From Pyxidicoccus sp. MSG2 (lineage in GTDB: Bacteria; Myxococcota; Myxococcia; Myxococcales; Myxococcaceae), in NCBI RefSeq assembly GCF_026626705.1, contig NZ_JAPNKC010000001.1, forward strand, positions 8,822,001 through 8,886,000: DNA of 64,000 nucleotides, written 5' to 3'. Shown in pieces: positions 1-64,000 of the stretch; the first letter of the stretch is position 1, and every line of letters begins with the position of its first letter. The translations under genes and the position numbers were made by a program. The notes beneath the pieces were generated by a model that made no database searches, was not told where the DNA came from, and worked only from the letters and a program-made list of their open reading frames with translations.

Positions 1-1
1 G

Positions 2-724
2 GTGTCCATGGCGGTGCTGCCCACCGTCATGGTGCTGGTGCCCATCGGCGTCGTCTGGTCCTACGTGCGCACGCCCAACCACGCGGACCTGCGCAGCGTG
101 GCCATGTTCTACGACCCCAACCTGCCGCTGGGGGCGAGCGCGGCGCGCTTCCTCATCGACAAGACGCTCACCGACTGGTTCGGCATGTTCCTGGTGATGC
201 CCGTCTTCGTCCCCATCCTCATCGCCTCGCAGAGCGTGGCGGGGGAGAAGGAGCGGCGCACGCTGGAGCCGCTGCTCGCCTCGCCGGTGACGGCGGCGGA
301 GCTGGTGACGGGCAAGAGCCTGGCGGCGCTGGTGCCCGCGGTGGTGATTACCTGGGTGGCCTTCCTCTGCTTCTGCGTGGGCGTGGACATCGTCGCGTGG
401 CCGCTGGTGCAGATGCCGCTGATGCCGAACGCACTGTGGACCTTCGGCGTCTTCGTGATTGCGCCGCTGTTCGCCTTCTTCGGCAACGGGGTGGCGGTGC
501 TCATCTCCGCGCGGGTGAGCGAGGCGCGCATGGCGCAGCAGCTCTCCGCGCTGGTGGTGCTGCCCCTCGTCGGCATGGTGGGCGGACAGGTGGCCGGCTT
601 CCTCAAGGCGGGGCTGGGCTACTACGCCCTCCAGGGCGCCGTGGTGCTGGTGCTGGACGCGGTGCTGCTGTGGGCAAGCATCCGCCTGCTGGACCGCGAG
701 CGCCTCGTCAGCCGCTGGGGCTGA
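2..724 (+). CDS. ABC-2 type transporter permease, 5' end outside window
   Basis: Integral membrane subunit of an ABC exporter of the ABC-2/NatB type, expected in the cytoplasmic membrane with an ATPase subunit encoded elsewhere. The visible 240 residues hold about five to six hydrophobic segments. Between the first two is the motif SVAGEKERRTLEPLLASPV (about residues 78-96), the cytoplasmic loop typical of NatB/ABC-2 permeases. The frame is open to the left edge, so the protein is probably longer than seen and the GTG at base 2 need not be the real start. The substrate cannot be told from sequence. No further gene on this strand follows closely; 194 bases without a convincing gene separate it from the next one. 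Confidence 0.85.
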   Translation: MSMAVLPTVMVLVPIGVVWSYVRTPNHADLRSVAMFYDPNLPLGASAARFLIDKTLTDWFGMFLVMPVFVPILIASQSVAGEKERRTLEPLLASPVTAAELVTGKSLAALVPAVVITWVAFLCFCVGVDIVAWPLVQMPLMPNALWTFGVFVIAPLFAFFGNGVAVLISARVSEARMAQQLSALVVLPLVGMVGGQVAGFLKAGLGYYALQGAVVLVLDAVLLWASIRLLDRERLVSRWG

Positions 725-918
725 CGTCCGCTACCGGGCCGTGACCGGCCGCCGGAAGGGCGAGCGGCTAGGCAATGGCCAGTGAAACTGGCATGTTGCG
801 AGCAGGCAGCCGGGCGAAGGCGGGCGCGCTTTCGTCGTGGGTGCCACGTTCTTAAGAGGGGCGGGAGGCGGTGCGGGTTGACCGGCTGCCGACGCGGCCA
901 CGGAGGCGCTGACGAGCA

Positions 919-1974
919 ATGGGTATCTTCGACAGCATCAAGGGCGAGGCGAAGCGCAACTTCATCGCGCGGGCGGACTCGGCGAAGGGCGAGATCATCT
1001 ACAAGTATCCGGAGAACAACATCCGGATGCTGACCCAGCTGACCGTCGACGCCGACGAGGTCGCCCTCTTCGTGAAGGACGGCAAGGTCGAGGGCAAGCT
1101 GGGGCCCGGGCGGCACACGCTCGACACCAACAACATCCCCTTCCTCGCCCGGCTCATGGAGAGCTTCACCGGCGGCAATCTCTTCATCTCCGAGGTCTTC
1201 TTCGTCTCGGTGCGTGAGGTGGCCGGTGTGAAGTTCGGCGGTCCCATCGGTGACGTGAGGGATCCGGAGACGGGCCTCGGCATCGGCACCATGGTGTACG
1301 GCGACTTCTCCATCCGCGTGACGGACCCGGAGAAGCTGGTGGTGGGCCTCGTGGGCATGGGCCGCACCAGCAACGACGAGCTGCTGGGCTGGTTCAAGAA
1401 CCAGGTGCTCAAGGTGACGCGCGACCGCATCGCCGAGCTCCTGGTGAAGAAGCGCTGGCCCCTGCTCGACGTGACGAGCGGCGCGTACACGGAGGAAATC
1501 GAGACCGAGGTCATCGGCGGGCTGAAGCCGCACGTGGACGGCTACGGCCTCACCGTGGTTCGGATGGGCAACTTCCACGTCAGCATCAAGCCGGAGGACG
1601 AGGCGACGCTGAAGAAGCTGTCCAAGGACGTGGCGTACTCGCGCCTGGCGGGCGGCTTCCAGCAGTACGCGCAGGGCCAGGCGATGCTGGGCGCGGCCGA
1701 GGGCATGGCCAAGGGCGGCGGTGAAGGCGGCGGCGGTGCCGGCAACGCGCTGGGTGGCATGGGCATGGGCATGGGCTTCGGCATGGCCCAGCAGTTCATG
1801 AACCAGCAGCACCAGCAGCAGCCGCAACAGCAGCAGCCGGCGCCCCAGGCGGCTCCCGCCGACACGCGCAGCCCCGCGCAGCGCCTGAAGGAAATCAAGG
1901 AGCTGAAGGACGCGGGCGTGCTCTCCGACGAGGAGTACAACGCCAAGCGCGCGGAGCTGATGAAGCTCCTGTAG
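919..1974 (+). CDS. SPFH-domain protein with C-terminal SHOCT motif
   Basis: A 351-residue protein of the SPFH (band 7/stomatin-like) 'virion core protein' type. Residues about 1-250 form the SPFH core, with the typical opening GIFDSIKGEAKRNFIARAD and a conserved VYGDFSIRVTDPEKL stretch. A Gly/Met/Gln-rich linker (about 255-305) follows, including repeated GMGMGMG and QQ runs. The last 30 residues, ending KELKDAGVLSDEEYNAKRAEL, match a SHOCT short helical motif. There is no signal peptide, so it should be cytosolic or membrane-peripheral. Family members are thought to form oligomeric scaffolds; the exact role is unknown. A purine-rich GGAGGCGCTGACGAGCA stretch precedes the ATG. A hairpin terminator follows. 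Confidence 0.88.
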   Translation: MGIFDSIKGEAKRNFIARADSAKGEIIYKYPENNIRMLTQLTVDADEVALFVKDGKVEGKLGPGRHTLDTNNIPFLARLMESFTGGNLFISEVFFVSVREVAGVKFGGPIGDVRDPETGLGIGTMVYGDFSIRVTDPEKLVVGLVGMGRTSNDELLGWFKNQVLKVTRDRIAELLVKKRWPLLDVTSGAYTEEIETEVIGGLKPHVDGYGLTVVRMGNFHVSIKPEDEATLKKLSKDVAYSRLAGGFQQYAQGQAMLGAAEGMAKGGGEGGGGAGNALGGMGMGMGFGMAQQFMNQQHQQQPQQQQPAPQAAPADTRSPAQRLKEIKELKDAGVLSDEEYNAKRAELMKLL

Positions 1975-2017
1975 TGCCGCGCTGAAGCGCTTCCCGGGGA
2001 CACTCCGGGGAGGATTG

Positions 2018-2057
2018 AAGGCCTCCGTCCTCGAGCAGGGCGGGGGCCTTTTCGTTT
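2018..2057 (+). terminator. Rho-independent terminator after the SPFH gene
   Basis: AAGGCCTCCGTCC (2018-2030) pairs with GGGCGGGGGCCTT (2038-2050), using two G:U pairs, around a 7-base loop. A T-rich tail TTTCGTTTC follows. It lies 43 bases past the stop of the SPFH gene and before the convergent peptidase gene. Confidence 0.7.
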
Positions 2058-2127
2058 CCTGCGCGGCGGTGGCACTCCGGAGCCCGCCCCTCACGGGACG
2101 GGCATGCACCTCACCCGGCCGTGTGGC

Positions 2128-3903
2128 TCAGCGACCGTCGCCCGCCTGCGGCACCGGCGTCTTCGGCGCGGCCTGTTTCTGCTCGGGCTGCGGGGTGAAC
2201 TCCTCCAGCCCCGGCGGCGGGGGCGGCTGGGTGAAGTCCTCCAGCCCGGGCGCGGCGGGGAGGATGGCGTCCTCCACGCCCTCCAGGTGGAGCTTCATCG
2301 GCACCTGGAGCGTGGTGCCCAGCCGGAGCAGCAGCACGTCCGGGGAGATGGTCTTCTCGCCAATCGCCTCGGCGACCTCGCGCGCGGACAGCGCGTTGCC
2401 CTTCGCCCACAAGTCCTTGAGGAACTGGCCGGACTGCGGCGAGCGCCACCACGCCGGGCCGAAGCGCGCCTTGAGCTGCGCCTGGAGCTGCCCCGCGAGG
2501 AACCACGCGCGGAAGCTGTCCGCGGACTGGAAGAAGTCCTCCTGGTCCACGAGGTAGCGCGCCACGTCCTCATCCGTCATCGGGATGTCGTCCGTGCGCG
2601 ACATGATTTCGCGGTACAGCTCCTTCGGGTCCGCCTCCACGCGCCGGTGCAGCTCCAGTTGGTACAGCAGCCGCCCCGCCGCGTGACGGATGAGGTACAG
2701 CTTGTGCGCGCTGGACGCCGCCAGGTACTTCGAGCGCTGCTCGCCCGCGACGCCCGCGTGCTCCTCCAGCCACACCGGGTCCTCCACCAAATCTTCGAAG
2801 AGCGCCGAGTACGCCTCGCCCACCGTGGGGTTGCCCAGCCGCGCCAGCTCGAAGCGCGTCTCCTTCGTGAAGGCCGAGTGCAGCGCGTGCCCGAACTCGT
2901 GCAGCACGCGGGCCTGGTGCAGCGCGCCCGAGCCCGGCTTGAACGACAGCCGCACGTCGTCCGGCACCCGCACCGCCAGCGCCAGCGGCCGCGAGCTCTT
3001 GCGCGGCAAATCCCGTGAATCAATCTTCACGTTGGGCAGCTCGGCCAGGTCGATGTTCATCCCCGACAGCGTGCCGTGCGCCTTGAGCAGCGACTCGCCC
3101 TTGGGGAAGGCGTCCTCCACCTCGCGCGAGCGGAACAGCCGGGGGATGTCCGCGCGGGTGATGTCCTTGAAGGGCATGCCCAATTCGCGCTGGCTCAGCC
3201 GCTCCATCACCACCCGGTACGGTGCCTGCGTGGCCTGGAGGATTTCCTCCGCCAGCACGCTCAGCTTCCCCAGGTCCGCCTGCCGCAGCTCGCCGCCGAA
3301 GGCCTCGTACGAGGAGAAGCCCAGCTCGCGCACCAGTTCCTCCGCGCGCTCCTCGCGCCGCCGCAGCGTCTGGTTGAGTCGCTCAATCGCGGGCGTGGCC
3401 GCCGTGTACATGGCGTGCCGGCGCGCCACCGTCCGCTCGTTGGCGAGCAGCCGCTCCAAGTCGCGGTAGCGCAAGTCCTTCCCGTCCACGTTGAACGTGA
3501 GGGACGCCTCCAGGTTGGCGGCCGCGTCGTTGAACTCGGCGAGCGCGCGCGAGAGGTACTCGCCAGCGAAGTGCGAGTGCAGCGCGGTGAGGGCGCGCAC
3601 CTCGCGCGCGTCCGTGGTGAGCTGCCGGAGCCGGTCGATTTTGCGGATGTTCTCGATGCTGAAGAGGGCCTCCTTGCCCGCGTACGTCCCGGCGACGTCC
3701 ACGTGGCGGCCCTCCGTCCAGAAGACCCACACCAGCCGGTGCTGAGCCTCCAGGAGCGCCTCGGCCTGCGTGGTGAGGTCCTTCACGTCGGCGGTGAGCT
3801 GCTGCTGCTCGGTGAGCGCCTTCCGGGCATCCGCCGGTGGACCCTTGGGACAGGCGGTGATGCAGAAGGCAACAGCGAGCAGCAGGGGAATCCTTGGGTG
3901 CAT
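2128..3903 (-). CDS. M2/M3-type zinc metallopeptidase lipoprotein
   Basis: A 591-residue zinc peptidase anchored as a lipoprotein. The N-terminus from the ATG at 3903 reads MHPRIPLLLAVAFCITAC, a signal peptide with lipobox ITAC, so the enzyme acts in the periplasm. The gluzincin motif HEFGH is at residues 335-339. The likely third zinc ligand is Glu363, 24 residues after the second His, in GNPTVGEAYSALFED; this spacing fits the M2 and M3 (oligopeptidase) families. The C-terminus is a Pro/Gln-rich tail. An in-frame ATG 12 bases upstream (3915) is possible, but the shorter start gives the better signal peptide. Only 30 bases separate it from the divergent epmA-like gene. The substrate is unknown. 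Confidence 0.9.
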   Translation of the reverse strand: MHPRIPLLLAVAFCITACPKGPPADARKALTEQQQLTADVKDLTTQAEALLEAQHRLVWVFWTEGRHVDVAGTYAGKEALFSIENIRKIDRLRQLTTDAREVRALTALHSHFAGEYLSRALAEFNDAAANLEASLTFNVDGKDLRYRDLERLLANERTVARRHAMYTAATPAIERLNQTLRRREERAEELVRELGFSSYEAFGGELRQADLGKLSVLAEEILQATQAPYRVVMERLSQRELGMPFKDITRADIPRLFRSREVEDAFPKGESLLKAHGTLSGMNIDLAELPNVKIDSRDLPRKSSRPLALAVRVPDDVRLSFKPGSGALHQARVLHEFGHALHSAFTKETRFELARLGNPTVGEAYSALFEDLVEDPVWLEEHAGVAGEQRSKYLAASSAHKLYLIRHAAGRLLYQLELHRRVEADPKELYREIMSRTDDIPMTDEDVARYLVDQEDFFQSADSFRAWFLAGQLQAQLKARFGPAWWRSPQSGQFLKDLWAKGNALSAREVAEAIGEKTISPDVLLLRLGTTLQVPMKLHLEGVEDAILPAAPGLEDFTQPPPPPGLEEFTPQPEQKQAAPKTPVPQAGDGR

Positions 3904-3933
3904 GTGGGGCCTCATGTTACTTCCGCGCTGCCC

Positions 3934-4938
3934 ATGCCCAACCTTTCTCAATGGCGGGCTGCCCGGGGGCGTCAGGCCCTCTACTCCGCCCTGCGACGTT
4001 TCTTCGCCTCCCATGACTACCTGGAGGTGGAAACACCGCTCCTCATCCCCGCGCCCGGCATGGAGCCGCACATCAACGCCTTCGAGGCCGGCTTCATCCC
4101 GGAGACCGACATCGGCCGCGCGAGGACGCTCTACCTCCACACCAGTCCCGAGTACGCGATGAAGCGCCTGCTCGCCGACGGGGCGGGGCCCCTCTTCCAG
4201 ATCTGCAAGGTGTTCCGCAACGGCGAGGTGTCCCCCACCCACAACCCGGAATTCACGATGCTGGAGTTCTACCGGCCCCGGGCGGACTACCACGGCATCA
4301 TGGACGACCTGGAGGGTGCGCTCGCCGAGGCGGGACGTAGCGCGACGGAAGGTGAGCCCGGCGCGGACCCGGCCTTCTTCACGCGCACGCCCTACGAGCG
4401 GCTCACGGTGCGCGACGCGGTGCTGCGCGCCACGGGCGTGGACATCCGCGTGCATGCGGACGGGCCCTCGCTCAAGCGGGCGGCCGAGGCCGCGGGCGTG
4501 CGCACCGGCGACGCGGAGAGCTTCGACGACATCTTCTTCCACCTCTTCCTGCAGCGGGTGGAGACCGGGCTGGGCCACGAGCGGCCCACCTTCCTGATTG
4601 AGTACCCTGCGTCCATGGCGGCGCTCTCCCGGCTGAAGCCTGGAGACCCGGCGGTGGCGGAGCGGGTGGAGCTGTACGCGAAGGGCCTGGAGCTGGCGAA
4701 CGGGTTCTCCGAGCTGACAGACCCGCAAGAGCAGCGGGCGCGGTTGGTGGAAGAACAGGAACTCAGGCGTCGGCTGGGGCGGTCCGTGTATCCACTGGAC
4801 GAGCGGTTCCTTGACGCGGTAGGTCGAATGCCACCCTCGGCGGGCATCGCCGTGGGACTCGACCGAATCCTGATGTTGCTGCTCGGGGTCCAGCGCATCT
4901 CGGATGTCCTCCTGTTCCCCGCCCACGAGTTCGTGTGA
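3934..4938 (+). CDS. epmA: EF-P--(R)-beta-lysine ligase (EpmA/GenX/PoxA)
   Basis: A 334-residue class II aminoacyl-tRNA synthetase paralogue resembling the lysyl-tRNA synthetase catalytic core without the N-terminal anticodon-binding OB domain, which is the hallmark of EpmA. Visible motifs are class II motif 2, FQICKVFRNGE followed by HNPEFTMLEFY, and motif 3, GIAVGLDRILMLLLG near the C-terminus. The closing LLFPAHEFV-type end is also typical. Known members ligate (R)-beta-lysine to elongation factor P, which helps ribosomes through polyproline stretches. The ATG at 3934 opens the conserved LSQWRAARGRQAL region. The stop overlaps the GTG of the acyltransferase gene (GTGTGA), so the two are translationally coupled. 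The lysine 2,3-aminomutase partner (EpmB) is not in this window. Confidence 0.92.
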   Translation: MPNLSQWRAARGRQALYSALRRFFASHDYLEVETPLLIPAPGMEPHINAFEAGFIPETDIGRARTLYLHTSPEYAMKRLLADGAGPLFQICKVFRNGEVSPTHNPEFTMLEFYRPRADYHGIMDDLEGALAEAGRSATEGEPGADPAFFTRTPYERLTVRDAVLRATGVDIRVHADGPSLKRAAEAAGVRTGDAESFDDIFFHLFLQRVETGLGHERPTFLIEYPASMAALSRLKPGDPAVAERVELYAKGLELANGFSELTDPQEQRARLVEEQELRRRLGRSVYPLDERFLDAVGRMPPSAGIAVGLDRILMLLLGVQRISDVLLFPAHEFV

Positions 4939-5675
4939 TTCGCAAACTCCTGCAGACGGCGTTCGCCGGCTCGGCGGCGGTGGGCCTCACGGGCGTGTTC
5001 TCCACGGTGGTGTCGGCGCTGTCGCTGCGGGAGGACGTGGAGCGCGCGGACCAGGCCCTGGTGCTGTGGGGCCGCTCGGTGCTGGCGTCGGCGGGGGTGA
5101 GACATGAGGCGGTGGGGCTGGAGAACATCCCGGCGCAAGGCCACGTCGTCTTCGTCAGCAACCACCAGTCGCACTTCGACGCGCCGCTGAACTTCGCGCA
5201 CATCCGCAAGCACACGCGGTACGTGGCGAAGGCGGAGCTCTTCAAGATTCCGGTGTTCGGCGCGGCGCTGCGGCGCGCGGGCAACATCCCGGTGGAGCGC
5301 ACGGGCGGCGGAGGAGACAGGGCCCGCCTGTCCGAGGCCGCGAAGGCCGTGCGCGAGCGGGTGAGCGTGCTCTTCTTCGCGGAGGGCACGCGCAGCGAGG
5401 ACGGCCTGTTGCGGCCGTTCAAGAAGGGGGCCGCGACGCTCGCAATCCAGGCGGGCGTGCCGGTGGTGCCCCTGGCCGTGTCAGGCACACGGCTCATTCT
5501 TCCCAAGGGAGGCCGGGCGGTGCGGTGGGGCCAGCGCGTGGCGCTGGTGGTGGGCAAGCCCATCCCCACCGAGGGCCTGACGATTCAAGACCGCGACGCG
5601 CTCACGCGCCGGCTGGAGGACGCGGTCGCTCAACTCTATGCCGAGGCGTGCAAGCGCTCGGGAGACGCTCCATGA
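4935..5675 (+). CDS. plsC: 1-acyl-glycerol-3-phosphate acyltransferase (PlsC family)
   Basis: A 246-residue acyltransferase for the second acylation in phosphatidic acid synthesis, acting at the inner face of the cytoplasmic membrane. Motif I is SNHQSHFDAP (the NHX4D catalytic pair) at about residues 75-84, and motif III is FAEGTRSEDG at about 150. The N-terminus has a hydrophobic stretch consistent with membrane association. The GTG start at 4935 overlaps the end of epmA, and the stop overlaps the ATG of the pyrophosphatase gene (ATGA). The acyl donor (acyl-ACP or acyl-CoA) cannot be told from sequence. Confidence 0.92.
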   Translation: MIRKLLQTAFAGSAAVGLTGVFSTVVSALSLREDVERADQALVLWGRSVLASAGVRHEAVGLENIPAQGHVVFVSNHQSHFDAPLNFAHIRKHTRYVAKAELFKIPVFGAALRRAGNIPVERTGGGGDRARLSEAAKAVRERVSVLFFAEGTRSEDGLLRPFKKGAATLAIQAGVPVVPLAVSGTRLILPKGGRAVRWGQRVALVVGKPIPTEGLTIQDRDALTRRLEDAVAQLYAEACKRSGDAP

Positions 5676-6364
5676 AGAAGCCCGTACAGACCACATCCCA
5701 GGCCCACCCGTGGCATGGCATCACGCCCGGGGAAGAAGCCCCTTCCATCGTCACCGCGTACATCGAAATCGTCCCCACGGACGCCGTGAAGTACGAGCTG
5801 GACAAGGAGTCCGGCATCCTGAAGCTGGACCGCCCGCAGCGCTTCAGCAGCCAGTGCCCCACGCTCTACGGCTTCATTCCGCAGACGTACTGCGATGAGC
5901 TGGTGGCGAAGCGCTGTGCCGAGCGCACGGGGCGCAAGGACATCCAGGGCGACCGGGACCCGATTGATATCTGCGTGCTGACGGAGAAGGTCATCTCCAA
6001 CGGCAACCTGCTCGTGCGCGCGGTGCCGATTGGCGGCTTCCGGATGGTCGACGGCAACGAGGCCGACGACAAGATCATCGCGGTGCTGGAGTCGGACCTG
6101 GTGTACGGCGAGCTGCAGCACATCGCGCAGCTGCCGCGCGCGCTGCTGGACCGGCTCAAGCACTACTTCCTCACGTACAAGCAGATTCCCGGCGAGGGGA
6201 AGCGCAGCGTGGAAATCGCCGAGGTCTATGACCAGCCCGAGGCGCTCGAGGTCATCAAGCGCAGCATGAAGGACTACGAGCGGCTGTACGGCGCGAAGGC
6301 CAACACGTCGGAGAGCCGCGCACGGCCGGCGCGCAAGGCGCGGACGCGGGCTCGCGCGAGCTGA
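5672..6364 (+). CDS. ppa: Family I inorganic pyrophosphatase
   Basis: A 230-residue soluble family I pyrophosphatase. The signature acidic motif is GDRDPIDICV, giving the DxDPxD metal-binding core at about residues 95-101. The flanking TLYGFIPQTYC and PIGGFRMVDGNEADDKI segments are characteristic. The enzyme hydrolyses PPi released by biosynthesis, including the ATP-to-AMP chemistry of the EpmA-like enzyme two genes upstream. It is longer than E. coli Ppa (about 175 residues), with an N-terminal extension and a basic Arg/Ala C-terminal tail. The start overlaps the plsC stop (ATGA), completing a three-gene coupled unit. Confidence 0.93.
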   Translation: MKKPVQTTSQAHPWHGITPGEEAPSIVTAYIEIVPTDAVKYELDKESGILKLDRPQRFSSQCPTLYGFIPQTYCDELVAKRCAERTGRKDIQGDRDPIDICVLTEKVISNGNLLVRAVPIGGFRMVDGNEADDKIIAVLESDLVYGELQHIAQLPRALLDRLKHYFLTYKQIPGEGKRSVEIAEVYDQPEALEVIKRSMKDYERLYGAKANTSESRARPARKARTRARAS

Positions 6365-6374
6365 ACGCATCCCA

Positions 6375-6415
6375 CCGGCCCTACCGCGCGGGAGGTACCT
6401 CAGCGGTGGGGCCGG
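6375..6415. terminator. Hairpin between convergent pyrophosphatase and VanW-like genes
   Basis: CCGGCCCTACCGC (6375-6387) and GCGGTGGGGCCGG (6403-6415) form a 13-bp stem with one G:T-type position and a 15-base loop. It starts 10 bases after the pyrophosphatase stop and runs into the last codons of the convergent VanW-like gene. There is no T-run, so it may end transcription only weakly or act by another route. Confidence 0.4.
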
Positions 6416-7152
6416 GCATAGCGGGACGTACCCAGCAGGTCCGGCGCGGACGCCCCCGGCCGCTGACGCCAGGTCGTGACGTAGCGCGCTTCCGGTTCGT
6501 CCCGGGTGATGAACGCCACATCGAACGTCTCCATGGCGGCGGGCGCGCGGAGCGAGCCGGTGAGCCAGTCCGCCTCCAGGTGGAAGCGCAGGGCCACGGG
6601 GAAGGGGAGGACGTTGCGCAAGCGCAGGTCCTTGTACCCGTAGACCACCGTGGCGTCCGAGCCGAGCGGCGCGAATCGCGTCTCGTCCGTGTAGAGGTCC
6701 ACCGAGTGCGGGTGCCGCTCCACGACTTCGAGCCCGGACCTCAGCGCGAGCAGGTGGATGAGGCCGGAGAGCTGACAGAGGCCGCCGCCCTCACTCGCGA
6801 TGAGCTCGCCGCCTACGAGGTTGCGCCCGTCGACGAAGCCCCGGCCTCGTGACGGGCTGCCCACCAGCCGCCAGAACGAGAAGAGCCGGCCAGGGGGAAG
6901 CCGCACGTCCTGCAGGGGGCAGAGGGCTCGCGACAGGTTGTGGCGCTTGCCCTCCAGGTACGCGGAGCGGCCCAGGGACTGGGTCATGGAGAGCCGCTCG
7001 GGCCAGCCCTCCACCTCCGCCGCGCTCCCGGGGCCCACCAGGCTCCATCGCGCCCCCGTGCGCACGTCCCGGAGCGCGCGCCGGGTGAGCGCCAGCCGGA
7101 CGCGCACGGGCGCGGGCACCCAGGGCCGGAGCCGCTCAGCCCAGCTTCTCAA
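6400..7152 (-). CDS. VanW family protein
   Basis: A 250-residue protein of the VanW family, known from some vancomycin-resistance clusters but widespread outside them; its biochemical role is unproven and no resistance should be inferred. The family core is visible as SFWRLVGSPSRGRGFVDGRN, then EGGGLCQLSGLIHLLAL, then HPHSVDLY and RNVLPFPVALRF. There is no signal peptide. The start at 7152 overlaps the 3' end of the upstream methyltransferase gene by 17 bases, so the two are probably one transcript. An inverted repeat at its 3' end is shared with the convergent pyrophosphatase gene. Confidence 0.85.
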   Translation of the reverse strand: MRSWAERLRPWVPAPVRVRLALTRRALRDVRTGARWSLVGPGSAAEVEGWPERLSMTQSLGRSAYLEGKRHNLSRALCPLQDVRLPPGRLFSFWRLVGSPSRGRGFVDGRNLVGGELIASEGGGLCQLSGLIHLLALRSGLEVVERHPHSVDLYTDETRFAPLGSDATVVYGYKDLRLRNVLPFPVALRFHLEADWLTGSLRAPAAMETFDVAFITRDEPEARYVTTWRQRPGASAPDLLGTSRYARPHR

Positions 7153-7858
7153 GCTTCACCATTTGGTAGGAGGCCAGGTGCTTCAGCGGCGTGCGCCCGA
7201 GCAGCGCCTCCGCCCACCGCAGGTGCGGGCGCAGCGGCGGGGGCAGGCGATGCACCGGCGCGAGCGCGACGCCCCGCCTCTCCGTCAGCCGCCAGCGCTC
7301 CGCGCACAGCCCGCGCAGCTCCGCGGGCGACATCGCGGTGGCCGCGTGCCAGCCCGAGGGCTGGTGGCCCACCAGCCTGCGCCGCAGCGCCACCGGGAAG
7401 TCGAAGACCATCACCCCGCCCGGGCGCAACACCCGCCAGCACTCGTCCAGCACGCGGCGGACGACGGGTAGCGGCAGGTGCATGAACACGTGCATGGAGA
7501 AGACGGCGTCGAGGGCTCCGGCGGCCATGGGGATGCTCCAGGCGGGGGCCTCGTGGATGCGCTTGTGCGGCCACCGCCGCCGGGCCAGTTGGACCATCCC
7601 CGGGCTGGCGTCGAGCCCCTCCGTGGCCAGGTCCAGAAAGCGCCCCGTCCCACAGCCCAGGTCGAGCACTCGCGGGCCCTTCAGCCAGGCGCGGAGGACC
7701 GGGCGCTCCAGCCCGTCCACGTAGGCGCCATAGGAGTTGCCGAACCGGTCCGCGTCGTACGTGGGGGCGAGTGCGTCGTAATAGGCAATGACCTCCTGGA
7801 GCTCCGACAGGAGCGGGTCTGGCGGAGGGTCTGGGCGAGAGGACGGGGGGGCATCCAT
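7136..7858 (-). CDS. Class I SAM-dependent methyltransferase
   Basis: A 240-residue Rossmann-fold methyltransferase of the UbiE/Methyltransf_11 type. The SAM-binding motif I is VLDLGCGTGRFLDLA, followed by LDASPGMVQLAR (acidic ribose-binding residue) and DAVFSMHVFMHLP (motif II). RVLRPGGVMVFDFP is the post-motif region. The ATG at 7858 is preferred; an in-frame ATG and further upstream codons up to 7951 would add a Pro/Arg-rich extension of up to 31 residues with no domain content. The substrate is unknown. It overlaps the VanW-like gene downstream. Confidence 0.8.
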   Translation of the reverse strand: MDAPPSSRPDPPPDPLLSELQEVIAYYDALAPTYDADRFGNSYGAYVDGLERPVLRAWLKGPRVLDLGCGTGRFLDLATEGLDASPGMVQLARRRWPHKRIHEAPAWSIPMAAGALDAVFSMHVFMHLPLPVVRRVLDECWRVLRPGGVMVFDFPVALRRRLVGHQPSGWHAATAMSPAELRGLCAERWRLTERRGVALAPVHRLPPPLRPHLRWAEALLGRTPLKHLASYQMVKLEKLG

Positions 7859-7982
7859 GTGGGCGGGCCTGGGCTGCAGCGCGGAAGATACCATGCGAGC
7901 CCCGGCGGCCTCGGCAAGCCGCCGGCCTGTCGTAGGCGGGCCTCGGCTCATTGTGCGGGTCCAGCGGTCCTGTGCGCTGGCA

Positions 7983-9266
7983 TCAGCGGACCTCCAGCAG
8001 CCGCACGCGCTTGTAGATGCGGCGGTCCAGCGGCATGCGGGTGTCGATGAAGCCGAGCGCTTCGTCGAACTCGAAGGTGAAGGACGGAATGGGCGGGCTG
8101 ATGGAGATGATCAGCTCGAACTGCCAGAGGCTGGTGATGCGCTCGCGGTTGCCGACTGCCTCGGCGGGTGGTGGGGGCAGCTTCTCCGCCGCGGCGCGCA
8201 CGTCCTTGATGGCTTCCTGGTCGACCTCGGGCTGGTGGCTGGGGCTCACGAGCTTCACGTCCAGGAGCTGGCCCTGCGCGTCCTGCACCACGCGGATGGT
8301 GGCGCGGCGGGTGGCGCGGAACTCCTCGCGCATCTTCTGCCGCAGCTCGCGGCGGGCCTGGATGCTGGGGTCTCCCACGGTGCTCACGGGCCTGCGGCGG
8401 TCTGCCTCCGGTGCGTCCTTCGCGCCGAAGGAGCCCGAGTCGCCGTAGTGCTCCGCACGCTCCAGCCAGATGCGCGAGTACGCCCGGCCGCGCTCCATGC
8501 CCATGTCGAAGTAGCCCTGCAGGCCGTGCTCCTTCACCGAGCGGTCCGCGTCCCACGCCTTCATCAGCGCCTTGCCGAGCTGGCTGAAGTACGGGTGCAC
8601 GAGCCCGCGCTCCACCTTGCCCCGGCCGATGCCCTCCGAGACGAGGTCCTGCACGAGCGCCTGCGCCGAGGCTTGCGTGTCCGGGACTCCCGCGTCGAGC
8701 GTGGCCACCGGGTCTCCCCGGTCCACCGGCGCCGTCACCTCGCGCGCCGCGAGCAGGAGCCGCGAGCCCGTCAGCTCGGCGCGCGGCATGTCGGAGGGGG
8801 ACAGGTCCGCTCTCGGCACGTCAGCGCGCGGGGATACGTCCGCTCGAGGCGCCTCCGCGCTCGGCACGTCCGAGGGTGGAGGCAGGTCCGCTCGGGGCGC
8901 GTCGGAACGGGGAGGCGTCACCTCGGCTCGGGGCACGTCGGGACGTGTCGCGTCCTGCGTCGCGGGGCGGTCTTCGCGAGGAATCGCTGACGGCGGGGGA
9001 GGGGGCCTGCGTGGCCTGTCCTCGCCCGGTGCGGAAGGTGCCGCAGCCTCCGCCACGGCAGGCGGCTTCGGCTCCGGAGGCGGACGCTCGGCGGTACGGG
9101 TGGGCCCGGCCACCTCCACCTCGACCCACTCCACCGGGGGCGGAACCGGCGCCGGAGGACGGCGCACCTCGCGCTCCTCCCCGCGTACGAGGAGCCACAC
9201 GAGCCCATGGGCGCCAAGACTGGCCGCGAGCGCGAAGAGGAGTCGTCGAGAGGGAGCCGGCGACAT
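7983..9266 (-). CDS. TonB-like energy transducer with Pro/Asp-rich linker
   Basis: A 427-residue protein shaped like TonB. It has a short cytoplasmic N-terminus, one transmembrane helix (LLFALAASLGAHGLVWLLV, about residues 9-27), a long proline-rich periplasmic linker, and a C-terminal TonB-type domain. That domain contains RRATIRVVQDAQGQLLDVKLVSPS, the usual variant of the TonB C-terminal fold. The linker between about 100 and 185 repeats units like PRADxP and PRAEx instead of the classic Glu-Pro/Lys-Pro repeats. The ATG at 9266, preceded by AGGGA, starts right before the membrane helix; a longer start at 9329 is less likely. No ExbB/ExbD genes lie nearby, so the partner complex is not known. 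Confidence 0.78.
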   Translation of the reverse strand: MSPAPSRRLLFALAASLGAHGLVWLLVRGEEREVRRPPAPVPPPVEWVEVEVAGPTRTAERPPPEPKPPAVAEAAAPSAPGEDRPRRPPPPPSAIPREDRPATQDATRPDVPRAEVTPPRSDAPRADLPPPSDVPSAEAPRADVSPRADVPRADLSPSDMPRAELTGSRLLLAAREVTAPVDRGDPVATLDAGVPDTQASAQALVQDLVSEGIGRGKVERGLVHPYFSQLGKALMKAWDADRSVKEHGLQGYFDMGMERGRAYSRIWLERAEHYGDSGSFGAKDAPEADRRRPVSTVGDPSIQARRELRQKMREEFRATRRATIRVVQDAQGQLLDVKLVSPSHQPEVDQEAIKDVRAAAEKLPPPPAEAVGNRERITSLWQFELIISISPPIPSFTFEFDEALGFIDTRMPLDRRIYKRVRLLEVR

Positions 9267-9388
9267 GGTCCCTGCTTTTAACCCCGCTCCCTCGCCGCGC
9301 CCGTGAAACAACGGCGGAAACGGGAGCAAGGGTAGGAAACAGCACCCTCCCGCGCTTAGGCTCTCCTACACGGAGGAGTACACCCAGG

Positions 9389-10831
9389 ATGGCGACCTCG
9401 CTGCTCGCGACGGATGGCTACAAGTTCAGCATGGCGGAGGCGGGCTGGCCCCTGCGCCAGGAGACCTTCTACTACTCGCACCGCAAGGGTGGCCTCCAGG
9501 TCATGCCGCTCGACCTGGCCGCCTACGTCAAGGCGCTGCTCCCCGACCCGAAGCCCGAGGACTACGAGTTCCTCGCCCGCTACGACTACGAGATGGGCGT
9601 CGGCTTCAAGGCCGCCATCCTCCGCAAGGAGAAGCTCACCGTCCGCGCGATTCCCCGCGGCGCGCTCTTCTACCCGCGCGAGCCCATCCTCACCCTCACC
9701 GGCCCCTCCGCCCTCGTGTCATGGGTAGAGCCGCTGCTCCTGCAACTCAACTACCGCATCCAGGTGGCCACCCAGGCGCTCGCGGACCGTGAGGCGCTCG
9801 CCAGCGCGCTCGCCACCGTCACCTGCGAGGAGCAGAAGGCCATCGCCTTGGAGACGCTCGACGCCGTCGGGGTGAAGCCCGTCCCCATCACCGTCGACAC
9901 CGAGGGCTACCTGCGCCGCGTGCGCGCCACCGTGCAGGAGCTCATCGACATCGTCGAGGACCCGGCCCGCATCTTCGAGGTGGGCCTGCGCGCCGCCACC
10001 TGCATGGAGCACCACGAGCTGGCCCTGCGCGCCTGCAAGGAGGCCGGCGTCCAGCGCACCTCCAATGTCGAGGGCGCGCGCAGGCTGGGGATGATTCCCG
10101 TGGGCACCATGGGCCACGAGCACGTGCAGCGCTACGGCTCGGACGACGCCGCCTTCCGCGCCATGCGCGAGCGCCGGCCCGGCCGCTCCAGCTACCTGCT
10201 GGACACCTTCGACACGCTCACCTCCGGCATCCCCGCCGCCTTCCAGCTCATCCGTGAGGACCCGAGCGCCCAGGACTCCATCCGCTTCGACTCGGGCAAC
10301 AAGAAGCTCCAGTACCTCTACGCCGTGACACGCGCGCGCGACGTGGGCATCCGTCCCGTCAACATCCTCGAGGACGGCCTGGACGCCCAGGCCACGCTCG
10401 AGTTCGAGGACCTGCGGCGCCAGGTGGGCTGGGAGCCGTCCGCGCAGTTCTACGGCTACGGCGGCCACATCGTCGCCCGCACCATGGACTGCTCCCTCAC
10501 GAGAGACCGCGTCGCCGCCATCTACAAGCTGTCCAGCACGGGCCGCACCCCGGTGATGAAGTTCGGCAACGAGCTGGCGGAAGGCAAGCAGAGCATCCCT
10601 GGCACGCCCGTCATCTTCCGCCGCCGCCATGGCTCGGGGCCCATCGGCCTCGTCGGCCAGGAGGGCGAGCCGGTGCCCGAGGGCTACTTCCCCCTCATGG
10701 ACAGCGCGGCCGAGGCCCCGTCGCTCATCGGCGCGCAGGAGCCCTCCGCCGACGCGCGCATCGCCTACACCCCGGCCACGAAAGAGCTCGTGGAAGAGCT
10801 GACGCGCCGCAACTTCCCCAAGGGCCGCTAG
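9389..10831 (+). CDS. pncB: Nicotinate phosphoribosyltransferase
   Basis: A 480-residue enzyme of the NAD salvage (Preiss-Handler) route, converting nicotinate and PRPP to nicotinate mononucleotide. The N-terminus LLATDGYKFSMAEAG is the family's substrate-binding opening. QRTSNVEGARRLG, VGTMGHEHVQRYG and LLDTFDTLTSG are conserved active-site blocks, and IRFDSGN is the phosphate-binding strand. GGAGGAG (9372-9378) is a good ribosome-binding site 10 bases before the ATG; the frame stays open upstream but that extension looks non-coding. The nicotinamidase-like gene follows 10 bases after the stop. Confidence 0.93.
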   Translation: MATSLLATDGYKFSMAEAGWPLRQETFYYSHRKGGLQVMPLDLAAYVKALLPDPKPEDYEFLARYDYEMGVGFKAAILRKEKLTVRAIPRGALFYPREPILTLTGPSALVSWVEPLLLQLNYRIQVATQALADREALASALATVTCEEQKAIALETLDAVGVKPVPITVDTEGYLRRVRATVQELIDIVEDPARIFEVGLRAATCMEHHELALRACKEAGVQRTSNVEGARRLGMIPVGTMGHEHVQRYGSDDAAFRAMRERRPGRSSYLLDTFDTLTSGIPAAFQLIREDPSAQDSIRFDSGNKKLQYLYAVTRARDVGIRPVNILEDGLDAQATLEFEDLRRQVGWEPSAQFYGYGGHIVARTMDCSLTRDRVAAIYKLSSTGRTPVMKFGNELAEGKQSIPGTPVIFRRRHGSGPIGLVGQEGEPVPEGYFPLMDSAAEAPSLIGAQEPSADARIAYTPATKELVEELTRRNFPKGR

Positions 10832-10841
10832 AGAGGACGCC

Positions 10842-11813
10842 ATGCCCCTGCCCATGCCCCGCTTCCACGAGGACGCGCGCGCCGGCCAGCTCCACCTGGA
10901 GCGCGGCGCGGAGGTGGCCGAGGAGGCCCGCCGCTACGCCGCCGAGCACCGCATCCGTCCTGCCCGAGAGGACGGGCTGCGCATCGCCGCCTTCGGCATC
11001 GACGTGCAGGTGGCCTTCTGCACTCCCGGCGCCAGCCTCTTCGTCCCCGGCGCCGTCGAGGACACGCAGCGCGCGCTGCGCTTCCTCTACTCGCACCTGG
11101 ACCGCATCACCGAGCTGGTGTTCTCGCTCGACACCCACCGCGCGTTCCAGATCTTCCACCCCGCCTGGTGGCGCGACGCGCAGGGGCGGCCTCCCGCGCC
11201 GCTGTCGGTGATTACCGCGGCCGACGTGCGCGCCGGTCGCTGGCAGGCCACCCGCTTCCCGGAGGAGAGCCTCGCCTACTGCGAGCGGCTGGAGGCCACC
11301 GGCCGGTACGTGCTCACCATCTGGCCCTTCCATGCCCTGCTGGGGGGCTTGAGCCACGCGCTGGTGCCCGCCGTCTACGAGGCCAGCCTCTTCCACGCCC
11401 TGGTGCGCGACACGCCCACCTGGTTCGAGCTCAAGGGCGAGCACCCCCTCACCGAGAACTACTCCGTGCTCTCCCCCGAGGTGACGGAGGTGAAGGGGCA
11501 GAAGGTAGGCGGGTTCAACACGCGCCTCTTCGAACACCTCATGTCGTTCGACCGCGTGTACGTCTTCGGGCAGGCCAAGTCCCACTGCGTGCTGTCCACG
11601 CTGCAGGACCTGCGGCAGCACATCGAGCGGACGGACCGCTCGAAGATGGGGCGCGTCTTCATCCTGGAGGACGCCATGAGCCCCGTGCCGGCGCCTCCGC
11701 TGGAGCCGCTGCCCCCCGCGCTGGACTTCCCCCGCGTGGCGGACGCGGCCCTGCGGGACTTCCGCGCGGCGGGCATGCGGGTGGTGCAGACCACGGAGCC
11801 GCTCGACGGCTGA
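10842..11813 (+). CDS. Nicotinamidase-like cysteine hydrolase (isochorismatase fold)
   Basis: A 323-residue isochorismatase-fold hydrolase, most likely a nicotinamidase feeding nicotinate to the adjacent phosphoribosyltransferase. The nucleophile region FGQAKSHCVLST gives the catalytic Cys. FGIDVQVAFC holds the catalytic Asp, and SLDTHRAFQIFHP plus WPFH supply the usual metal-binding Asp/His residues. The catalytic Lys is not obvious where the family normally has a KG/WPxHC block. It is longer than typical PncA (about 210 residues), with an N-terminal extension of about 45 residues and a C-terminal proline-rich end. The start is 10 bases after pncB with GAGAGGA upstream, so the pair is an operon. 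Confidence 0.82.
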   Translation: MPLPMPRFHEDARAGQLHLERGAEVAEEARRYAAEHRIRPAREDGLRIAAFGIDVQVAFCTPGASLFVPGAVEDTQRALRFLYSHLDRITELVFSLDTHRAFQIFHPAWWRDAQGRPPAPLSVITAADVRAGRWQATRFPEESLAYCERLEATGRYVLTIWPFHALLGGLSHALVPAVYEASLFHALVRDTPTWFELKGEHPLTENYSVLSPEVTEVKGQKVGGFNTRLFEHLMSFDRVYVFGQAKSHCVLSTLQDLRQHIERTDRSKMGRVFILEDAMSPVPAPPLEPLPPALDFPRVADAALRDFRAAGMRVVQTTEPLDG

Positions 11814-11920
11814 TTCCTCCCCGGGTCCCGGGGATACATACGGGGTGTCTCCCCTATGGTAGAATTTCCGCCGCCGTTCCCGGCCGCCGGTGAAGGTCCT
11901 CCGCCGGCGAAGGGGGAGTC
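11814..11920 (+). promoter_or_regulatory. Spacer with palindrome and likely promoter before vgrG
   Basis: This 107-base spacer holds a perfect GC palindrome CCCCGGG-T-CCCGGGG (11819-11833), possibly ending the NAD salvage transcript though without a T-run. A TAGAAT element at 11860-11865 could be a -10 box. GGGGGAG just before the ATG at 11921 is a clear ribosome-binding site. The promoter call is tentative. Confidence 0.35.
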
Positions 11921-14418
11921 ATGTCTCGACACAGTGAGCCCGCGTTCTCCGTGCAGCTCGGTGCCCATGGCCCCGACGACCTGAGTGTCTCCGGAGTGTC
12001 CGGCACGGAGGGCATCAGCCGGCTCTACGACTTCCGGGTGGACTTCTTCACGAAGGACGGCGAGCCGCTGGTGGTGGCGGACCTCGTGGGGAAGGACGCG
12101 CTGGTGACGCTGTCGGTGCGCGACAGCGACGCGCGCTACGTGCACGGCCAGGTGCGCGAGGTGGAGTCGCTGGGGATGAAGACGGGCCGGCGGCGCTACC
12201 GGGCCCACGTGGTGCCGAAGCTGTGGCGCCTGTCCCAGGTGCACAAGAGCCGCATCTTCCAGAACAAGAGCGTGCCGGACATCCTCAAGGCCGTGCTGGG
12301 CGAGGGCGGGGTGGAGGTGCGGCTGGCGCTCTCCGGCACCTATGCGGCGCGCGAATACTGCGTGCAGTACCGCGAGAGTGACTTCGCCTTCGTCAGCCGG
12401 CTGATGGAGTGGGAGGGCATCTTCTACTTCTTCGAGCACACGGACTCGGGACACACGCTGGTGCTGGGGGACAAGCCCAGTGCGCACGCGCCGCTGCCGC
12501 AAGGGCAGACGCTGCCGCTGCGGCCGCGCATGGGCAAGGAGGCGGTGGACGGCGAGTTCGTCTTCGCGCTGGAGGTGGTGCACCGGCTGCGCCCCGGCGC
12601 CGTGCACCTGAAGGACTTCGACTTCGAGAAGCCCGCCATGGACATCTCCGGCAAGGGCAAGGCGGCCGACGGCCTGACGGCGCTCGAAATCTACGACTAC
12701 CCGGCCGGGTACGTGGCGCCGGGGGTGGGCAAGGCGGCGGCGGGCGTGCGCACGGAAGCCGCGGGCGTGGGTGGCCGCACGCTGACGGGCGAGGCGATTG
12801 CGCCGCGGCTGACTCCGGGTTCGTGCTGGAGTTGGACACGGCGGGGGACGGCACCTTCGCGGGCGAGTACGTCATCACCGAGGTGGTGCACTCGGGCGTG
12901 CAGTCGGACGTGTCGGGCGGCAGCGAGTCCCTGCAGGGCCTCTACCGCAACCAGTTCCACCTGCTGCCCAAGGCGGTGCCCTTCCGTCCGCGCCGGCTGA
13001 CGCCGCTGCCGCAGATTGCCGGCCCGCAGACGGCCACGGTGACGGGCCCGGCGGGCGAGGAAATCCACACCGACTCGCACGGCCGCATCAAGGTGCAGTT
13101 CCACTGGGACCGCGAGGGCAAGAAGGACGAGAAGTCCTCGTGCTGGGTGCGCGTGGGCCAGCCGTGGGGCGGCCCGGCGTGGGGCGACGTGTGGCTGCCG
13201 CGCATCGGCCAGGAGGTCATCGTCCGCTTCCTGGAGGGAGACCCGGACCGGCCGCTGGTGGCGGGGGCCGTCTACAACGGTACCAATACGGTGCCGTATG
13301 CGCTGCCGGACGAGAAGACGAAGTCCACGCGCAAGAGCGCCTCCAGCCTGGGCAGCGACGGCTTCAACGAGGTGCGCATCGAGGACTCGACGGGTGATGA
13401 GGAGGTCTTCACCCACGCCCAGAAGGACGAGGACCTGCTCACCGAGAATGACAAGGCCCAGGAGGTGCGCGGCTTCGAGGACCTGCTGGTGAAGAAGGAC
13501 CGCAAGCGCACCGTGGAGGGCAACCAGGAACTGCGCGTCGTCATGAACGACGTGGGCGTGGTGGAGGGCAACCAGACGCTGCTCGTCCAGAAGAACCGCG
13601 ACACCACCACGAGCGGCAGCCACGACGAGGCCGTGGACGGCAACCAGGCCATGACGGTGGGCAAGAACATCACCGCCTCGGTGGCCCAGGGCGCGATGGA
13701 GAACGTCGGCGCGGCCAAGGCGGTCACCATTGGCGGCTCCTACCTGGTCAACGTCGCCCTGGCGTTGAACGAGGCCACCGGAGGCGTCCGGTCCCTCGAG
13801 GTGGGCGCGGCCCACACGGAGTTCGTCGTCGGCACCCGGCAGGAGACTGTTTCGAAGGAAAAGACGGTCAAGGTCGGCGGCGACTTCAAGACCGAGGTCA
13901 AGGGCCAGCTCACGGAGACGGTGGGCAAGGACGTCAAGGTCGACGTCGGCGCCAGGTTCGAGCTCACCATCAAGGAGCCGACCTCGGCGCTGGCCAAGGA
14001 GTTCCAGCTCAAGGCCGACACGTTCTCCCTGGTGGTGAATGACAAGCTCATCCTCAGCATGAAGAAGTCCGGCGACGTGCAGCTCTTCGCCAAGACGCTC
14101 ACCCTGGATGGCTCGGACATCAAGGTGAAGGGCGGCAAGGTGAAGATGGAGGCCGCCGGCTCGCTCTCGGACAAGTCCGTGAAGAACAAGGACATCGACG
14201 CCCTCACCGACGCGGAGCTGAAGAAGTCGGTGGCCGCCAGCGTCAAGTTCCCCAATGGCATGTCGCTCGAGGGGCAGTCCTTCGAGGTCAAGCTGGCCGA
14301 CGGCTCGAAGAAGTCGGGGAAGATGGGCGGAGGCATGGGCAGCGTGGCCGAGGCCAAGCCGGGGGCGGCGGAAATGTCCCTGCCGGACCTGGTCAAGGAC
14401 CTCGATAGCGCCAGCTGA
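11921..14418 (+). pseudogene. vgrG: Type VI secretion tip protein VgrG, frameshifted
   Basis: Spike protein of a type VI secretion system, about 832 residues if one missing base is restored. The first frame (11921 to about 12820) encodes the gp27-like base (YDFRVDFFTKDGEPL, REYCVQYRESDFAFVSRLMEWEGIFYFFEH). The second frame (from about 12821) continues the same protein: FVLELDTAGDG, NQFHLLPK, the gp5 OB-fold HTDSHGRIKVQFHWDREGKKD, GDVWLPRIGQEVIVRFLEGDPDRPLV, then a repetitive beta-helix rich in GNQ and VGK units and a DUF2345-like tail. At 12818-12823 the sequence GGTTCG would read GGT-TTC-G with one extra T, which restores the expected LTPGFVLEL. As it stands the first frame stops at 13000 after about 60 nonsense residues. 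It may be a true mutation or a sequencing error. Confidence 0.9.
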
Positions 14419-14433
14419 GCCCGGGAGAACCCA

Positions 14434-16029
14434 ATGTCGGACGACAACAACGTCGAGATTCAGTGGCCCGAGCTCTTCGAGGGCATCAAGGGCCTGAAGC
14501 AGGGCGCCAAGAACAAGATTGCCGTCAAGACGGAGGCCATCCCCATCATCTTCGTGCCGGGCATCATGGGCACCCGGCTGAAGAACGAGTCGGGCGAGAA
14601 GGTCTGGGACCCGGATGCCAAGGGCTTCATGCTCTGGAACTACGGGCTCGTCACGACGGGCCCGGCCGGCAAGAAGAAGATGCTCGTCGGCTCCCAGTTC
14701 AAGGAGACCTTCCTCGAGCCCTACGAGGACGACGCCGAGCACAACGAGGACTTCGAGCTCGCCAGCTTCAACGATGCCGCCGCGCGGGGGTGGGGCTCCG
14801 TGTCATGGAGCAGCTATGGCACCATCCTGACGGCGCTCCACCAGCGGGGGCAGGCCCCCGGCAAGTGGAGCAAGTCGGTCGGCGCCAGCTTCTCCCTGCC
14901 CGTCTATGCCTTCGGCTACAACTGGACGGCCTCCAACTCCGCCGCCGGCAAGAAGCTCAAGGCCTTCATCGACAAGGTCATCGCGGAGAACGCGCCCTGC
15001 GAGCAGGTCATCCTGGTGACGCACTCCATGGGCGGGCTGGTGGCCCGCTCGGCCTGCCTGGAGCATGGCGCGAACTCGAAGGTCCTCGGCGTGCTCCACG
15101 GCGTCCAGCCCGTCACCGGGGCCGCCGCCGCCTACTGGCGCATGAAGGCCGGCTTCGAGCGGCCCCAGCACATGAAGAAGAGCCTGTCGGGTATCGCCCA
15201 GTTCGCCGGTGACTACGTGGGCAGCTGGGTGCTCGGCACGAACGGAGAGGAAGTCACCGCGCTGCTGGGCAACATGCCGGGCGGGCTCCAGCTCCTGCCG
15301 AGCATGGACTACACGGCCAATGACGGCTCCGCCAGGTGGCTGCAGTTCTGGGATGAAGAGGACAACCTCATCGACTCGCTCCCCAAGAGCGGCGACCCGT
15401 ACGAGGAAATCTACAAGAACAAGGACGCGTACTGGCGGCTGCTCAACCCCGAGCACCTGAACCCGGGCGGCAAGAAGGACCCGCGCTTCTCCGACAAGAC
15501 CATCTGGTCCGGCTACACGCGCCGCGTCGCCGTGGCGAAGGCCTACCACCAGAAGAACGGGCTGAAACCCAACTACACGGCAAAGGCCTTCTACGGCTCC
15601 ACCGACGCCCACCCGACCACGGACCGCGCCGTGTACAAGCTGTCCGGGAACGGGTGGCTGAAGAAGGCCGGCGAGTACTCGCTGATTGCCCTGAAGGTGC
15701 TCCGGGCCTCCCTGCGGGGCGGGGTGACGGCCGCGTTCGTCCTCGGCTTCGAGGCCTTCAAGCGGACGGACACGTGGAAGCTGCGCGGTGGCTTCGAGAC
15801 GGAGATCTCCAACGGGGATGCGAAGCTGGAGGTCAAGCTCCAGCTGCCCTCCGGGGCGGGAGACGGGACGGTCCCCGAGTCCTCCGGCAAGGCCATGAAG
15901 CTGGAGAACACGGCCTTTCCTGGCATTTCCCACGAGCCCGCCTACCAGAGCAAGGACGTGCAGGCGCACACCTTCCGGGTCATCGAGGGGTTCTGCAAGG
16001 CGAAGATCAAGAAGCGCATCGGCAAGTAG
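14434..16029 (+). CDS. Type VI lipase effector (Tle-like alpha/beta hydrolase)
   Basis: A 531-residue alpha/beta hydrolase lying 15 bases after vgrG, in the position of a VgrG-delivered effector. The opening strand IIFVPGIMGTRL resembles LCAT/PGAP1-type lipases. The nucleophile elbow is THSMGGL with Ser198, the acid is probably Asp477 in GDGTVPESSG, and the His is probably His500 in GISHEP. It has no signal peptide, as expected for cargo of a contractile injector. The downstream Tli4-like lipoprotein suggests a Tle4-like phospholipase acting in the periplasm of rival cells. Family placement rests on context and motifs, and lipid preference is unknown. The frame is intact while both neighbours are frameshifted. 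Confidence 0.85.
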   Translation: MSDDNNVEIQWPELFEGIKGLKQGAKNKIAVKTEAIPIIFVPGIMGTRLKNESGEKVWDPDAKGFMLWNYGLVTTGPAGKKKMLVGSQFKETFLEPYEDDAEHNEDFELASFNDAAARGWGSVSWSSYGTILTALHQRGQAPGKWSKSVGASFSLPVYAFGYNWTASNSAAGKKLKAFIDKVIAENAPCEQVILVTHSMGGLVARSACLEHGANSKVLGVLHGVQPVTGAAAAYWRMKAGFERPQHMKKSLSGIAQFAGDYVGSWVLGTNGEEVTALLGNMPGGLQLLPSMDYTANDGSARWLQFWDEEDNLIDSLPKSGDPYEEIYKNKDAYWRLLNPEHLNPGGKKDPRFSDKTIWSGYTRRVAVAKAYHQKNGLKPNYTAKAFYGSTDAHPTTDRAVYKLSGNGWLKKAGEYSLIALKVLRASLRGGVTAAFVLGFEAFKRTDTWKLRGGFETEISNGDAKLEVKLQLPSGAGDGTVPESSGKAMKLENTAFPGISHEPAYQSKDVQAHTFRVIEGFCKAKIKKRIGK

Positions 16030-16041
16030 GTGGGTTGAAGG

Positions 16042-17072
16042 ATGATGACGCGCTTACGCTTCCGTGCGGGGCGAGGTCTGGGCACCACGGCGGTGCTGGT
16101 GCTGGGGTTGGCGCTCGCCGCCTGCTCCCGCGGCAGTGCCTCCCAGGAGGAATCGAAAATGAGCCAGGAGCCTTCCAAGGATTTCGTCCGGCAGTGCATG
16201 GGCCGCTTCTGCGTGGACCTGCCCTCGTCCATGGCGCGTGTGAGTGACACGTTCCAGGTCCGGTACGTGGAACTGGAGGAGCGCCTCTGGGAGAAGCCGG
16301 ACGACGAGGCCCGCAAGCACGTCTGGGAGCAGCGCCTGGCGCGCATCGCCGCGCTCAAGGAGCAGCGCGAGCTGCCGGATGACGCCCAGGGGACCATCCG
16401 CGAGCAGCGCGCCTTCGAGTCCGTCGGGGTCCGGGGGGTGCTCTTCCACCGGTACGACCAGCCCGAGGTGTCCACCTGGGGTGGGTTGATGGGCCGGGGG
16501 CCGGTGGACGTGTGGATGCAGATTGACGGGGACCTGGACCGCGAGCCGGAGTGGGCGAAGCGCCTGACGGAGGTGGCTGCCGGCTACCAGCTCCGGGACG
16601 CGAAGGAGCCCCTGCCCGCGCGCGGCAAGGACTGGTTCTACCTGCGCCATGGCGTCATCGCCCTGCCCACGAAGGAGATGGAGGAGGCGAAGAGCCGCTT
16701 CGAGGGGCACCCGCTGGGGCTCAAGCTGAAGTTCAGCACCGAGACTGTCGCGGAGGTGCAGCGCCAGGGGCTGATGGAGAAGCTCTCCAACACCATGGGC
16801 ATGGTGGCAGCTCACTGGGCGGGGACGAGGACCTGGTCACGCAGCGCACCCGGGGCCGGAAGGTGGCGGGGCTGCCCGGAGAGGAGCTCATCCTCCGCAC
16901 CAGCGAGAAGAAGCGGCAGAAGCTGCGCTTCCTGTGGAGCTACGCGGGCAAGGAGGACTCGGGCACCCATCCCAAGTTCACCATCGAGCTGGAGACCAGC
17001 CTCGACCAGGAGGACGCGAAGGTGGCGTTCTGGGATGCGATGCTGGACTCGGTGCGCCCCGTGGGGCAGTGA
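16042..17072 (+). pseudogene. Tli4-like T6SS immunity lipoprotein, frameshifted
   Basis: Probable immunity gene for the lipase, 12 bases downstream of it. The N-terminus has a signal peptide with lipobox (VLGLALAAC), placing the product in the periplasm where it would bind the effector. About 258 residues read well (RQCMGRFCVDLPSSM, WFYLRHGVIALP). After about 16815 the frame turns to nonsense. The correct continuation is one frame back: GGDEDLVTQRTRGRKVAGLPGEELI, then FLWSYAGKED and FTIELETSLDQEDAKVAFWD, ending at 17072. This part has the look of the Tli4 C-terminal domain. A single lost base between 16816 and 16818 (CACTGGGC instead of CAC-TCG-GGC or similar) explains it. Full length would be about 343 residues. 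Confidence 0.78.
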
Positions 17073-17073
17073 G

Positions 17074-17096
17074 CCGGGCTTTTGAAAACCGCCCGG
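17074..17096. terminator. Short hairpin between convergent immunity and glycerate kinase genes
   Basis: CCGGGC (17074-17079) and GCCCGG (17091-17096) flank TTTTGAAAACC, whose TTTT/AAAA can pair further. The hairpin sits in the 34 bases between two convergent coding ends and could end transcription from both sides. Confidence 0.4.
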
Positions 17097-17106
17097 TGGG
17101 GCCGGG

Positions 17107-18225
17107 CTATCGCTCGTTCTTGAGCCGCGCCGCGCACCAGCGCGCCGCGGCCTCGCAGAGCGCCTTGGAGGCGGAGTCCTCCGGGCGGGCCTGGGCCGAC
17201 AGGTCCACCACCTCGTGGAACAGGTGCAGCTCCAGCCCGTCCTTGCGGTCCACGCAGCCGGCGAAGAGAACCACCGGCGTGCCGTGCTCGCGGGCCAGCC
17301 GCGCCAGTCCACCCGGGCCCTTGCCCAGCGAGGTCTGCCGGTCGAAGCGGCCCTCGCCGGTGAGCACCACGTCCGCCATCAGCACGCGCCGCTCCAGCCC
17401 CAGCGCGCGCGACACCAATTCGTAGCCGGGCACCAGCCGCGCGCCCGCGAGCGCCACCAGCCCGAAGCCGAAGCCTCCCGCCGCGCCCGTGCCGGGCCAG
17501 CCGGCGGACGTCGCGCCCACCACCGAGGTCAGGTGCGCCAGCGCCGCCTCCAGCTCCTCCACCGCCGCCGCGTCCGCGCCCTTCTGCGGCCCGAAGAGGT
17601 GCGCGGCCCCGTCCGGCCCCAGCAGGGGAGACGTCACGTCCGTGGCGCCCAGCACCTCCACCGTCCCCAGCCGCGGGTGCCGTCCGCTCGCGTCCACCTT
17701 CACGAGCCGCGAGAGCGCCGCGCCACCAGGCGGCAGCGGCTGTCCCTGGGCGTCCAGGAAGCGGTAGCCCAGCGCGGTCAATGCGCCCGTGCCGCCGTCC
17801 GTGGTGGCGCTGCCGCCCAGCCCGACGATGAGGCGCTCGCAGCCGGAGTCCAGCGCGGCGCGCAGCAACTCACCCGTGCCGTACGTGGAGGCGTTGCGCG
17901 CGTCCAGCGCCTCGGGCGCCAGCCGTGACAGGCCGGAGGCCGCCGCCATCTCCACCACCGCGGTGCGCCCGTCATCCAGCAGCGCCCAGTGCGCCTCCAC
18001 GGGCGCGCCCAGCGGCCCCCGCACCACCTGCGTGCGGCGCTCGCCCCGCGTGCCCGCCAGCAGCGCGTCCACCGTGCCCGGTCCGCCGTCCGCCAGCGGC
18101 GCGACGTCCAGCACCACCTCCGGCGAGGACTCGCGAATGCCCCTCGCCATCGCCTCGGCCGCCTGGGCGGAGGTGAGGGTGCCCTTGAACTCCTGCGGTG
18201 CGACGAGCCAACGGGGAGAAATCAC
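17107..18225 (-). CDS. Glycerate kinase (GlxK family)
   Basis: A 372-residue glycerate kinase of the GlxK/GarK family, phosphorylating D-glycerate for entry into lower glycolysis or the serine route. Typical segments are APQEFKGTLTSAQAAEAMARG at the N-terminus (without the usual DSFK), DVAPLADGGPGTVDALL, VGLGGSATTDGGTGAL and GATDVTSPLLGPDGAA. The C-terminal VLTGEGRFDRQTSLGKGPGGLA block is the best-conserved family signature. The GTG at 18225 forms a GTGA overlap with the stop of the upstream lipoprotein gene, which fixes the start. Confidence 0.9.
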   Translation of the reverse strand: MISPRWLVAPQEFKGTLTSAQAAEAMARGIRESSPEVVLDVAPLADGGPGTVDALLAGTRGERRTQVVRGPLGAPVEAHWALLDDGRTAVVEMAAASGLSRLAPEALDARNASTYGTGELLRAALDSGCERLIVGLGGSATTDGGTGALTALGYRFLDAQGQPLPPGGAALSRLVKVDASGRHPRLGTVEVLGATDVTSPLLGPDGAAHLFGPQKGADAAAVEELEAALAHLTSVVGATSAGWPGTGAAGGFGFGLVALAGARLVPGYELVSRALGLERRVLMADVVLTGEGRFDRQTSLGKGPGGLARLAREHGTPVVLFAGCVDRKDGLELHLFHEVVDLSAQARPEDSASKALCEAAARWCAARLKNER

Positions 18226-18593
18226 GGGGAGGGCACCGGGTCCTTCCTGGGAGCATCCGAGGGCATGGCGGGAGGCGGGGCGGGGCGCACGTCCAGCCCG
18301 CCTTCGGGAAGGGCCAGGGACTCGCACCGCTCCTCGAGCCCCAGCTCCACACAGCGCTCGTCCGAGCGGCACCGGCCGCGACAGGGCAGGGGCATGCAGT
18401 AGCCCGTCTGCTCGTCGCACGTGGTGCCCACGGGACAGGTGGCGTAGCAGCCCCCCGCGGCGCGCTGCGCGGCGGCGCTGCCCATGGCGATGCTGGTGTT
18501 GATGAGCGCGTTGACGACGGCGCCGTCCGCGCCCCGACAGCCGGCAAGGACGACGAGCGCGATGAGCCACCGACGCTTTCCTGCCGTCCTCAT
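18222..18593 (-). CDS. Small cysteine-rich lipoprotein, unknown function
   Basis: A 123-residue secreted lipoprotein. The N-terminus MRTAGKRRWLIALVVLAGC is a signal peptide with lipobox VLAGC. The mature part holds about nine further Cys residues, in segments such as GGCYATCPVGTTCDEQTGYCMP, consistent with a small disulphide-bonded domain, followed by a Pro-rich tail. An in-frame ATG at 18614 would add seven residues. Its stop overlaps the GTG of the glycerate kinase gene. No family is recognised, but similar Cys-rich lipoproteins are common in myxobacteria and two more occur near 60-62 kb. Confidence 0.75.
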   Translation of the reverse strand: MRTAGKRRWLIALVVLAGCRGADGAVVNALINTSIAMGSAAAQRAAGGCYATCPVGTTCDEQTGYCMPLPCRGRCRSDERCVELGLEERCESLALPEGGLDVRPAPPPAMPSDAPRKDPVPSP

Positions 18594-18723
18594 CGTGCTT
18601 CGCTCTCCCGCCATGGCCCGGCTACCGGTGTATCACTCCACCGGGCTTCCCGATCCGCGGTTCGGCACGCACGTGACACAGGTATTCTGGAGTTGCGGCA
18701 TAGCCCTGAATCCAGACGCGGAA

Positions 18724-19218
18724 TCATGGCGCCTCCGTGTCCGCGGTGACCCGTGCCTCCGCGTGCCAGTCCAGCAGGGGACGGGGTGCCTTCAGGGCTG
18801 GCGCCACGCGCTGGGAGATGCGCTCCAGGCGCTCCAGCAGCGCGCCCACCGTCTCGGCCGGCTGTCTCGCCGGGCCGCGGATGCGCTCGCAGAAGAAGGT
18901 GCGGCAGCCGAAGGGCCGGTCCGCGTACACGGTGCAGCGCAGGCCCGCGGCGTCCAGGTACGGACAGCCTCCGTCCTCGCGCGGGGGCGGCAGCGGGCGG
19001 CCCCTGGCCAGCAAGTCCCACTCCGGTTGCCACAGCCAGGGCTGGCGGCCGGTGCGCGCAAGCTGGCAGCACTCCCCGCTGGCCGGGCAGGAGAAGGGAG
19101 CGTACGCCGCGTCCGCCTGGCGGTAGACGGTGCGCACCTCCTTCAGTGCGCGCTCCCGCTCCCGGGTGCCCCCCGCTGGCGAGTCGTCATCCTGCTCGTC
19201 CCAGTCCCGCGTCCGCAT
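18724..19218 (-). CDS. YkgJ/UPF0153-type metal cluster-binding protein
   Basis: A 164-residue protein with the Cys pattern of the putative zinc- or iron-chelating YkgJ/UPF0153 family. The key residues are in CPASGECCQLA (about 44-54), a CPYL segment, and CTVYADRPFGCRTFFC. This order (CxxxxxCC, CPxL, CxxYxxRPxxCRxxxC) is diagnostic. It has no signal peptide. The biochemical role is not established for the family. It starts 60 bases from the RlmI-type gene that lies upstream on the same strand. Confidence 0.85.
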   Translation of the reverse strand: MRTRDWDEQDDDSPAGGTRERERALKEVRTVYRQADAAYAPFSCPASGECCQLARTGRQPWLWQPEWDLLARGRPLPPPREDGGCPYLDAAGLRCTVYADRPFGCRTFFCERIRGPARQPAETVGALLERLERISQRVAPALKAPRPLLDWHAEARVTADTEAP

Positions 19219-19278
19219 GGCACCGCTGTTCTCGCACGTCTCGCCGGACCGGGCTCGACGTGCCGGGTTGAAGTTTCC

Positions 19279-20598
19279 TCAGAGCACGCGCAGCACGAAG
19301 CACTTCAGGTAGCGCGTCTCGCGCAGGTTCAGCAGCACGGGGTGGTCCCTCCCCGCGCCGCGTCGCTCGATAATCTGTACGCGCCGCTTCGCGTCCGCTG
19401 CGGCCGAGGCCAGCATGTCCTCGAAGGCCTGCTCGTCCACGTGGTACGTGCAGCTCGCGCTGATGAGGATGCCGCCGGGCCGCAGCAGCTGCATGGCGCG
19501 GAGGTTGATTTCCTTGTACCCGCGCAGCGCGGCGGCGATGGCGTCCTTGTTCTTCGCGAAGGACGGCGGGTCCAGGACGATGGTGTCGAAGTGCTTGCCG
19601 TCGTCCACCGCGTCGCGGAGGAAGTCGAAGGCGTTGGCCACCACCACGTCCAGGTTGGACAGCTTGTTGGCGGCGGCATTCTCGCGAATCAGCGCGGCCG
19701 CGGCGTCGGAGATTTCAATCGCCGTCACCGTCTTCGCCCGCGTGGCGAGCTGCAGCGCGAAGCCGCCCACGTACGCGAAGCAGTCCAGCGCCTCGCCGTG
19801 GGCGTAGTGCGCCGCCATGACGTGATTCTCGCGCTGGTCCAGGAAGGCGCCCGTCTTCTGGCCCTCGAGCAGGTCCGCGCGCATGCGCACCAGGCCCTCG
19901 TCGAAGGACACGGGGCCGGGCAGCTCGCCGCGCAGAAGGCCCTTCTCCGGGGTGAGCCCCTCCAGGTTGCGCACGCCCACGTCCGAGCGGTTGATGATGC
20001 CGCGCGGGTGGAACTGCGCCTCCAGCAGGTCCACGAAGAGCGCCTTGCGCTGTTCCGTCGCCGGCACGAGGAACTGGACGCTGAGGTAGTCGCCGTAGCG
20101 GTCCACCACGAGGCCCGGAATCCCGTCCGCCTCGCCGTGGACGAGGCGGTAGGTCTTCTCGCCCGGCAGCGCGCGGCGGCGCAATTCGTCCGCGGCCAGG
20201 AGGCGCTGGCGGAAGAAGTCCTCGTCCACCGCGACGTCTTCGAAGGTGAGCCAGCGCAGCGAAATCTTGGACTGCTTCGAATAGAAGGCCTTGCCGAGGA
20301 ACCAGCCGCGGCTGTCCGTCACCCGCACCACCTCGCCGCCGGCGAGGCCCGGGTCGCCGTTGAGGTCCGCGCGGTAGATCCACGGGTGGCCGGCCTGCCA
20401 GCGCTCGACGCCGCGGCGCACCAGGGAGACCTGGGGCAGGCCGTCGGGGGCGAGGTCCGGCGTGGTGCGGTCCGGGGCGGGCTTCTCCGGGCGGCCGTGG
20501 GGCCGGTTGCGGCCCTGCTGCGGGGAGCTGCGGCCCTGCTGTGGAGAGGAGGGCCTCCCACCGCGGTGGGGATTCGGGGGCTTGGGGGAGGTGGGCAT
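19279..20598 (-). CDS. RlmI-type 23S rRNA cytosine-C5 methyltransferase
   Basis: A 439-residue class I methyltransferase of the RlmI/YccW group, which methylates C5 of a cytosine in 23S rRNA. A PUA-like domain occupies about residues 65-140 (GHPWIYRADL). The EEHD-like linker follows, then the catalytic Rossmann domain with DCFAYVGGFALQLA (motif I), DTIVLDPPSFAKNK (DPPxF motif IV) and ISASCTYHV (catalytic Cys motif VI). The first 55 residues are an unusual Pro/Gln/Arg-rich extension with a duplicated SSPQQGR unit. The ATG at 20598 is chosen; an upstream in-frame start at 20622 is possible. The divergent gene starts only 30 bases away. Confidence 0.88.
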   Translation of the reverse strand: MPTSPKPPNPHRGGRPSSPQQGRSSPQQGRNRPHGRPEKPAPDRTTPDLAPDGLPQVSLVRRGVERWQAGHPWIYRADLNGDPGLAGGEVVRVTDSRGWFLGKAFYSKQSKISLRWLTFEDVAVDEDFFRQRLLAADELRRRALPGEKTYRLVHGEADGIPGLVVDRYGDYLSVQFLVPATEQRKALFVDLLEAQFHPRGIINRSDVGVRNLEGLTPEKGLLRGELPGPVSFDEGLVRMRADLLEGQKTGAFLDQRENHVMAAHYAHGEALDCFAYVGGFALQLATRAKTVTAIEISDAAAALIRENAAANKLSNLDVVVANAFDFLRDAVDDGKHFDTIVLDPPSFAKNKDAIAAALRGYKEINLRAMQLLRPGGILISASCTYHVDEQAFEDMLASAAADAKRRVQIIERRGAGRDHPVLLNLRETRYLKCFVLRVL

Positions 20599-20627
20599 GG
20601 CGTTCGCGGCGTATACTCGCAACCCGC

Positions 20628-21158
20628 GTGAGATACGAGTTGCTCCTCCAGACGATGACGCCGGGCGTACCCTACGAGCCGGCGAGGGTGGATGCCCTCC
20701 TGGCCGAGCGGCGGGTGGCCGCCCGCCCGGACGGGCTGCGCGTGTGGCACCTGCGCGGCGGCGACGTGGAGGTGGGCGAGCTGCGCGAGGGCGGCCAGGT
20801 GGTGGCCACCGAGCTGCGCGTGCCGCTGTCGGACCGGCCGGACCTGGTGCGGGAGGTGGTGACCGAGGCGGCGACGCTGGCCGCCGCGGCCGGGGCCCGG
20901 CTGGTGGACCCGCAGCTCGGCCGCTCGCTGTCCGCCAATGACGACGGCGTGGTGGTGGAGCAGTACATGCGCACCGCCTGGTACGCGGGCCACATGGCCG
21001 GTGTCTCCGGGGCGATGAGCGTGGGGAGCCCCTCGGAGGCCGCGCGCGAGTCGCGGAGCTTCATGCCGTCCGGGCGCTTCTTCCTCATCGCCATCGGCGT
21101 GTTGTTCGCCCTGTACCTGGTGGTGGACTCGCTCCTGTCGAACCTCGGCGGGCGGTAG
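20628..21158 (+). CDS. Conserved-looking protein with C-terminal membrane anchor
   Basis: A 176-residue protein of unrecognised family. Residues 1-150 look globular and rich in Val/Arg/Ala (VRYELLLQTMTPGVPYEP opening, NDDGVVVEQYMRTAWYAGHM near 105-125). A single C-terminal helix, FFLIAIGVLFALYLVVDSLL, suggests tail anchoring in the cytoplasmic membrane. The GTG at 20628 is chosen because the upstream open stretch overlaps the divergent RlmI-type gene. GTATACT, close to a -10 element, ends 13 bases before this GTG. FxsA follows 55 bases downstream on the same strand. Confidence 0.7.
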   Translation: MRYELLLQTMTPGVPYEPARVDALLAERRVAARPDGLRVWHLRGGDVEVGELREGGQVVATELRVPLSDRPDLVREVVTEAATLAAAAGARLVDPQLGRSLSANDDGVVVEQYMRTAWYAGHMAGVSGAMSVGSPSEAARESRSFMPSGRFFLIAIGVLFALYLVVDSLLSNLGGR

Positions 21159-21213
21159 GCGCCGCCGGGCCGGTTGTCCGGCGCGGACGTGCCCGGCGCG
21201 TTAGGTTGGGGGC

Positions 21214-21747
21214 GTGTTCAAGTACCTCCTGCTGGCCTTCACCGTGGTGCCGTTCATCGAGCTGTACCTGCTGCTGGCCATTGGCCGGGAGGTGGGCTTC
21301 CTGCCCACGCTCGCCATGGTGCTGGTGACAGGCATGGTGGGTGCGTGGCTGGCCCGGCGGGAGGGTGGCCGCGTGCTGCGGAGCTGGCGCGAGTCCATGG
21401 CCCGGGGACAGGTACCCGAGGAGGGCATCGTCAGCGGCGCGCTGGTGCTGGTGGGCGGCGCGCTGCTCGTGGCGCCGGGCGTGTTCACGGACGTGGTGGG
21501 GTTGCTGCTGCTCATTTCTCCGACACGCCGCTTCGTGGCCGCGCGGCTGCGCAAGTCACTGGAGCGCAAGGTGCGGGACGGTTCCGTGCGCGTCACCACC
21601 GTGGGGATGGGCGGCTTCGGCGGTTTCGGTGGGGCTCAGGGGCCGTTCGCCGGGGGCACCTTCGACGAGGTGTCTCCGCGCTCGCGCCAGGGCGGCACCC
21701 GGGCCGAGGTGGACGCGGAGTTCACCGAGGACAAGCCGCGTCACTGA
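21214..21747 (+). CDS. fxsA: FxsA family membrane protein
   Basis: A 177-residue cytoplasmic membrane protein of the FxsA family. The N-terminal core has three to four hydrophobic helices with the signature PFIELYLLLAIGREVGF, then GMVGAWLARREGG and LVAPGVFTDVVGLLLLISP. A Gly/Phe-rich, acidic C-terminal tail of about 60 residues follows. In E. coli FxsA overexpression relieves exclusion of phage T7 by F plasmids; its normal role is unknown. The start is GTG at 21214. It converges on the acyltransferase gene with an 18-base gap. Confidence 0.88.
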   Translation: MFKYLLLAFTVVPFIELYLLLAIGREVGFLPTLAMVLVTGMVGAWLARREGGRVLRSWRESMARGQVPEEGIVSGALVLVGGALLVAPGVFTDVVGLLLLISPTRRFVAARLRKSLERKVRDGSVRVTTVGMGGFGGFGGAQGPFAGGTFDEVSPRSRQGGTRAEVDAEFTEDKPRH

Positions 21748-21765
21748 CGAGGGGACGCGCGAAGC

Positions 21766-22869
21766 TCAGCCGCGCGTGCCGACGCGCGTGCCGCCGAGGC
21801 TGGTTTCCAGCGTGGTGGAGCCTGCCCTCCAGGGACGCGCCTGCTCACGCACCCAGCGCCCGGCGCGGGCCACCAGGGTGCAGACCACCAGCAGCGCCAG
21901 GCCCACACCCATCGCGGCGGGGACGCCCAGCGTGGGTCCGATGTGTCCCGCCAGGCCGGTGATGTCCGCCCAGCCGTAGACCACCGGCAGGTGCAGCACG
22001 TAGACCCACAGCGACAGGCGACCGAACGGAGCCAGCAGTCCACTGAGCCGCCGCGGCGCCAGATTCACGGCGCCCAGCACCATCAGCCCCTGGCCCACCC
22101 GGTACATCACCATCCACGGGCTCGCGGCGTTCCAGTCCGCCGGCAGCACCTGCGTCAGCCCGAGCAGCCCGGCCCCCAGCGCCAGCAGCGCGAGGCCCTG
22201 CGGCCAGCCCGGGCGCAGCAGGTGCAGCGCGTGTGCGGCCAGCGCGCCCGCGAAGAAGAAGCCCGCCCAGGGGAAGAAGGGGAAGCGGCTGCCCTCGGCG
22301 CTGCCGATGAACTGCTGCAACGGTCCGGGCAGCCCCGCGCCCAGGCGCCACATGGCCGCGCTCACCAGGGGGATGCCCACCGCCAGCGCGAGCAGCACCC
22401 CCGCCCGGCCCCAGCGCGCCGGCGCCAGCGCGAGCAGCGTGGAGCCCAGCAGCAGCGCGAAGCCGATGCACTGGAGCGCGTCGAAGGCGAAGACGTGCGT
22501 GAGCATCTGCTCCGTCCACCCCAGGTCCCTCACCGCGCCCCAGCCCGGCCAGTGCAGGAGATAGCCCAGGAACAGCAGCAGCAACGCCCGGCGCACGCGG
22601 CGCCCGTAGATGTCGCGCGCCGCCGTGGGCTTCGTCCCCAGCGCCGCAACCACCGCCCAGCCGCTCACCAGCAGGAACAGCGGCGCGGTGACGCCTCGGA
22701 AGGCCCAGTAGTGCTGCACCCAGGGAAGCGCGCGCGCCGCGGGAGTCAGCAGCGCGTCCAGCGTGTGCCCCATCACCATTGCAAAGACAGCCAGTCCCCG
22801 CGCCCCATCGAGTCCGGGGTGGCGGGTGGGCTGCTTCTCGAAAGTGAATGAGGGGCCGAGTCTCTTCAC
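21766..22869 (-). CDS. Multi-spanning acyltransferase-like protein (DUF1624/HGSNAT type)
   Basis: A 367-residue integral membrane protein with about ten hydrophobic helices. The N-terminus GLDGARGLAVFAMVMGHTLDALL, with a conserved His after the first helix, and APLFLLVSGWAVVAAL match the heparan-alpha-glucosaminide N-acetyltransferase/DUF1624 group of acyl-transferring membrane proteins. FGRLSLWVYVLHLPVVYGW near the C-terminus is also typical. The acceptor is unknown. A GTG at 22869 gives a compact N-terminus; a further GTG at 22917 would add 16 residues. It is probably a single-gene unit. Confidence 0.82.
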   Translation of the reverse strand: MKRLGPSFTFEKQPTRHPGLDGARGLAVFAMVMGHTLDALLTPAARALPWVQHYWAFRGVTAPLFLLVSGWAVVAALGTKPTAARDIYGRRVRRALLLLFLGYLLHWPGWGAVRDLGWTEQMLTHVFAFDALQCIGFALLLGSTLLALAPARWGRAGVLLALAVGIPLVSAAMWRLGAGLPGPLQQFIGSAEGSRFPFFPWAGFFFAGALAAHALHLLRPGWPQGLALLALGAGLLGLTQVLPADWNAASPWMVMYRVGQGLMVLGAVNLAPRRLSGLLAPFGRLSLWVYVLHLPVVYGWADITGLAGHIGPTLGVPAAMGVGLALLVVCTLVARAGRWVREQARPWRAGSTTLETSLGGTRVGTRG

Positions 22870-22988
22870 GCAACCTGGAGCATAGGCCGATGTGCGGGCC
22901 GCGTCTCGAAAACGCACAAATCGAGGGGACGTCCCTTCACTCCGAGGACAGGCTCCCGGACAGGTCGTGTGGTGCTACATGTCTGGGC

Positions 22989-23813
22989 ATGCAACCGACG
23001 CGACGCTCCCTCCTCGCCCTGCTGCTCGTCCTGCCTGGCACGTCCGCCCTGGGCGCGGCCGGTGACGACTGGCTCGGCGCGGACAAGGCGAAGCACTTCG
23101 CCGCGTGCACCGTCCTCGCGGGCGCGGGCTATGCCGGAGGCGCGCTCCTCTTCGAAGCTCCTTCGGCGCGGTGGCTCACCGGCGCGGGGCTCGCGATGGG
23201 GGCCGGGCTGGGGAAGGAGTTGTACGACACCCGGAGCGGAGGCTCGGGCTTCTCCGTGAAGGACCTCGCGTGGGACGCCGTCGGCACGGCCACGGGGCTC
23301 GGCGTGGCGTACCTGGTGGACCGGTTCGTCTTCGGACGTGAGGCGCCGGCGTCCCCACCCGTGGGCCTACGGACCGTTGCCCCGTTCATCCTCGACGGGC
23401 GCGGCACCGCGCTCATCCTCCACGGGAGCGGCGGCGGTGCCCCGCGCCTTGCGCTCGACGAGCTGCACCAGCTTCTCGCGCTGAAGGCGCGGGTCCACCG
23501 TCAACAGGGCGCCGCCCCGGCCGTCGCCGCTGGTGACGAGCACGGTGACCTGCCCGCGCGGGCACTGGTTCATGCAGCCGGTGGGCATGACGCGGACGTG
23601 CTCGGACAGGCCCCGCTCGGCGAACGCACCCTGGAGCCAGCGCGGCAGGTCCAGGCCTCCGCCTCGCGCGCCACCGCGCATGAGGCACTTGCGGCAGACG
23701 AGGACTTCCACTTCCCGCACCGCATCCACCGGTTCATCCCTGCCGTCGTCCTGCATCCATCCTCCTCCGCCATGGAGTCTCGTGCGCCCGATGCCCCGCT
23801 GCGCGTCCGCTGA
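22989..23813 (+). CDS. YfiM/DUF2279-like lipid-facing small protein, end uncertain
   Basis: The first about 130 residues look real. There is a signal sequence (RRSLLALLLVLPGTSALGA), then DWLGADKAKHFAACTVLAGAGYAGGALLF, GAGLAMGAGLGKELYDTRSG and DLAWDAVGTATGLGVAYLVDRFVFG, which is the YfiM/DUF2279 pattern with its conserved His and Asp residues. Relatives are about 110-170 residues. Here the frame has no stop until 23813, giving 274 residues. The last about 140 are an exact codon-register antisense of the ferredoxin-like gene on the other strand, so they probably are not functional. The gene may truly overlap its neighbour, or the stop has been lost. ATG at 22989 is chosen from the signal peptide. 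Confidence 0.6.
   Translation: MQPTRRSLLALLLVLPGTSALGAAGDDWLGADKAKHFAACTVLAGAGYAGGALLFEAPSARWLTGAGLAMGAGLGKELYDTRSGGSGFSVKDLAWDAVGTATGLGVAYLVDRFVFGREAPASPPVGLRTVAPFILDGRGTALILHGSGGGAPRLALDELHQLLALKARVHRQQGAAPAVAAGDEHGDLPARALVHAAGGHDADVLGQAPLGERTLEPARQVQASASRATAHEALAADEDFHFPHRIHRFIPAVVLHPSSSAMESRAPDAPLRVR
23367..23756 (-). CDS. Thioredoxin-like (2Fe-2S) ferredoxin-domain protein
   Basis: A 129-residue protein with the fold signature of thioredoxin-like [2Fe-2S] ferredoxins. VLVCRKCLMRGGA opens the domain and VMPTGCMNQCPRGQVTVLV supplies the second Cys pair, the normal CxxxxC...CxxxC arrangement. It is soluble and likely an electron carrier or a redox sensor of unknown partner. The C-terminus carries a short duplicated unit APVEDERGA/APVEDERG. 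It lies antisense to the extended end of the YfiM-like frame, but its Cys pattern makes it the stronger gene call. The gap to the divergent peroxidase gene is 256 bases with no gene. Confidence 0.82.
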   Translation of the reverse strand: MQDDGRDEPVDAVREVEVLVCRKCLMRGGARGGGLDLPRWLQGAFAERGLSEHVRVMPTGCMNQCPRGQVTVLVTSGDGRGGALLTVDPRLQREKLVQLVERKARGTAAAPVEDERGAAPVEDERGNGP

Positions 23814-24012
23814 AGGCCCGGGGCGTTGCCTGGAGGAAGGGAGTTAGCCGCGCGCCCGCCTCCCCGCAGCCATGGCCCGCCCGAGCGTGCGCCGGACGGG
23901 CAGGGGGGCGCTCCAGGCCCCGGGTGTGCTGATGGATACGGAAAGCCCGGATGACGGTGCGACACTGCGTCGCGAAACGCTTCTCGCGCACCTGCTGCTA
24001 GCGTCCCGCCCC

Positions 24013-25131
24013 ATGCTTCGACACCGCCTGCTCTCGCTCCTCACGTTGTCCGCCCTGGGCGCCACCACGCTCCCCGCGTGCGAGCGCAGCCCGGAGCCCG
24101 CGCCGATGCCCGCGCCCGCCGTCGCGGATCCCGTCGTCGCGAAGCCGCGCGCGCCGAAGCCGCTGACGCCCGAGCAGCTCGGCCACTTCTTCCTCCCGCT
24201 GCCTCCGGCGAAGGACGCGAAGCCCGCCCCGAAGGACACCGAGGCCCAGGTGGCGCTGGGGCGCATGCTCTACTTCGAGCCGCGCCTGTCGAAGAACCAC
24301 GACGTGTCCTGCAACACCTGCCACGGCCTGACGACGTTCGGCGTGGACAACAAGGCGCTGTCGGACGGGCACAAGGGGCAGAAGGGCACCCGCAACTCGC
24401 CCACCGTGTACAACGCCGCCGGCCACATCGCGCAGTTCTGGGACGGGCGCGCGGACACGCTCGAGGCGCAGGCGCAGGGCCCCATCCTCAATCCGGTGGA
24501 GATGGCCATGCCGGACGAGAAGCGCGTGGTGGCCACGCTGGCCTCCATCCCCGAGTACACCACCCGCTTCCGCGAGGCCTTCCCCGGCGAGAAGAAGCCG
24601 GTGTCGCTGGGCAATGCCGCGCGCGCCATCGCCGCCTTCGAGCGCCGGCTCACCACGCCCTCGCGCTTCAACCAGTACCTCTCCGGCCGGCACGACGCGC
24701 TCTCCGAGCAGGAGCAGCGCGGCCTCCAGCTCTTCGCCGCCACCGGCTGCACCACGTGCCACAACGGTCCGGCGGTGGGCGGCACGTCCTTCCAGAAGCT
24801 CGGCCTGGTGGAGGACTACCCGGGCCTCACGGACGCCGGCCGCTTCGACGCGACGAAGAACGAGGACGACCGGGGCAAGTTCCGCGTGCCCACGCTGCTC
24901 AACGTGGACAAGACGGGCCCGTACCTCCACGACGGCAGCGTGAAGGACCTCCCCACCATGGTGCGCCTGATGGCGAAGCACCAGCTGGCGAGGACGCTCA
25001 CGGACGCCGAGGTGGACGACCTGGTCTCCTTCCTCAAGAGCCTTACCGGCGAGCTGCCCTCCCAGGAGCTCATCTCCGAGCCGCCCCTGCCGGCCAGCAC
25101 GAAGAAGACGCCCAAGGCAGACCCGTCGTGA
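24013..25131 (+). CDS. Di-heme cytochrome c peroxidase (CcpA/MauG family)
   Basis: A 372-residue periplasmic di-heme peroxidase. The N-terminus has a signal peptide with lipobox-like TLPAC, so it is probably a lipoprotein. Two heme c motifs are present: CNTCH (in HDVSCNTCHGLTTFG) and CTTCH (in GCTTCHNGPAVGG). RNSPTVYNAA, WDGRADTLEAQAQGPI and FRVPTLLNVDKTGPYLHDGSV are family signatures. The enzyme reduces hydrogen peroxide using electrons from small cytochromes. It opens the respiratory gene block; a small membrane protein follows 41 bases downstream. The long upstream open frame is ignored because it lacks the signal peptide position. Confidence 0.9.
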   Translation: MLRHRLLSLLTLSALGATTLPACERSPEPAPMPAPAVADPVVAKPRAPKPLTPEQLGHFFLPLPPAKDAKPAPKDTEAQVALGRMLYFEPRLSKNHDVSCNTCHGLTTFGVDNKALSDGHKGQKGTRNSPTVYNAAGHIAQFWDGRADTLEAQAQGPILNPVEMAMPDEKRVVATLASIPEYTTRFREAFPGEKKPVSLGNAARAIAAFERRLTTPSRFNQYLSGRHDALSEQEQRGLQLFAATGCTTCHNGPAVGGTSFQKLGLVEDYPGLTDAGRFDATKNEDDRGKFRVPTLLNVDKTGPYLHDGSVKDLPTMVRLMAKHQLARTLTDAEVDDLVSFLKSLTGELPSQELISEPPLPASTKKTPKADPS

Positions 25132-25172
25132 AACGTGCGTGGCGCCCCGCGCGTTGCTAAGCAGCGAGGCCC

Positions 25173-25571
25173 ATGGACCGAATGTTCTTCTACGCCCACT
25201 CCGGGCTGCGCTACCTGGTGCTGCTCGCCGGGGTGCTGGCCCTCGCCTACTTCGCCTTCGGGCTCGCCACGAAGCGACCCTTCGACAAGGGCGGGCGCAT
25301 CCTCGGCGCCTCCTTCGCGGGCCTGCTGCACACCCAGGTGCTGCTCGGCATCCTCGTGCTGGTGACGCGCATCTACTACCCCGCGCTCATCGGCCACATC
25401 GTGATGATGGTGCTCGCCGCCGCCACGGCCCAGGTGGCGATGTCCGTCAACCGGCGCCGCCCCCAGCCGGGCTTCGTGCTGCCCCTGATGGGCGTGGTGC
25501 TGGCCCTCGTCTTCATCGTCGGCGGCATCATGGCCATCGGCCGCGGCGTGTTCACCACCACCGCGATGTGA
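25173..25571 (+). CDS. Small four-helix membrane protein, unknown function
   Basis: A 132-residue protein with four predicted membrane helices (about residues 12-30, 45-64, 73-90 and 102-125). His9 (YAHSGLRYL), His53 (LLHTQVLLG) and His75 (LIGHIVMMV) lie in or near helices and might ligate heme, though this is only a guess. The MFFYAHSGLRYLVLL opening is reminiscent of small respiratory-chain accessory proteins. It sits between the peroxidase and the cytochrome c gene of the complex III block, with 204 bases of regulatory-looking DNA behind it. Confidence 0.72.
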   Translation: MDRMFFYAHSGLRYLVLLAGVLALAYFAFGLATKRPFDKGGRILGASFAGLLHTQVLLGILVLVTRIYYPALIGHIVMMVLAAATAQVAMSVNRRRPQPGFVLPLMGVVLALVFIVGGIMAIGRGVFTTTAM

Positions 25572-25581
25572 AGCTGACGTA

Positions 25582-25624
25582 GCGCGAGCGCACCGTCCCT
25601 GTCGGGAAAATGCTGCGCTCGCGC
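25582..25624. repeat. Interrupted 11-bp inverted repeat upstream of the cytochrome block
   Basis: GCGCGAGCGCA (25582-25592) and TGCGCTCGCGC (25614-25624) are perfect reverse complements separated by 21 bases. It could be a terminator-like hairpin for the membrane-protein gene or an activator site. Its centre is about 100 bases upstream of the sigma-54-like -24 element, a usual distance for enhancer-binding sites. A second 7-bp inverted repeat, TGCCCGC/GCGGGCA, lies at 25676-25699. Confidence 0.45.
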
Positions 25625-25702
25625 GGGCCTCGCGGCGCAAAAGCTGCGCTGGCCTCGCGGCTCTGTCCGGATGTCTGCCCGCATGTTGGCAAGCGGGCAT
25701 CC

Positions 25703-25718
25703 TGGCCCCCTCATTGCA
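25703..25718 (+). promoter_or_regulatory. Sigma-54-like -24/-12 promoter element
   Basis: TGGCCCCCTCATTGCA matches the sigma-54 pattern TGGCAC-N5-TTGCA at all but one defined position, with GG and GC exactly 10 bases apart. It lies 57 bases before the ATG of the di-heme cytochrome gene, leaving a leader of about 45 bases. Sequence match only; in GC-rich DNA a chance match is possible. Confidence 0.5.
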
Positions 25719-25775
25719 GTCGTGCTCCAGCGTGCCGGGCAGTGAGCCCGGCCACTCCTGGAGGGGCACGCGGCG

Positions 25776-26618
25776 ATGTGGACACAGGCCCTGGGTGGAC
25801 GAAGGCCCGCGCGCGGGCTCGCCCCCGTCATTCAGCTCCTCGTCGTGCTGGTGGCGCCCGCCGCGCTGGCTCAAGGCGCCTCGCAGGGCGCGAAGCTCTT
25901 CGCGCAGCGCTGCGGGAGCTGCCACTCGGTGGGCGAGGGCGACCGTGTGGGCCCGGACCTGCACGGCGTGCTGGAGCGCCGTGACGAGGCGTGGGTTGCC
26001 CGCTTCCTGAAGAGCCCGGGCGCGCTCATCGACTCCGGTGACGCGGTGGCCACCGGGCTGCTGAAGCAGTTCAATGGTGTCCGCATGCCGGACCAGGCGC
26101 TCTCCGAGGAGGAGCGCGCCGGCCTCTTCGCCTTCTTCCGTGACTGCACCGCGAAGGGGAAGGGGAGCTGCAGGCCGTCTCCCACCGCGAAGCCGGGGAC
26201 GGACGCCACGTCGGAGGAAGTGGCCCGCGGCCGCCAGCTCTTCGAGGGCACCCAGGCGCTGTCCCACGGTGGCCCCGCGTGCCTCGGCTGCCACGACGTG
26301 CGCGGGCTGGGCGTGGCGGGTGGCGGGACGCTGGGCCCCAACCTCACCTTCACCTTCGCGCGCCTCGGAGACCGGGGGCTGACGCCGCTGCTGGCGAAGC
26401 TGGACACGCCGCTGATGCGCGAGCTGTACGCGAAGACGCCCCTCACGGAGGAGGAGCAATACGCCGTGAAGGCGTACCTCGCGGACGTCTCGCGTGACGG
26501 CAGCCGGCCGCGCAAGGACAGGGACTTCTTCTTCCTCGGCGTCGTCGGGCTCATCGCCGCGCTGGGATTCATCGGACTCGTCTGGGGGCCGCGCGGGACG
26601 GACCCGCGCGCCCACTGA
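25776..26618 (+). CDS. Membrane-anchored di-heme cytochrome c
   Basis: A 280-residue cytochrome with two c-type heme motifs, CGSCH (in FAQRCGSCHSVGEGD) and CLGCH (in PACLGCHDVRGLG). It has an N-terminal signal sequence (VIQLLVVLVAPAALA) and a C-terminal membrane helix (FFLGVVGLIAALGFIGLVWG). The two domains are fused; each resembles a class I cytochrome c. It should sit on the periplasmic face and pass electrons to or from the NarI-like cytochrome b or Alternative Complex III encoded next. The ATG at 25776 follows GAGGGG; the spacer to the next gene is 25 bases. Confidence 0.85.
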   Translation: MWTQALGGRRPARGLAPVIQLLVVLVAPAALAQGASQGAKLFAQRCGSCHSVGEGDRVGPDLHGVLERRDEAWVARFLKSPGALIDSGDAVATGLLKQFNGVRMPDQALSEEERAGLFAFFRDCTAKGKGSCRPSPTAKPGTDATSEEVARGRQLFEGTQALSHGGPACLGCHDVRGLGVAGGGTLGPNLTFTFARLGDRGLTPLLAKLDTPLMRELYAKTPLTEEEQYAVKAYLADVSRDGSRPRKDRDFFFLGVVGLIAALGFIGLVWGPRGTDPRAH

Positions 26619-26643
26619 CGGCGCTGCTCGTGCGAGGCCACCC

Positions 26644-27282
26644 GTGAGCGACTCCCTCCTCTTCTCCTTCCTTCCCTACGCGGCCGCCGTCGCCGCCGTG
26701 GCGGGCACGGTGCACCGCGTGACGGTGCGCACGCCGGCCACGGACCCCCGTGAGCCGTGGACGCCCGCGGGCCGCGCGGTGCTGGCAGGCGGTGTCACCG
26801 TCATCCTCAACCACCTGCTGGGGCTGGCTGCGCCCCGGGCGATGCAGGCCTTCGTCGCGTCCCCGGCGCGCCTCTTCACGCTGGAGGCGGTGAGTCTCAT
26901 CGGCGGCATGCTGCTGGGCTGGGGCCTCTCGAGCCTCACCCTGCGTCGCGCTCGCGAGGGGCAGTGGCTGTTGGCCGGCTTCCTCGGGCTGGTGCTGGCG
27001 CAGGTGCTCACGGGGCTGCACATCGCCGTGACGCTGCGCTGGGGCTCCGCCTGGTATCTCCACCTCGCGGTGCCGTACCTGCGCTCGCTGCTGGCCTTCC
27101 AGCCGGACGCGACGCTGATGGAGAAGGCGCCGCTCGTCTTCCAGGTCCACACCCTGGCCGGCTTCGTGCTGCTGGCGCTGGCCCCGTTCGCCCGCGCGCG
27201 GAAGGCGGCCGCCCTGGCGCTGGTGCCGCCGGCCTCGGAGTCGAACCTGCTCGCCACGCCCCGGGAGGAGACCGCCCGCTGA
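26644..27282 (+). CDS. NarI-like cytochrome b membrane protein
   Basis: A 212-residue membrane protein with five to six hydrophobic segments, resembling the cytochrome b (gamma) subunit of respiratory nitrate reductase and related quinol-linked complexes. His residues suited to heme b ligation occur in TVHRVTVR, ILNHLLGLAA, GLHIAVTLRW, YLHLAVPYLR and FQVHTLAGF. The GTG at 26644 is chosen because upstream codons read as a Ser/Arg-rich antisense-like stretch. No NarG or NarH gene is present, so nitrate reduction should not be inferred. It is in line with the ActA gene, 16 bases downstream. Confidence 0.75.
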   Translation: MSDSLLFSFLPYAAAVAAVAGTVHRVTVRTPATDPREPWTPAGRAVLAGGVTVILNHLLGLAAPRAMQAFVASPARLFTLEAVSLIGGMLLGWGLSSLTLRRAREGQWLLAGFLGLVLAQVLTGLHIAVTLRWGSAWYLHLAVPYLRSLLAFQPDATLMEKAPLVFQVHTLAGFVLLALAPFARARKAAALALVPPASESNLLATPREETAR

Positions 27283-27298
27283 CGCGCGGCCCACCGCC

Positions 27299-27940
27299 AT
27301 GAACGACGCCTCGACCCGCCCCTCACGTCCCATCCGCGCCGCCGGCCACGCGGGCGCGCTGCTGGCCCTGGCCCTGGCCGGGTGCAGCGGCCCGGTGAAC
27401 AACCAGCAGGGCTACATGCCCGAGCAGCCCGTGGCCTTCTCCCACGCCGTGCACGCCGGCCAGTACGAGCTGGACTGCCAGTACTGCCACGTGGGCGCGG
27501 AGAAGAGCCGCCATGCCGGCGTGCCCGCCTCCAGCGTGTGCATGAACTGCCACACGCAGGTGAAGACGGACTCGCCCGAAATCCAGAAGGTGGCGGCCGC
27601 GGTGGCGGCGAACCAGCCCATTGCGTGGGTGCGCATCCACCGCCTGCCGGACCACGCCTTCTTCAACCACGCCAGCCACGTCACCTCGGGGCTGCAGTGC
27701 CAGACGTGCCACGGGAAGGTGCAGGAGATGGTGCGCGTGGAGCAGGCGGAGCCCATGACGATGGGTTGGTGCCTGGACTGCCACCGCAAGACGGCGGCGC
27801 AGCAGGTGTTCGCGCCGAGCCCTTCCGCGCCGCGCTCCGGCGAGCTGCTCGCCATGTCCACCCAGCCCCCGGCGCCCGCGCCGCTGAAGGCCCCCCGCAT
27901 CCTGCAGCCCCCCACGGACTGCTCCGGCTGTCACCGCTGA
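27299..27940 (+). CDS. actA: Alternative Complex III subunit ActA, pentaheme cytochrome c
   Basis: A 213-residue multi-heme cytochrome with exactly five c-heme motifs: CQYCH, CMNCH, CQTCH, CLDCH and CSGCH. Five hemes is the count expected of ActA. The N-terminus carries a signal with lipobox-like ALAGCS, so it is exported and membrane-tethered. YMPEQPVAFSHAVHAGQYELDC is the family's conserved first heme region. In characterised complexes ActA takes electrons from the membrane and iron-sulphur subunits and hands them to ActE or an oxidase. actB follows 11 bases downstream. Confidence 0.93.
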   Translation: MNDASTRPSRPIRAAGHAGALLALALAGCSGPVNNQQGYMPEQPVAFSHAVHAGQYELDCQYCHVGAEKSRHAGVPASSVCMNCHTQVKTDSPEIQKVAAAVAANQPIAWVRIHRLPDHAFFNHASHVTSGLQCQTCHGKVQEMVRVEQAEPMTMGWCLDCHRKTAAQQVFAPSPSAPRSGELLAMSTQPPAPAPLKAPRILQPPTDCSGCHR

Positions 27941-27951
27941 GGACCTCCTCC

Positions 27952-30927
27952 ATGTCCGAGTCCCTTCCCAAGTACTGGCAGAGCCTGGCCGAGCGCGCCG
28001 GCGCGTTGCCCGAGCACGCACGCAACGAGTTCGCGGAGGAGTTGCCGGTGGGCGTGGCCGCCGTGCCTCCGGACGCGAGCAGCCGCCGCGACTTCTTCAA
28101 GGTGATGGGCCTGAGCGCCGCCGCCGCCATGGTGGCCTGCCAGCGCGCGCCCGTGCAGAAGATCATCCCCTACGTCTCGCGGCCGGATGAAGTCACCCCC
28201 GGCCTGTCGCTCTGGTACGCGTCCACCTGCAACGGGTGCAGCGCCCAGTGCGGTGTGCTGCTGAAGACGCGCGACGGGCGCCCCATCAAGGTGGAGGGCA
28301 ACGACGAACACCCCGTCTCGAAGGGCGGCGTGTGCGCGGTGGGGCAGGCGTCCGTCCTCTCCCTCTACGACGCCAGCCGCGCCCGCTTCCCCTCGTTGTC
28401 CTGCCAGCGCACCGCGTGGGCGGCGCTGGACGGGAAGGTGAAGGAGGGACTGCGGCAGGCCACCGAATCGGGCATGCCCATCCGCGTGGTGCTGCCCTGG
28501 GTGATGGGCCCCACGGCCGAGGCCGCGGTGAAGCGCTTCCTCGCCACGTACCCGACGGCGCGCACGGTGCGCTACGAGCCGCTCGGGGAGCTGGCCGCCA
28601 TCGGCGACGCCCACCGGGTCACGCACGGCGTGCGCGTGGTGCCCGACTACCGCTTCGAGAACGCGAAGGTCATCGCCAGCTTTGGCGCGGACTTCCTCGG
28701 CACCTGGGTGTCGCCGGTGGCCTTCACCCGCCAGTACACCGAGGCGCGCGATGCGGCCGGCAAGCGGGACATGGCGCTGCACTACCAGGTGGAGCCCGTG
28801 CTGACGCTCACGGGGGCCGCCGCGGACCGGCGCTTCGTCGTGTCCCCGTCCGATGTGACGCCCGCGCTGGCCGACCTCGTGCGGCGGCTGGCGCGGAAGG
28901 CGGAGCGTGCGGTGCCGGCGGTGGCGTCGGTCGCCGCACCTGCATTGGAAGAGACCGCGCTGGAGGAACTCGCGGAAGCACTGTGGGCGCAGCGGGGCAG
29001 GGCGCTCGTGGTGGCGGGCGGTGACGACGTGGCCGCGCAGGTGCTGGCCAACACGGCCAACGCGTTGCTGGGCAACGAGGGCAACACCGTGTCGGTAGCG
29101 GACGGCGTGGCGCTGGATGCGGACGCGCTGACGTACGGCGAGCTGCTGTCGGAGCTGCGCGCGGGCGGCGTGGGCGCGGTGCTCTTCCTCGGCGTCAACC
29201 CCGCCTATGCGGACCCGCGCGGCGACGAGCTGGCGGCGCTGCTGAAGTCCGTGCTCCTCACCGTGGCCACCAACGACAGGCTGGACGAGACGGCCAGCCT
29301 GATGCGCTTCCACGCACCGGACGTCACCGGCCTCGAGTCGTGGGGCGACGCGGAGCCCCGGCGTGGCGTGCTCTCCCTGCGCCAGCCGGCGGTGGCGCCG
29401 TTGCACGACACGCGCCCCCTGGTGGAGTCCCTGCTCCTGTGGGCGGGGGCACCCCGCTCGCACTACGACTTCCTGCGCGAGCGCTGGGAGGCGGAGGTCT
29501 TCCCCCGCGCGGGCGTGGCCGGACAGGACTTCAGCGCATTCTGGGACGATGCCGTGCGCCGGGGCGTGGTGATGCTGCCCGCGACGCCGGTGGCCGCACC
29601 GGCCTTCCGTGAGGACGGGCTCGCGAAGGCGCTGGCCGGCGTGGCCCGCGCGTCCGTGGACTGGGAGCTGGTGCTGTACCCCACGGTGGCGCTGCGCGAC
29701 GGCGCGCTCGCCAACAACGGCTGGCTGCAGGAGGTGCCGGACCCCATCACCAAGGTGACGTGGGGCAACCCCGCCTGCATCGCCCCGGCACGCGCGAAGG
29801 CGCTGGGCCTGTCCGACGGCGACGTGGTGCGGGTGCGCTCGGGTGCGAAGACGGTGGAAGTGCCGGTGCTCATCCAGGCGGGCACGCACCCGTCCGTCAT
29901 CGCCGTGCCGGTGGGCTACGGCCGCACCAGGGCGGGCCGCATCGCGGACGGCATCGGCGCCAATGGCTATCCGCTGGCCACGGTGGTGGGCGGCCAGTCC
30001 CGGCGCGCGGTGCCGGGCGTGACGGTGGAGTCCACCGGCGAGCGGCAGCCCCTGGCCCTCACCCAGACGTACAACCGTCTCGACGGGCGCCCCCACGTGC
30101 GCGAGGCGGAACTGGCCGCGTTCCTCGCCAACCCGCGCGCGGGCAACGAGGAGCACGAGGCGCACGGTGGCAACGACAAGCACCCGCTCTCCATCTGGTC
30201 CGGCCACGAATACAAGGGCCACCGGTGGGCGCTGGCGGTGGACCTGAGCGCGTGCACGGGTTGCTCGGCGTGTGTGGTGTCCTGCCAGGCGGAGAACAAC
30301 ATCCCCAGCGTCGGGCGCGACGAGGTGCTGCGCTCGCGCGAGATGCACTGGATGCGCATCGACCGGTACTACGCCGGTGACGAGGCCAACCCCCAGGTCG
30401 TCCACCAGCCGATGATGTGCCAGCACTGCGAGAATGCGCCGTGCGAGACGGTGTGCCCGGTGCTCGCCACGGTGCACTCCAGCGAGGGGCTCAACCAGCA
30501 GGTCTACAACCGCTGCGTGGGCACCCGGTACTGCGCCAACAACTGCCCCACCAAGGTCCGCCGCTTCAACTGGTTCGACTACAAGCACGACGAGCCGCTG
30601 GAGCGCATGGTGCTCAACCCGGACGTCGTCGTGCGCAGTCGCGGCGTCATGGAGAAGTGCTCCATGTGCGTGCAGCGCGTGCAGGAGGCCAAGGCCAGCG
30701 CGAATCGCGAGGGCCGCGCACTGCGCGACGGCGACGTGCAGACGGCCTGCCAGCAGAGCTGCCCCGCGAAGGCCATTCACTTCGGAGACTTGAACGACTC
30801 CGGCAGCGCCGTGGCGAAGCTCGCGAAGGACGGCCGCGCCTTCCGGCTGCTGGAGGAGCTGAACATCGGGTCGTCCATCACCTACCTCACGAAGATCCGC
30901 AACACCGGGTCGGGAAGCGAAACATGA
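27952..30927 (+). CDS. actB: Alternative Complex III subunit ActB, Fe-S/molybdopterin-like protein
   Basis: A 991-residue fusion of a molybdopterin-oxidoreductase-like domain and a four-cluster ferredoxin-like domain. A Tat-like sequence RRDFFKVMG begins near residue 45. Cys residues for an N-terminal cluster are seen in [13 protein letters not shown]. The C-terminal domain starts near residue 768 with [11 protein letters not shown] and continues with [26 protein letters not shown] and CSMCVQ...CQQSCP. In known complexes the molybdenum site is absent and the protein relays electrons through the clusters. Its stop overlaps the ATG of actC (ATGA). A 949-residue open frame on the other strand is an antisense shadow. 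Confidence 0.95.
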
Positions 30928-32390
30928 GCCACCAGCACCTGTCGCCGCTGCGCGTGCCGCTCGTCAGCGAGGCGCGCAGCCTGGGCCAGCTCACCGAGGA
31001 AATCTGCGCGCCCATGGAGCGCCCTCCGACGTGGAGGTGGTGGGCGGCGTTCGCGGTGGCGGTGTCGATTCTGGGCACCGGCGCCGGCATCGTCGCGTAC
31101 CAGGTGGGCACGGGCATTGGCGTGTGGGGCCTGAACAAGACGGTGGGCTGGGCCTTCGACATCACCAACTTCGTGTTCTGGGTGGGCATCGGCCACGCGG
31201 GCACGCTCATCTCCGCCATCCTCTTCCTCTTCCGGCAGAAGTGGCGCACCAGCATCAACCGCGCGGCGGAGGCGATGACGCTCTTCGCCGTCATGTGCGC
31301 GGCCCTCTTCCCCGTCATCCACATGGGCCGCCCGTGGCTGGCCTTCTGGGTGCTGCCGTACCCGAACTCGCGCGGCAGCCTGTGGGTGAACTTCCGCTCG
31401 CCGCTCTTGTGGGACGTGTTCGCCATCTCCACCTACTTCACCGTGTCCGCGGTGTTCTGGTACGTGGGCCTCATCCCCGACCTGGCCACCGTGCGCGACA
31501 GGGCGAAGGCCGGCCTGCGCAAGGCCGTCTTCAAGGTGCTGTCGCTGGGGTGGACGGGCTCGCACCGGACGTGGAGCCGCTACGAGACGGTGTACCTGCT
31601 GCTCGCGGGGCTGGCGACGCCGCTGGTGCTCAGCGTGCACACCATCGTCTCCATGGACTTCGCCACGTCCGTCATCCCCGGCTGGCACACCACCATCTTC
31701 CCGCCGTACTTCGTGGCCGGCGCGGTGTTCAGCGGCTTCGCCATGGTGCTGACGCTGATGATCATCACCCGCGTGGTGCTGGGCTACGAGCACCTGATTA
31801 CCGTCCGGCACCTGGAGAACATGACGAAGGTCATCATCGTCACCGGCGGCCTGGTGTCGCTGGCGTACGGGACGGAGGTGTTCGTCGCCTGGTACTCGGG
31901 CAACCCCTACGAGCGCTTCGCCTTCCTCAACCGCGCCTTCGGCCCTTACGCCTGGGCCTACTGGACGATGGTGACGTGCAACGTGGTGTCGCCGCACCTG
32001 TTCTGGTTCAAGAAGGTGCGCACCTCGCCGGCTGCCATCTTCGCCCTGTCGCTGGTCATCAACGTGGGCATGTGGTTCGAGCGCTTCGTCATCATCGTCA
32101 CCAGCCTGCACCGCGACTTCCTGCCGTCGAGTTGGTCCATGTACACGCCGACGATGGTGGAGGTGGGCACCTTCATCGGCACGTTCGGCCTCTTCTTCAC
32201 CCTGTTCCTCCTCTTCGTGCGCGTGCTGCCCATCATCTCCATCGGCGAGGTGAAGAGCGTGCTGGGCTTCGCGCGAGACACACACGGAGGGGCGGCCGCC
32301 CCCGGCCCCCGCAAGGCCGCGCCCGCCGCCGCGGAGGTACTGCCCGCGCCGGCGCTGGCCCTCGCCACCCGAAAGGATGTCCCCGTATGA
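30924..32390 (+). CDS. actC: Alternative Complex III subunit ActC, NrfD-like quinol-binding protein
   Basis: A 488-residue NrfD/PsrC-type membrane protein with about ten helices. The conserved features are [27 protein letters not shown] in the first half, [16 protein letters not shown], and [26 protein letters not shown] in the second. In characterised Alternative Complex III it binds quinol and is proposed to take part in proton translocation. The start overlaps actB (ATGA) and the stop overlaps actD (ATGA), so translation is coupled. The C-terminal 45 residues form an Ala/Pro-rich tail. Confidence 0.95.
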
Positions 32391-32908
32391 GCGCCCCCGT
32401 CCTCGTCGGCTACTTCGACAGCGAGGAGAAGGTCCTCGACGCCACCCGCGCCGTGCGCGAGGCCGGCTACGCCCTGCACGACGTGTACACGCCCTATGCG
32501 GTGCACGGCCTGGACGAGGCCATGGGCCTGAGGCCCAGCCGAATCACCTGGGTGTGCTTCGGGGCGGGGCTGCTGGGCGGCTCGCTGGCGCTGGCGCTCC
32601 AGCTGTACACCAGCGTGGTGAGCTGGCCGCTCAACGTGGGCGGCAAGCCCTTCAACTCGTTCCCAGCCTTCGTCCCCGTGGCGTTCGAGCTGACGGTGCT
32701 CTTCGCGGCGCTCATCACCGTGGGCTCCTTCCTGGCACGCGTGAAGCTCTTCCCGGGCAGCCGCCGCGTGGCGCTGCCCCGGGTGACGGACGACCGATTC
32801 GCGATTGCGCTGGAGGCGCGCGAGGCGCCCGAGGGCGCGTCCATCGCGGAGGAGTTGCTGCGTCGGCACGGCGCGGTGGAGACGGCCCGGATGGAGGTGG
32901 CGTCGTGA
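32387..32908 (+). CDS. actD: Alternative Complex III subunit ActD (DUF3341)
   Basis: A 173-residue DUF3341 protein. A soluble N-terminal part ([41 protein letters not shown]) precedes two membrane helices at about 55-75 and 95-118, with a soluble C-terminal region. ActD spans the membrane in the known complex and has no cofactors. The start overlaps actC and the stop overlaps the GTG of actE (GTGA). Confidence 0.94.
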
Positions 32909-33474
32909 GGAAGGTTTTCCCCGCCGCGGTGGCCCTGGCCCTGGCCGCCGCCGGCTGCGAGCAGGACGAGACGCGGCCCAACTACGAGTACGCACCGGAC
33001 ATGGTGTCCTCGGTGCCGTACGACAGCTTCGCGCCCAACCCCAACACGCCGGACGGCAAGACGCTGCTGGGGCCGGCGAAGGGCACGGTGCCGCGCGGGC
33101 ACCAGCCGCTGCACCTGGCCGCGGGCCCGGAGGAGGCGGCGCGGGCCGGGCGTGACTTCAAGAATCCCTATCCCGCTACACCCGAGGTGCTGGCGCGCGG
33201 GCAGACGGCCTTCCAGCGGTATTGCAGCCCGTGCCATGGCTCGGGCGGGCTGGGGGACGGCCTGGTGACGGCGCGCTTCCCCATGCCGCCGTCGCTGCTG
33301 GCCGAGCACGCGAAGGGGCTCCCCGACGGGCAGGTGTTCCACATCATCACCCATGGCCAGGGGCTGATGCCGGCCCATGGCTCGCAGGTGGCGCCGGAGG
33401 ACCGGTGGAAGATCGTCCACTACCTCCGCACGCTGCAGAACCCCGCGCGGACGGCGCGGAAGGACGTGCCATGA
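32905..33474 (+). CDS. actE: Alternative Complex III subunit ActE, mono-heme cytochrome c lipoprotein
   Basis: A 189-residue cytochrome with one heme motif, CSPCH (in RYCSPCHGSGGLGDG), and a distal Met candidate in GLMPAHG. The N-terminus [18 protein letters not shown] is a lipoprotein signal with lipobox AAAGC, so it is anchored at the periplasmic face. It is the exit cytochrome of the complex in known systems. The GTG start overlaps actD and the stop overlaps the ATG of actF (ATGA). Confidence 0.93.
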   Translation: MRKVFPAAVALALAAAGCEQDETRPNYEYAPDMVSSVPYDSFAPNPNTPDGKTLLGPAKGTVPRGHQPLHLAAGPEEAARAGRDFKNPYPATPEVLARGQTAFQRYCSPCHGSGGLGDGLVTARFPMPPSLLAEHAKGLPDGQVFHIITHGQGLMPAHGSQVAPEDRWKIVHYLRTLQNPARTARKDVP

Positions 33475-34667
33475 GCGCCCCCGTGCATGACGTACCTCCG
33501 GCTTCGGGCGGAGGCTTCGAGGTGTCCCCCGGCGTGCGCCGCGCGGCCCTGGCCGTCGCGGTGGCGGGCCTGGGGACGTTGGGCGCGGGGCTGGTGCTGT
33601 ACCCGGCTCGCGCGCTCTCCAGCCTGCTCACCAGCGGCTTCTACTTCCTGTGCCTGGGCCTGGGCGGCGCCATGTTCCTGGCGCTGATGTACGTGGCCAA
33701 CGCGGGCTGGTTCACCGTCTTCAAGCGCATTCCGGAGGCGTTCGCCTCCTACGTACCGTGGGGCGCGGTGCCGCTGCTGGTGCTGGTGCCCTTCGCGCCG
33801 AAGCTCTACCTGTGGGCGCGGCCCGGCATCATGGAGACGGACCACCTGCTGCACCAGAAGGCGGCCTTCCTCAACGTGCCGTTCTTCGGCGTGCGCATGG
33901 TGCTGACGCTGGCGCTGTGGACGGGCTTCACGTGGATGCTGCGGCGCAACTCGTTGCGGCAGGACTCGGAGCGGACGGAGGCGCTGACGAAGCGCAACGT
34001 CGCGGTGTCCGCGGTGTTCCTCGTGTTCTTCGGCCTGACGTTCTGCCTGGCGGCCTTCGACTGGCTGATGAGCCTGGAGCCGCACTGGTTCAGCACCATC
34101 TACGCGCTCTACAACGTCGCGGGGCTGCTCAGCTCCAGCGTGTGCGCGATTACCGTGGCCGCGATTCTCCTGCACCGGGCGGGCGCGCTGCCCCAGCTCA
34201 ACTCCAGCCACCTGCATGACCTGGGCAAGCTGATGTTCGGCTTCGCCACGCTGTGGGCCTACCTCTGGTTCTCGCAGTTCCTGCTCATCTGGTACGCGAA
34301 CATCCCGGAGGAGACGGTCTACTTCATCGCGCGGATGCACGGCGGGTGGGCGGTGCCGTTCTACCTGAATGTGGTGCTGAACTGGGCGCTGCCCTTCGTG
34401 CTGCTGCTGCCGCGGCCGGCGAAGCGCAGCCCGTCGCACCTGCTGCGGGTGGCGGCCGTGCTGCTCGCGGGGCGCTGGTTGGACCTGTACCTGATGGTGG
34501 CTCCCGCGAACATGCCAGAGGGGGCGGGGCTCGGCGTGTACGAGCTGGCGGGCTTCCTGGGCGTGGGCGCGCTCTTCACGCTGGCGGTGACGCGCGCGGT
34601 GCGCTCGGCGCCCATGATTCCCGCAGGGGACCCGTACCTGGTGGAGAGCCTGCACCACCACACGTGA
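33471..34667 (+). CDS. actF: Alternative Complex III subunit ActF, NrfD-like protein
   Basis: A 398-residue NrfD-type membrane protein with about ten helices, homologous to ActC but shorter. YVPWGAVPLLVLVPFAP, FDWLMSLEPHWFSTIYALYN and WAYLWFSQFLLIWYANIPEE are characteristic of ActF. It is the second large membrane subunit, with possible roles in assembly or proton movement. It is the last gene of the operon; a strong terminator follows at 34736. No cytochrome aa3-type oxidase gene follows, unlike many such operons, so the electron acceptor must be encoded elsewhere, perhaps at the cbb3 locus near 53-60 kb. Confidence 0.94.
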   Translation: MSAPVHDVPPASGGGFEVSPGVRRAALAVAVAGLGTLGAGLVLYPARALSSLLTSGFYFLCLGLGGAMFLALMYVANAGWFTVFKRIPEAFASYVPWGAVPLLVLVPFAPKLYLWARPGIMETDHLLHQKAAFLNVPFFGVRMVLTLALWTGFTWMLRRNSLRQDSERTEALTKRNVAVSAVFLVFFGLTFCLAAFDWLMSLEPHWFSTIYALYNVAGLLSSSVCAITVAAILLHRAGALPQLNSSHLHDLGKLMFGFATLWAYLWFSQFLLIWYANIPEETVYFIARMHGGWAVPFYLNVVLNWALPFVLLLPRPAKRSPSHLLRVAAVLLAGRWLDLYLMVAPANMPEGAGLGVYELAGFLGVGALFTLAVTRAVRSAPMIPAGDPYLVESLHHHT

Positions 34668-34735
34668 CAGCTGACCGTGGGCCGCGGACCGCCAGGCAGC
34701 TTCTGCCCGGAGGCCTGGACCGCGCGGCCACGGGA

Positions 34736-34779
34736 GCGGCGCCGCCCGACCTCCTCGGCGGGCGGCGCCGCGTCTTTTT
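34736..34779. terminator. Strong bidirectional terminator after actF
   Basis: GCGGCGCCGCCCG (34736-34748) and CGGGCGGCGCCGC (34759-34771) form a perfect 13-bp GC stem with a 10-base loop. GTCTTTTT follows on the plus strand. The minus-strand gene ends immediately at 34779, so both converging units may use it. Confidence 0.85.
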
Positions 34780-36233
34780 CAGGGCAGGTGGCTGGAGTCC
34801 CGGCGCCGCCGCGCGAGCGGCACCAGCAACAGCACGAGCAGGGCGGCGAGGCCCGGGGCCGCGCTGCAGCCACCGTCGGAGTCCGGGTCCTCGTCGATAC
34901 GGATGGGGCCCGCGTCCGCTCCTTCCGGGTAGCCGCCGTCGCTCCCCATCGGATGGCCCGCGTCCACGGGAGTTCCCGCATCACCGGTGCCGGCATCCGT
35001 GGGACCGCCCGTGCCGGCGTCGCTGCAATCACCCAGGGAGTGCTCGAGCGCACCGAGGCTGTAGGCGGACCCCGTGGGCCGGGGCCGCGCGCAGTAGTCC
35101 ACCGTCACCGAGGCCCGCGCCGCCGCCGCGCCGATGAGCTGCGAGACATTCCCCTTGATGCGCAGGTCGCCACTCAGCGGCGCCTGGTACCAGGAGGACC
35201 AGGTGTCGGTCGCCACGTTCATGAGGTTGGTGCCCGCGTCGAAGCTCCCGGTGTCGCGGCCGCGAATCACCGAGGACAGCACGTTGCCGTGGGCCCCGCC
35301 AGTGCTGGAGGCGAAGCGGAAGTCCACGCCCGTGGTGGCGATGAGGGTGTTGAACAGCACCTGCGTGTTCGCCGCCTTGTTGAGATAGATGGCCACGTCC
35401 GAGCAGTTGATGACGACGTTGTTGACCAGCACGCCATCCGAGTGCTCCGGGTCGCACGGCACGCCCGCGTCGAAGGCCGGTGCGCAGAACTCGTTTCCCG
35501 TGCCGCCGCCGCCGAAGGACAGGCCGATGCGCGTATTCCCCGCCGCCGCGTCCTTGGTGCAGATGACGAGGTTGCGCTCGAAGGTGCCCCGGCGGCCTCC
35601 GCTCTTCATGAAGGCGCCGTAGGAGATGCCGCCCGCCTTGGCGAAGTCGTGCACGTAGTTCTCCCGCACCACCCAGTCGTCGCCGGTGTCGATGTTGAGC
35701 TTCGTCACCGGGGTGCCCGTACTCCGGGCGCGCGTGTCATAGACCTCGTTGCGCTCGATGAGGCCCCGGTGCGGCATCTCGTAGACGCCACCGGTGTTCT
35801 TGGCCGCGTTGACCTTGAGCTGCGCGTTGAAGTTCCGGACCCGGCTGTTGCGCAGGACGAAGTTCTCCGCGTGTCCGGTGACGTGGAAGGCGTGCTCGCA
35901 GCTGCTGTCCTGCGCGCACACGCCCTCGATGTCGAGCCCGTCGAACGTCCAATAGCGGCCGGAGACCTTGAAGCCCTCCGTGGCATTGAATCGGATGAGT
36001 GCCGCGTGCCGGTTCGCCGCGCGCACGACGATGGGACTGGACGCGGTGCCCTCCGCTGAACACCCCAGATTCTGGCTGACGTCATACGTGCCGTCCGCGA
36101 GCACAATCTCGTCGCCGGCCTGCGCCGAGGTGAGCGCGGACTGGAGCTGGGAGACGTTGGCGACGTTCTTCACCGCCGCGAGACTGGGGCCGGACAGCAA
36201 CAGCAGCAGCGAGGCCAGGGACAAGGGACGCAT
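34779..36233 (-). CDS. Secreted right-handed beta-helix protein with MYXO-CTERM-like anchor
   Basis: A 484-residue exported protein. It starts with a signal peptide (RPLSLASLLLLLSGPSLAA), followed by a pectate lyase/chondroitinase B-like parallel beta-helix (YWTFDGLDIEGV, RNSRVRNFNAQLKVN, RGLIERNEVYDT, RIGLSFGGGG). A low-complexity Asp/Ala/Gly-rich linker (DAGTG, VDAGHP repeats) follows. It ends with GCSAAPGLAALLVLLLVPLARRRR, a Cys, a hydrophobic helix and a basic cluster typical of the MYXO-CTERM sorting signal. It should be surface-displayed and act on a polysaccharide, but no substrate or catalytic residues can be named. Confidence 0.82.
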   Translation of the reverse strand: MRPLSLASLLLLLSGPSLAAVKNVANVSQLQSALTSAQAGDEIVLADGTYDVSQNLGCSAEGTASSPIVVRAANRHAALIRFNATEGFKVSGRYWTFDGLDIEGVCAQDSSCEHAFHVTGHAENFVLRNSRVRNFNAQLKVNAAKNTGGVYEMPHRGLIERNEVYDTRARSTGTPVTKLNIDTGDDWVVRENYVHDFAKAGGISYGAFMKSGGRRGTFERNLVICTKDAAAGNTRIGLSFGGGGTGNEFCAPAFDAGVPCDPEHSDGVLVNNVVINCSDVAIYLNKAANTQVLFNTLIATTGVDFRFASSTGGAHGNVLSSVIRGRDTGSFDAGTNLMNVATDTWSSWYQAPLSGDLRIKGNVSQLIGAAAARASVTVDYCARPRPTGSAYSLGALEHSLGDCSDAGTGGPTDAGTGDAGTPVDAGHPMGSDGGYPEGADAGPIRIDEDPDSDGGCSAAPGLAALLVLLLVPLARRRRDSSHLP

Positions 36234-36291
36234 GGGAACTCTTCCTCGAGGGGGGAGCCTGGATGCTATTCAGTTGCACGAGGATTGATAC

Positions 36292-37371
36292 ATGACAGTG
36301 CGTGTCGCGCTGCTGGGCCATGGCTTCGCGGGAAGAACATTCCACGCTCCGCTGATTCGAGCGGTGCAGGGGCTGGAGCTGCGCGTCGTCGCGTCCAGCC
36401 AGCCTGAGAATGTGCAGGCCCGGCTGCCGGGCGTGACGGTGGTGGCGTCCGCGCGGGATGCGGCCACACATCCCGACGTGGACCTCGTCGTCATCGCCAC
36501 GCCCAATGAGAGCCATGCACCGCTGGCCGAGGCCGCGCTCCGCGCAGGCAAACACGTCGTCGTCGACAAGCCCTTCACCGTCACGGTGGCGGAGGCTCGC
36601 GCGCTGTGCGCGCTGGCGGAGGAGCGGGGACGGCTGCTGTCGGTGTTCCACAACCGGCGGTGGGACAGTGACTTCCTCGCGCTGCGGGCCCTGCTCGCGG
36701 ACGGCGCCCTGGGGCGGGTGACGCATGTGGAATCGCGGTTCGACCGCTTCCGCCCCGAGGTCCGCCCGCGCTGGCGCGAGCAGGCGCAGCCGGGCGCGGG
36801 CGTGTGGTTCGACCTCGGCCCCCACCTGGTCGACCAGTCGCTGCAACTGTTCGGGCTGCCCGACACCGTGGCGGCGGCCCTCGGGAGACATCGCGAGGGA
36901 GCGCAGGTGGATGACTGGTGCCAGGTCACCCTCGCGTATCCCCGGCGGCATGTCGTGCTCCAGGCGTCCATGCTCGTCGCGGGGGGACTGCCCCGGTTCG
37001 CGGTGCATGGCACGAAGGGCTCGTGGCTCAAGCACGGGCTGGACACGCAGGAGGACGGGCTGCGCGCGGACGTGCTTCCCGGGGCTCCGGGGTGGGGCGA
37101 GGACCCCTCACCCGGACGGCTGACGGACGGGGCGACGGGTTCGGTGCGGACCACCGTCGCGCCTCCCGGGGACTACCGCCGCTACTACAGCGGCCTGCGA
37201 GACGCGCTGGAGGGCAGGGGGCCCAACCCCGTGACGCCCGCGCAGGCGTTGGCCGTGATGTCCGTCCTGGAGGCCGCGGTGCTGGCGGCGGAGCGCGGGT
37301 GTGAGCAGCGGCCGGACCTCACGGCGGAGGAGCGGGCGGCCTTCACGGCCGACACCTCGCCGATGCCGTGA
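36292..37371 (+). CDS. Gfo/Idh/MocA family oxidoreductase
   Basis: A 359-residue NAD(P)-dependent oxidoreductase of the Gfo/Idh/MocA family, close in form to the YdgJ/scyllo-inositol dehydrogenase branch. The nucleotide-binding opening is VALLGHGFAGRTFHAPLI. DLVVIATPNESHAPLAEAAL, GKHVVVDKPFTVTVAEA (the catalytic EKP/DKP lysine) and WFDLGPHLVDQSLQLFG (active-site Asp/His) are in the expected order. The sugar or polyol substrate cannot be told. It is divergent from the beta-helix protein with 58 bases between starts. Confidence 0.88.
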   Translation: MTVRVALLGHGFAGRTFHAPLIRAVQGLELRVVASSQPENVQARLPGVTVVASARDAATHPDVDLVVIATPNESHAPLAEAALRAGKHVVVDKPFTVTVAEARALCALAEERGRLLSVFHNRRWDSDFLALRALLADGALGRVTHVESRFDRFRPEVRPRWREQAQPGAGVWFDLGPHLVDQSLQLFGLPDTVAAALGRHREGAQVDDWCQVTLAYPRRHVVLQASMLVAGGLPRFAVHGTKGSWLKHGLDTQEDGLRADVLPGAPGWGEDPSPGRLTDGATGSVRTTVAPPGDYRRYYSGLRDALEGRGPNPVTPAQALAVMSVLEAAVLAAERGCEQRPDLTAEERAAFTADTSPMP

Positions 37372-37525
37372 GGCGGACAACACGCGCATCGAGGGTGTGA
37401 GCCCGTGCGCCATCAGCACGTTGCCCGTCGGGCATCTGTCCCCACATCGGGATTTGCTTCCGGGAGCGGCCTGCTACGGTGCCACCGGACCGCACCCGTC
37501 GCGTGCAAGGACCCGTGAGGAACGA

Positions 37526-38824
37526 TTGAGCTCGAAGAAGCCCGGCCGCAATGACCCGTGCCCCTGTGGGAGCGGCCTGAAGTACAAGGTCTGCCATGCC
37601 GCCGAGGACCGGGCGAAGGCCGCGCCGCCGCCCGCTGCTCCCGCGCACCCGCTGGCCGCGGACCTCAAGGCGGCGATGGAGATTCTGGGAGACCCGGACA
37701 CGTCGCGGCTGTCCGGGTGCCTGGTGCGCCTGGGCGCGCTGCTGGCCGAGTGGGGCCCCTCACCCGGCCTGCGCTTCGATGCGAAGGCATTCTCCGACCA
37801 CGTGGGTCCGGAGCTGGCGCGGCTGTCCGACAAGGAGGGCCAGGACGCCACCAGCGCCCGGCGCGAGCTGCTCGTCGGGACGGTGCGTGCGCTGGGCACG
37901 CCCGCGTTCCTGGAGCAGCTCGGCACGGCGCTGTTGGGGCGTGCCTCCGAGCCGGGGCTCTCCGCTGGAGACCGGCAGGCGCTGAGCGTGGGGGTGTTGT
38001 TCGCCTCCGCGTCGAAGAAGCTCGGCCGCTCGCGCGCGGAGGACAACCCGCTGCTGGACGTGGTGTTCGACGTGCAGTTCCGCGAGTGGAGTGCGAAGCA
38101 CGCGGAGCTGGTGAAGAAGTACGAGGCGCTCGCCGGTGGCTTCGCCGAGGAGACGCTGCCGCCCGAGGCGCGCGAGGCCCTCCAGCAGGCCCGAGGGGGC
38201 GATGTGGATGCGCTGCTGCGCTACGTGCAGTCAGACCCGGGAATCGCCGAGCGCATCGCCCGCGAGGCCCGGGAGCGCGCCGCCCGCGTGGAGGCCCGGA
38301 TGCGCGAGCCCTCCTCTCCGCCCGTCTTCGCACCCGAGGAGGAGCTGTGGCTCACCTGCGTCCTCTGGGAGCCGATGCAGGCGCTGAAGTCCCTGCCGCA
38401 GGACGCGGAGCCGGCGACGCGGCGCGAGGCCGTGACGACGCTGATGCGCGCGGTGAAGGGCGCGCTCGACGAGGACTTCCTGTCGGGGCTGTTGGGGCGC
38501 CTGCGCGAGAAGGCGAAGGACGCATCCGCCGACGAGGCCACCCGTGCGGCCTTCATGGACACCGCCATCGCCTTCGAGGCGGAGCCCGCGCGCATGACGC
38601 TCGCCGCGCTGCTCACCTCGCGGCAGGAGGCCGTGGGGCGCTCGGCCGAGGAGATGGTCATGCTCGCGGACCTCAAGGCTCTCACCACGTGGACGCCGGA
38701 GAGCTTCGAGCCCTACCGGGAGCTGCTGACGAACATGGGCCTGCCGGCCGCCGCCGTGCGCATCCAGCGCTGCCAGGAGTGGCTGCGCGAGCACCCGGTG
38801 ACGCTGCGAACCGAGACGGTGTAG
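37526..38824 (+). CDS. SEC-C zinc-motif protein, function unknown
   Basis: A 432-residue mostly alpha-helical protein. A SEC-C metal-binding motif lies at the very N-terminus: GRNDPCPCGSGLKYKVCH (about residues 6-23), with the CxC...CH ligands. The rest is rich in Ala, Glu and Arg and has no recognised domain. SEC-C motifs are found in SecA and many unrelated proteins that contact ribosomes or nucleic acid. The TTG at 37526 is chosen because it has GAGGA 6 bases upstream and puts the motif at the N-terminus; the frame is open 75 codons further but that part is unlike protein. The 3' end overlaps a 49-bp tandem repeat. Confidence 0.78.
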   Translation: MSSKKPGRNDPCPCGSGLKYKVCHAAEDRAKAAPPPAAPAHPLAADLKAAMEILGDPDTSRLSGCLVRLGALLAEWGPSPGLRFDAKAFSDHVGPELARLSDKEGQDATSARRELLVGTVRALGTPAFLEQLGTALLGRASEPGLSAGDRQALSVGVLFASASKKLGRSRAEDNPLLDVVFDVQFREWSAKHAELVKKYEALAGGFAEETLPPEAREALQQARGGDVDALLRYVQSDPGIAERIAREARERAARVEARMREPSSPPVFAPEEELWLTCVLWEPMQALKSLPQDAEPATRREAVTTLMRAVKGALDEDFLSGLLGRLREKAKDASADEATRAAFMDTAIAFEAEPARMTLAALLTSRQEAVGRSAEEMVMLADLKALTTWTPESFEPYRELLTNMGLPAAAVRIQRCQEWLREHPVTLRTETV

Positions 38825-38915
38825 GCCGCGGGCACGCGAGCACCCGGTGATGCTGTGGTCAGAGACGGTGTGGGGCGCGGACACGCGAGCGCCCCATGAC
38901 CGTGTGACGTCAGAG
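38786..38915. repeat. 49-bp tandem repeat, 2.6 degenerate copies
   Basis: Copy 1 (38786-38834) includes the last 13 codons of the SEC-C gene and its TAG stop. Copy 2 (38835-38883) matches it at 41 of 49 bases but has TGG where the stop was. A partial, more diverged copy 3 starts at 38884 and runs to about 38915, entering the end of the minus-strand DUF3592-like gene. Each copy opens with CGCGAGC. It looks like a local duplication of a gene end. Confidence 0.8.
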
Positions 38916-39437
38916 CCGGCGCAGCGCTGCGTCCGCGCGCCGCACATGGTCCACGTCGAGTGTGTGCCTGCGCGAGTCCGCGGCGTCGTAGACGACGGTG
39001 ACGTCCGTGCCGACCTGGAGCTCGTCCAGCGGGCCGCCCGCGAAGAGGGTGGAGTAGACGCCCTCGCGCACCTGGCCCTGGTCGTCCACGAAGCGGTAGG
39101 TAAGCCGGCTGCTGCGCTTCCGCTCGTGGTGGATGTGGACGACGCGGCCCACCACGGGCACGCCGTCCCGCAGCAGCAGCCCCTGCCGCTTCGACTGGCG
39201 GAAGCCATACAGGCTCAGCCCCGCGCCGAAGGAGATGAACACGAGGCTCGCACCGGCTTTGGCCGAAGACGAGGCAGGTTGCCGGCCCTGAGCGCGGGCC
39301 GAGGGCCGCAGCGGCCTCGCGACAGTCGGGTCATCGTTGGCGCTCGTGCCCTGGAGCAGCTCGCCACCGATGACCACACCCAGCACCAGCAGGACCAGGC
39401 CCATGAGGATGGGCACGCTCGGATTCTCGCGAATCAT
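38910..39437 (-). CDS. DUF3592-like membrane protein
   Basis: A 175-residue protein with two membrane helices (VPILMGLVLLVLGVVIGGELL at about 8-28, and ASLVFISFGAGLSLYGF at about 63-79). A C-terminal soluble beta domain reads VVGRVVHIHHERKRSSRLTYRFVDD and VGTDVTVVYDAADSRRHTL, the pattern of DUF3592. Function is unknown. The TetR gene ends 54 bases upstream on the same strand, so they may share a transcript. Confidence 0.78.
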   Translation of the reverse strand: MIRENPSVPILMGLVLLVLGVVIGGELLQGTSANDDPTVARPLRPSARAQGRQPASSSAKAGASLVFISFGAGLSLYGFRQSKRQGLLLRDGVPVVGRVVHIHHERKRSSRLTYRFVDDQGQVREGVYSTLFAGGPLDELQVGTDVTVVYDAADSRRHTLDVDHVRRADAALRRL

Positions 39438-39491
39438 CTCGGACGGGGACTGTAGCGCGGGCTTCGAGTCCGCCGCGAACCGGGGCCCGCG

Positions 39492-40088
39492 TCAGGCGCG
39501 GGGTTCCGACGTCTCCGCCAGCAGCACGGAGGCGCGGCGGGCCGCGATGAGCATCTCGTCGGAGAGAGGCGTCCCCTCCGTCGCCTTCGCGATGCTCAGC
39601 GCTCCGATGCAGAGCGCGTAGGCCGCCAGTGCGCGCTCCCGGGCACTCGCGCGGGTGTCTCCGGAGAGGTTCGCGGCGATGCCCTCCACCATCAGGTCCA
39701 CCTCCCGGGAGAGGGTCTCCTTCAGCGCGGGCTCTCCGCGAGCCACGTCGGACAGCACGGCGGGCAGCGGGCACGCGGGCACCTGGGCGTCACGGTGGGC
39801 CCGGGAGAGGTAGCGCCGCACGAGGTGGCTCATCCACTCCGCGCCCCGCAGGTCCTCGATGCCCTGGAACCACTCCCCCCGGCGCTTCGACATGATGCGC
39901 GCGAGCGACTCGACGAGGAGCGCCTGCTTCGAGCCGAAGTGCGCATAGAAGCCGCCCACCGTCAGCCCGGCGGCGCGCATCACGTTCTCCACGCTCGTCG
40001 CGGAGAACCCCTGCCGACGGAAGAGCGCGCTCGCCGCCTCCAGGATGCGCTCGTGTGTGGCCTGCTTCTGTTCCGGGGGATGCCCCAT
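39492..40088 (-). CDS. TetR family transcriptional regulator
   Basis: A 198-residue TetR repressor. The helix-turn-helix spans about residues 15-55: ATHERILEAASALFRRQGFSATSVENVMRAAGL, then GGFYAHFGSKQALLVESLA. The C-terminal ligand-binding part is helical and specific to this protein. The ATG at 40088 is chosen since upstream codons are not protein-like. A divergent thiolase gene starts 200 bases away, and the palindrome at 40210-40233 between them is a likely operator. The ligand is unknown; the neighbouring acyl-CoA-type genes suggest a lipid-derived inducer. Confidence 0.9.
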   Translation of the reverse strand: MGHPPEQKQATHERILEAASALFRRQGFSATSVENVMRAAGLTVGGFYAHFGSKQALLVESLARIMSKRRGEWFQGIEDLRGAEWMSHLVRRYLSRAHRDAQVPACPLPAVLSDVARGEPALKETLSREVDLMVEGIAANLSGDTRASARERALAAYALCIGALSIAKATEGTPLSDEMLIAARRASVLLAETSEPRA

Positions 40089-40209
40089 CCAGGTGTCTCC
40101 TCGCTGCTCCGGATTATAGCCATCATCCAGGGCCGAGGCCCGGACCCGGGCCCCCCTCTTCGCTACCGGAATGTCCGCCCACGGACCCGGGGTGCCAATT
40201 GGAATTGCG

Positions 40210-40233
40210 ACCATATTATGCTTGAAATATGGT
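40210..40233. promoter_or_regulatory. Operator palindrome between TetR and thiolase genes
   Basis: ACCATATT (40210-40217) and AATATGGT (40226-40233) are perfect 8-bp inverted arms around an 8-base spacer, in otherwise GC-rich DNA. TATTAT within it resembles a -10 box for the plus-strand thiolase gene. This is the right size for a TetR dimer site; bound repressor would block the promoter. Confidence 0.7.
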
Positions 40234-40288
40234 TGTGGCGCGTTGACCGGGGCACGAGGCCTCGCCGCGAGTGGGAAGGGGTTTGCCG

Positions 40289-41521
40289 ATGGATGCCTAC
40301 ATTCTGGATGCGGTCCGGACGCCGAGGGCCCGGGCGAAGCCTGGGAAGGGCGCGCTCAGCGGGTTGCACCCGCAGGAGCTGCTGGCGCAGACGCTGCAAC
40401 AGCTTCCACAGCGCACGAGCGTGGACGTGTCGGAAGTCGACGACGTGGTGATTGGCTGCGTGGCCCAGGTGGAGGCCCAGGGCGCCAACATCGCGCGGCA
40501 GGCGCTGCTGGCCGCCAACTGGCCCATCACCGTGCCGGCTTTCAGCCTCAACCGCTTCTGCGGCTCGGGCCTTCAGGCGCTGTCGCTGGCCGCCATGGGC
40601 GTGGCCTCGGGCGCGCAGCGGCTGGTGGTGGCTGGCGGCGTCGAGCAGATGAGCCGGCTGGGCCTGGGCGCGGACGGAGGCGGGACGGATGGGGGCAACA
40701 CCCGCCTTCGCGAGCGTCTCTTCCAGGTCCCCCAGGGCATCTCCGCGGACCTCATCGCCACGCTGGAGGGCTTCTCCCGCGCGGAGCTGGACGCGTTCGG
40801 CCTCCGCTCCCAGCAGCTCGCCACGCGGGCGCAGGCGGAGGGGCGCTTCAGCCGGAGCCTCTTCCCCGTGAAGCACCCGGACACCGGCGAGGTGTTGCTG
40901 GCCACCGATGACTCTCCACGCGCGGACACGTCGCTCGAGAAGCTGGCGGCGCTCTCCGCTTCCTTCACGCAACTGGGCGCCCAGGTCGCTGGCCCCCACG
41001 GCGAGACGCTGGATGCGCTGGCGGTGCGCGCGTGGCCCCGGGCCCGCGAGGTGCGGCACCTGCACACGGCCGGCACGTCCAGCGGCATCGTGGACGGCGC
41101 GGCGGCCATGCTGGTGGCTTCCGGTGACTACGTGCGCGCCCACGGGCTCAAGCCCCGCGCCAGGGTGCGGGCCGTCGCCGCAGTGGGGAGCGACCCGGTG
41201 TTGATGCTGACGGGGCCGGCTCCCGCCGCGCTCAAGGCCCTCAAGGCCGCGGGCATGACGGCGCGCGACGTGGACCTGTGGGAAATCAACGAGGCCTTCG
41301 CGGCCGTCGTCCTGCAGACGGCGCGTGCGCTGGAGGTGGACCTGGAGCGCGTCAACGTCAACGGCGGCGCCATCGCCCTGGGCCATCCGCTGGGCGCCAC
41401 CGGAAACATGCTCGTGGGCACCGCCGTGGACGAGCTGGAGCGGCGCGGCGGCACGGTGGCCCTGGTTGCGTTGTGCACGAGCGGCGGCCAGGCGGTGGCG
41501 GCGGTGCTCGAGCGCGTGTAG
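40289..41521 (+). CDS. Acetyl-CoA acetyltransferase (thiolase)
   Basis: A 410-residue thiolase. The acyl-enzyme nucleophile is Cys91 in [11 protein letters not shown]. The C-terminal half has [33 protein letters not shown] with the catalytic His, and [14 protein letters not shown] with the second Cys. It could act in fatty-acid beta-oxidation or in acetoacetyl-CoA formation; sequence alone does not separate the two. GGAAGGGG lies 9 bases before the ATG. The gene is followed after 22 bases by a DsbA-fold isomerase, likely co-transcribed, and is controlled by the palindrome upstream. Confidence 0.93.
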
Positions 41522-41543
41522 ACCTCGTGGCCAGGAGGTCCGC

Positions 41544-42140
41544 ATGGCCGCGCCGCTGGAGTTCTGGTTCGAGTTCGGGAGCACCTACTCGTACGTAGGT
41601 GCGCTGCGAATTGAAGAGGAGTGTCGGGCCGCGGGAGTCCCGCTCCTGTGGAGGCCGTTCCTCCTCGGCCCCCTGTTCACCGCGCAGCTCGGCATCAAGG
41701 ACTCGCCGTTCAATGTGAGCGCGGTTCGCGGCCGGTACATGTGGCGAGACGTGGAGCGGTTGTGCGCGAAACACGGCCTGCCCTGGCGCCGGCCGAGCGT
41801 CTTCCCCCGGGGCACGGTCCTCGCATCCCGAGTGGCCTGCGCGGGTGAGGGCCAGCCCTGGCTCGGGGATTTCATCCGCGCCGTCTTCCGCGCCAACTTC
41901 GCCGAGGACCGCGACATCTCGCAGCCGACTGTCCTGGCGGAGGTGTTGAGCGGGCTCGGCGTGGACTCCGAGCGGGTGCTCGCCTCCGCCGTCACGGAGG
42001 AGAACAAGACCCGGCTCCGCGAGAACACCGCCCGGGCCGAGGCGCTGGGCATCTTCGGCGCACCCAACTGCGTCACCCGTGACGAGCTGTTCTTCGGGCA
42101 GGACCGCATCGGCGACGCCATCGCGTGGGCCCTGTCCTAG
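41544..42140 (+). CDS. 2-hydroxychromene-2-carboxylate isomerase family (DsbA fold)
   Basis: A 198-residue GST-kappa/DsbA-type protein of the 2-hydroxychromene-2-carboxylate isomerase family. The opening PLEFWFEFGSTYSYVGALRIE and the closing GIFGAPNCVTRDELFFGQDRI are both diagnostic. Ser in FGSTYSY replaces the Cys of true DsbA, as in the glutathione-using isomerases. Known members act in naphthalene breakdown, but most are of unknown substrate. AGGAGG precedes the ATG. It is 22 bases from the thiolase gene, and its stop overlaps the stop of the convergent TetR gene. Confidence 0.88.
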   Translation: MAAPLEFWFEFGSTYSYVGALRIEEECRAAGVPLLWRPFLLGPLFTAQLGIKDSPFNVSAVRGRYMWRDVERLCAKHGLPWRRPSVFPRGTVLASRVACAGEGQPWLGDFIRAVFRANFAEDRDISQPTVLAEVLSGLGVDSERVLASAVTEENKTRLRENTARAEALGIFGAPNCVTRDELFFGQDRIGDAIAWALS

Positions 42141-42733
42141 GGTTTCAGGCAGCGCCACGCCGCATCCGCCAGCACCTTCTCGATGCCAGGCTTCAGCTCG
42201 CCCCGGCCACTGGCCCAGTAGCGGAGCAACTCCTGCGCGGGCCCGAGTAGCAACGGCATGTACGCGGTGGACGGCAGGTGGAGCAACTGGCCTTCCTTCG
42301 CGAAGGCCTTCAGCCGGGTAAAACCCTCACGCAGGAAGTCGCCCGTCGCGGATTGAATCTCCGGCTCGGCGGCAGCCACCGCTTCTTCGCGGCGCATCCG
42401 GATGAGGTAGCGCGCCGCGTCCGGATTCGCCCGCGACCAGGTGATGTGGTGCATGACGACAGTGCGCACGAAGCCTTCCGCGTCGTGCTCGCGCTCCAGC
42501 CGCGCGCGCAGCACCTCCTGATGCTGGCGCAGGCAGTCGATGTAGAGGGCGACCGCGATGCCCTCCTTCGCTCCGAAGTGGTGGTAGACGCTGCCCACGC
42601 TGGCGCCGCTGGACTTGCGGATGTCCTCGATGGTCGTCGCCGCCCACCCCAGTCGGGTGAAGCATTCGAGCGCGGCGTCCAGGATGGCGCGGCGGCTCCG
42701 CTCGCCAACGGCGCTTCGGCGTTCCTTCTCCAT
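42137..42733 (-). CDS. TetR/AcrR family transcriptional regulator
   Basis: A 198-residue TetR regulator. The DNA-binding part is RRAILDAALECFTRLGWAATTIEDIRKSSGASVGSVYHHFGAKEGI (about residues 14-60), with the recognition helix in GASVGSVYHHF. The C-terminal helices carry a charged ERxxAVAAAEPEI stretch and no known ligand signature. A 28-bp palindrome 4 bases upstream of the ATG points to self-repression. It converges with the isomerase gene, stop codons overlapping by three bases. Confidence 0.9.
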   Translation of the reverse strand: MEKERRSAVGERSRRAILDAALECFTRLGWAATTIEDIRKSSGASVGSVYHHFGAKEGIAVALYIDCLRQHQEVLRARLEREHDAEGFVRTVVMHHITWSRANPDAARYLIRMRREEAVAAAEPEIQSATGDFLREGFTRLKAFAKEGQLLHLPSTAYMPLLLGPAQELLRYWASGRGELKPGIEKVLADAAWRCLKP

Positions 42734-42736
42734 GGT

Positions 42737-42764
42737 TGGAACCTGATTCTAGAAGCTCGTTCCA
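42737..42764. promoter_or_regulatory. 28-bp palindromic operator before the TetR gene
   Basis: TGGAAC (42737-42742) and GTTCCA (42759-42764) are arms symmetric about the central palindrome TTCTAGAA (42747-42754), all sharing one axis. It begins 4 bases before the TetR ATG (42733) and also lies 105 bases upstream of the kinase gene. It is most likely the autoregulatory site of this TetR protein. Confidence 0.7.
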
Positions 42765-42868
42765 GTCAACGCCGTCCGTCCGCCTGCTGTTCGGCGTGGT
42801 TCCCGGCGAACCGGGCGCCGGAAGAGGACGTGGTAGGGTTTACCTCCTCCACGGGGGAACTCCTTCAC

Positions 42869-45800
42869 ATGGACCTGGAAGCCGAGCTCCGCATCGCGCT
42901 GGCGGAGGGGTTCATCTCGCGCGAAGAGGCGGAGGTTTTGCTGGAGGAGGCTCGCCAGCGGGGACGTGGGCTCCTGGAGTTGCTGGTGGAGCGGGGCCAA
43001 GTCTCCGAGGCGGCGTTCGCACTGCTGCGGCCCGGTGCGGCTGCTACTCCCGAACAGGACGCCGCCGCGACGATGATGATCGAGGGAGGGCCCCAGCTCA
43101 CGGAGCGTCCTGGCGCGGGCCCCGCCTTCCCGGTGCCCGGGTGGGAGCGCTACCAGCCGGTGCGCTTCCTGGGCCAGGGCGGCATGGGCCAGGTCTTCCT
43201 CGCGTATGAGCCCCGCCTGCGCCGCCAGGTCGCCCTCAAGTTCGTCCTCGGCGGCGCACCCGAGCTGGTGCGCCGCCTGCTGTCCGAGGCCTCTGCGCAG
43301 GCGCGCGTGGAGCATGAGCGCGTGTGCAAGGTGTACGAGGTGGGCGAGGTCCAGGGCCATCCCTTCATCTCCATGCAGTACGTGGACGGACAACCCCTCC
43401 ACCTGCTGGCGCCCGAGCTCACCGTGGAGCAGAAGGCGTTGGTGCTGCGCGATGTCACCGAGGGCGTCCATGCGGCCCACCGCGCCGGGCTCATCCATCG
43501 GGACATCAAGCCCTCCAACATCCTGGTGGAGCGCGCCGAGGACGGCCGCCTCCGGCCCTACGTCATGGACTTCGGCCTGGCGCGGGACTGGAAGGAGGGC
43601 GTCACCGCTACCGGCTCGGTGCTGGGCACGCCGCACTACATGGCCCCCGAGCAGGCCCGGGGCGAGGTGTCGCGCCTGGACCGGCGCGCGGACGTCTACA
43701 GCCTGGGCGCCACGCTGTACCACCTGCTCACCGGCCAGGCCCCCATCTCCGGAGCCAACGCCCTGGAGGTTCTCGCCAACGTGGCCACCGTGGAGCCCCG
43801 CCCGCCGCGCGCGCTGGACGCGGACATCCCCGTGGACCTGGAGGCCATCGTCCTCAAGTGCCTGGAGAAGGAGCGCGGCGCCCGCTACGGCTCGGCGCGG
43901 GAGCTGGCCGAGGAACTGGAGCGCTTCCTCTCCGGAGAGCCCGTGCGCGCGTGCCCCGTCGGATGGGGCTACCGCCTGGGCAAGCGGCTGCGCAAGCACC
44001 GGGTGCTCGCCAGCGTCGTCACCGTGGCGCTGGTGCTGATTGGCGCCGCGCTGGGACAGTCCGTGTACACCCGCCAGGAGGCCGCCCGGCGCGAGCGCCT
44101 GGCCCGGCGCTTCACCGAGCAGGTGGAGCGCATCGAGGCGATGGCCCGCTACTCCGGCCTGGCCCGGCTGCACGACACGCGGAAGGACCGGGAGGAGCTG
44201 CGCGCGCGCCTGGAGGCGTTGGCGAGAGAGGTGCGCGACGCCGGGGAGCTGGCCGCGGGGCCGGGCCAGTACGCGCTGGGGCGCGGCTACCTGGCCATGG
44301 GAGACGAGGCCACGGCGCGCGGGCACCTGGAAGCCGCGTGGCGCGAGGGCTACCGCGAGCCTCGCGTCGCCTGGGCGCTGGCGCTGGTGCTGGGGCACCT
44401 GTACCGGGAGGCGCTGCTGGAGGTGGAGCGCCTGCCGGACGCCACCCAGCGCCAGGTGCGCCGCGAGGCCCTGGCGCGCGACTACCGCGAGCCGGCCCTG
44501 ACCTGGCTGCGCGCCAGCGAGGGCGCGGAGGTGCCCTCCACGGACTATGTGGCGGCCCTGCTCGCCTTCTATGAGGACCGGCTGGATGAGGCGCTGGAGC
44601 GGCTGGAGTCCACGGGGCAGGGGCACGCGTGGTCTCACGAGGTGCTCCTGCTGCGCGGCGACATCCTGCAGACGCGAGCCGCCCGGCGGTGGAACACGGG
44701 GGACCGGGACGGGGCGCTGGCGGACCTGGAGGCCGGACGCCGGGCCTGCTCGGACGCGGCCTCCACCGCCGAGAGCGTGCCCGACATCCACTTCGCGCTC
44801 GCGAAGCTGGAGTACACGGCGATGGTGATGGAGCTGTATGGCCGGGGGGACGTGCTGCCCCCATACACCCGGGGCCTGGAGGCGGTGGCGCGGGCGCTCG
44901 CGGTCGATGCCGGCTTCGCTCGGGCGAAGGTGTTGGAGGCGCGCTTCCACAACCGCCTGGCGGAGCATCGGATGGGCCGGGGCGAGGATGTGGAGGAGCC
45001 ACTCCAGAAGGCGATGGCCGCCGCGCGAGAGGCGCTGGAGCTCCGCCCCGAGCCCGTCAAGGCGCGCATGGAGCTGGGGCAGAGCCTGTGGCGACGTGCT
45101 CGTGCCATGCAGGGCCGCGGGCTGGACCCGAGCGAGCCGGTGCGCCAGGCCATCGAAGTGCTCGAGGGCATTCCCGAGAAGGCGCGGGACTATGAGTTGC
45201 ACGCCACGCTCGGCCTGCTCTTTCGCGTCCAGGCAGACCACGCGGAGGCCACGGGGGGAGACCCGCTGCCCGCTCGCGGGCGTGCCATCGACGCCTACCG
45301 CGAAGCCATCCGCCTGAACGAGACACTGCCGGATGCCTGGCTCAACCTGGGGATGACCTACCTGGCGCGGGCCTCGCTTCCGCGTGCTCCGGACGAGGAG
45401 CGGGACCTGGAAGGTGCCCGCGTCGCGCTGGAGAAGGCGCTGGCGCTCAATCCGCGGAACTTCGTGCCGTACTTCCTGGGCGGTACGCTTCACGCGACGC
45501 TGGCCGCGCGTCGCGTGCGCCAGGGTGGTGATGGCCGGCCGGAGCTGGAGGCGGCCCTGGACCTGTACCAGCGCGGCATTGCCATCAACGCGCGCGTCCC
45601 CCAGCTCCACAATGGCGTGAGCGCGGTGCTGCTGGAGTTGGCGCGCGAGACGTGGGAGCGGGGAGGAGACCCCTTCCCGCTGCTGGAGCGTGCGCGGACC
45701 GCCTGCAAGCAGGCCATCGTCGTGGCTCCGAAGCAGGGGTACGGGCAGAACAACCTCGGCGAGATGCATGCGGCGGGCGCCCAGTACCTGTGGCTTCTGG

Positions 45801-46480
45801 GCAAGGACCCGGAGGCCGATGTCCGCGCCGCCGAGGCCGCCTACCGCGAGGCGCTCTCGCTGCTGCCGGGCATGGCCCGGCCCTGGGTCAACCTGGCCGG
45901 GGTGCACCACCTGCGGGCCGTCCTGTTGCTGGAGCGCGGGCGGGACCCGGGTCCCGCGGTGGCCAGGGCGGATGAGGCCCTCCGGGAGGCCTTCGCGCGC
46001 AATCCCGAGGAGGCCGAGGCCTGGCTCTACCGGGGCCGGGTCCACGAGGTGCTCGCCCGAGGGCTCACTTCACGGGGGCAGCGGGAGCGTGCACGAGAGG
46101 CCTTCGACAGGGCGGCACGGGCCTTTGAAAAGGCGCTCGAGTTGATGCCCGAGCGCCAGGACTTCCAACTGGCTTTCGGCCAGTACTGCCGCGAGCGCGC
46201 ACGTGTCGCGCCCACCTTCGGGGAGGCTCCCGGGGCATGGCTGGAGCGAGGGGAGAAGGTGGCGGATGCACTGCTCGCCGCGCGCCCGGAGTGGGCGGAC
46301 GCGCTGCTGCTGCGCGCGGGCCTGCGGCGGCTGCGCGAAGCAGGAGCGCTTTCCGCGGAGGGCCCGCGAGCATGGCGGGAGCAGGCCCCGGAGGACCTGG
46401 ACGCGGCGCTCGCGCGAAACCCTCAGCTGAAGCACGAGTGGTCGCGGCAGCTGACGCAGGGGCCCGGCTCCGCGCCTTGA
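42869..46480 (+). CDS. Ser/Thr protein kinase with TPR repeats (Pkn-type)
   Basis: A 1203-residue membrane protein kinase. The first about 90 residues form a helical region (LEAELRIALAEGFISREEAEVLLEEAR). The kinase domain has the glycine loop GQGGMG at 102-107, ALKFV lysine, HRDIKPSNIL with His210-Asp212, DFGLARD and GTPHYMAPEQ. All catalytic residues are present. A single membrane helix near 379-398 follows, then about 800 residues of tetratricopeptide-like repeats. These include clear ALxxNPRNFVPYFLGGTL and NLGMTYLARA units and would face the periplasm. Eukaryote-like kinases of this build are numerous in myxobacteria; the signal sensed is unknown. The upstream spacer holds the TetR operator. 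Confidence 0.93.
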   Translation: MDLEAELRIALAEGFISREEAEVLLEEARQRGRGLLELLVERGQVSEAAFALLRPGAAATPEQDAAATMMIEGGPQLTERPGAGPAFPVPGWERYQPVRFLGQGGMGQVFLAYEPRLRRQVALKFVLGGAPELVRRLLSEASAQARVEHERVCKVYEVGEVQGHPFISMQYVDGQPLHLLAPELTVEQKALVLRDVTEGVHAAHRAGLIHRDIKPSNILVERAEDGRLRPYVMDFGLARDWKEGVTATGSVLGTPHYMAPEQARGEVSRLDRRADVYSLGATLYHLLTGQAPISGANALEVLANVATVEPRPPRALDADIPVDLEAIVLKCLEKERGARYGSARELAEELERFLSGEPVRACPVGWGYRLGKRLRKHRVLASVVTVALVLIGAALGQSVYTRQEAARRERLARRFTEQVERIEAMARYSGLARLHDTRKDREELRARLEALAREVRDAGELAAGPGQYALGRGYLAMGDEATARGHLEAAWREGYREPRVAWALALVLGHLYREALLEVERLPDATQRQVRREALARDYREPALTWLRASEGAEVPSTDYVAALLAFYEDRLDEALERLESTGQGHAWSHEVLLLRGDILQTRAARRWNTGDRDGALADLEAGRRACSDAASTAESVPDIHFALAKLEYTAMVMELYGRGDVLPPYTRGLEAVARALAVDAGFARAKVLEARFHNRLAEHRMGRGEDVEEPLQKAMAAAREALELRPEPVKARMELGQSLWRRARAMQGRGLDPSEPVRQAIEVLEGIPEKARDYELHATLGLLFRVQADHAEATGGDPLPARGRAIDAYREAIRLNETLPDAWLNLGMTYLARASLPRAPDEERDLEGARVALEKALALNPRNFVPYFLGGTLHATLAARRVRQGGDGRPELEAALDLYQRGIAINARVPQLHNGVSAVLLELARETWERGGDPFPLLERARTACKQAIVVAPKQGYGQNNLGEMHAAGAQYLWLLGKDPEADVRAAEAAYREALSLLPGMARPWVNLAGVHHLRAVLLLERGRDPGPAVARADEALREAFARNPEEAEAWLYRGRVHEVLARGLTSRGQRERAREAFDRAARAFEKALELMPERQDFQLAFGQYCRERARVAPTFGEAPGAWLERGEKVADALLAARPEWADALLLRAGLRRLREAGALSAEGPRAWREQAPEDLDAALARNPQLKHEWSRQLTQGPGSAP

Positions 46481-46487
46481 GCGGACC

Positions 46488-47111
46488 TCATCTTCGCCCG
46501 GCGTCCCCCTCCTCTTCCGAGCGGTCGATGGTCGTGGCGACTTCCACGGTTCCCGTGATGGGCAATTGTTTACGGATGGCAGGTTCGGAGTCCGCGGGTT
46601 GGCAGGCAGAATGTGCCGTCCAGGTGAAGCTGCCCCTCGCGTTCGGCGCGATGCCCAACTGGCAAGCGTCCCCCAGGTTGGGGAGGGTAATGGTGTAGGT
46701 GCCTCCGTCATTCGTCACCGAGCCGGCATCGCTCGGGGTGCACACGGTTCTGTCATTCGAGAACACACTCCCATCGGGGGGCGTAGGGAATGTGAATGTG
46801 ACTGTCCCCGCGTCGCAGTCCGATATGAACATCACTGCCCCGTCAGGGTCGACGCACGCGGCATTCGCGCCGACCCAGCCGTTCCGAGTGGCATCCAGCG
46901 CATAGAGGCTCCTGTCAGGGCCTCCGTCCTGGCAGCGATAGGGGTCCGCGTCCAGGGGGCTCCGGCTCGTCCTGGCGTCAGCGTCGACCTCCGGCGAAGG
47001 CCTGGGCCTTGGCGAGGGACAGCCTGCCAGCCCCACCATCATCACCGTCATCACCCAGTAGCGGCTCCGCGCCCTGGACCCGTCCGACATCCTCGTCTCG
47101 TCCCTGCTCAT
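46488..47111 (-). CDS. Lipoprotein of unknown function
   Basis: A 207-residue lipoprotein. The signal region reads SRYWVMTVMMVGLAGC, with lipobox GLAGC, followed by a short Pro/Arg-rich linker. The mature domain is beta-rich with scattered Cys (RCQDGG, AACVDPDGAVMFISDCD, RTVCTPSDAG, DACQLGIAP). No family is recognised. Starts at 47111 (GGGAGG about 12 bases upstream) and 47090 are both possible; the longer is given. The stop lies 7 bases from the convergent kinase gene's stop. Confidence 0.68.
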   Translation of the reverse strand: MSRDETRMSDGSRARSRYWVMTVMMVGLAGCPSPRPRPSPEVDADARTSRSPLDADPYRCQDGGPDRSLYALDATRNGWVGANAACVDPDGAVMFISDCDAGTVTFTFPTPPDGSVFSNDRTVCTPSDAGSVTNDGGTYTITLPNLGDACQLGIAPNARGSFTWTAHSACQPADSEPAIRKQLPITGTVEVATTIDRSEEEGDAGRR

Positions 47112-47269
47112 GTCTGTCCAACCCTCCCGTGGTGATGCCATTGCAATGGACGAGCCCGTCCGAGGCCCGGCGACCTCCGGCGTGGGGCGGTGGCGGGACA
47201 CTCCTTCCACGCGTCGGGCCGTGGGCTTCCACACGTGGCGCCACGCGCCGGTGACACGCCGCGCGCGCT

Positions 47270-48868
47270 TCAGCCCAACCCCAGCTCCTTGAGCCGGCGG
47301 CCCAGCGCGCGCCGGGAGACCTCGAGCTGACGCACCATGGCGTCCAGGTCTCCCTGGCACGCGTGGAAGCAGCGCGTAATCTCCTCCACGCTCAGGTCCC
47401 CGGCGGTGCGCAGGTGGGGCACGCGCTCGATGAGGTCGTAGACGGAGGTGCGGTGGATGCCGAGCCTGTCCGCGGCGGCCTGGAAGTCCCAGCCTCCCTC
47501 CCGCAGCGCGGTGAGCAGCTCCTCCGGGGAGACGTCCGAGGGCTTGCGGCGGGGCACGGCGGGAGCGGGGCCGGGCATGGCGGTGGTGGCGGGGCGGCCG
47601 GTCGACGGGGGCCCGTCCGCCGAGAGCTCCTGCTCGAGCTGGGCGTCGAGCCTCAGGCGCGGCTGGCCGCGGTTGCCGATGACGAGCTGCCGCGCCACGT
47701 TGCGCAGCTGCCGGATGTTGCCCGGCCAGCCGTGACGCAGCATGCGGACCGCCAGCGGCGCCGGGAGCCACGGCTCGGTGAAGGGGTCCTCGGGACTCAG
47801 CCGGTGCGCCTCGCCCAGCACCTCCAACTCCTCGCGGGCGAAGTGGTGGAAGAGCGGCCCCACGTCCTCGGGCCGCTCACGCAGGGCGGGGACCCGGATG
47901 GAGTAGCCGGCCAGCCGGTGCAGCAGCGGCGCCTTGAAGCGGCCGTCGCGAATCCGCTCTTCCAGGTGCGCGTCCGTGGCGGCCACCAGCCGCACGTCCA
48001 CGGCGATGGGCGTGCGCGAGCCGACAGGGTACAGCTCTCCCGTCTCCAGCACGCGCAGCAGCATCACCTGGACCTCGGGGGGCGCCTCCCCCACCTCGTC
48101 GAGGAAGAGCGTCCCGCCGTGGGCCGCCTGGAAGTAGCCGTCCTGGTCCTTCACCGCCCCGGTGAAGGCCCCCTTGCGCGCGCCGAACAGCTCGGAGGCG
48201 GCCAGCTCCCGGGGGATGGCGCCCAGGTTGACGCTGACGAAGGGTCGCTCCCTCCGGGGACTGAGCTGGTGGATGGCGCGGGCGATGAGCTCCTTTCCGG
48301 AGCCCGTCTCGCCGCGGATGAGCACGGGCACCCCCAGGTCCGCCACCTGCTCGACGTGGCGGCGGACCCGCTGGATGCCCGCGCTGGCGCCTACCATGCC
48401 CAGCGAGTCCCCTGCCCGTGGGGGCGCGGAGTCCGCCAGGTGGAGCAGCAGCACCACACGGCCGGCCAGCACCAGTGGCACTCCGGCGGCCACCTCCTTG
48501 GAGGACAGCTCCCAGGGGCCCTGCAGCGGCTCGCCACTGAGGGAGACCCGGGTGTCCGCGGCGGGCGTCAAGCGGAGGCTGCCCCCCGGGCCGGGCGCGA
48601 GGACCAGCGGCTTGCGACTGATGAACGGGTCGGCCAGGTGCGAGCCCAGCGCTCCCCCGGGAGGGACGAAGACCGGGGCATTGCGCGAGAGCGCCACGTC
48701 GCGGCCCGCGGCGAGCCCCTCCAGCAAGAGGCGGTCTCCCACGCGGTGGGGCAGGGGATGCGAGACGACGGTCAGCGCCGGCAGCAGGGGCGTGTCGTGA
48801 GGGTGAGGCTCCTCGCCCGACTCGCGCACGTTGGCCGTGGAGAAGTCCTCGAGGGAGGGCTCGCGCAT
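47270..48868 (-). CDS. FHA-like sigma-54-dependent activator with two Fis-type helices
   Basis: A 532-residue bacterial enhancer-binding protein. An N-terminal FHA-like region (about 40-145, with NAPVFVPPGG and FISRKPLVL) replaces the response-regulator receiver. The AAA+ domain has Walker A GETGSGKE (about 185), the sigma-54 contact loop GAFTGA (about 232), Walker B GGTLFLDEVGE and WPGNIRQLRN. The C-terminus carries two helix-turn-helix-like units, WDFQAAADRLGIHRTSVYDL and DLDAMVRQLEVSRRALGRRL, where one is usual. FHA domains bind phosphothreonine, so a Ser/Thr kinase may be the input. The ATG at 48868 is preferred to an upstream GTG. It is next to the RhiA-like gene. Confidence 0.92.
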   Translation of the reverse strand: MREPSLEDFSTANVRESGEEPHPHDTPLLPALTVVSHPLPHRVGDRLLLEGLAAGRDVALSRNAPVFVPPGGALGSHLADPFISRKPLVLAPGPGGSLRLTPAADTRVSLSGEPLQGPWELSSKEVAAGVPLVLAGRVVLLLHLADSAPPRAGDSLGMVGASAGIQRVRRHVEQVADLGVPVLIRGETGSGKELIARAIHQLSPRRERPFVSVNLGAIPRELAASELFGARKGAFTGAVKDQDGYFQAAHGGTLFLDEVGEAPPEVQVMLLRVLETGELYPVGSRTPIAVDVRLVAATDAHLEERIRDGRFKAPLLHRLAGYSIRVPALRERPEDVGPLFHHFAREELEVLGEAHRLSPEDPFTEPWLPAPLAVRMLRHGWPGNIRQLRNVARQLVIGNRGQPRLRLDAQLEQELSADGPPSTGRPATTAMPGPAPAVPRRKPSDVSPEELLTALREGGWDFQAAADRLGIHRTSVYDLIERVPHLRTAGDLSVEEITRCFHACQGDLDAMVRQLEVSRRALGRRLKELGLG

Positions 48869-49184
48869 GAGGGGCACCTGGCTGGATGGCGTGGATGGCG
48901 CCGACTCTACCCCATGGGCCTTGCACGCACCTTCCGCCTCGTTGGGGTGTCATCCGACCCGGAGGGTCGATGTCTGTCGAATGCGTCCGGCGAAGGCAAT
49001 CACAGACGTGCGGCGATGGCTCGCCGCATTCCTCGGGACGGCGTTCACGCGTCATGGTTGGCTTCGACCTCTCAAAATCCCATGGAGCGTGTTCAGGAGG
49101 CATGCAACAGGCGGCCCGTGTTCGCACTCCACGGGCCGTCCAGGTCGGCATCAACCGGGCTGGGAATGCAGGGCGAGCTGGCGC
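48869..49184. other. 316-bp spacer, no gene seen
   Basis: Between the activator gene and the RhiA-like gene. No open frame here resembles a protein. A weak minus-strand GG-N10-GC element (TTGCA at -12, poor -24) lies near 49104-49120, too poor to call. No clear terminator hairpin was found. Confidence 0.5.
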
Positions 49185-49892
49185 TCAGCGGGCCAGCGCC
49201 GCGACCTTGCCAGGCGTGGACAGGTCTCCCCAGCGCGCCAGGGGGTTACGCGCCCTGGCCTTGAGGAAGTGCGCGTTCGCCTGGCCGGTCGGCAGCACCG
49301 TCCAGGTGTTGTCACTGTTCAGGATGGCGGTCATGGCGTAGATGTTCTCCGGGAAGGTGATCTCCGCCGGGTTGGTCATGGACTCGACGTCCACCACTTC
49401 CCCCTGCGTGAAGGTGCCGAAGGTGATCCAGTAGTTCGGGTGGGGGGTGAACATCTCGTTGAAGTTGGGCTGGGCCTGCACGGCGAATGCTCCGTTCCCG
49501 GACATGCCGATGCCGACAGCGGCCTGCATGGCGGGAATGGTGCCATCCTGGACGATGGTGAGGCTGCCCGGGGTGCCCGGCCCCTGGTTCGTGAAGGTGT
49601 AGGCACCGTTCTCGTTGGTGAACGTCACCTTGTTGGTGCTCGTCAGGTCCGCCGGCAGGACCTGGGAGGCCGAGAACAGGACCCCGGGCGCCAGCGCGCC
49701 CGTCTGGGACCAGATGAACGAGTAGTCGATGGTCCAGTCGAAGCTGATCTGCGTGCTCGGGGCCGCCTCCTTCGAGAACCACGCCAGCGACATCACGTCG
49801 TGCACCGAGGTGTCGGGAGCCTTCTGGTAGATACAAACGCTGCCAAGGTTCGCGCTGTGGTTCACGAAGGTCAGGGTATAGACCTGGGACAT
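49185..49892 (-). CDS. RhiA-like protein
   Basis: A 235-residue protein resembling RhiA, the rhizosphere-induced protein of Rhizobium and its homologues in other soil proteobacteria. Typical stretches are QVYTLTFVNHSANLGSVCIYQK, VMSLAWFSKEAAPST, TIDYSFIWSQTGALAPGVLF and SASQVLPADLTSTNKVTFTN. No signal peptide or membrane helix is seen, so it should be cytosolic or leave the cell by an unusual route. The molecular function is not known. AGGAG sits 8 bases before the ATG at 49892. A near-consensus sigma-54 promoter lies 78 bases upstream, and a sigma-54 activator gene lies just downstream. Confidence 0.75.
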   Translation of the reverse strand: MSQVYTLTFVNHSANLGSVCIYQKAPDTSVHDVMSLAWFSKEAAPSTQISFDWTIDYSFIWSQTGALAPGVLFSASQVLPADLTSTNKVTFTNENGAYTFTNQGPGTPGSLTIVQDGTIPAMQAAVGIGMSGNGAFAVQAQPNFNEMFTPHPNYWITFGTFTQGEVVDVESMTNPAEITFPENIYAMTAILNSDNTWTVLPTGQANAHFLKARARNPLARWGDLSTPGKVAALAR

Positions 49893-49969
49893 GGACTTCT
49901 CCTGGATGGGATGTCTGCGTTTCGCGCGATGATGTCTGTCTTTGTGTTGTCGCGCTTGAGCCCATGCAG

Positions 49970-49985
49970 TGCAGTCCGTGTGCCA
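49970..49985 (-). promoter_or_regulatory. Sigma-54 promoter for the RhiA-like gene
   Basis: Read on the minus strand, TGGCACACGGACTGCA matches TGGCAC-N5-TTGCA with one mismatch (C for the first T of -12) and correct GG-N10-GC spacing. The predicted start near 49959 leaves a leader of about 67 bases before the ATG at 49892. Confidence 0.7.
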
Positions 49986-50141
49986 GGAATTGGAAGGTGC
50001 TCTCTCGGGCGGAGCCGCGACCGCGGGAGTTGTTGGAACCCTGTTCGACGCGTCGAGGCCCTCCCTTCCACGCGTGGAAAGCCGCTTGCCAGCGCTACGG
50101 CCCCTACACGGCCACGGTGTCCAACGCGACGAGCGGCAGCA

Positions 50142-50267
50142 ATGGCTCGCCCGCTCGCCCTCAACCTGGCTTTCGGTGGACAGTGGGCCGGGAGGTACGG
50201 CATCGACGACTCGAAACTCCCACGGGGCCTCGAGGTCGACTCCGTGCGCGTCTACAGGAAGCCGTAG
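50142..50267 (+). pseudogene. C-terminal fragment of a glycoside hydrolase family 16 enzyme
   Basis: A 41-codon piece ending at a TAG encodes LALNLAFGGQWAGRYGIDDS and then PRGLEVDSVRVYRKP. This is the hallmark C-terminus of GH16 beta-glucanases/laminarinases (NLAxGGxWxG...DYVRVY). The catalytic EIDxxE core is not found upstream, so it is a remnant, presumably of a gene lost by deletion. It lies inside a 394-base spacer that otherwise holds the sigma-54 promoter and nothing recognisable as a gene. Confidence 0.58.
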
Positions 50268-50286
50268 ACGCGCACGGGAGCAGTGC

Positions 50287-52083
50287 TCAGCGGGACGCGG
50301 AGGGCGCCGCGTCCTCACCCAGCATCAGCCACCGGACGATGGGCACGGGAGGGTATCCGTACGAGACGACCTGGTCATGGAAGCGCTGGAGGGTGAAGTC
50401 CTTGCCCCACTTTGCCTTCGCGTCCTCGCGCAGCTCCATCAGCAGCTTCTTGCCCAGTACGTACACGAGGTACGTCGGGTCCGACGTGCCCCGGCGCGCC
50501 TCGCGCTCCGCGTTGACGTGCGTCATGTACGCCTCCTCCTCGAAGAGGCGCACTGCCTGCTCGTACGTCATGCCGCGCGTGTGCAGCGAAAGCCCCGCCA
50601 TGTAGCGCGCCAGCCGCTGGAGGTAGAGCGCGAGCTGGTTCAGCCGCAGCCGGTCCGCCTGCGCGCCCGTGCCGCCGTAGCCCTCGTCGAGCATCATCTG
50701 CTCGGTGTAGAGACCCCAGCCCTCGCTGAACGAGCCCGAGCCGAACAGCCGGCGCACCTTCGACTGGATGCGGCTCGTCCAGAGGAACTGCACGTAGTGC
50801 CCCGGGTACGCCTCGTGGATGGAGACGAGGGGCAGTGCGTAGCGGTTGTAGAAGCTCATGTGCTGCAGCGTCTGCTCCGCGTTCCACGCCGGGTCTGGCG
50901 GCGTCACGTAGTAGTACGCCTCCGTCGCCTTCGTCTCGAACGGGCCCGGGGCGCTCATGCTCGCGAAGGACAGCGCCCGGTTGAAGGCCGGCGTCTCCGC
51001 CACCCGCGCGCGGACTTCGCTGGGCACGGTGATGATGCGGTGGTCGATGAGGAACTGGCGGATGTCCTCCAGCGTCGCCGTCGTCGTGGACACCAGCTCC
51101 GCGGGCGCGGGATGGTCCTTGCCCAAATCCCTGTACACGTCCATGGGCGCCTTGCCCGGCGCGAGCCGTCCCGCCACCTCGCGGAACTGCTCCTGCGTGC
51201 GCTTCATCTCCGAGCGGCCCCAGGCCAGGAGCGAGTCGATGCTCTCGGTGACGCCCTCCTCGTACTGGAGCTTCTTGCGGTACGTCTCCTCACCGATGGC
51301 GAAGGCCCCGTTCGAGCGCGGAAGCAGGTCCTCCTTCAGGAAGCGGATGTAGCCGTCGATGGCCTCCAGGCAGCGGGCCTGCTCCTTCTTGAAGGCGTCC
51401 TGGAGCGCGGCGTCCTGCACCGGCGCGAAGGCCAGGGGCAGCGTCTGCGCGTAGAGCGCGCGGGTGCCCTTCACCTGTTCGAGGGCAATCTCCGTCCACA
51501 GCTTCGGCGGGTTCTGGAGGTTCGCCCGGGCCGCCGCGAAGACCTCCGGCACCACCGTCATGCGCTTCACCGCCGAGCGCATCCGGTCCTCCAGCGGCGC
51601 GAAGTCCCGGTTGATGAGCTGGAACACGGAGTTCGAGGCGAAGCCCAGGTACTGGTTGGGATTGCGCTCCCACGAGCGCACCGTTTCCAGGTCCAGGATT
51701 TTCGCCCGGAAGTGGTTCTCCAGCATGTCGTAGTCGGCCCGGTCCTCGGGCGGCAGCGCGGCGCGGTCCACCGTCTTCGGCAGCGCCGCGAGCCGGTCCT
51801 TCAGGTACGCCAGATTCGACGCCCGCTCTTCGGGCCGGAAGCCGCGCAGCTCTCCGTCGTAGGTGTGGACGCCCGCGGACGTGGCCGACATCGGCGAGCG
51901 GCGGAAGTGCTCCTCGAAGTGCGCGTCCACGAAGGCGCGCAGCGCCACCTGGGCGGGGGCCAGCGCGGGCGTGGCGGCGTGGGCGGCAGGGGACTCCACC
52001 TGCGCGGGCGGCCGCGAGGTGGTGCAGCCAGGGGAGAGCAGCAGCAACGCGGCGAGGACGCTTGTGGGGCGCAGTGCGTTCAT
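50287..52083 (-). CDS. DUF885 lipoprotein, putative metallopeptidase
   Basis: A 598-residue DUF885 protein. The N-terminus MNALRPTSVLAALLLLSPGC is a lipoprotein signal. The zinc-like motif HEAYPGH at residues 423-429 (SIHEAYPGHYVQFLW), with FSEGWGLYTEQMMLDEGY downstream, are the family's signature blocks and suggest a gluzincin-like peptidase. DYDMLENHFRAKILDLE and YYYVTPPDPAWN are also conserved. The substrate is unknown. The ATG at 52083 is preceded by GAGG. Confidence 0.87.
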   Translation of the reverse strand: MNALRPTSVLAALLLLSPGCTTSRPPAQVESPAAHAATPALAPAQVALRAFVDAHFEEHFRRSPMSATSAGVHTYDGELRGFRPEERASNLAYLKDRLAALPKTVDRAALPPEDRADYDMLENHFRAKILDLETVRSWERNPNQYLGFASNSVFQLINRDFAPLEDRMRSAVKRMTVVPEVFAAARANLQNPPKLWTEIALEQVKGTRALYAQTLPLAFAPVQDAALQDAFKKEQARCLEAIDGYIRFLKEDLLPRSNGAFAIGEETYRKKLQYEEGVTESIDSLLAWGRSEMKRTQEQFREVAGRLAPGKAPMDVYRDLGKDHPAPAELVSTTTATLEDIRQFLIDHRIITVPSEVRARVAETPAFNRALSFASMSAPGPFETKATEAYYYVTPPDPAWNAEQTLQHMSFYNRYALPLVSIHEAYPGHYVQFLWTSRIQSKVRRLFGSGSFSEGWGLYTEQMMLDEGYGGTGAQADRLRLNQLALYLQRLARYMAGLSLHTRGMTYEQAVRLFEEEAYMTHVNAEREARRGTSDPTYLVYVLGKKLLMELREDAKAKWGKDFTLQRFHDQVVSYGYPPVPIVRWLMLGEDAAPSASR

Positions 52084-52175
52084 GGAGCCTCGGGGGAGGG
52101 GACGCGGAAGGAGCGCCGGGAGCGTCGCCGAAGGCCCCTGATACGACAAGCGTCAGCCCGCTTCCCGGGCCGGGC

Positions 52176-52883
52176 TCAGTGGCAGCGTGCCGGGGCCACC
52201 GCGCGGTAGACGAGCACCGCCGCCGCGAGCAGCGGCACTGCCCGCTGGAGGACGAAGGCCGCGGCGCGGGGCCGGTGCCTCCACAGCCCCGCCTGGAGCT
52301 GCGCGCCGAGCAACGCTGGCAGCCCGCCAAGCGAGAAGGCCCCCAGCACCAGCGCGCCGCCACCGAAGGAGCCGCTCGCCAGCGCCGCCGCGAAGACGCC
52401 ATACAGCAGACCACAGGGCAGCAGCGGCGTTACCGCACCCATTGCACCCGCGCGGCCCGTCCACGAAAACTTTGCGCCCCAGCGTGAGACGTGACGCACG
52501 ACGTGCGACAGGCCCGGAAGCGGACGCAGCCTCTTGCCCACCTCCAGCGCGGAGGCCACCAGCGCGGCCGCCATCAGCCAGGGCAGCCAGGGCCGCGTGG
52601 ACACGGCCAGCGCCCGCGTCACTCCGCCACCGAGCACGCCCAGCGCCCCGCCCACCAGTGTGTACGCCGCCACGCGCGCGCCCTGATACGCGAGCACCGC
52701 CCGGCGCCGCTCGGGGCCCGGCACCGCGGGCAGCCCCGCGCAGGCCAGCGGCCCGCACATGAGGAGGCAGTGCACGCTCCCGGTGAGCCCCACCGTCAGC
52801 GCACCCAGTGCGCCAGCCGCCACCGCCGGTGAGGGCGAGAGCGCGGCGAGCAGCGAGGAAAGGGCGGTCATTTCGAGCGGCAT
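52176..52883 (-). CDS. SafE/DsbD-like membrane protein of the cbb3 locus
   Basis: A 235-residue membrane protein with six predicted helices, in the sulphite exporter TauE/SafE-like (DsbD_2/UreH-type) family often found beside cbb3 genes. Cys residues sit in HCLLMCGPLACAG and in TPLLPCGLLYGVF, the conserved cysteine sites of the family. It may help deliver copper or maintain thiols for oxidase assembly. The ATG at 52883 is chosen; starts at 52871 and 52907 are possible. It is divergent from ccoI with a 48-base spacer. Confidence 0.8.
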   Translation of the reverse strand: MPLEMTALSSLLAALSPSPAVAAGALGALTVGLTGSVHCLLMCGPLACAGLPAVPGPERRRAVLAYQGARVAAYTLVGGALGVLGGGVTRALAVSTRPWLPWLMAAALVASALEVGKRLRPLPGLSHVVRHVSRWGAKFSWTGRAGAMGAVTPLLPCGLLYGVFAAALASGSFGGGALVLGAFSLGGLPALLGAQLQAGLWRHRPRAAAFVLQRAVPLLAAAVLVYRAVAPARCH

Positions 52884-52931
52884 GTCCCCCTGCTTCGCAA
52901 CAGGCATGCCGTTCGCAAGGTGACACCGTGC

Positions 52932-55349
52932 ATGCCTGCCTCCTCGCAAGTCGCACCCGCTTCGGACGCCTGCCTCCACTGCGGCAGTCCCGTCCCCGTG
53001 GGCGCGGCGTCGCGCGACTTCTGTTGCGCGGGGTGCGAGGCCGTGTACGGCCTGCTGCGAGAGCAGGGCCTTACCCGCTACTACCAGCTCACGCAGGGGA
53101 AGGCGGCGCCCGCGCCAGAGCCTCGAAAGGACCGGGGCTTCTCGTGGCTGGAGCCGCTGATGGCTCGCGCGGAGGCCGTCCCAGGCCCGGTGTGCGCGCT
53201 GGAACTGGACGTGCAGGGCATCCACTGCGCCGCGTGCGTGTGGCTGATGAACGAGCTGTTCCGCCGGCAGCAGGGCGGGGCGGGGCTCACGGTGGACCCG
53301 GCGCTCGGCAAGGTGCGCATGCAGTGGCGGCGCGGCGCCTTCGACGTGGGCGGCTTCCTGCGCGCGGTGGAGGGCTTCGGCTACCTCTTCGGCCCCAGCC
53401 GCAAGCACCCGGAGGCCGCCAGTCTCGATTTGCCCATCCGCCTGGGCATCTGCGCCGCGCTGGCGATGAACGTGATGCTGTTCTCAGTGAGCTTCTATGT
53501 CGGGCTCACTCCCGAGGATGGCGACGTCTTCCGACTCTTCACGCGGCTGAGCCTGGCGCTGTCCACCGGTGTCGTCCTGGTGGGCGGGTGGCCCTTCTTC
53601 CGCTCCGCCGTGCAAGGGCTGCGGCGCGGCGTGCTGCACCTGGACCTGCCGATTGCGCTGGGCATCCTCCTCGTGTTCGGCACCTCGCTGGTGCAGGCCC
53701 GGGGCGGCCGTGGCGACCTGGCCTACTTCGACACGCTCAACACCTTCGTCACCCTGATGCTGGTGGGGCGCTGGCTCCAGCAGCGTGTGCTGGAGCGCAA
53801 CCGCCGCTTCCTCCTGGAGGATGACGGCGCGGAGGGGCTGTTCGTCCGCAGGCAGGAGGGTGAGCGGCTCGCGACCGTGCGCGCCGCCGAGGTGGGCGAG
53901 GGCGACGTGCTCGTGATTGCGCCGGGCGACCTGGTGCCCGTGGACGCCGTGTTGCTCGAGGCGGACGCGCGCGTGTCCACCGACTGGATTACGGGCGAGC
54001 CCGGGGAGCGCACCGTGGCCCGGGGGGACTCACTGCCCGCGGGCGCGTTCAACGCGGGACGCGAGGCGGTGCGGGTGCGTGCGGCGCAGGCCTTCACGGA
54101 CTCGTCGCTGGTGGCGCTGTTGCGGAGGGCCCCGGCTGGGACGGGGGGCGCCGCGGTCCACACGCGATTCTGGGACCGGGTGTCGCGCCGGTGGGTGGTC
54201 ACCGTGCTGGGGGTGGCCGGACTGGGGCTCGCGCTGTGGTGGCCGGCCGGCCCGGACAAGGCGCTCGAGGTGGCGGTGGCGCTGCTGGTGGTGACGTGCC
54301 CGTGCGCCATCGGCATCGCCACTCCGCTCGCGTACGAGCTGGTGCAGGCGCGCCTGCGTCGCGGTGGCTTCTTCGTGCGGAGCCCGGACCTGATGGACCG
54401 GCTGCCCCGCGTGCGGCAGGTGCTCTTCGACAAGACGGGGACGCTGACGCTCGGGCGGCTGGAGCTGGTGGACCGTGCGTCGGTGGAGGTGCTGGCACCC
54501 GAGGCCCGGGACGTGGCCTTCGACCTGACCTCGCGCAGCAACCACCCGGCGAGCCGCTGCCTCAGCGTGGCGCTGGCTCGCGCGGGGGCGCGGTTCTCCG
54601 CGGAGGCACGGGTGACGGAGCACGCGGGGCAGGGCGTGGAGCTCACCCGCGACGGCGTGTGCTGGCGGCTGGGCCGTGCGCAGTGGGCCGTGGCGGGGCA
54701 GGGCGTCGCTTCCGCCGCGGGCCCCGTGCTCACCCGGGACGGTGTGCTCGTGGCCACCTTCGCCCTGCGCGAGTCGGTCCGCTCGGACGCGCGGCGCGAA
54801 GTCCAGGCGCTCCAGGACGAGGGCCGCGCGGTGTGGCTCATCTCCGGCGACGCCCCGGCGCGCGTGAGGGACATGGCCGAGGCGCTGGGCATTCCCCTCA
54901 CACACGCGCTGGGTGGCCAGCGTCCCGAGGACAAGGCCTCGACGGTGGCTGCGCTGGACGCGGCGGACACGCTGTACCTGGGCGACGGTGTCAACGACAG
55001 CCTCGCCTTCGAGCGCGCCCTCTGCGCGGGCACGCCCGCCATCGACCGGCCCGTCATGCCGGGCAAGAGCGACTTCTTCCTCCTGGGCGAGGGACTCGCC
55101 TCCATCCGCGAGGCCCTCCGCCTGTCGCTGCGGCTGCGCCAGGTGGTGCGCAGGCTGCTGACGCTCGCCGTGGCCTACAACGTCGTGGCCGTCACCGTGT
55201 GCCTCGCCGGGTGGATGACGCCGCTGCGTGCCGCGCTGGCCATGCCCGCCACCAGCCTCGCCACCGTCCTCTTCACCGTGTGGAGCCTGTCTGCCGCCCG
55301 CGAGCGCCCGGCCTCCACTCCCACGCAGCTGCGGGAGGTGCCCGCATGA
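52932..55349 (+). CDS. ccoI: Copper-translocating P1B-type ATPase CcoI/FixI
   Basis: An 805-residue P1B copper ATPase of the CcoI group, which supplies copper for cbb3 oxidase. It begins with a zinc-ribbon-like block CLHCGSP...FCCAGCEAVYG, followed by one HMA-type metal-binding motif GIHCAACVW. About eight membrane helices carry the CPC ion site (Cys456-Pro-Cys458). The phosphorylated Asp500 is in DKTGTLT, and TGEP and GDGVNDS motifs are present. The stop overlaps ccoS (ATGA). The N-terminal Cys block is the usual mark separating CcoI from CopA. A GTG 12 bases upstream is an alternative start. Confidence 0.93.
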   Translation: MPASSQVAPASDACLHCGSPVPVGAASRDFCCAGCEAVYGLLREQGLTRYYQLTQGKAAPAPEPRKDRGFSWLEPLMARAEAVPGPVCALELDVQGIHCAACVWLMNELFRRQQGGAGLTVDPALGKVRMQWRRGAFDVGGFLRAVEGFGYLFGPSRKHPEAASLDLPIRLGICAALAMNVMLFSVSFYVGLTPEDGDVFRLFTRLSLALSTGVVLVGGWPFFRSAVQGLRRGVLHLDLPIALGILLVFGTSLVQARGGRGDLAYFDTLNTFVTLMLVGRWLQQRVLERNRRFLLEDDGAEGLFVRRQEGERLATVRAAEVGEGDVLVIAPGDLVPVDAVLLEADARVSTDWITGEPGERTVARGDSLPAGAFNAGREAVRVRAAQAFTDSSLVALLRRAPAGTGGAAVHTRFWDRVSRRWVVTVLGVAGLGLALWWPAGPDKALEVAVALLVVTCPCAIGIATPLAYELVQARLRRGGFFVRSPDLMDRLPRVRQVLFDKTGTLTLGRLELVDRASVEVLAPEARDVAFDLTSRSNHPASRCLSVALARAGARFSAEARVTEHAGQGVELTRDGVCWRLGRAQWAVAGQGVASAAGPVLTRDGVLVATFALRESVRSDARREVQALQDEGRAVWLISGDAPARVRDMAEALGIPLTHALGGQRPEDKASTVAALDAADTLYLGDGVNDSLAFERALCAGTPAIDRPVMPGKSDFFLLGEGLASIREALRLSLRLRQVVRRLLTLAVAYNVVAVTVCLAGWMTPLRAALAMPATSLATVLFTVWSLSAARERPASTPTQLREVPA

Positions 55350-55534
55350 ACGTCCTCGTCCTCCAGGTCTTCGTCAGCCTGATGCTCGTCGCCAGCTCGG
55401 TGCTGCTGTTCGCCTACAGCGTGCGCCACAGGGACCACGAGCACGCCGACCGCCTCTCCCTCTTCCCGCTCGAGGACGACGGCGCCCCGCCGCCCGCCGC
55501 CCCCGAGCCCCCGCCTTCCGCTTCCCAGGAGTGA
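55346..55534 (+). CDS. ccoS: Cytochrome oxidase maturation protein CcoS
   Basis: A 62-residue protein with one N-terminal membrane helix ([27 protein letters not shown]) and a Pro-rich acidic tail. Size, helix and position right after ccoI are those of CcoS, which is needed for cofactor insertion into CcoN in known systems. The ATG overlaps the ccoI stop (ATGA). The fused ccoNO gene starts 4 bases after its stop. Confidence 0.9.
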
Positions 55535-55538
55535 TTCC

Positions 55539-57902
55539 GTGCAACAGCAGCGAATCATCTACGACGACACCACGGTCCGGCGCTTCATCATCGCGTCGGT
55601 GCTGTTCGGCATCGTGGGCATGGCGGTAGGGGCACTGGTGGCCAGCCAGCTCGCGTGGTGGCAGGCCAACCTGGGCATCCCCTACACGACGTACTCGCGC
55701 CTGCGCCCGCTCCACACCAACGCGGTCATCTTCGCCTTCGTCGGCAACATGATGTTCGCCGGCATCTACTACTCGTCCCAGCGCCTGCTGAAGACACGCA
55801 TGGCGTCGGACCTGCTCTCGAAGATCCACTTCTGGGGCTGGCAGCTCATCATCGTCGCGGCGGCGGTGACGCTCCCGCTGGGCATCACCACCTCCAAGGA
55901 GTACGCGGAGCTGGAGTGGCCCATCGACCTGGCGATTGCCGTCATCTGGGTGGTCTTCGCCATCAACTTCTTCTGGACGCTGAAGAAGCGGAACGAGAAG
56001 AACCTCTACGTCGCCATCTGGTTCTACATCGCCACCATCGTCACCGTGGCGGTGCTCCACATCGTCAACAGCCTGGCGCTGCCGTTCTCTCCGCTGAAGA
56101 GCTACTCCGTCTACGCGGGCGTGCAGGACGCGCTGGTGCAGTGGTGGTACGGCCACAACGCCGTCGCCTTCTTCCTCACCACGCCCATCCTGGGCATCAT
56201 GTACTACTTCCTGCCCAAGGCGGCGGAGCGCCCCGTCTACTCGTACCGGCTGTCCATCATCCACTTCTGGGCCCTGGTCTTCATCTACATCTGGGCCGGC
56301 CCGCACCACCTGCTCTACACCGCGCTGCCCGACTGGGCGCAGTCGCTGGGCATGATTTTCAGCGTCATGCTCTGGGCCCCGTCGTGGGGCGGCATGCTCA
56401 ACGGCCTGCTCACGCTCAAGGGCGCGTGGCACAAGCTGCGCGAGGACCCCGTCCTCAAGTTCCTCATCGCCGGCGTCACCTTCTACGGCATGGCGACCTT
56501 CGAGGGGCCGCTGCTCTCCATCAAGTCGGTGAGCGCGCTGGGCCACTACACGGACTGGATTGTCGGCCACGTGCACAGCGGCGCGCTGGGGTGGAACGGC
56601 TTCATGGCCGCCGGCATGTTCTACTGGCTGGTGCCCAGGCTGTACGGCACGAAGCTGCACTCCACGAAGGCGGCGGACACGCACTTCTGGCTCGCGACGG
56701 TGGGCATCCTCCTCTACGCGGTGTCCATGTGGGTCAGCGGCATCACCCAGGGGTTGATGTGGCGCGCCACCAACGCCGACGGGACGCTGCTCTACCCGAA
56801 CTTCGTGGAGACGCTGCTGGCCATCCGGCCCATGTACATCGTCCGCTTCACGGGCGGCTCCATGTACCTGGTGGGCTTCATCATGATGGCGTGGAACCTG
56901 TGGAAGACGGGCCGCGCCGGCCAGCCCGTCAACGGCGAGGCCACCGTCGTCGTGGAGACGCCGGCCCCCGCGCCCGTGCCTGTTGCCGCGCCCGCGCCCG
57001 GCTGGGTGCAGGTGGTGACGGGGCGGCCGCTCCTCTTCGCCCTCGCCATCCTCACGGTGACGATGTTCCTCGGCTGGGCGAGGCCGGTGCGCGCGCTGGT
57101 GCTGATGGGCGCCATCATCGCCCTGGGCGAGTTCGCCTGGATTGTCACCCGGCGCGAGCGCGAGGCGGGCAAGCCGTCCTGGTTCGGCCTCATCGAGGGC
57201 CGGCCGCTCGCCTTCACCGTGCTGACGCTGGTGGCCATCCTCATCGGCGGCGTCGCGGAGTTGCTGCCCACCATCATGCTCAAGCAGGCGGTGCCCGCGC
57301 ACGGCGAGGCACAGCAGCCCTACTCGCCGCTGGAACTGCAGGGGCGTGATTTGTACGTCCGCGAGGGCTGCTACACGTGCCACTCGCAGATGATTCGCCC
57401 CTTCGTCGCGGAGACGCAGCGCTACGGCGACGTGTCCCGCGCGGAGGAGTTCATCTACGACCACCCCTTCCAGTGGGGGAGCAAGCGCACAGGCCCGGAT
57501 TTGCACCGGCTGGGCGGCAAGTACCCGAACCTCTGGCACTACACGCACATGCTGGACCCGCGCGCGACGAGCCCCGGCTCCAACATGCCGCCGTACCCGT
57601 GGCTGGCCGAGAATCAGCTCAAGACGAAGGACGCGCCGAAGAAGCTGTCGCTGATGCAGAAGCTGGGCGTGCCGTACACCAACGCGGACATCGACACCGC
57701 GGAGGCCCGGCAGAAGTCGCAGGCGGAAGGCATCACCGCGGACCTGGCCACGCAGGGTATCCACTTGAAGTGGGACTCGGAGCTGGTGGCGCTCATCGCC
57801 TACCTGCAGCGCCTGGGGCGCGGGCCGCAGGACGTGCCCGTGCAGCAGCCCGGCGGTCCGCCCACCGCCTCCGCCGATGACAGCCAGGGAGGGACGCGCT
57901 GA
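55539..57902 (+). CDS. ccoNO: Fused cbb3 oxidase subunits I and II (CcoN-CcoO)
   Basis: A 787-residue fusion. CcoN occupies about 1-475, with heme-copper ligands in [40 protein letters not shown] and [13 protein letters not shown]. An Ala/Pro/Val-rich linker at about 470-490 ([14 protein letters not shown]) is followed by two extra hydrophobic helices ([37 protein letters not shown]). CcoO then begins with its own anchor helix and the heme motif CYTCH at 611-615, followed by MIRPF and PPYPW. It is the terminal oxidase reducing oxygen at low concentration. The GTG start follows ccoS by 4 bases; the stop overlaps ccoQ (TGATG). Confidence 0.93.
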
Positions 57903-58081
57903 TGTACAAACAATTCTACGAGGGGATGGCGCTGACGGAGCTTCCGCTCTTCGCGCTCTGGCTGTTCATCGCGGTGTTCCTGGGCGTCTGCGTCTGGGTG
58001 TTCGGCGCCCGGCGCAGCCAGGACTTCGACGCGCTCGCGCAGATGCCACTCTCCGAGCAGGGGGAGGCGGGCCATGAGTGA
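57902..58081 (+). CDS. ccoQ: CcoQ/FixQ-like small subunit
   Basis: A 59-residue protein beginning [20 protein letters not shown]. It has one membrane helix (ALWLFIAVFLGVCVWVFG) followed by RRSQDFDALAQMPL, the standard CcoQ layout of helix plus short acidic tail. In cbb3 oxidases CcoQ stabilises the complex or its association with CcoP. The ATG overlaps the ccoNO stop, and its last codons overlap the ccoP start at 58074. Its size makes it easy to miss. Confidence 0.85.
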   Translation: MYKQFYEGMALTELPLFALWLFIAVFLGVCVWVFGARRSQDFDALAQMPLSEQGEAGHE

Positions 58082-58622
58082 GAAGGCGCCGCTGCACTCC
58101 ATCTACGACGGCATCGAGGAGCACGACAACCTGCTGCCCAACTGGTGGTTGGCCATCCTCTGGACGTCCATCGTCTTCGCCGCGGGCTACTGGTTCTGGT
58201 ACCACATCGCGGAGCTGTCGCCAGGGCAGCTCGGTGAGTACTCCGGCGAGGCCGCGGAGGTGGCGAAGCGCAACGCGGACAACAAGCCCGTGTCGGACGA
58301 GACGCTGCTGGCGCTGGTGCAGGACCCGACAGCGGTGGGCAACGGCAAGGCCGTGTTCCAGGCGAACTGCGCCTCCTGCCATGGCGCGCAGGGGCAGGGG
58401 CTCATCGGCCCCAACCTGACGGATGGCTTCTGGCTGCACGGCGCGAAGCCCGTGGCCATCCACAAGGTGGTGGCCGAGGGCGTGGTGGCCAGGGGCATGC
58501 CCGCGTGGGAGCGCACGCTGGGGGCCGAGCGCGTGCGCGCGGTCGCCGCGTACGTGCTGACGCTCAAGGGGACGAATGCACCCGGTGGCAAGGCGCCTCA
58601 GGGCGAGCCCGAGCAGCCGTAG
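58074..58622 (+). CDS. ccoP: Short mono-heme CcoP/FixP-like cbb3 subunit III
   Basis: A 182-residue subunit. The N-terminus SIYDGIEEHDNLLPNWWLAILWTSIVFAAGYWF is the diagnostic CcoP segment with its membrane helix. Only one heme c motif is present, CASCH at about residues 99-103 (NCASCHGAQGQG), with a Met candidate in ARGMPAWE. Standard CcoP carries two hemes in about 290-310 residues, so this one lacks a domain. The ATG overlaps ccoQ and the next gene starts 28 bases after the stop. The C-terminus ends in a short Gly/Pro-rich tail. Confidence 0.88.
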   Translation: MSEKAPLHSIYDGIEEHDNLLPNWWLAILWTSIVFAAGYWFWYHIAELSPGQLGEYSGEAAEVAKRNADNKPVSDETLLALVQDPTAVGNGKAVFQANCASCHGAQGQGLIGPNLTDGFWLHGAKPVAIHKVVAEGVVARGMPAWERTLGAERVRAVAAYVLTLKGTNAPGGKAPQGEPEQP

Positions 58623-58650
58623 CGCAAGGCCACGGAGAGGACGCGTCGTC

Positions 58651-60063
58651 ATGGCAGTAGCACCGCGGCAGGACAGCCCCCGCATCGACCAGCTCAGCTC
58701 CATCCGGGCGGATGGCTCGCGTCTGGCCATCCACCCCTCGGACATCCATGGCCGGTTCATCACCCGGCGGCGGGTGCTGTTCGCGGTGCTGATGGCCTTC
58801 TACGTGGCGCTGCCGCTGGTGGAGGTGGGCGGCCACCCGGCCGTGCACCTGGACGTGGCGGCGCGCCGCTTCTACCTCTTCGGGGGCACGTACAACGCGC
58901 AGGACTTCTGGCGCGTCCTCTTCCTCGTCACGTCCGTGGGCTTCGGCCTGCTCTTCGTCACCGCCTGGCTGGGCCGCGTGTGGTGCGGCTGGGCGTGCCC
59001 GCAGACGGTGTTCCTGGAGGGCGTGTACCGGCCAATTGAGCGCTTCTTCGACGGGCCTCGCGAGCGGAGGTTGAAGCTGGCGGGCTCGCCTTGGACGCCA
59101 GCCCGCGTGGTGCGGGCAGGGCTGAAGCATGGCGCGTACGTGGGCGTGTCGCTGCTCATCTCCCACGCGGCGCTGAGCCTCTTCGTGTCCGCGGGCGGGC
59201 TGGTGTCCATGGTGGCCGAGGGCCCGGTCGTGTCTCCGGTGGCCTTTACGTGGGCCATGGCCGTCACCGGCGCGCTGTACTTCAACTTCGCCTGGTTCCG
59301 AGAGCAGCTCTGTGTGGTGGTGTGCCCCTACGGCCGGCTCCAGTCGGCCATGCAGGACCGGGACTCGCTCATCATCGGTTACGACGTGAAGCGCGGAGAG
59401 CCTCGCGGGCGGATGCTGAAGGCAAAGGCTGGCGAGGTGGCGCCGCCGCGCGGGGACTGCGTGGACTGCCGCAAGTGCGTCATGGCGTGTCCCACCGGCA
59501 TCGACATCCGCAATGGCTTGCAGATGGACTGTCTGGCCTGCGCGCAGTGCGTGGATGCGTGCGACGACGTCATGGACAAGGTGGGCCGGCCGCGAGGGCT
59601 CATCCGGTATGACTCGCTCAACGGGCTGGATGGCAAGCCCCGCCGCGTGCTGAGGCCGCGGCTGGTGCTGTATGGCGCGCTGATGGTGGCGGCCTTCACC
59701 GGCCTCACGCTGAGCCTCGTGCAGCGCGTTCCCTTCGAAGCCAACCTGCTGCGCTTCCAGGGCACGCCGTACCTCATCGAAGCAGGCACGGTGCGCAACC
59801 AGTTCGAGCTGCACCTGGTGAACAAGAACCCCGGCGAGACGACCTTCACCATTCGGGTGGACAGCCCCGTGCCCGCGCAGGTGGTGGTGCCCCAGGCGGA
59901 GGTGAAGCTGGCCTCGCTGGAGAGCTTCCGCGTGCCGCTGTTCATCACCGTGCAGCGGGAGCACGTCCGTGGGCCCTTCGTCTTCACGGTGGAAGTGAAG
60001 GACTCGGCGTCCGGCGAGGTGAAGCGGATGGAGGCGCGGTTCCTGGGGCCGGCGGGCGGGTGA
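58651..60063 (+). CDS. ccoG: Cytochrome oxidase accessory protein CcoG
   Basis: A 470-residue membrane iron-sulphur protein of the CcoG/RdxA/FixG family. Helices in the first half surround WCGWACPQTVFLEGVY, and the 4Fe-4S ligands occur in CVDCRKCVMACPTGIDIRNG and CLACAQCVDACDDVMDK. A C-terminal immunoglobulin-like domain (LHLVNKNPGETTFTIRVDSP) is also typical. CcoG has been shown in related bacteria to reduce copper for cbb3 assembly. The ATG at 58651 is chosen. A hairpin terminator follows. Confidence 0.93.
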   Translation: MAVAPRQDSPRIDQLSSIRADGSRLAIHPSDIHGRFITRRRVLFAVLMAFYVALPLVEVGGHPAVHLDVAARRFYLFGGTYNAQDFWRVLFLVTSVGFGLLFVTAWLGRVWCGWACPQTVFLEGVYRPIERFFDGPRERRLKLAGSPWTPARVVRAGLKHGAYVGVSLLISHAALSLFVSAGGLVSMVAEGPVVSPVAFTWAMAVTGALYFNFAWFREQLCVVVCPYGRLQSAMQDRDSLIIGYDVKRGEPRGRMLKAKAGEVAPPRGDCVDCRKCVMACPTGIDIRNGLQMDCLACAQCVDACDDVMDKVGRPRGLIRYDSLNGLDGKPRRVLRPRLVLYGALMVAAFTGLTLSLVQRVPFEANLLRFQGTPYLIEAGTVRNQFELHLVNKNPGETTFTIRVDSPVPAQVVVPQAEVKLASLESFRVPLFITVQREHVRGPFVFTVEVKDSASGEVKRMEARFLGPAGG

Positions 60064-60087
60064 TGGCTCGCGGAGGGATGGCAGAAG

Positions 60088-60132
60088 AAAACCCCGGGGC
60101 ACCTTGCTGGCGCCACGGGGCTTTCGCTTTTC
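60088..60132. terminator. Terminator between ccoG and the convergent lipoprotein gene
   Basis: ACCCCGGGGCACC (60091-60103) and GGCGCCACGGGG (60109-60120) form a roughly 11-bp stem with two mismatches. AAAA on the left and CTTTCGCTTTT on the right make it usable from both directions. Confidence 0.65.
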
Positions 60133-60162
60133 AGCTTCTTCTACATGAGAGAGCGCCGGGGC

Positions 60163-60582
60163 TCATTTGGGGACGCAGGACTGGAACTCGCACGTCTCCT
60201 TGGCGCCGCAGATGACGGGGCCGCTTCCTCCGGCGCCGGTGCCCTCCTTGCAGCACACCGAGCCCGGCTCCACGCAGCCGTCAGCGCCGGGACCGCAGTG
60301 GATGCACATCAAGCCAGGCTGGCAGATGACCGGGCCACTTCCGCCCGCTCCCGTCCCCGGGGCGCAGCACACCGTGCCTTTGGGCTGACAGGAGAACTCC
60401 GAACCACAACTCAGGCACTCCTCACCTTCCTGACATTGAATCTCGCCGCAGTGCGCATTGCCGGTGTCCGGGCCCTGGCCGGGGCCAGTCCCGGTCCCCG
60501 TGCACGTGCCGAAACAACCCGGGAGCGAGAGCACCACCGCTCCCAACGCCATCATCAGGTACCGTCGCATCCGCGTCTTCAT
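60163..60582 (-). CDS. Cysteine-rich lipoprotein with duplicated module
   Basis: A 139-residue lipoprotein. The signal MRRYLMMALGAVVLSLPGC has a lipobox at LPGC. The mature part contains about 16 Cys and two near-identical units (GTVCCAPGTGAGGSGPVICQPG and GSVCCKEGTGAGGSGPVICGAK). This implies a small disulphide-bonded repeat domain outside the cytoplasm. Family unknown. It shares Cys-rich character with the next lipoprotein upstream and may belong to the same surface system. It faces ccoG across a shared terminator. Confidence 0.75.
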   Translation of the reverse strand: MKTRMRRYLMMALGAVVLSLPGCFGTCTGTGTGPGQGPDTGNAHCGEIQCQEGEECLSCGSEFSCQPKGTVCCAPGTGAGGSGPVICQPGLMCIHCGPGADGCVEPGSVCCKEGTGAGGSGPVICGAKETCEFQSCVPK

Positions 60583-60770
60583 GGTTCCCCCTCATGGGAC
60601 AGGGCAACGGTCACCGTTCGCCCAGAGCCACCATGGCTCCCTGTCGATGTAACGAGGGGGGCTGAAGATCTTCCCGCGCGTGAGCGGAAGGATGGACAGG
60701 GATGCGTCCGCCGCACTCCGGGGGCCATGAGACGGGGCCCATGGCGCCACCGGAGTGCCTGGCGTCCCTG

Positions 60771-61643
60771 CTACTCGGTGGCACCCCCATCAGGTTCCGG
60801 CCGCGGGTCGCACGCCATCCCCGGGCAATTCTTCGTCGCCGAGCACGTGATGCCGTCGCAGCAGCGGTACGGCTCATTGGCGGGACAGGCACAGGGGCAG
60901 AACATCGTCCCCCCGCACCCGTCCGAAAGCGTGCCGCACTGGCCGCCCTGCTGCGCGCAGGTGGTCTTCGTGCAGCACAGGTTGTCCGGCATGCAGGTCT
61001 GGTTGAACGAGCAGTACCCGCAGTCCACCGGCCCGAGGCGGGACTCGAGGATGGTCCCACACTGCTTTCCGAGCTCCTGCTCGCATTGCGTGCGCGTCAG
61101 CGTCTGCCGCTGCTCCGCGAACTTCAGCTCGTTGAGGGTGGCGAACTGCCGGGTCGGCGCGGTGGCCGAGGGCGCCGTGAAGGTGTACCAGTACCCCGTC
61201 GTCGACACCGCGCGCTGCCGTTCCTGCTCCAGGGTGGTGGCATTCAGGCTCGTCGCCACCACTCCAGGCAGCGGCAGCCACACGGTGGCCTGGCTCCCGG
61301 CCGGAGGCAGCGGCGCGAGGACACGGGCCTCCCCCATCGTCGCCAGGGGATTGACCACCACCTTCCCGATGGACGTGCCGACGATGAAGTCGGGCCGCGT
61401 CATCGCGCGCGGCTCGAACATCGACGGGTCCAGGCCGCTCACCCGGATGAGCACCCCGTCGTTGACCACCTGTCGCTGCCCTTCGGTGATGACCTCGAAG
61501 CCCGCCGTGACGCGGACCTTCTCGATGTTGGTGACCGAGATGACGCTCTGCTGCCGGGTCGCCACGGCCGGGGCCTGCGCCTGCGCCTTGCCACGTTCGG
61601 AGCACCCCGCCAGCAGGAGTGCAAGGATGAGGAAGCGTTTCAT
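60771..61643 (-). CDS. Lipoprotein with Cys-rich C-terminal domain, unknown function
   Basis: A 290-residue lipoprotein. The signal MKRFLILALLLAGC has lipobox LLAGC. Residues about 35-180 look beta-rich (IEKVRVTAGFEVITEGQRQVV, GSQATVWLPLPG). From about 190 the sequence has many Cys in short runs: CEQELGKQCGTI, CGYCSFNQTCMPDNLCC, GCGGTMFCPCAC, RCCDGITC. Function unrecognised. The ATG overlaps the stop of the upstream hydrolase gene (ATGA), so the two are translationally coupled, and the 188-base spacer downstream holds only a GAGCCA/TGGCTC inverted repeat. Confidence 0.78.
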   Translation of the reverse strand: MKRFLILALLLAGCSERGKAQAQAPAVATRQQSVISVTNIEKVRVTAGFEVITEGQRQVVNDGVLIRVSGLDPSMFEPRAMTRPDFIVGTSIGKVVVNPLATMGEARVLAPLPPAGSQATVWLPLPGVVATSLNATTLEQERQRAVSTTGYWYTFTAPSATAPTRQFATLNELKFAEQRQTLTRTQCEQELGKQCGTILESRLGPVDCGYCSFNQTCMPDNLCCTKTTCAQQGGQCGTLSDGCGGTMFCPCACPANEPYRCCDGITCSATKNCPGMACDPRPEPDGGATE

Positions 61644-64000
61644 GGGTATTCAATCTCCACGTCATCGACCGCCAGGGTGCCGGACGAGGCCTCGCCGGCC
61701 TCACCGAGCCGCAGGCGGACCTTGGTGATGTTTCCGAGGTTCAGGGCAGACACATCGAACGCGTCCAGGGGCAGACGGTAGGTCTGGAACGCGCCAGAAG
61801 TCGTGTCATGCCTCTGGGCCAACGGATTGGCGCTGCCGTCCTGCTTCAGTTGGCGAGGCGACCAGATGGCCGCCAACGACACCGGGGCCACGAAGTCCTT
61901 CAGGCGGACGGACACCGCCTGGGTGCGGCCCGAGGCATCCTCCAGCTCGACCTGGAAGCTGCTCTGACCGGGAGCGCCGCGCAGCGGCTGCTGGGCCACC
62001 CGGAGGTTGAGCGAGCGCGCCCAGCCCAGGTTCCTGTCGCCCGGGGCCAGCGTGAACTCGTACGCCGCCTGAGCTGCCCAGGAGAAGAGGACGCCCTGCG
62101 TCTCGTTGAAGAAGCGGTTCTCCACCTCCACCTCCGATGCCAGGTTGCGGTCCAGCAACAGGCGCTCCTGCGTGCCCGTCACCGTGAAGGACACCGGCTG
62201 GCCGGTGCTGGACAGCGTCTGGCTCGGATTGACCTCGTAGTTGTCGATGGTCCGCGACGTCGCGCCGGTGCGCAGCTGGGACTGGGAGAGGAGCCGGAGC
62301 GTCGAAGGCACCCCCGTGGGCCGCAGCTGGGAGGGCGGCTCCAGGAAGTACTCCAACGCGCCCGGGTCCGCGTCGTTCACCGCCGCGAGGAAGGCCGTCA
62401 GGTACGCCGTCGCGACGGTCCGCTGGTCCGCGGCGGGGACGAGCTCCGCGGTGGGCTGCACCGGCTCGGGGAGGGCCATCCTGACGAGGTTGGTCACGTC
62501 GCAGCCGGGCACCCCCATGCAGCCAATCATCTCGGTCGCGTCGCTGTAGCCCCAGCTGGTGTTGAAGGCGTTGTGATTGCCTCCCATCAGCCGCAGGGCG
62601 AAGCGGTTGCCCGTGGCCCGGTCATAGTGGCGGAATGGCATCACGGTGGGGAATGCTCCGTTGACGTCGCCGTCGGCGCTTCCATACAGCAGGAAGTAGG
62701 GCACATCCGGAGCCGCGAAGCCGCCGTTCTCCAGGACGAAGGTGACCGGCGACAGGCTCACGATGCCCTTGATGCCGGAGGGCTGCAGCGCGGCCATCAG
62801 CGTGCCGCCCGGCGGGACGATTCCAGGCTGGGACACCGTCCCCGCGAGGTGCTTGAGCTGCGAGAGCATCACCTGCACCGCCTCACCGCCGCGCGAGTGC
62901 CCGACGAGGTAGATGCGGCTGAGGTCGATGCGGCCGCTCAGGCTCCCCGTGCCCAGCGACGCGGCGTGGGTGACGAGGTACTCGATGTTCTTCAGGGTGA
63001 CCCAGGCGCGCAGGAGGATGCCGGGGCTCAATATCTCCGGGTACGGGTCTCCGGCGCCCGACATCTCGTCCTGGTCCACGCTCAGCGTCACGTAGCCGCG
63101 CTTCGCCAGGTGCTCCTGGAGGTAGGCATAGCCCCGGTAGTTCTCGTCGGACGTCAACGTCGCCGCGACGCGGACCAGCACGAGGTTGCCGGCGCTGTCC
63201 AGCTCGCCCAGGTGCAGCGGAGTGTGGTTGCCGTGCACGAAGACGACGAGGGGGCGGCTCACGCTCATGTCGGTGGGGTGGACGACCCGGCCCCGCAGCC
63301 GGAAGGGCTGGGGCGCTCCCACGTTGAGCCCGTCATAGCCGTTCGGCACCGTCACCGTCGGAGGCGGGGCCACCGCCGTGCCGTACTCGAAGGTGCTGAT
63401 GGGCATGGGCCCGGCCGCCACGAGAGAGGCCTTCACCACGGCGGCGGGCGCTCCCCGCGGGCTCACGAGCACGTCACCCGGGTCCAGGCGACCGTCGTGT
63501 GTGAACCCGCCACTGTCGCGGGAGAAGTTCCCGAAGTCGTAGACCACGTCGTACGTCCCCTCGGGCAGCGAGATACCCAGGTCCGTGATGTTCACCCCGC
63601 CAGACGAGCCTCCGAGCGTCACGAGCCGCGGCCCACCCGCCACGTCGACGAGGCTCGGGTTCGCGGCCCACTGCGCCTGCGTCCGGTGCGCCACGACGTA
63701 CACGCGGGCAGAGGCACCCTGCCGCTCGGCGTACGCGCGGGTGTCGAAGCCGGCGCGCACCGGCTCGCCGGTGTTGAACGTCCGCTCGGGGAAGAAGTAC
63801 GGCGCCGCCGTGAGGGTCGCCACACCCGCGCTGGCGGGAGGCCGGGCGACCTGGTAGCGCACGGTGTCCTCGGCGAGGGTCCGCCCACCCACCGTGTACG
63901 CGAGCTTCAGCAGAGCATCGCCCGAGGGCCCGTTGCCGTAGGCCAGCATCCGGACGCCCGTCGCCGTCGTGCTGCCCACGCTCCAGCTCTTCGGACGGGC
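61640..64000 (-). CDS. Large secreted-type alpha/beta hydrolase, 5' end outside window
   Basis: At least 786 residues are visible; the frame runs open off the right edge, so the N-terminus, including any signal peptide, is missing. A beta-rich N-terminal part precedes a hydrolase core with RPLVVFVHGNHTPLHLG (oxyanion strand), VDQDEMSGAGDPYPEI, and the nucleophile elbow VGHSRGGEAVQ. LLYGSADGDVNGAF holds a candidate Asp and GGNHNAFNTSWG the likely His. The last about 150 residues form a beta-sandwich (VELEDASGRTQAVSVRLKDF, TKVRLRLGEAG) like carbohydrate- or surface-binding domains. The stop overlaps the downstream lipoprotein start. The substrate is unknown. Confidence 0.8.
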   Translation of the reverse strand, partial: ARPKSWSVGSTTATGVRMLAYGNGPSGDALLKLAYTVGGRTLAEDTVRYQVARPPASAGVATLTAAPYFFPERTFNTGEPVRAGFDTRAYAERQGASARVYVVAHRTQAQWAANPSLVDVAGGPRLVTLGGSSGGVNITDLGISLPEGTYDVVYDFGNFSRDSGGFTHDGRLDPGDVLVSPRGAPAAVVKASLVAAGPMPISTFEYGTAVAPPPTVTVPNGYDGLNVGAPQPFRLRGRVVHPTDMSVSRPLVVFVHGNHTPLHLGELDSAGNLVLVRVAATLTSDENYRGYAYLQEHLAKRGYVTLSVDQDEMSGAGDPYPEILSPGILLRAWVTLKNIEYLVTHAASLGTGSLSGRIDLSRIYLVGHSRGGEAVQVMLSQLKHLAGTVSQPGIVPPGGTLMAALQPSGIKGIVSLSPVTFVLENGGFAAPDVPYFLLYGSADGDVNGAFPTVMPFRHYDRATGNRFALRLMGGNHNAFNTSWGYSDATEMIGCMGVPGCDVTNLVRMALPEPVQPTAELVPAADQRTVATAYLTAFLAAVNDADPGALEYFLEPPSQLRPTGVPSTLRLLSQSQLRTGATSRTIDNYEVNPSQTLSSTGQPVSFTVTGTQERLLLDRNLASEVEVENRFFNETQGVLFSWAAQAAYEFTLAPGDRNLGWARSLNLRVAQQPLRGAPGQSSFQVELEDASGRTQAVSVRLKDFVAPVSLAAIWSPRQLKQDGSANPLAQRHDTTSGAFQTYRLPLDAFDVSALNLGNITKVRLRLGEAGEASSGTLAVDDVEIEYP

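Follow-up and report, generated by a model that had tools for sequence, protein, structure and literature searches.

A conserved sigma-54 promoter with paired NmpR-like sites precedes the Alternative Complex III operon in Pyxidicoccus and related genera

How is the production of Alternative Complex III (ACIII), a quinol-oxidising respiratory complex, controlled in Pyxidicoccus and its relatives? Among the papers listed by our literature searches, none dealt with the regulation of ACIII in Myxococcus xanthus. The ACIII genes studied here lie in a 64-kb window (the whole stretch of DNA that was analysed), behind a spacer that the first-pass annotation had read as regulatory. Our analyses suggest that this spacer holds an NtrC-type sigma-54 promoter, and we consider it highly probable that this promoter is driven by the response regulator NmpR under low oxygen.

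The genes downstream of the spacer, all on the plus strand, include ActA, ActB, ActC, ActD, ActE and ActF in that order, as identified from solved structures and Pfam. The first gene encodes a cytochrome c with two CXXCH motifs (25776-26618) and is followed by a NarI-like membrane protein of the nitrate reductase gamma family (26644-27282, start codon uncertain; PF02665). ActA (27299-27940) is a multihaem cytochrome c with five CXXCH motifs and has 6f0k chain A as its best solved match. ActB (27952-30927, start approximate) is a molybdopterin-like plus Fe-S subunit that matches 6lod_B (E 6.5e-189) and the ACIII subunit B 6btm_B (E 1.2e-172). The NrfD-like ActC (30924-32390) matches 6btm chain C (E 8.8e-197), ActD (32387-32908) matches PF11821 (ActD, E 6.4e-54), and ActF (33471-34667) matches 6btm chain F (E 3.2e-67). 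ActE (32905-33474, start inferred), a cytochrome c with one CXXCH, was searched as the longer open reading frame 32377-33474; the apparent fusion of ActD and ActE is an artefact of overlapping frames. The cytochrome c, the NarI-like protein and ActA-F probably form one eight-gene operon and would be co-transcribed. Of the named organisms in the records compared, Pyxidicoccus caerfyrddinensis is the closest, with 97% identity in the first operon protein.

With this first protein as query, 96 family genomes were searched and matches were obtained in 58. We separated a strong set of 34 loci (27 from genus g1, five from g15 and two from g20; E 9e-105 or better) from seven intermediate homologues (L041-L047; E 1.5e-74 to 4.8e-38). 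Excluded were 17 genomes with a best E of 8e-13 or weaker, which are probably other cytochromes, and likewise six weak loci (L020-L025).

A sigma-54-like promoter with one deviation had been proposed at 25703-25718, and this reading was borne out. The element, TGGCCCCCTCATTGCA on the plus strand, is an exact TGGC-N7-TTGCA with the GG-N10-GC spacing that is correct for sigma-54; it deviates once from TGGCAC-N5-TTGCW and twice from YTGGCACG-N4-TTGCW. No other exact TGGC-N7-TTGCW occurs in the window. Because a mean of 0.9 such matches per window is expected by chance (30 shuffles of the window), a lone match is weak evidence. Dinucleotide shuffling of the spacer alone (25572-25775) produced an exact coding-strand match in 2 of 2000 cases. 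In the spacer alignment, all 34 strong loci from the three genera keep the exact TGGC-N7-TTGCA, with six of its seven interior columns variable. In every one of them the element begins at -70 to -82 from the start codon, where starts are partly estimated, and at -73 in the window.

Two further sites lie upstream on the same strand. The promoter-proximal site S2 (GCGCAAAAGCTGCGC, 25635-25649) is a perfect GCGCA-N5-TGCGC palindrome in all 34 loci, with all ten half-site columns invariant, and the six columns just after it have 15-59% identity to the window. The more distal S1 (GGGAAAATGCTGCGC, 25604-25618) deviates from the palindrome at two positions in 22 loci, including the window, and at three in the other 12. 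At the S2 half-sites and at the letters of TGGC and TTGCA, every locus agrees with the window (100% identity); over the remaining ten-base blocks from 25566 to 25695, identity averages 27-67%. An exact GCGCA-N5-TGCGC arose in 15 of 2000 spacer shuffles; followed in this order by TGGC-N7-TTGCW, 40-70 bp apart, it arose in none of 2000. The alignment thus supports the presence of a conserved sigma-54 promoter, with S1 and S2 as putative paired enhancer-like sites, before the ACIII operon.

NtrC-type promoters carry GG at -24 and GC at -12 with ten bases between them, and further upstream a pair of palindromic sites separated by about three turns of the helix. The ACIII promoter resembles them in its GG-N10-GC spacing and in the number and separation of its palindromic upstream sites, with S2 lying 52-56 bp from the -24 element across the 34 loci (53 bp in the window); unlike them, it has TGGCC rather than TGGCA at -24. 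By the geometry of sigma-54 promoters, in which the start lies 12 nt past the GC at -12, transcription would begin at 25729. The 5' leader that follows (25730-25775) includes, within 25730-25771, a hairpin with GCCGGGC and GCCCGGC arms around AGTGA, and a Shine-Dalgarno-like GGAGGGG. After 25736 the leader is 79-89% identical to the window across the 34 loci. Six stem pairs of the hairpin are kept in 15 or 16 of the 16 loci aligned for it (16 of the 34), with one two-sided change; its stability shows no excess over shuffles (z-score 0.00), which leaves a regulatory role of the hairpin unsupported.

The GCGCA-N5-TGCGC palindrome was derived from the sequence ahead of, and independently of, the published consensus for NmpR, with which S2 agrees letter for letter. 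According to the sections of PMC11841059 available to us, NmpR of Myxococcus xanthus is an NtrC-like response regulator, dependent on sigma-54, that acts last in the NmpU-NmpS relay. There, binding to GCGCA-N5-TGCGC is supported by EMSA, activation requires the sigma-54 site, and mutational work marks the promoter-proximal S2 as the essential site (PMC11841059). NmpR is controlled by an oxygen-sensing kinase, in a model in which NmpU and NmpS allow its phosphorylation at low oxygen, and oxygen depletion raises expression of the NmpR target mxan_4236 6.5-fold (PMC11841059).

The components of this relay are present in the genome of the window (13.3 Mb). Its single protoglobin kinase is NmpU (G000:C1:10872711-10873901), and NmpR, a receiver-AAA+-HTH_8 protein, is encoded about 5.5 kb away (10879349-10880761, minus strand) in a gene row headed by a CBS-domain gene. 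A pair of sites 14 bp apart lies directly upstream of the CBS gene, and another, 24 bp apart and followed by a sigma-54-like site, lies about 1 kb upstream of nmpU. These are the spacings given for mxan_4236 (14) and nmpU (24) in the available part of PMC11841059. In M. xanthus nmpU is the first gene of its operon (PMC11841059); in the window's genome a 276-codon open reading frame (G000:C1:10871800-10872630, L250) stands between the NmpR-like sites with their promoter and nmpU. All 34 genomes with the ACIII promoter have an NmpR orthologue (83-100% identity). In g20, a strong homologue of the first operon gene occurs in two of the three genomes with NmpR (G070 and G072) and in none of the four without. 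NmpR also occurs without such a homologue, namely in G033, G071 and 12 of 16 g18 genomes (14 genomes of g15, g18 and g20) and in more distant genomes such as G031 and G092. Co-occurrence of regulator and operon is therefore suggestive only, and is confounded by kinship.

The published search for NmpR targets looked for two sites, each with at most two deviations and 5-50 bp apart, with a sigma-54 site within 500 bp, in the same orientation and within 400 bp of the start (PMC11841059). The window's promoter falls within these rules, with two deviations in S1, none in S2 and 16 bp between the sites; the 12 relatives with three deviations in S1 would fail. The promoters bound in EMSA, as far as the available sections of PMC11841059 describe them, were more uniform, with a spacing of 14-15 bp in five of seven and the GCA-N5-TGC core kept in every bound site. 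Unlike these, the ACIII promoters have a spacing of 16 bp in 31 of 34 loci and 15 bp in three, and the core, intact in S2, is broken in S1 in 17 loci (the window among them) and intact in the other 17. Because of this spacing and the state of the S1 core, we regard the ACIII operon as a predicted NmpR target rather than an established member of the regulon.

The assignment appears to be new. The seven promoters, pieced together from the sections at hand, are those of pilR, mxan_4236, nmpU, mxan_3966, mxan_5543 (cbb3), mxan_5532 and mxan_1578 (PMC11841059). The main text of that paper does not name the ACIII operon or contain the terms 'alternative complex', 'complex III', 'quinol', 'molybdopterin' or 'hibernation'. 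Its Fig. 5 legend states that each site of every unbound promoter had a mismatch; given that the ACIII S2 of M. xanthus (G090) is perfect, the tested set apparently did not include the promoter of the ACIII operon, as far as the available sections allow this to be judged. In the accessible parts of the literature, PMC12753109 and PMC6211767 included, we saw neither ACIII nor HPF described as being controlled by NmpR.

We therefore favour a scenario in which the region 25604-25718 would act as an NtrC-type sigma-54 promoter for the eight-gene operon. When oxygen is low, the kinases NmpU and NmpS would let NmpR become phosphorylated, as in the published M. xanthus model, and NmpR dimers would occupy S2 and, with it, S1. 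The bound NmpR may then form a higher oligomer and remodel the RNA polymerase-sigma-54 complex waiting at TGGC-N7-TTGCA, so that transcription would begin near 25729. In this way, a shortage of oxygen would lead the cell to make both its quinol-oxidising ACIII branch and the cbb3 oxidase.

It could be argued that the operon is expressed by the housekeeping (sigma-70) factor and that the sigma-54 element is a look-alike, as nearly one exact match per window would be expected by chance. This is very improbable given the conservation of the element around a mostly variable interior, and a simple consensus scan of 25400-25900 returned no sigma-70-like site. A different view of the activator sites, that of the first-pass annotation, placed them in two inverted repeats. 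Both repeats exist: a perfect one of 11 bp (25582-25592 / 25614-25624), which is unusual for this spacer since a repeat at least as long arose in only 12 of 2000 shuffles, and one of 7 bp, which we take to be that at 25676-25682 / 25693-25699. However, exact copies are kept in only three and two of the 34 loci, respectively, the window's locus included, and the conserved part of the longer repeat is the half of S1 that its right arm overlaps. Because they are kept so rarely, we do not regard the repeats as enhancers; the 34-locus alignment already refutes them as a shared mechanism, and of the readings weighed here this one deserves the least credence. Nor was there support for reading the inverted repeat as a terminator. 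The proposal that a signal-dependent activator takes the place of the housekeeping sigma factor survives in its main part, through the conserved promoter, the paired sites and the lack of a sigma-70-like match in the scan, and fails in the role given to the repeats. It is the conserved S1/S2 pair, and not the repeats, that points to NmpR and oxygen limitation.

An unlikely alternative, though one to be taken more seriously than the two above, is that the sigma-54 promoter is genuine and answers to another NtrC-like activator with the same half-site preference, such as a paralogue of NmpR. The sigma-54 activator domain is matched 74 times in the window's genome, many relatives carry NmpR-like paralogues of about 50% identity, and the HPF gene of genus g18 (see below) retains a sigma-54 site with no NmpR site, as if activators were exchangeable. 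Against this, NmpR itself is the only protein in the window's genome to pass E 1e-130, and S2 is the published consensus itself. One candidate within the window, a sigma-54 activator encoded at 47270-48877 (minus strand), was dropped because it is absent near the operon in relatives: tblastn (E 1e-8) gave no match in the flanks, up to 20 kb, of ten other genomes (for G035, a 12.4-kb contig). The first 160 residues of this activator match no Pfam family.

With NmpR as the preferred activator, the phylogenetic extent of the promoter can be considered. The first-pass annotation had suggested comparing the spacer in related myxobacteria and had named a lack of conservation between species that keep the operon as grounds for refutation. 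Across the three genera, the outcome was favourable at all 34 loci. The seven more distant homologues do not show this arrangement. There, L041 has two NmpR-like sites cramped against a promoter with one deviation; in L045, two sites with 15 bp between them lie far upstream, unaccompanied by a good promoter; and TGGT-N7-TTGCA is the form common to L043, L044 and L047. The region upstream of L046 has no sites or promoter of this arrangement, and L042 is without readable upstream sequence. We did not count these partial likenesses as support. Four of the five g15 genomes have about 1.5-2.8 kb, instead of about 0.2 kb, between the operon and the membrane-protein gene upstream of it, and still keep the promoter.

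Genome-wide searches place the motif before the same operon. In all 27 genomes of the genus, the pattern AAANGCTGCGC-N40-70-TGGC-N7-TTGC has a single match, which in each case precedes the ACIII operon; its reversed control has no match in them. When the pattern of site plus promoter was relaxed, 45 matches were obtained, spread over 35 of the 96 family genomes (33 before the ACIII operon, 10 before an S30AE/HPF gene and two elsewhere), compared with one for the reversed control in 96 genomes. The opposite orientation gave 10 matches, five of them before a dehydrogenase gene, and one in the control. The paired upstream site alone matched in 24 of 96 genomes (control, one match); further places found in this way were a dehydrogenase/thioredoxin-like intergene (four genus genomes), an S30AE/HPF-type gene (two g15 genomes) and one stray match in G105. 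A loose pair pattern, among the matches listed, gave 316 matches in the 27 genus genomes compared with 41 for the reversed control, counted on both strands of a near-palindromic pattern. Among those listed, the window's genome had 9+11 against 0+0, and G010 5+5 against 3+4. The loose pattern was not used to name regulon targets.

The cbb3 cluster (mxan_5543), a published NmpR target in M. xanthus (PMC11841059, available sections), served as a control. Upstream of the cbb3 operon in the window (fixI, ATG at 52933), no clear site pair was found in four genomes. A perfect GCGCA-N5-TGCGC at 52799-52813 occurs in the window only, among these four, and a weak sigma-54-like site, AGGCATGCCGTTCGCA (52902-52917), is kept in all four with A or G as its first base. 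Because the published target nearest in kind gave no clear pair, our reading of the motif is not complete.

Other genes have promoters of related design. A short S30AE/HPF-type ribosome hibernation gene in the window's genome (L202; G000:C1:4536267-4536336, minus strand) has an upstream architecture like that of the ACIII promoter. In this and other HPF promoters (L190, L194, L203, L205, L206, L152, L174 and L184), the sites resemble CCGCA-N5-TGCGG, are separated by 14-16 bp in promoters that have two of them, and accompany TGGC-N7-ATGCA. A site with an intact core (at most four deviations) occurs at least once in 39 of the 49 genomes that have NmpR and in none of the five that lack it; 25 of the 49 have two or more sites, and a sigma-54-like site is found in 50 of 54 genomes. 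Because a single genus, g18, makes up most of the exceptions (nine of ten) and of the negatives (three of five), this co-occurrence is not independent evidence. The prediction is weaker in nine M. xanthus-like genomes because only the upstream HPF site is recognisable there. In g18 (L248 and L292-L302), the HPF gene has the sigma-54-like site and no NmpR site, even in genomes with NmpR, and it was possibly rewired to another activator. In G031 (L307), nmpR adjoins the HPF gene on one strand, about 250 bp away, with a sigma-54-like site between them. Paired NmpR-like sites also lie between a D-lactate-type (D-2-hydroxyacid) dehydrogenase and a thioredoxin-like gene (G000:C1:5933242-5933330; L163 and L212-L216), with TGG(A/T)-N7-TTGCA facing the dehydrogenase and a universal stress protein gene next after it; by these patterns, the sites occur in five genomes of the Pyxidicoccus branch.

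From the perspective of known systems, the ACIII promoter resembles the NmpR (NmpRSTU) regulon of M. xanthus in its paired GCGCA-N5-TGCGC sites, downstream sigma-54 site and oxygen-related target, as far as that regulon is described in the available parts of PMC11841059 and PMC6211767, and the window's genome encodes both NmpR and NmpU. The proposed oxygen-responsive induction of a high-affinity respiratory branch is also reminiscent of FixLJ and FNR control of cbb3 oxidase, as cited in those parts of PMC11841059; unlike these, it would act through sigma-54 and an NtrC-like regulator and would include ACIII. The kind of promoter is thus ordinary, and the specific prediction is that ACIII is under oxygen-limitation control. 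Whether ACIII in Myxococcus and its relatives belongs to a single NmpR/sigma-54 oxygen-limitation programme, rather than being a housekeeping quinol oxidase, is in our estimate evenly balanced. Such a programme would join quinol oxidation by ACIII, including the cytochrome c and the NarI-like subunit that belong to it, to cbb3, to ribosome hibernation by short HPF and, in the Pyxidicoccus branch, to D-lactate fermentation and a universal stress protein. If so, one oxygen-sensing relay would govern an entire branch of respiration, perhaps along with ribosome hibernation, as a sigma-54 counterpart of the FNR or DosR dormancy regulons.

Among the loci collected, L100 comes from a record titled 'Comamonas sp. 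KCTC 72670' (BNCN01000001.1); the locus is of Myxococcus type, and the genome is likely misnamed.
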